Assembly (NCBI GenBank): GCA_903868655.1
Contig: CAIPWG010000303.1
Span: 1 to 8,236 of the forward strand
DNA length: 8,236 bases
Direction of reading: 5' to 3'
Source of the DNA: an uncultured Sphingomonadales bacterium
Lineage (GTDB): Bacteria > Pseudomonadota > Alphaproteobacteria > Sphingomonadales > Sphingomonadaceae
Shown here: in pieces, positions 1 to 8,236 of the stretch
Numbering within the stretch: the stretch's first letter is position 1
Layout: each line of letters opens with the position of its first letter
Notes under the pieces: model-generated
Told to the model about the DNA's origin: nothing
Databases searched by the model: none
What the model saw: only the letters and a program-made list of their open reading frames with translations
Translations under genes and position numbers: made by a program

Positions 1-15
1 CAGGAGGAGGGTTGG

Positions 16-780
16 GTGGGGGTGCCCCAGGCCCGAATGGCATGCATCGATGAGGTGTTCGAACACACTTCCTCAACTGTTCCTCCAAGGGGAGGGGCAA
101 GTACGCGACGCCCCAGCCAATGGCAGCCCGGGCTGCACAGCGATATCCACCACACCGAACTGTTCGCCTCTGCCGACGAAGCCAGCGGCGCGGCACTCGC
201 GCTGGCGCTGGCCTGCGATATGACAGATGTCGATCACAGACCATGGCTGTGGGTGCAGGACAAAGCGGCGATTCGCCTGTCGGGGCGGCCCTATCGCCCC
301 GGTCTGCCCGAAGCACTGCGCCATCGGCTGATCCATGTCTCCGCCGACAAACCTGCCGATGCACTGTTCGCCTTGGAAGAAGGCGTGCGCTGCCGCGATC
401 TGGCGTTTGTGATTGGCGAAATCGCTGGCAATCCGGCCGCGCTCGATTTTACCGCTTCGCGCAGGCTCAGTCTGGCGGCGCAACGCCATGGCGTACCCTT
501 GTGGCTGGTGCGCCTGGCGGCGCGGCACGATCTCGGCTCGGCGCGTATGCGCTGGGATGTCGCGGCTGCGCCCAGTCCACCCCCGCGCTGGAACCCTGAT
601 GCTCCGGGCGATCCTCGCTGGCGGGCCGATCTGTTTCGCGCGCATGTGTTTCAACCCGGACAATGGATTCTTGGTCATGACGGAGAACGGCCCGGCCTTG
701 CCGTCTTCACGCCGGATCATGGCGGCCTGGTGCCCGGCGCTGGCGATCGATCGCTGGCGGCTATGCCGGGACGCGCCTGA
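16..780 (+). CDS. imuA: ImuA, accessory protein of the SOS mutasome (short alphaproteobacterial form; start uncertain)
   Basis: ImuA is a RecA/SulA-like partner of ImuB and DnaE2 in damage-induced translesion synthesis in the cytoplasm. The identification rests on the block from about residue 45 onward (HHTELFAS, then RPWLWVQDKAA, GRPYRPGLP, and a Walker B-like strand LAFVIGEI) and on imuB following directly. No Walker A loop (GxxxxGKT/S) is visible, so this short form probably does not hydrolyse ATP by itself. The start is unclear. GTG16 has a good Shine-Dalgarno (AGGAGG at 2-7) and ATG37 is an alternative, but residues 1-42 look non-conserved and contain LexA-like half-sites. A third option is ACG103, 7 nt after GGAGG at 91-95, giving about 225 residues. 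The last 104 bp overlap imuB in a different frame. The function call is fairly sure; the N-terminus is not. Confidence 0.85.
   Translation: MGVPQARMACIDEVFEHTSSTVPPRGGASTRRPSQWQPGLHSDIHHTELFASADEASGAALALALACDMTDVDHRPWLWVQDKAAIRLSGRPYRPGLPEALRHRLIHVSADKPADALFALEEGVRCRDLAFVIGEIAGNPAALDFTASRRLSLAAQRHGVPLWLVRLAARHDLGSARMRWDVAAAPSPPPRWNPDAPGDPRWRADLFRAHVFQPGQWILGHDGERPGLAVFTPDHGGLVPGAGDRSLAAMPGRA
57..82. promoter_or_regulatory. Candidate LexA operator: three GTTC-like half-sites at 11-bp spacing
   Basis: GTTC at 57-60, CTTC at 68-71 and GTTC at 79-82 are each separated by exactly 7 nt. This makes two overlapping copies of the alphaproteobacterial LexA pattern GTTC-N7-GTTC, each with one mismatch in the shared middle half-site. 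imuA operons are normally LexA-controlled, so an operator is expected here. It lies downstream of two of the possible imuA starts (16 and 37), which either places the operator inside the gene or means the true start is further downstream. Tentative because neither box is perfect. Confidence 0.45.
87..95 (+). promoter_or_regulatory. Strong Shine-Dalgarno-like site inside the annotated imuA 5' end
   Basis: AAGGGGAGG contains GGAGG at 91-95. It lies 7 nt before an in-frame ACG codon at 103-105 and just after the LexA-like half-sites, where a real imuA ribosome binding site would be expected. CCTCC at 82-86 can pair with GGAGG at 91-95 across a 4-nt loop, so the site could also be sequestered. 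No in-frame ATG, GTG or TTG follows at suitable spacing. Confidence 0.35.
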
Positions 781-2242
781 CCCGCCCGATCAACCGCTGG
801 TGCTGGTGGGTGAAACCGCCCACGGCCCCCGCATCACCGCTGCCAGCGCCCCGGCGCGGGCCGCTGGCGCGCGTGTCGGCATGTTGCTGGCCGATGCACG
901 CGCAATCGCGCCCGATCTGGTGGTGCATCCGGCTGATCCTGCCGGGGATCGTGCCTTTCTGGAGGCGCTGGCGCTATGGGTACAACGCTGGGGCCCGTGG
1001 AGCGCGCTCGATCCGCCCGATGGGGTGATCGTGGATGTAACAGGGGTGGCGCATTTGTTTGGCGGCGAAGCGGCGCTGATGAACGATGCGCGCGCTTGCT
1101 TTGCTGCGCGCGGCTTGCGCGTGCGGCTGGCGATTGCGCCGACTGCCGGGGCAGCCTGGGCGCTGGCGCATCATGGCCGCGATGGCACTGCATTGCCCCA
1201 TGATGCCGACCCACAAGTGGCCTTGCGCGATTTGCCAGTGGCGGCGCTGCGGCTGGATGAGGCGGTGTTGTTGCTGCTCGAACGGCTGGGGTTGAAACGG
1301 ATCGGCGATCTGGCTGCAATTGGCCGGCCAGCGTTGGCGCGACGGTTTCGTGACCGGCGCGCGCCTGCGGCCAATCCGCTGGTGCGGCTGGACCAGTTTG
1401 CCGGGCGCGTGCCCGAACCTATCCTGCCGGTGCTGACCGTGCCGGTGCCGCTGGTGCAGCGCCGACTGGTCGAACCGGTGCGCCACCGTGCCTTGCTCGA
1501 CCGTGTGGTCGACGATCTGGCCACGGCGCTGGCGCGGCGGCTGGAGGCGCTGGGGCAGGGCGCTCGGCGGCTCGAACTGGGCTTGTGGAAAGTCGATGGC
1601 GATGTGCTGGTGCGCCGGCTCGAACTGGCGGCGGCCACGCGTGACCCGGCGCATATCACCCGGCTATTCGCACACAAGCTGGATGATTGCGACGCCGGGT
1701 TCGGCATCGAAGTGGTGCGGCTGTCGGCTCCCTGGGCCGAACCGTTGGCGCTGACCCAGGTCGATCTCGAATCCGCCGCCGAAAATCACGGCACCAGCCT
1801 GTCGGCCTGTATCGACCGCTTGTCCGTGCGGCTGGGGCCGGGGGCCGTAGCGATGCCGGTGCCGCGCGCCAGCCACATGCCGGAACGCGCACAACGGTGG
1901 GTGCCACCCGATCCGACCGTTGCCACGCAGGAAGAACTGGCTTTCCACGCCCGCCCGCTGAAACTGCTCGACCGCGCCGAGGCTATCGCCGTGATTTACG
2001 AAGCGCCCGACGGCCTGCCCCGCCTGTTCCGCTGGCGCGGCGCGGTGCACGAAATCACCCGCGCCGAAGGCCCCGAACGGATTGCGCCCGAATGGTGGCG
2101 CGAAAGAGGCGGGGTCCGCCTGCGCGATTACTACCGCATCGAAGACAGCAGCGGTCGCCGGTTCTGGATCTATCGCCGCGGCCTGCCAGGCGATGGCCGT
2201 GGTGGCGCGCCAGAGTGGTTTTTGCAGGGGCTGTGCGGGTAA
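677..2242 (+). CDS. imuB: ImuB, catalytically inactive Y-family polymerase-like mutasome adaptor
   Basis: About 521 residues from ATG677. ImuB has a Y-family polymerase fold but acts as a hub that brings DnaE2 and ImuA to the sliding clamp at stalled forks. The N-terminus (RRIMAAWCPALAIDRW) occupies the place of the first catalytic motif without its acidic residues. At about residues 115-122 GVIVDVTG stands where active Y-family enzymes have SIDE, so the catalytic carboxylates are absent, as expected for ImuB. A helix-hairpin-helix-like segment lies at about 194-225 and a little-finger-like region at about 250-385. Q361-V-D-L is at the usual clamp-motif place but lacks the closing aromatic residue. 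The conserved C-terminal region (R481-L-R-D-Y-Y, then RRFWIYRRG) ends at the stop. ATG677 has no clear Shine-Dalgarno, so translation is probably coupled to imuA; ATG644 and ATG719 are alternative starts. Confidence 0.93.
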   Translation: MTENGPALPSSRRIMAAWCPALAIDRWRLCRDAPDPPDQPLVLVGETAHGPRITAASAPARAAGARVGMLLADARAIAPDLVVHPADPAGDRAFLEALALWVQRWGPWSALDPPDGVIVDVTGVAHLFGGEAALMNDARACFAARGLRVRLAIAPTAGAAWALAHHGRDGTALPHDADPQVALRDLPVAALRLDEAVLLLLERLGLKRIGDLAAIGRPALARRFRDRRAPAANPLVRLDQFAGRVPEPILPVLTVPVPLVQRRLVEPVRHRALLDRVVDDLATALARRLEALGQGARRLELGLWKVDGDVLVRRLELAAATRDPAHITRLFAHKLDDCDAGFGIEVVRLSAPWAEPLALTQVDLESAAENHGTSLSACIDRLSVRLGPGAVAMPVPRASHMPERAQRWVPPDPTVATQEELAFHARPLKLLDRAEAIAVIYEAPDGLPRLFRWRGAVHEITRAEGPERIAPEWWRERGGVRLRDYYRIEDSSGRRFWIYRRGLPGDGRGGAPEWFLQGLCG

Positions 2243-2383
2243 GGGGTCGTTACGCGCCGCGTCATGGTGGGGGCAGGCCTGATGGTTGGTTGGGGCATGT
2301 CGGCGTTCCGCTGGGGTGCTGCCATCGTCACTTTGCCCATTCAGGTGCTGGCGTTATCGGCGATCGGAACATACAAGGAACAT
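2243..2383 (+). promoter_or_regulatory. Intergenic region with probable internal SOS promoter
   Basis: This is the only real gap in the window, 141 bp between the imuB stop and the radical SAM start. The open frame continues upstream to an ATG at 2264, but that stretch would add a hydrophobic, non-conserved leader to a cytosolic enzyme, so I read it as non-coding. A weak promoter can be proposed: TTTGCC at 2332-2337, a 16-nt spacer, and TTATCG at 2354-2359. A LexA box lies just downstream. No convincing terminator hairpin is visible, so read-through from imuAB is likely as well. Confidence 0.4.
2367..2381. promoter_or_regulatory. Perfect alphaproteobacterial LexA (SOS) box
   Basis: GAAC (2367-2370), seven bases, GAAC (2378-2381) matches exactly the GAAC-N7-GAAC operator known for LexA in Alphaproteobacteria. 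It ends 2 nt before the radical SAM start codon at 2384 and overlaps its Shine-Dalgarno (AAGGA at 2375-2379). Position and perfect match support direct SOS control of the radical SAM-udgX-dnaE2 part of the cluster. An eight-base match can arise by chance, but its location in the single intergenic gap makes that less likely. Confidence 0.75.
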
Positions 2384-3628
2384 ATGACACAACTGGGCAC
2401 GCTCGAAAAACTCGCGATTCTGGCCGATGCGGCGAAATACGATGCCTCGTGCGCGTCATCGGGTACCACCCGGCGTGACAGCAAAGCGAGCAAGGGGATC
2501 GGATCGACCGAGGGCATGGGCATCTGCCATGCCTATGCGCCCGATGGGCGGTGCATTTCGCTGTTGAAGGTGTTGTTGACCAACCACTGCATTTTCGACT
2601 GCCATTACTGCATCAACCGCAAGAGCTCGAACGTGCGGCGCGCGCGGTTTTCGCCGCAAGAGGTCGCCGATCTGACCATGGCGTTCTATCGCCGCAACTA
2701 TATCGAGGGGCTGTTCCTGTCGTCGGGGATCATCAAAAGTTCCAGCCACACGATGGAACAGTTGATCGAATCCGCCAGAATCTTGCGTGAAGAGCATGAA
2801 TTCAAGGGCTATATTCACCTCAAGACAATCCCCGAGGCCGATCCCGAACTGGTCCGCCGCGCCGGGCTTTTTGCTGATCGCGTGTCGATCAATGTCGAAT
2901 TGCCGACTGTGGCCGGGCTGACCAGCCTGGCACCCGACAAATCGGCCCCGCGTATCGAAGGCGCGATGGATCTGATGGCAGGCGCGATTGTCGAAGGGCG
3001 CGATGCGCGGCGTCGGTTTCGCCATGCCCCGCGCTATGCCCCGGCCGGGCAATCGACCCAGATGATTGTGGGGGCCGATGCGGCGAGCGATGCCGATGTG
3101 ATGACCAAATCGGTGGGGCTCTATGGCCGTTTCGGTATGCGTCGGGTTTATTATTCCGCATTCAGTCCGATCCCCGATGCCAGCGCGGTCTTGCCGCTCA
3201 AACGCCCGCCGTTGATGCGCGAACACCGGTTGTACCAGTCCGACTGGCTGTTGCGGTTTTATGGCTATACGCTCGACGATGTGCGTGCGGCAGCAGATCC
3301 GGGCGGGATGCTGCCGCTCGATATCGATCCCAAACTGGCGTTTGCGCTCAAATTCCGCGACCGCTTCCCGGTCGATGTGAACCGCGCCCCGCGTGAAGCA
3401 TTGTTGCGGGTGCCGGGGCTGGGGGTGCGTGCGGTGTCGGGTATTCTGTCGGCCCGGCGTCAGCGGCAGCTCGATCTGGCCGATCTGGCGCGGCTGACCG
3501 TGTCGCTGACCAAAGTGCGCCCGTTCATCATCGCGGCCGACTGGCGCCCCGTGCTGCTGGCCGACCGGGACGATTTGCGGCCGCTGGTCGCACCACGCAG
3601 CGCCGAACAGCTGGAACTGTTCGCATGA
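2384..3628 (+). CDS. Putative DNA modification/repair radical SAM protein (TIGR03916 type, SplB-like)
   Basis: 414 residues, the usual size of this family. Radical SAM enzymes use a [4Fe-4S] cluster to cleave S-adenosylmethionine and start radical chemistry; this family resembles spore photoproduct lyase and is suspected of acting on DNA, but its substrate is unknown. The cluster motif is C69-x3-C73-x2-C76 within TNHCIFDCHYCINRK. Further cysteines lie at 23, 48 and 57. The N-terminal TLEKLAILADAAKYDASCAS block is a family hallmark and fixes the start at ATG2384, which has AAGGA upstream; the in-frame ATG2264 is rejected. A helix-hairpin-helix DNA-binding segment lies at about 335-360, with V343-P-G-L-G at its core. 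The last residues are Q409-L-E-L-F-A, matching the QL(S/D)LF sliding-clamp-binding consensus. It overlaps the UdgX-fusion gene by ATGA, so the two are probably made together and function together. Confidence 0.93.
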   Translation: MTQLGTLEKLAILADAAKYDASCASSGTTRRDSKASKGIGSTEGMGICHAYAPDGRCISLLKVLLTNHCIFDCHYCINRKSSNVRRARFSPQEVADLTMAFYRRNYIEGLFLSSGIIKSSSHTMEQLIESARILREEHEFKGYIHLKTIPEADPELVRRAGLFADRVSINVELPTVAGLTSLAPDKSAPRIEGAMDLMAGAIVEGRDARRRFRHAPRYAPAGQSTQMIVGADAASDADVMTKSVGLYGRFGMRRVYYSAFSPIPDASAVLPLKRPPLMREHRLYQSDWLLRFYGYTLDDVRAAADPGGMLPLDIDPKLAFALKFRDRFPVDVNRAPREALLRVPGLGVRAVSGILSARRQRQLDLADLARLTVSLTKVRPFIIAADWRPVLLADRDDLRPLVAPRSAEQLELFA

Positions 3629-5019
3629 CCGGGCTGTTGGCGCGGGTACGCGTATCGGTGGCTGCGCACGATGATTTCGATGGCTGGCGCGACAGCGCGC
3701 GGCAGTTGATTCAGGCCGGGGTCGCGCCCGAACGGATTGCCTGGGCCTTGCCGGGGGATCACGCTGGCGATCTGTTTGCGGGCGACGCGCCGCCGGCCGC
3801 GCCAGCCCGTGCGCCAGCGGTCCGTGCCTCGCGTGATTTTCTCGATCTGGCCGGGCGTGCGGTGCTGCATGCCGATCCGCGCCGGTTTGATCTGCTCTAT
3901 CGTGTGCTGTGGCGGTTGCAGAGCGCGCCCCGGCTGATGGCCGATCGTGCGGACCCCGATGTGCGCGCGATCGATGCGCTGGCCCGCACGGTGCGCCGTG
4001 ATATGCACAAAATGCGGGCTTTTGTGCGGTTTCGCGTGGTCGAGGATGCGCAAGGCGAGACGTATGTGGCGTGGTTTGAGCCTTCGCATCATATCTTGCG
4101 CACCAATGGCGCGTTTTTCGTGCGGCGCTTTGCAGGAATGCGCTGGTCGATTCTCACCCCGCAAGGCGCGCTGCACTGGGATGGCGAAACCTTGCGCGAA
4201 GGACCGCCCGCCAATCGCGCCGACGCCCCGGCAGGCGATCCGGCCGAGGCGCTGTGGCGTACTTATTATGCCTCCATCTTCAATCCGGCGCGGCTCAAGA
4301 TCGACGCGATGGTCAAGGAAATGCCGCGCCGGTACTGGAAAAACCTGCCCGAGGCCGATCTGATCCCTGCGTTGATTGCTTCGGCGCAAGCGCGAGAAGC
4401 GGCGATGATCGCGTTGGGCGGCGAAGACTCGGGCCGCGCGCCCGACAGCCTGCCTGCGCTCGATGCGGCGGTGGCGGCGTGCCGGCGCTGTGCCATCGGG
4501 TGCAATGGCACCCGCGCAGTGCCCGGGCATGGGCCAGCCGATGCCAGGCTGATGGTGGTCGGCGAACAGCCGGGGGATCACGAGGAACTGGCCGGACGCC
4601 CGTTCATTGGCCCAGCAGGCCAAGTTTTGCGCGATCATGCGCGCAGTGTGGGGCTTGATCTCGATACGGCGCGGATCAACAATGCGGTGCGGCATTTCAA
4701 ACATCTGCGGCAGGGCAAACAACGGCTGCACCAGACCCCGACTGCGCGCGAAATTGATACGTGCCGCTGGTGGCTCGATGCCGAACGCCAACTGGTGCGC
4801 CCGCGCGTGGTCCTGGCGCTGGGGGCAAGTGCGGCGCGCGCGCTGCTGGGGCGCACTGTCAGCGTGCAACAGGAGCGCGGGCGGTTCGTTCCGCTCGATG
4901 ATGGCGCGCAGCTGTTGATCACCAATCACCCGGCCTATCTGCTGCGGTTGGGTGAGGCTGCACGCGTCGAAGAGGCAGCGCGGTTTGCCGCCGATCTCGC
5001 GCTGGTGGCGCAAGAGTGA
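3625..5019 (+). CDS. DUF4130/TIGR03915 domain fused to UdgX-family uracil-DNA glycosylase domain
   Basis: 464 residues in two parts. Residues 1 to about 260 match the 'probable DNA metabolism' domain (TIGR03915/DUF4130) that accompanies the radical SAM family; recognisable pieces are RRDMHKMRAFVRFR, WFEPSHHIL and RRYWKNLPE. Its function is unknown. Residues from about 275 to the end form a UdgX-type domain of the uracil-DNA glycosylase superfamily. UdgX proteins excise uracil and stay covalently bound to the abasic DNA through a histidine. Visible motifs are C286-x2-C289 and C380 (probable iron-sulphur ligands; C293 is extra), G313-E-Q-P-G-D motif 1, N353-A-V-R-H-F, the insertion loop K365-Q-R-L-H369, and N434-H-P-A-Y-L-L. 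H369 is in the place of the nucleophile (H109 in the Mycobacterium smegmatis protein, where the loop reads KRRIH). The start overlaps the upstream stop; dnaE2 begins 6 nt downstream. Confidence 0.92.
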   Translation: MTGLLARVRVSVAAHDDFDGWRDSARQLIQAGVAPERIAWALPGDHAGDLFAGDAPPAAPARAPAVRASRDFLDLAGRAVLHADPRRFDLLYRVLWRLQSAPRLMADRADPDVRAIDALARTVRRDMHKMRAFVRFRVVEDAQGETYVAWFEPSHHILRTNGAFFVRRFAGMRWSILTPQGALHWDGETLREGPPANRADAPAGDPAEALWRTYYASIFNPARLKIDAMVKEMPRRYWKNLPEADLIPALIASAQAREAAMIALGGEDSGRAPDSLPALDAAVAACRRCAIGCNGTRAVPGHGPADARLMVVGEQPGDHEELAGRPFIGPAGQVLRDHARSVGLDLDTARINNAVRHFKHLRQGKQRLHQTPTAREIDTCRWWLDAERQLVRPRVVLALGASAARALLGRTVSVQQERGRFVPLDDGAQLLITNHPAYLLRLGEAARVEEAARFAADLALVAQE

Positions 5020-5025
5020 TCGGCC

Positions 5026-8000
5026 ATGCCCGAAGCGCCGCTGACGCCTGAACGCCGCCATGCTGTGCCCGATGGGGGCGCTGCGCCACTTGTGCCCGCA
5101 CCCTTTGTTGAACTGGGGGTGATGAGCTGTTTCTCGTTTTTGCGCGGGGCCTCGGACGCGGTCGATCTGGTCAGCGCCGCGCGTGCGCTGGGCTATGACG
5201 CGATCGGGATTGCCGATGCCAATTCGTTGGCGGGCGTGGTGCGGCTGCATAACGAGGCGCAGACAGTCGGTCTGCGCCCCATCATTGGTTGCCGCATCGA
5301 AACCACCGAGGGATTGGCATTTTGGGCCTATCCGCAATCGCGCGCGGGCTATGGCCGACTGTGTCGGCTGATTTCGCTGGGGCGCATGACCACGCCCGAA
5401 GGAGAATGGCAGGACAAGGGCATTTGCGACATTACGCTGGCGATGCTGAGCATCCATGCCGAAGGTATAGCCTTGGTGGTAATTCCGCCGCGCGACCTTG
5501 ATCAACGGCTGACGATCGCGGTGCCAAGTAATGTTGTGGCATTGGGCACCGATTCCCCACTGGCCATGACCAGCCTGTCCACTGATTTTGCCGGACTTAT
5601 TCCCCATCTTGTCCACAACCTGCCGAGCATGCGGCATATCGCGGCGGTCTGGCTGCATCGCGGCGACGATGTGGCGCGGATCAATGCGCTTGATGCTCTG
5701 GCGCAGACGCATGGAATGACACTGCTTGCCAGCAACGATGTGCTTTATCACGAAGCGGCACGGCGCCCGTTGCACGATGTCATGACTGCAATCCGTCATC
5801 GTACGACAGTCGCCGCCGCCGGGCACTTGCTGGAAGCGCATGGCGAGCGCCACCTGAAATCGCCCGCTGAAATGATCCGGCTGTTTGAACGCTGGCCCCA
5901 TGCGATTGCCGCAACGCGCGTGCTGGCCGATGCCTGTACTTTTGCGCTGACCGAATTGCGTTATGAATATCCCGAGGAAATCTGTCCCGACGGGCGCGAT
6001 CCGCAAGGTTGGCTGGCCGAACAGACCCACGTGGGGGCCGCGTGGCGCTATCCGGCGGGCGTGCCCGAAGCCGTGGCTGAAACGCTGGAGCGCGAACTGG
6101 CGCTGATCGGCAAGCTGAACCTTGCGACCTATTTTCTGACGATCAAGGACATTGTTGATTTTGCGCGCGCGCAAGAACCGCCGATCTTGTGCCAGGGCCG
6201 CGGATCGGCAGCCAATTCGGCGGTGTGTTATTGTCTGGGTATCACCTCGGTCGATCCAGCCAAACATGCGTTGTTGTTCGACCGGTTTATTTCCGAAGAG
6301 CGCAAGGAACCGCCCGATATCGATGTCGATTTCGAACACGAACGGCGCGAGGAAGTGATCCAGTATATCTATCGCCGCTATGGCCGCCATCGCGCCGGGC
6401 TGTGCGCCACGGTCATCCACTATCGCCCGCGCATGGCGATCCGCGAAGTGGGCAAGGCGATGGGGCTGACCGACGATGTCACCGGCGCTTTGGCGCGCAC
6501 CGTGTGGGGCAGTTGGGGCGATGAGATGGGCACGCGCCAGGTCACACAGGCCGGTTTCGATCTGTCTGACCCGCATTTGCGCAGGGTCATCCGTCTGGCC
6601 GAACAGATGATCGGCATGCCGCGCCATCTGTCGCAGCACGTCGGCGGGTTTATCCTGACGCAGGGTCCTTTGATCGAAACCGTACCAGTGGGCAATGGCG
6701 CGATGCCTGACCGCAGTTTCATCGAATGGGACAAAGACGATATTGATGTGCTGGGCATCATGAAAGTCGATGTCTTGGCGCTGGGCATGCTGACTTGCAT
6801 CCGTAAATGCCTCGATCTGCTGGGCGTGCATCATGGCCGCGATCTGACGCTGGCGACCGTGCCGCGCGAAGACCCGGCGGTCTATGACATGCTGTGCCGG
6901 GGGGATTCGCTCGGGGTGTTTCAGGTCGAAAGCCGTGCCCAGATGAACATGCTGCCGCGCCTGCGCCCGCGCGAATTCTATGATCTGGTGGTCGAAGTCG
7001 CGATCGTGCGCCCGGGCCCGATCCAGGGCGACATGGTGCACCCTTATCTCAAACGCCGCCGCGGGGACGAAGCGGTGGTGATCCCCGCGCCCGATCCACG
7101 CCACGGTCCCCCCGATGAACTGACCTCGATCCTGGCGCGGACGTATGGCGTGCCGATTTTTCAGGAACAGGCCATGAAAATCGCGCTCGATGCTGCGAAG
7201 TTTTCGAGCCTTGAGGCCAACCAGTTGCGCAAGGCGATGGCGACATTCCGCAGTCGGGGCATGGTGCATGAACTGGAAGAGATGATGGTCGGGCGGATGA
7301 TCAAACGTGGCTATGATCCCGATTTTGCCGCGCGCTGCTTCAATCAGATCAAAGGTTTTGGCGAATATGGCTTTCCTGAAAGCCACGCGGCCAGCTTTGC
7401 GCATCTGGTCTATGTCTCCAGCTGGCTGAAATGCCACTACCCGGCAGCGTTTGCCTGTGGCTTGTTGAATTCGCAGCCGATGGGATTTTACGCGCCCGCG
7501 CAGATTGTGCGCGATGCGCGCGATCATGGCGTAGAGGTGCGGCCACCGGATGTGAACCACAGCGAATGGGATTGCACGCTGGAAGGGGCTGCGCTGCGGC
7601 TTGGTTTTCGCCAGATTGATGGCCTGTCAGAAATTCACGCCGCCGCATTGGTCGCCGCGCGCCAGCACGAGGGGCGATATGGTGATCTGGCTGATTTGCG
7701 TAGCCGGGCCGGGCTGTCGCCGGCAGTGATCGAGCGGTTGGCGACGGCCGATGCTTTCGGTTCATTGGGCGCATCGCGGCGCGAGGCGTTGTGGCAGGCG
7801 CGCAGCCTGATTGCCGCACCCGATCTGCCGTTGTTTGCCGCGATGCGCGCGCGCGACGAAGGGGTGGAGGCCGTGCGCGCGCGGTTGCCGGTAATGCCCG
7901 CAGGCGAAGAAGTGGTGGCCGATTACCAGACGCTGCGTCTCTCGTTAAAGGCGCATCCGCTGGCGTTCCTGCGTCCGCGTTTGGCTGAACGCGGGTTTGT

Positions 8001-8236
8001 GCGTTCCTGTGACCTCAAAACGCGCAAGACCCGCGCGATGGTCCATGTCGCGGGCGTGGTCCTGGTACGGCAACAACCGGGCAGCGCCAAAGGCGTATGC
8101 TTCATCACGCTGGAAGACGAAACCGGGGTGATCAATCTGGTGATCTGGCCCGATCTGAAGGAAAAACAGCGCAAAGTGGTGATGGGTGCACGGCTGATGG
8201 AAGTGCGCGGCCGGGTTGAATACGATGATGAAGTGA
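5026..8236 (+). CDS. dnaE2: DnaE2, error-prone DNA polymerase III alpha-like subunit (3' end outside window)
   Basis: DnaE2 (also called ImuC) is the C-family polymerase that performs SOS-induced mutagenic bypass with ImuA and ImuB. The frame is open for 1070 codons to the window edge with no frameshift; full-length members are about 1,080-1,100 residues, so only the C-terminal tip is missing. Order: a degenerate PHP domain (about 27-290), palm with G391-R-G-S-A-A-N-S, catalytic aspartates in P430-D-I-D-V-D435 and D582 (KVDVL), then fingers and helix-hairpin-helix regions including GFGEYGFPESHAASFA. D933-L-P-L-F is at the place of the clamp motif in replicative DnaE. An OB-fold begins at about residue 1005 (VHVAGVV, then GVINLVIWPD). 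In the PHP domain L30-G-V-M-S replaces LHxHS and A63-D-A-N replaces TDHN, so metal binding and proofreading there are very unlikely. The start is ATG5026, 6 nt after the udgX stop, with only a weak Shine-Dalgarno, suggesting coupling. Confidence 0.97.
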   Translation, partial: MPEAPLTPERRHAVPDGGAAPLVPAPFVELGVMSCFSFLRGASDAVDLVSAARALGYDAIGIADANSLAGVVRLHNEAQTVGLRPIIGCRIETTEGLAFWAYPQSRAGYGRLCRLISLGRMTTPEGEWQDKGICDITLAMLSIHAEGIALVVIPPRDLDQRLTIAVPSNVVALGTDSPLAMTSLSTDFAGLIPHLVHNLPSMRHIAAVWLHRGDDVARINALDALAQTHGMTLLASNDVLYHEAARRPLHDVMTAIRHRTTVAAAGHLLEAHGERHLKSPAEMIRLFERWPHAIAATRVLADACTFALTELRYEYPEEICPDGRDPQGWLAEQTHVGAAWRYPAGVPEAVAETLERELALIGKLNLATYFLTIKDIVDFARAQEPPILCQGRGSAANSAVCYCLGITSVDPAKHALLFDRFISEERKEPPDIDVDFEHERREEVIQYIYRRYGRHRAGLCATVIHYRPRMAIREVGKAMGLTDDVTGALARTVWGSWGDEMGTRQVTQAGFDLSDPHLRRVIRLAEQMIGMPRHLSQHVGGFILTQGPLIETVPVGNGAMPDRSFIEWDKDDIDVLGIMKVDVLALGMLTCIRKCLDLLGVHHGRDLTLATVPREDPAVYDMLCRGDSLGVFQVESRAQMNMLPRLRPREFYDLVVEVAIVRPGPIQGDMVHPYLKRRRGDEAVVIPAPDPRHGPPDELTSILARTYGVPIFQEQAMKIALDAAKFSSLEANQLRKAMATFRSRGMVHELEEMMVGRMIKRGYDPDFAARCFNQIKGFGEYGFPESHAASFAHLVYVSSWLKCHYPAAFACGLLNSQPMGFYAPAQIVRDARDHGVEVRPPDVNHSEWDCTLEGAALRLGFRQIDGLSEIHAAALVAARQHEGRYGDLADLRSRAGLSPAVIERLATADAFGSLGASRREALWQARSLIAAPDLPLFAAMRARDEGVEAVRARLPVMPAGEEVVADYQTLRLSLKAHPLAFLRPRLAERGFVRSCDLKTRKTRAMVHVAGVVLVRQQPGSAKGVCFITLEDETGVINLVIWPDLKEKQRKVVMGARLMEVRGRVEYDDEV

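Follow-up and report, generated by a model that had tools for sequence, protein, structure and literature searches.

An SOS-regulated two-gene operon of a UDG and a COG4277 gene has been described in Bacteroidetes as a putative base-excision-repair system (PMC8565304), and the accessible part of that paper cites earlier SOS control in Verrucomicrobia (2016) and Caulobacter (2008). In the SOS network of Aravind et al. 2013 (PMC3765255) DUF4130 appears as a predicted mutagenesis-related enzyme that is connected to UDGs and to SplB-like radical SAM proteins; in the part of this source at hand it is a figure-legend mention, given there without operon anatomy, a survey of LexA boxes or a clamp motif. 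According to the available text of PMC10359453, little is known about the role of UdgX. For ImuB, its own clamp motif (QLPLWG) is reported in the accessible text of PMC10421592 to be required for focus formation and mutasome function.

We analyzed a window of 8,236 nt, which is the entire contig CAIPWG010000303.1 of assembly GCA_903868655.1 (85% complete) from an uncultured Sphingomonadales bacterium. According to open reading frames and family profiles it carries imuA, imuB, a radical SAM gene (rSAM), a DUF4130-UdgX fusion and dnaE2, all on the same (+) strand. Only the 3' part of imuA (1 to 780) is present, in a frame open at its 5' end, and its match to NF033429 (25 bits) stays below the cut-off of 150; the call is backed by synteny, as the equivalent position in 33 related loci holds an imuA match. 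Since the contig start cuts the gene, its promoter lies outside the view. The Y-family polymerase homologue imuB (677 to 2242; PF00817, PF11799, PF20114) has a DUF6504/ImuB-C-type C-terminus, and a motif scan gave QEELAF at residue 418 as a candidate clamp motif. The rSAM gene (2384 to 3628, 414 aa) matches TIGR03916, which we take to be a COG4277-type family, with 549 bits (cut-off 343.5). Its start is likely the ATG at 2384 rather than the first in-frame ATG at 2264; the TIGR03916 match begins at residue 8 of the shorter product. The fusion (3625 to 5019, 464 aa; TIGR03915 228 bits, TIGR03914 273 bits) is followed by the error-prone polymerase gene dnaE2 (5026 to 8236; NF004225, 1363 bits), the last gene seen, whose 3' end lies beyond the contig.

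A first-pass annotation had described imuB, rSAM, DUF4130-UdgX and dnaE2 as co-directional, with a 4-nt overlap and a 6-nt gap, and the coordinates confirm this: the rSAM stop ends at 3628 and the DUF4130 ATG begins at 3625, while the UdgX stop ends at 5019 and the dnaE2 ATG begins at 5026. All parts recur in identical order and strand at 31 of the 80 Sphingomonadales loci fetched with rSAM, so that the gene order is not due to chance. The locus resembles the ImuA-ImuB-DnaE2 cassette in order, in co-direction and, in relatives, in a LexA-type box before imuA, with the reservation that the imuA member is truncated and weak here and is supported by synteny. It differs in that imuB and dnaE2 are split by two genes with a LexA-type box of their own instead of forming an uninterrupted cassette behind one box. 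With the Bacteroidetes operon it shares a UDG, a COG4277 gene (if rSAM is presumed to be one) and predicted LexA control. Clamp tail, UdgX crosslinking and embedding in imuA-imuB-dnaE2 are not mentioned in the accessible text of PMC8565304.

The box that splits the cassette, GTTC-N7-GTTC, occupies positions 2367 to 2381 (− strand) and ends 2 nt ahead of the rSAM ATG. It is the single match in the window, where 0.13 are expected; as 23 of 200 shuffles contain at least one, the match is not rare alone and its weight comes from conservation. Of 80 Sphingomonadales loci, 78 have a LexA-type box near rSAM, where 0.029 would be expected per locus, and a second set of 54 alphaproteobacterial loci has the alpha-type box upstream of rSAM throughout. 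Ahead of the gammaproteobacterial rSAM the E. coli-type (gamma-type) box takes its place in 19 of 29 loci, the other 10 having neither type; with the motifs swapped the counts fall to 0/54 and 0/29. A predicted −35 element (TGGCGT, 2349 to 2354, + strand) contains a T at −35 and a G at −33 relative to the ATG, which are conserved in 89% and 94% of 58 aligned Sphingomonadales loci, and the alignment spacing places a predicted −10 element (TACAAG, 2372 to 2377) within the box. A LexA box of the lineage's own type thus stands at the predicted promoter, as in an SOS regulon, and the claim of the first-pass annotation that the pair of rSAM and DUF4130-UdgX belongs to the DNA-damage response is very likely correct, judged from these boxes.

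The spacing of the genes gives a further hint towards the transcriptional organization. Among 35 embedded loci the median gap is −1 nt between rSAM and DUF4130 and 1 nt before dnaE2, exceeding 60 nt in five and six cases, respectively, while imuB and rSAM are 41 to 4045 nt apart (median 729 nt, 33 loci). imuA has its own LexA-type box in 32 of 33 loci. A search between rSAM and dnaE2 found no box in any of the 35 embedded loci, which makes it likely that dnaE2 is dependent on the promoter of rSAM. The sequence suggests two units, imuAB and rSAM-DUF4130-UdgX-dnaE2, each with a LexA box at its head; a single long operon from imuA to dnaE2 is rejected because of the gap lengths and the second box. 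In this lineage the pair and dnaE2 form one tight gene run.

At its C-terminal end rSAM carries QLELF (3608 to 3622, + strand), a motif of the type that binds the beta clamp, to which MutS, DinB and Hda are tethered as well. A strict form of the motif occurs in 135 of 169 orthologues and a looser form in all 169, both patterns having been written after the tail in the window was seen and the looser one after the exceptions were seen too. Background frames contain them far less often (strict 4/2239, looser 31/2239), as do shuffled tails (122/16900 and 1550/16900, the latter 9%), and DUF4130 proteins contain neither (0/156). The tail was recovered in 116 of 116 relatives found by a Parabacteroides query and in 87 of 117 found by an Acetoanaerobium query. 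Among the 30 exceptions of the latter set a scripted search for the strict motif gave 0/30, and Q(L/I/M)SFF was read by eye farther upstream in 28. A Gemmatirosa relative (36% identity) has no clamp-type motif in its final 22 residues. The peptide lies in a region predicted to be flexible (pLDDT below 50 at residues 410 to 412), and it likely ties rSAM to the beta sliding clamp. It is of the same Q-L-x-L-F type as in clamp-tethered repair and bypass proteins such as ImuB (QLPLWG, in the text available), placed in rSAM at the C-terminus. Neither the box at 2367 to 2381 nor the QLELF tail appears in the first-pass annotation.

Taking these features together we tentatively favor, with somewhat more doubt than trust, a LexA-headed run of rSAM, DUF4130-UdgX and dnaE2 in which a clamp-tethered rSAM and DUF4130 act on damaged bases before DnaE2 copies them. 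The run would be induced in the SOS response from a predicted leaderless promoter, with LexA sitting on the −10 element. The QLELF tail may then bind the beta clamp by the type of contact through which ImuB is recruited, rSAM with DUF4130 would act on damaged template bases, and UdgX may cap uracils prior to copying of the strand by DnaE2. Radical enzyme and polymerase could in this way be delivered jointly to gaps behind stalled forks. The radical chemistry and the base that is the substrate of rSAM are the least certain parts. A broader proposal, possible but doubtful in our opinion, is that TIGR03916 represents a class of clamp-bound radical enzymes, SOS-induced, docked by QLxLF and acting with DUF4130 through radical chemistry on damaged template bases at stalled forks, ahead of translesion synthesis, and that sphingomonads would have taken this furthest by bringing DnaE2 under that operator as well.

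The distribution of the linkage bears on a different explanation, namely that the pair serves SOS base repair in general, has merely come to lie between imuB and dnaE2 and is tied to DnaE2 by shared induction alone. The description as embedded inside the mutasome is true at this locus, but it is a minority state seen in 23 of 81 rSAM genomes of the Sphingomonadaceae; rSAM and dnaE2 are unlinked in 55 of the 78 family genomes carrying both. Within Sphingomonadales the pair is near imuB and dnaE2 too often for the refutation set out in the first-pass annotation, a near-absence of such neighbours, to apply; outside the family, dnaE2 is within 10 kb of rSAM in 7 of 58 genomes with both and away from it in 51 (positions compared by eye), and these seven share one family code (f141). 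DnaE2 above the cut-off is also missing from 12 of the 70 carriers beyond the family (one of them has a split DnaE2). Together with the unlinked family genomes this counts against our favored reading, as neither part needs the other. Loci with the pair alone keep the LexA-type box in 41 of 43 cases, the rSAM gene is also present on 158 plasmid records, and all 40 embedded rows of a quick rSAM tree sit in one clade of 57 rows, so that one insertion could explain the embedding. Against a general pair speaks a second linkage in another family, where a single clade, comprising 7 loci, has a divergent imuA-imuB-dnaE2 next to the pair, and so does the clamp-type tail, which suggests a docking site common with the mutasome. 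The co-occurrence of the genes was counted with kinship ignored. DnaE2 is found in 78 of 81 carriers and 27 of 38 non-carriers within the family (Fisher p 0.0002); against a hand-picked spread of 38 alpha- and gammaproteobacterial non-carriers, defined by no listed rSAM match, it is commoner with rSAM in the gamma sample (19/29 versus 4/25) but not in the alpha sample (39/41 versus 11/13). We regard this explanation as rather unlikely.

Other alternatives concern the reaction itself. The radical SAM cluster ligands CX3CX2C (C69, C73 and C76; 2588 to 2611, + strand) are invariant in 53 aligned orthologues, and the motif is present in 171 of 171 rSAM proteins, the copy of the window included. 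C23, C48 and C57 upstream of it are likewise invariant and could hold a putative auxiliary iron-sulfur cluster, by which rSAM would modify DNA, through sulfur insertion or methylation, rather than repair it. This we consider improbable: the model falls below pLDDT 50 over residues 24 to 46, and radical SAM barrels look alike. A region of the DNA-binding helix-hairpin-helix type (3371 to 3466, + strand) is matched by PF12836 with 17.7 bits, below the cut-off of 27, and by ComEA- and RuvA-type chains in weak profile matches (best E 0.014). A PDB sequence search with one rSAM query gave nothing better than E 0.73, and PADLOC models at E 0.1 gave no match for the two proteins tested.

Less probable again is direct reversal of a UV thymine lesion by an enzyme resembling spore photoproduct lyase (SPL). 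SOS-type control would suit such an enzyme, but no SPL model is among the 13 NCBIfam matches of rSAM up to E 10, and the accessible text of PMC8565304 puts SplB in COG1533, separate from COG4277. The closest folds listed for the rSAM model are lipoyl synthase and HydE; no SPL fold is among the best 50 of each of two fold lists, an absence which excludes nothing.

The fusion protein consists of a DUF4130/TIGR03915 domain (3667 to 4356, residues 15 to 244, 228 bits) and a UdgX domain (4360 to 5007; TIGR03914 273 bits, cut-off 189.95), both on the + strand; the latter fills the fold lists obtained for the fusion. With M. smegmatis UdgX, as far as described in the available text of PMC10359453 and PMC10776899, it shares the domain, motif A (GEQPG), the motif B-like HPAYLLR and an R-loop (KQRLH, 4717 to 4731, + strand) whose His aligns with that of KRRIH; it differs by its fusion behind DUF4130 and its carriage with rSAM and dnaE2. 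Of 128 aligned fusions, the copy of the window included, 126 retain the R-loop His and 126 the motif A Gln. DUF4130 and UdgX share one frame at 141 of 171 loci, again counting the window. We further sampled 22 genomes with rSAM-DUF4130 in which no fused UdgX was found alongside, one being cut by a contig end. In 17 of the 22 a genome-wide scan gave nothing of the UdgX type above 36 bits, and in 9 of the 17 nothing at all; the other five scored 110, 114, 154, 263 and 305 bits, of which 305 belongs to the genome with the cut gene. Among four control genomes that carry a fused UdgX, one reached 118 bits and so missed the cut-off, which does not separate the groups cleanly; for this reason the count with nothing above 36 bits is quoted. 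On the rSAM tree, no fewer than 10 changes are needed to account for the presence of UdgX. Nearly all loci examined have rSAM-DUF4130 as their constant core, and UdgX is optional. A role of rSAM or DUF4130 in resolving or limiting UdgX-DNA crosslinks, which the first-pass annotation suggested and for which the shared frame and the conserved His could speak, is very improbable and is rejected as the main job of the pair, since the core persists in genomes without UdgX. For the resolution of such crosslinks, RecA-dependent pathways or proteases are proposed in the accessible text of PMC10359453.

SOS control of the UDG-COG4277 pair is already in print. For the rSAM tail and the embedding in the mutasome we found no report: a literature search, with subscription literature mostly outside its scope, returned no paper joining "radical SAM" with "clamp-binding motif" and none joining UdgX with "radical SAM". 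Family libraries label DUF4130 and the TIGR03916 rSAM merely as unknown or putative, and the conserved tail of the clamp-binding type makes the replication clamp a likely place of action for the radical enzyme. If our preferred reading is true, a bacterial radical-chemistry step would be physically coupled to mutagenic bypass, and dnaE2 would be co-expressed with a radical enzyme in these bacteria.

The 8236-base window is the complete contig C303 (CAIPWG010000303.1) of an assembly of 2.93 Mb with a completeness of 85%, and on its plus strand the 3' part of imuA, imuB, the TIGR03916 radical SAM gene (rSAM, which we take to belong to COG4277), DUF4130-UdgX and a dnaE2 that continues past the contig end follow each other in this order. 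Judged by the rSAM protein, Novosphingobium sp. FSW06-99 is the nearest named relative, at 93% identity. The junctions by which the first-pass annotation had joined the last three genes, an overlap of 4 nt and a gap of 6 nt, are both exact. In the locus from the closest named relative (L002, 7179-10000) the distance between imuB and rSAM is approximately 2.8 kb, compared to 141 nt in the window.

Overlooked at first reading was a LexA-type box, GTTC-N7-GTTC, at 2367-2381, which ends 2 nt ahead of the most likely start codon of rSAM, ATG 2384. This is the form in which Caulobacter LexA boxes are printed in PMC12700426. It is the sole such match in the window, and as at least one match also occurred in 23 of 200 shuffled windows, the weight of the box rests on its conservation. 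Among the 80 Sphingomonadales loci that were fetched with rSAM, 78 carry the box within 300 nt upstream of the gene, at an expectation of 0.029 per locus. If these loci are split by their surroundings, the box is present in 36/36 with imuB or dnaE2 nearby, in 41/43 without them and in the one short locus (1/1).

A second set comprised 83 proteobacterial genomes, 13 of them from the window's own family, and may overlap with the first. Here the alphaproteobacterial type of box was found in 54/54 alpha loci and 0/29 gamma loci, and the E. coli type (CTGT-N8-ACAG) in 19/29 gamma loci and 0/54 alpha loci; ten of the 29 gamma loci contained neither type. The operator thus appears to have shifted together with LexA while rSAM was kept as the target gene, which is an argument for selection on SOS control. 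Such control of the pair (rSAM and DUF4130-UdgX) is not new, since PMC8565304 already assigns to the Bacteroidetes SOS networks a COG1573-COG4277 operon that includes a UDG, with citations for Verrucomicrobia and Caulobacter. Two loci, L065 and L078, have rSAM with a LexA-type box and no DUF4130 or UdgX match in the fetched flanks of 10 kb each.

Of the 126 loci in which GAAC-N7-GAAC can be read (one window copy and two repeated genomes among them), 83 have the box starting 17 nt ahead of the first start codon in frame. The 58 Sphingomonadales loci that share this spacing conserve a T at −35 (89%) and a G at −33 (94%), with a TATAA-like −10 element inside the box at −12 to −7. The window's own elements, TGGCGT in the −35 region and TACAAG at −10, are imperfect. 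The rSAM transcript is predicted to begin at or adjacent to the ATG, i.e. to be leaderless, with its −10 element covered by LexA.

The gene spacing was read from 35 loci, the window included, in which dnaE2 stands next to the pair. The gap between rSAM and DUF4130 has a median of −1 nt and is at most 60 nt in 30/35; the gap before dnaE2 has a median of 1 nt and stays within 60 nt either way in 28, is longer in six and is an overlap of 80 nt in one. No LexA-type box occurs inside the run from rSAM to dnaE2 in any of the 35. The gap between imuB and rSAM has a median of 729 nt (range 41 to 4045, 33 loci), and for imuA a separate box was counted by hand in 32 of 33 loci. From these gap lengths, the lack of an inner box and the box of imuA, imuAB and rSAM-DUF4130-UdgX-dnaE2 look like two separate LexA-headed units, and dnaE2 is likely transcribed from the rSAM promoter. 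Four loci of the family (L039, L053, L127, L132) show about 2.8 to 3.3 kb between rSAM and DUF4130-UdgX. In L025 and L111 a scripted check did not place UdgX in one frame with DUF4130, which may reflect a genuine split or an artefact of the reading frame.

We found no report of the pair embedded with dnaE2 in the literature searched, as far as the texts were accessible, and none of UdgX together with a radical SAM protein. The 80 Sphingomonadales loci divide into 31 with all parts in order, 41 with rSAM-DUF4130-UdgX only and 8 other or truncated. In the window's family (119 genomes, its own included) 81 have an rSAM match above the cut-off and 105 have dnaE2; 78 genomes have both. In 23 of these dnaE2 follows rSAM on the same strand at a distance of up to 10 kb, and in the other 55 it does not, a split in which fragmented assemblies may conceal some linkages. 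More widely, rSAM passes the cut-off in 7/142 Alphaproteobacteria drawn evenly and in 84/398 Pseudomonadota. In a quick rSAM tree, computed with SH-aLRT supports and no bootstrap, one clade of 57 rows (SH-aLRT 97) takes all 40 embedded rows, 13 unlinked and 4 unknown ones. In a second clade of seven loci (SH-aLRT 100) imuA-imuB is divergent from the pair, and by gene positions dnaE2 is no more than 10 kb away in each of the seven; outside the family, among 58 genomes with both genes, these seven are the only ones with rSAM and dnaE2 within 10 kb. rSAM was also met on 158 plasmid records (58 Phaeobacter, 15 Paracoccus), some of them chromosome-sized; in the two alphaproteobacterial regions inspected (L177, L178) it adjoins a UdgX gene and has an alpha-type box. 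One 240-kb record filed as Acinetobacter phage MD-2021a (L176, CAKLQH020000003.1) holds rSAM-DUF4130 amid glyQ, glyS and other chromosomal genes and, despite its label, looks like a bacterial chromosome contig.

The rSAM protein of the window ends in ...EQLELFA; peptides that bind the sliding clamp of bacteria have the consensus QL(S/D)LF. Within the last 15 residues the strict clamp pattern occurs in 135 of 169 orthologues (171 extracted ORFs minus one truncated protein and one window copy; two genomes occur twice), compared to 4/2239 background ORFs and 122/16900 shuffled tails. A looser pattern matches 169/169 orthologues (147/147 distinct tails), 31/2239 ORFs and 1550/16900 shuffled tails; it was composed with knowledge of the 34 orthologues that the strict one misses, which makes the strict pattern the fairer of the two tests. 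Of 156 DUF4130 proteins none has either pattern in its final 15 residues, and one has the strict form within the last 20. Among close relatives of single queries, which are not independent samples, QLTLQF-like tail forms occur in 116/116 full-length proteins of the Parabacteroides set and QLSIF-like ones in 87/117 of the Acetoanaerobium set. A strict scripted search of the other 30 gave no match; inspection by eye showed Q(L/I/M)SFF in 28 of them, placed further upstream and thus not at the protein end. In a Gemmatirosa relative (36% identity) the final 22 residues lack the motif. Our literature search found no report of a clamp-type tail on a radical SAM protein. In mycobacteria the ImuB clamp motif QLPLWG is needed for foci and function (PMC10421592); the tail would therefore put the radical enzyme on the docking site that the mutasome uses.

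Within rSAM (2384-3625) an alignment of 53 sequences shows six invariant cysteines, namely C69, C73 and C76 of the radical cluster (CX3CX2C) and, upstream of it, C23, C48 and C57, which may hold an auxiliary iron-sulfur cluster of the kind seen in lipoyl synthase. The predicted model (mean pLDDT 85) has lipoyl synthase and HydE as its closest folds, a likeness that informs on the barrel and not on the reaction, and the C-terminal region bears a weak likeness to helix-hairpin-helix DNA-binding domains.

We propose that LexA would come off the operator upon damage, with joint production of rSAM, DUF4130-UdgX and DnaE2; this regulation is the step with the best support. The rSAM tail likely docks onto the clamp, as its sequence suggests. 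That rSAM and DUF4130 act on the damaged base through radical chemistry is our guess. Uracils exposed in single-stranded gaps would be capped by UdgX, and the gap would be filled by DnaE2 with ImuAB.
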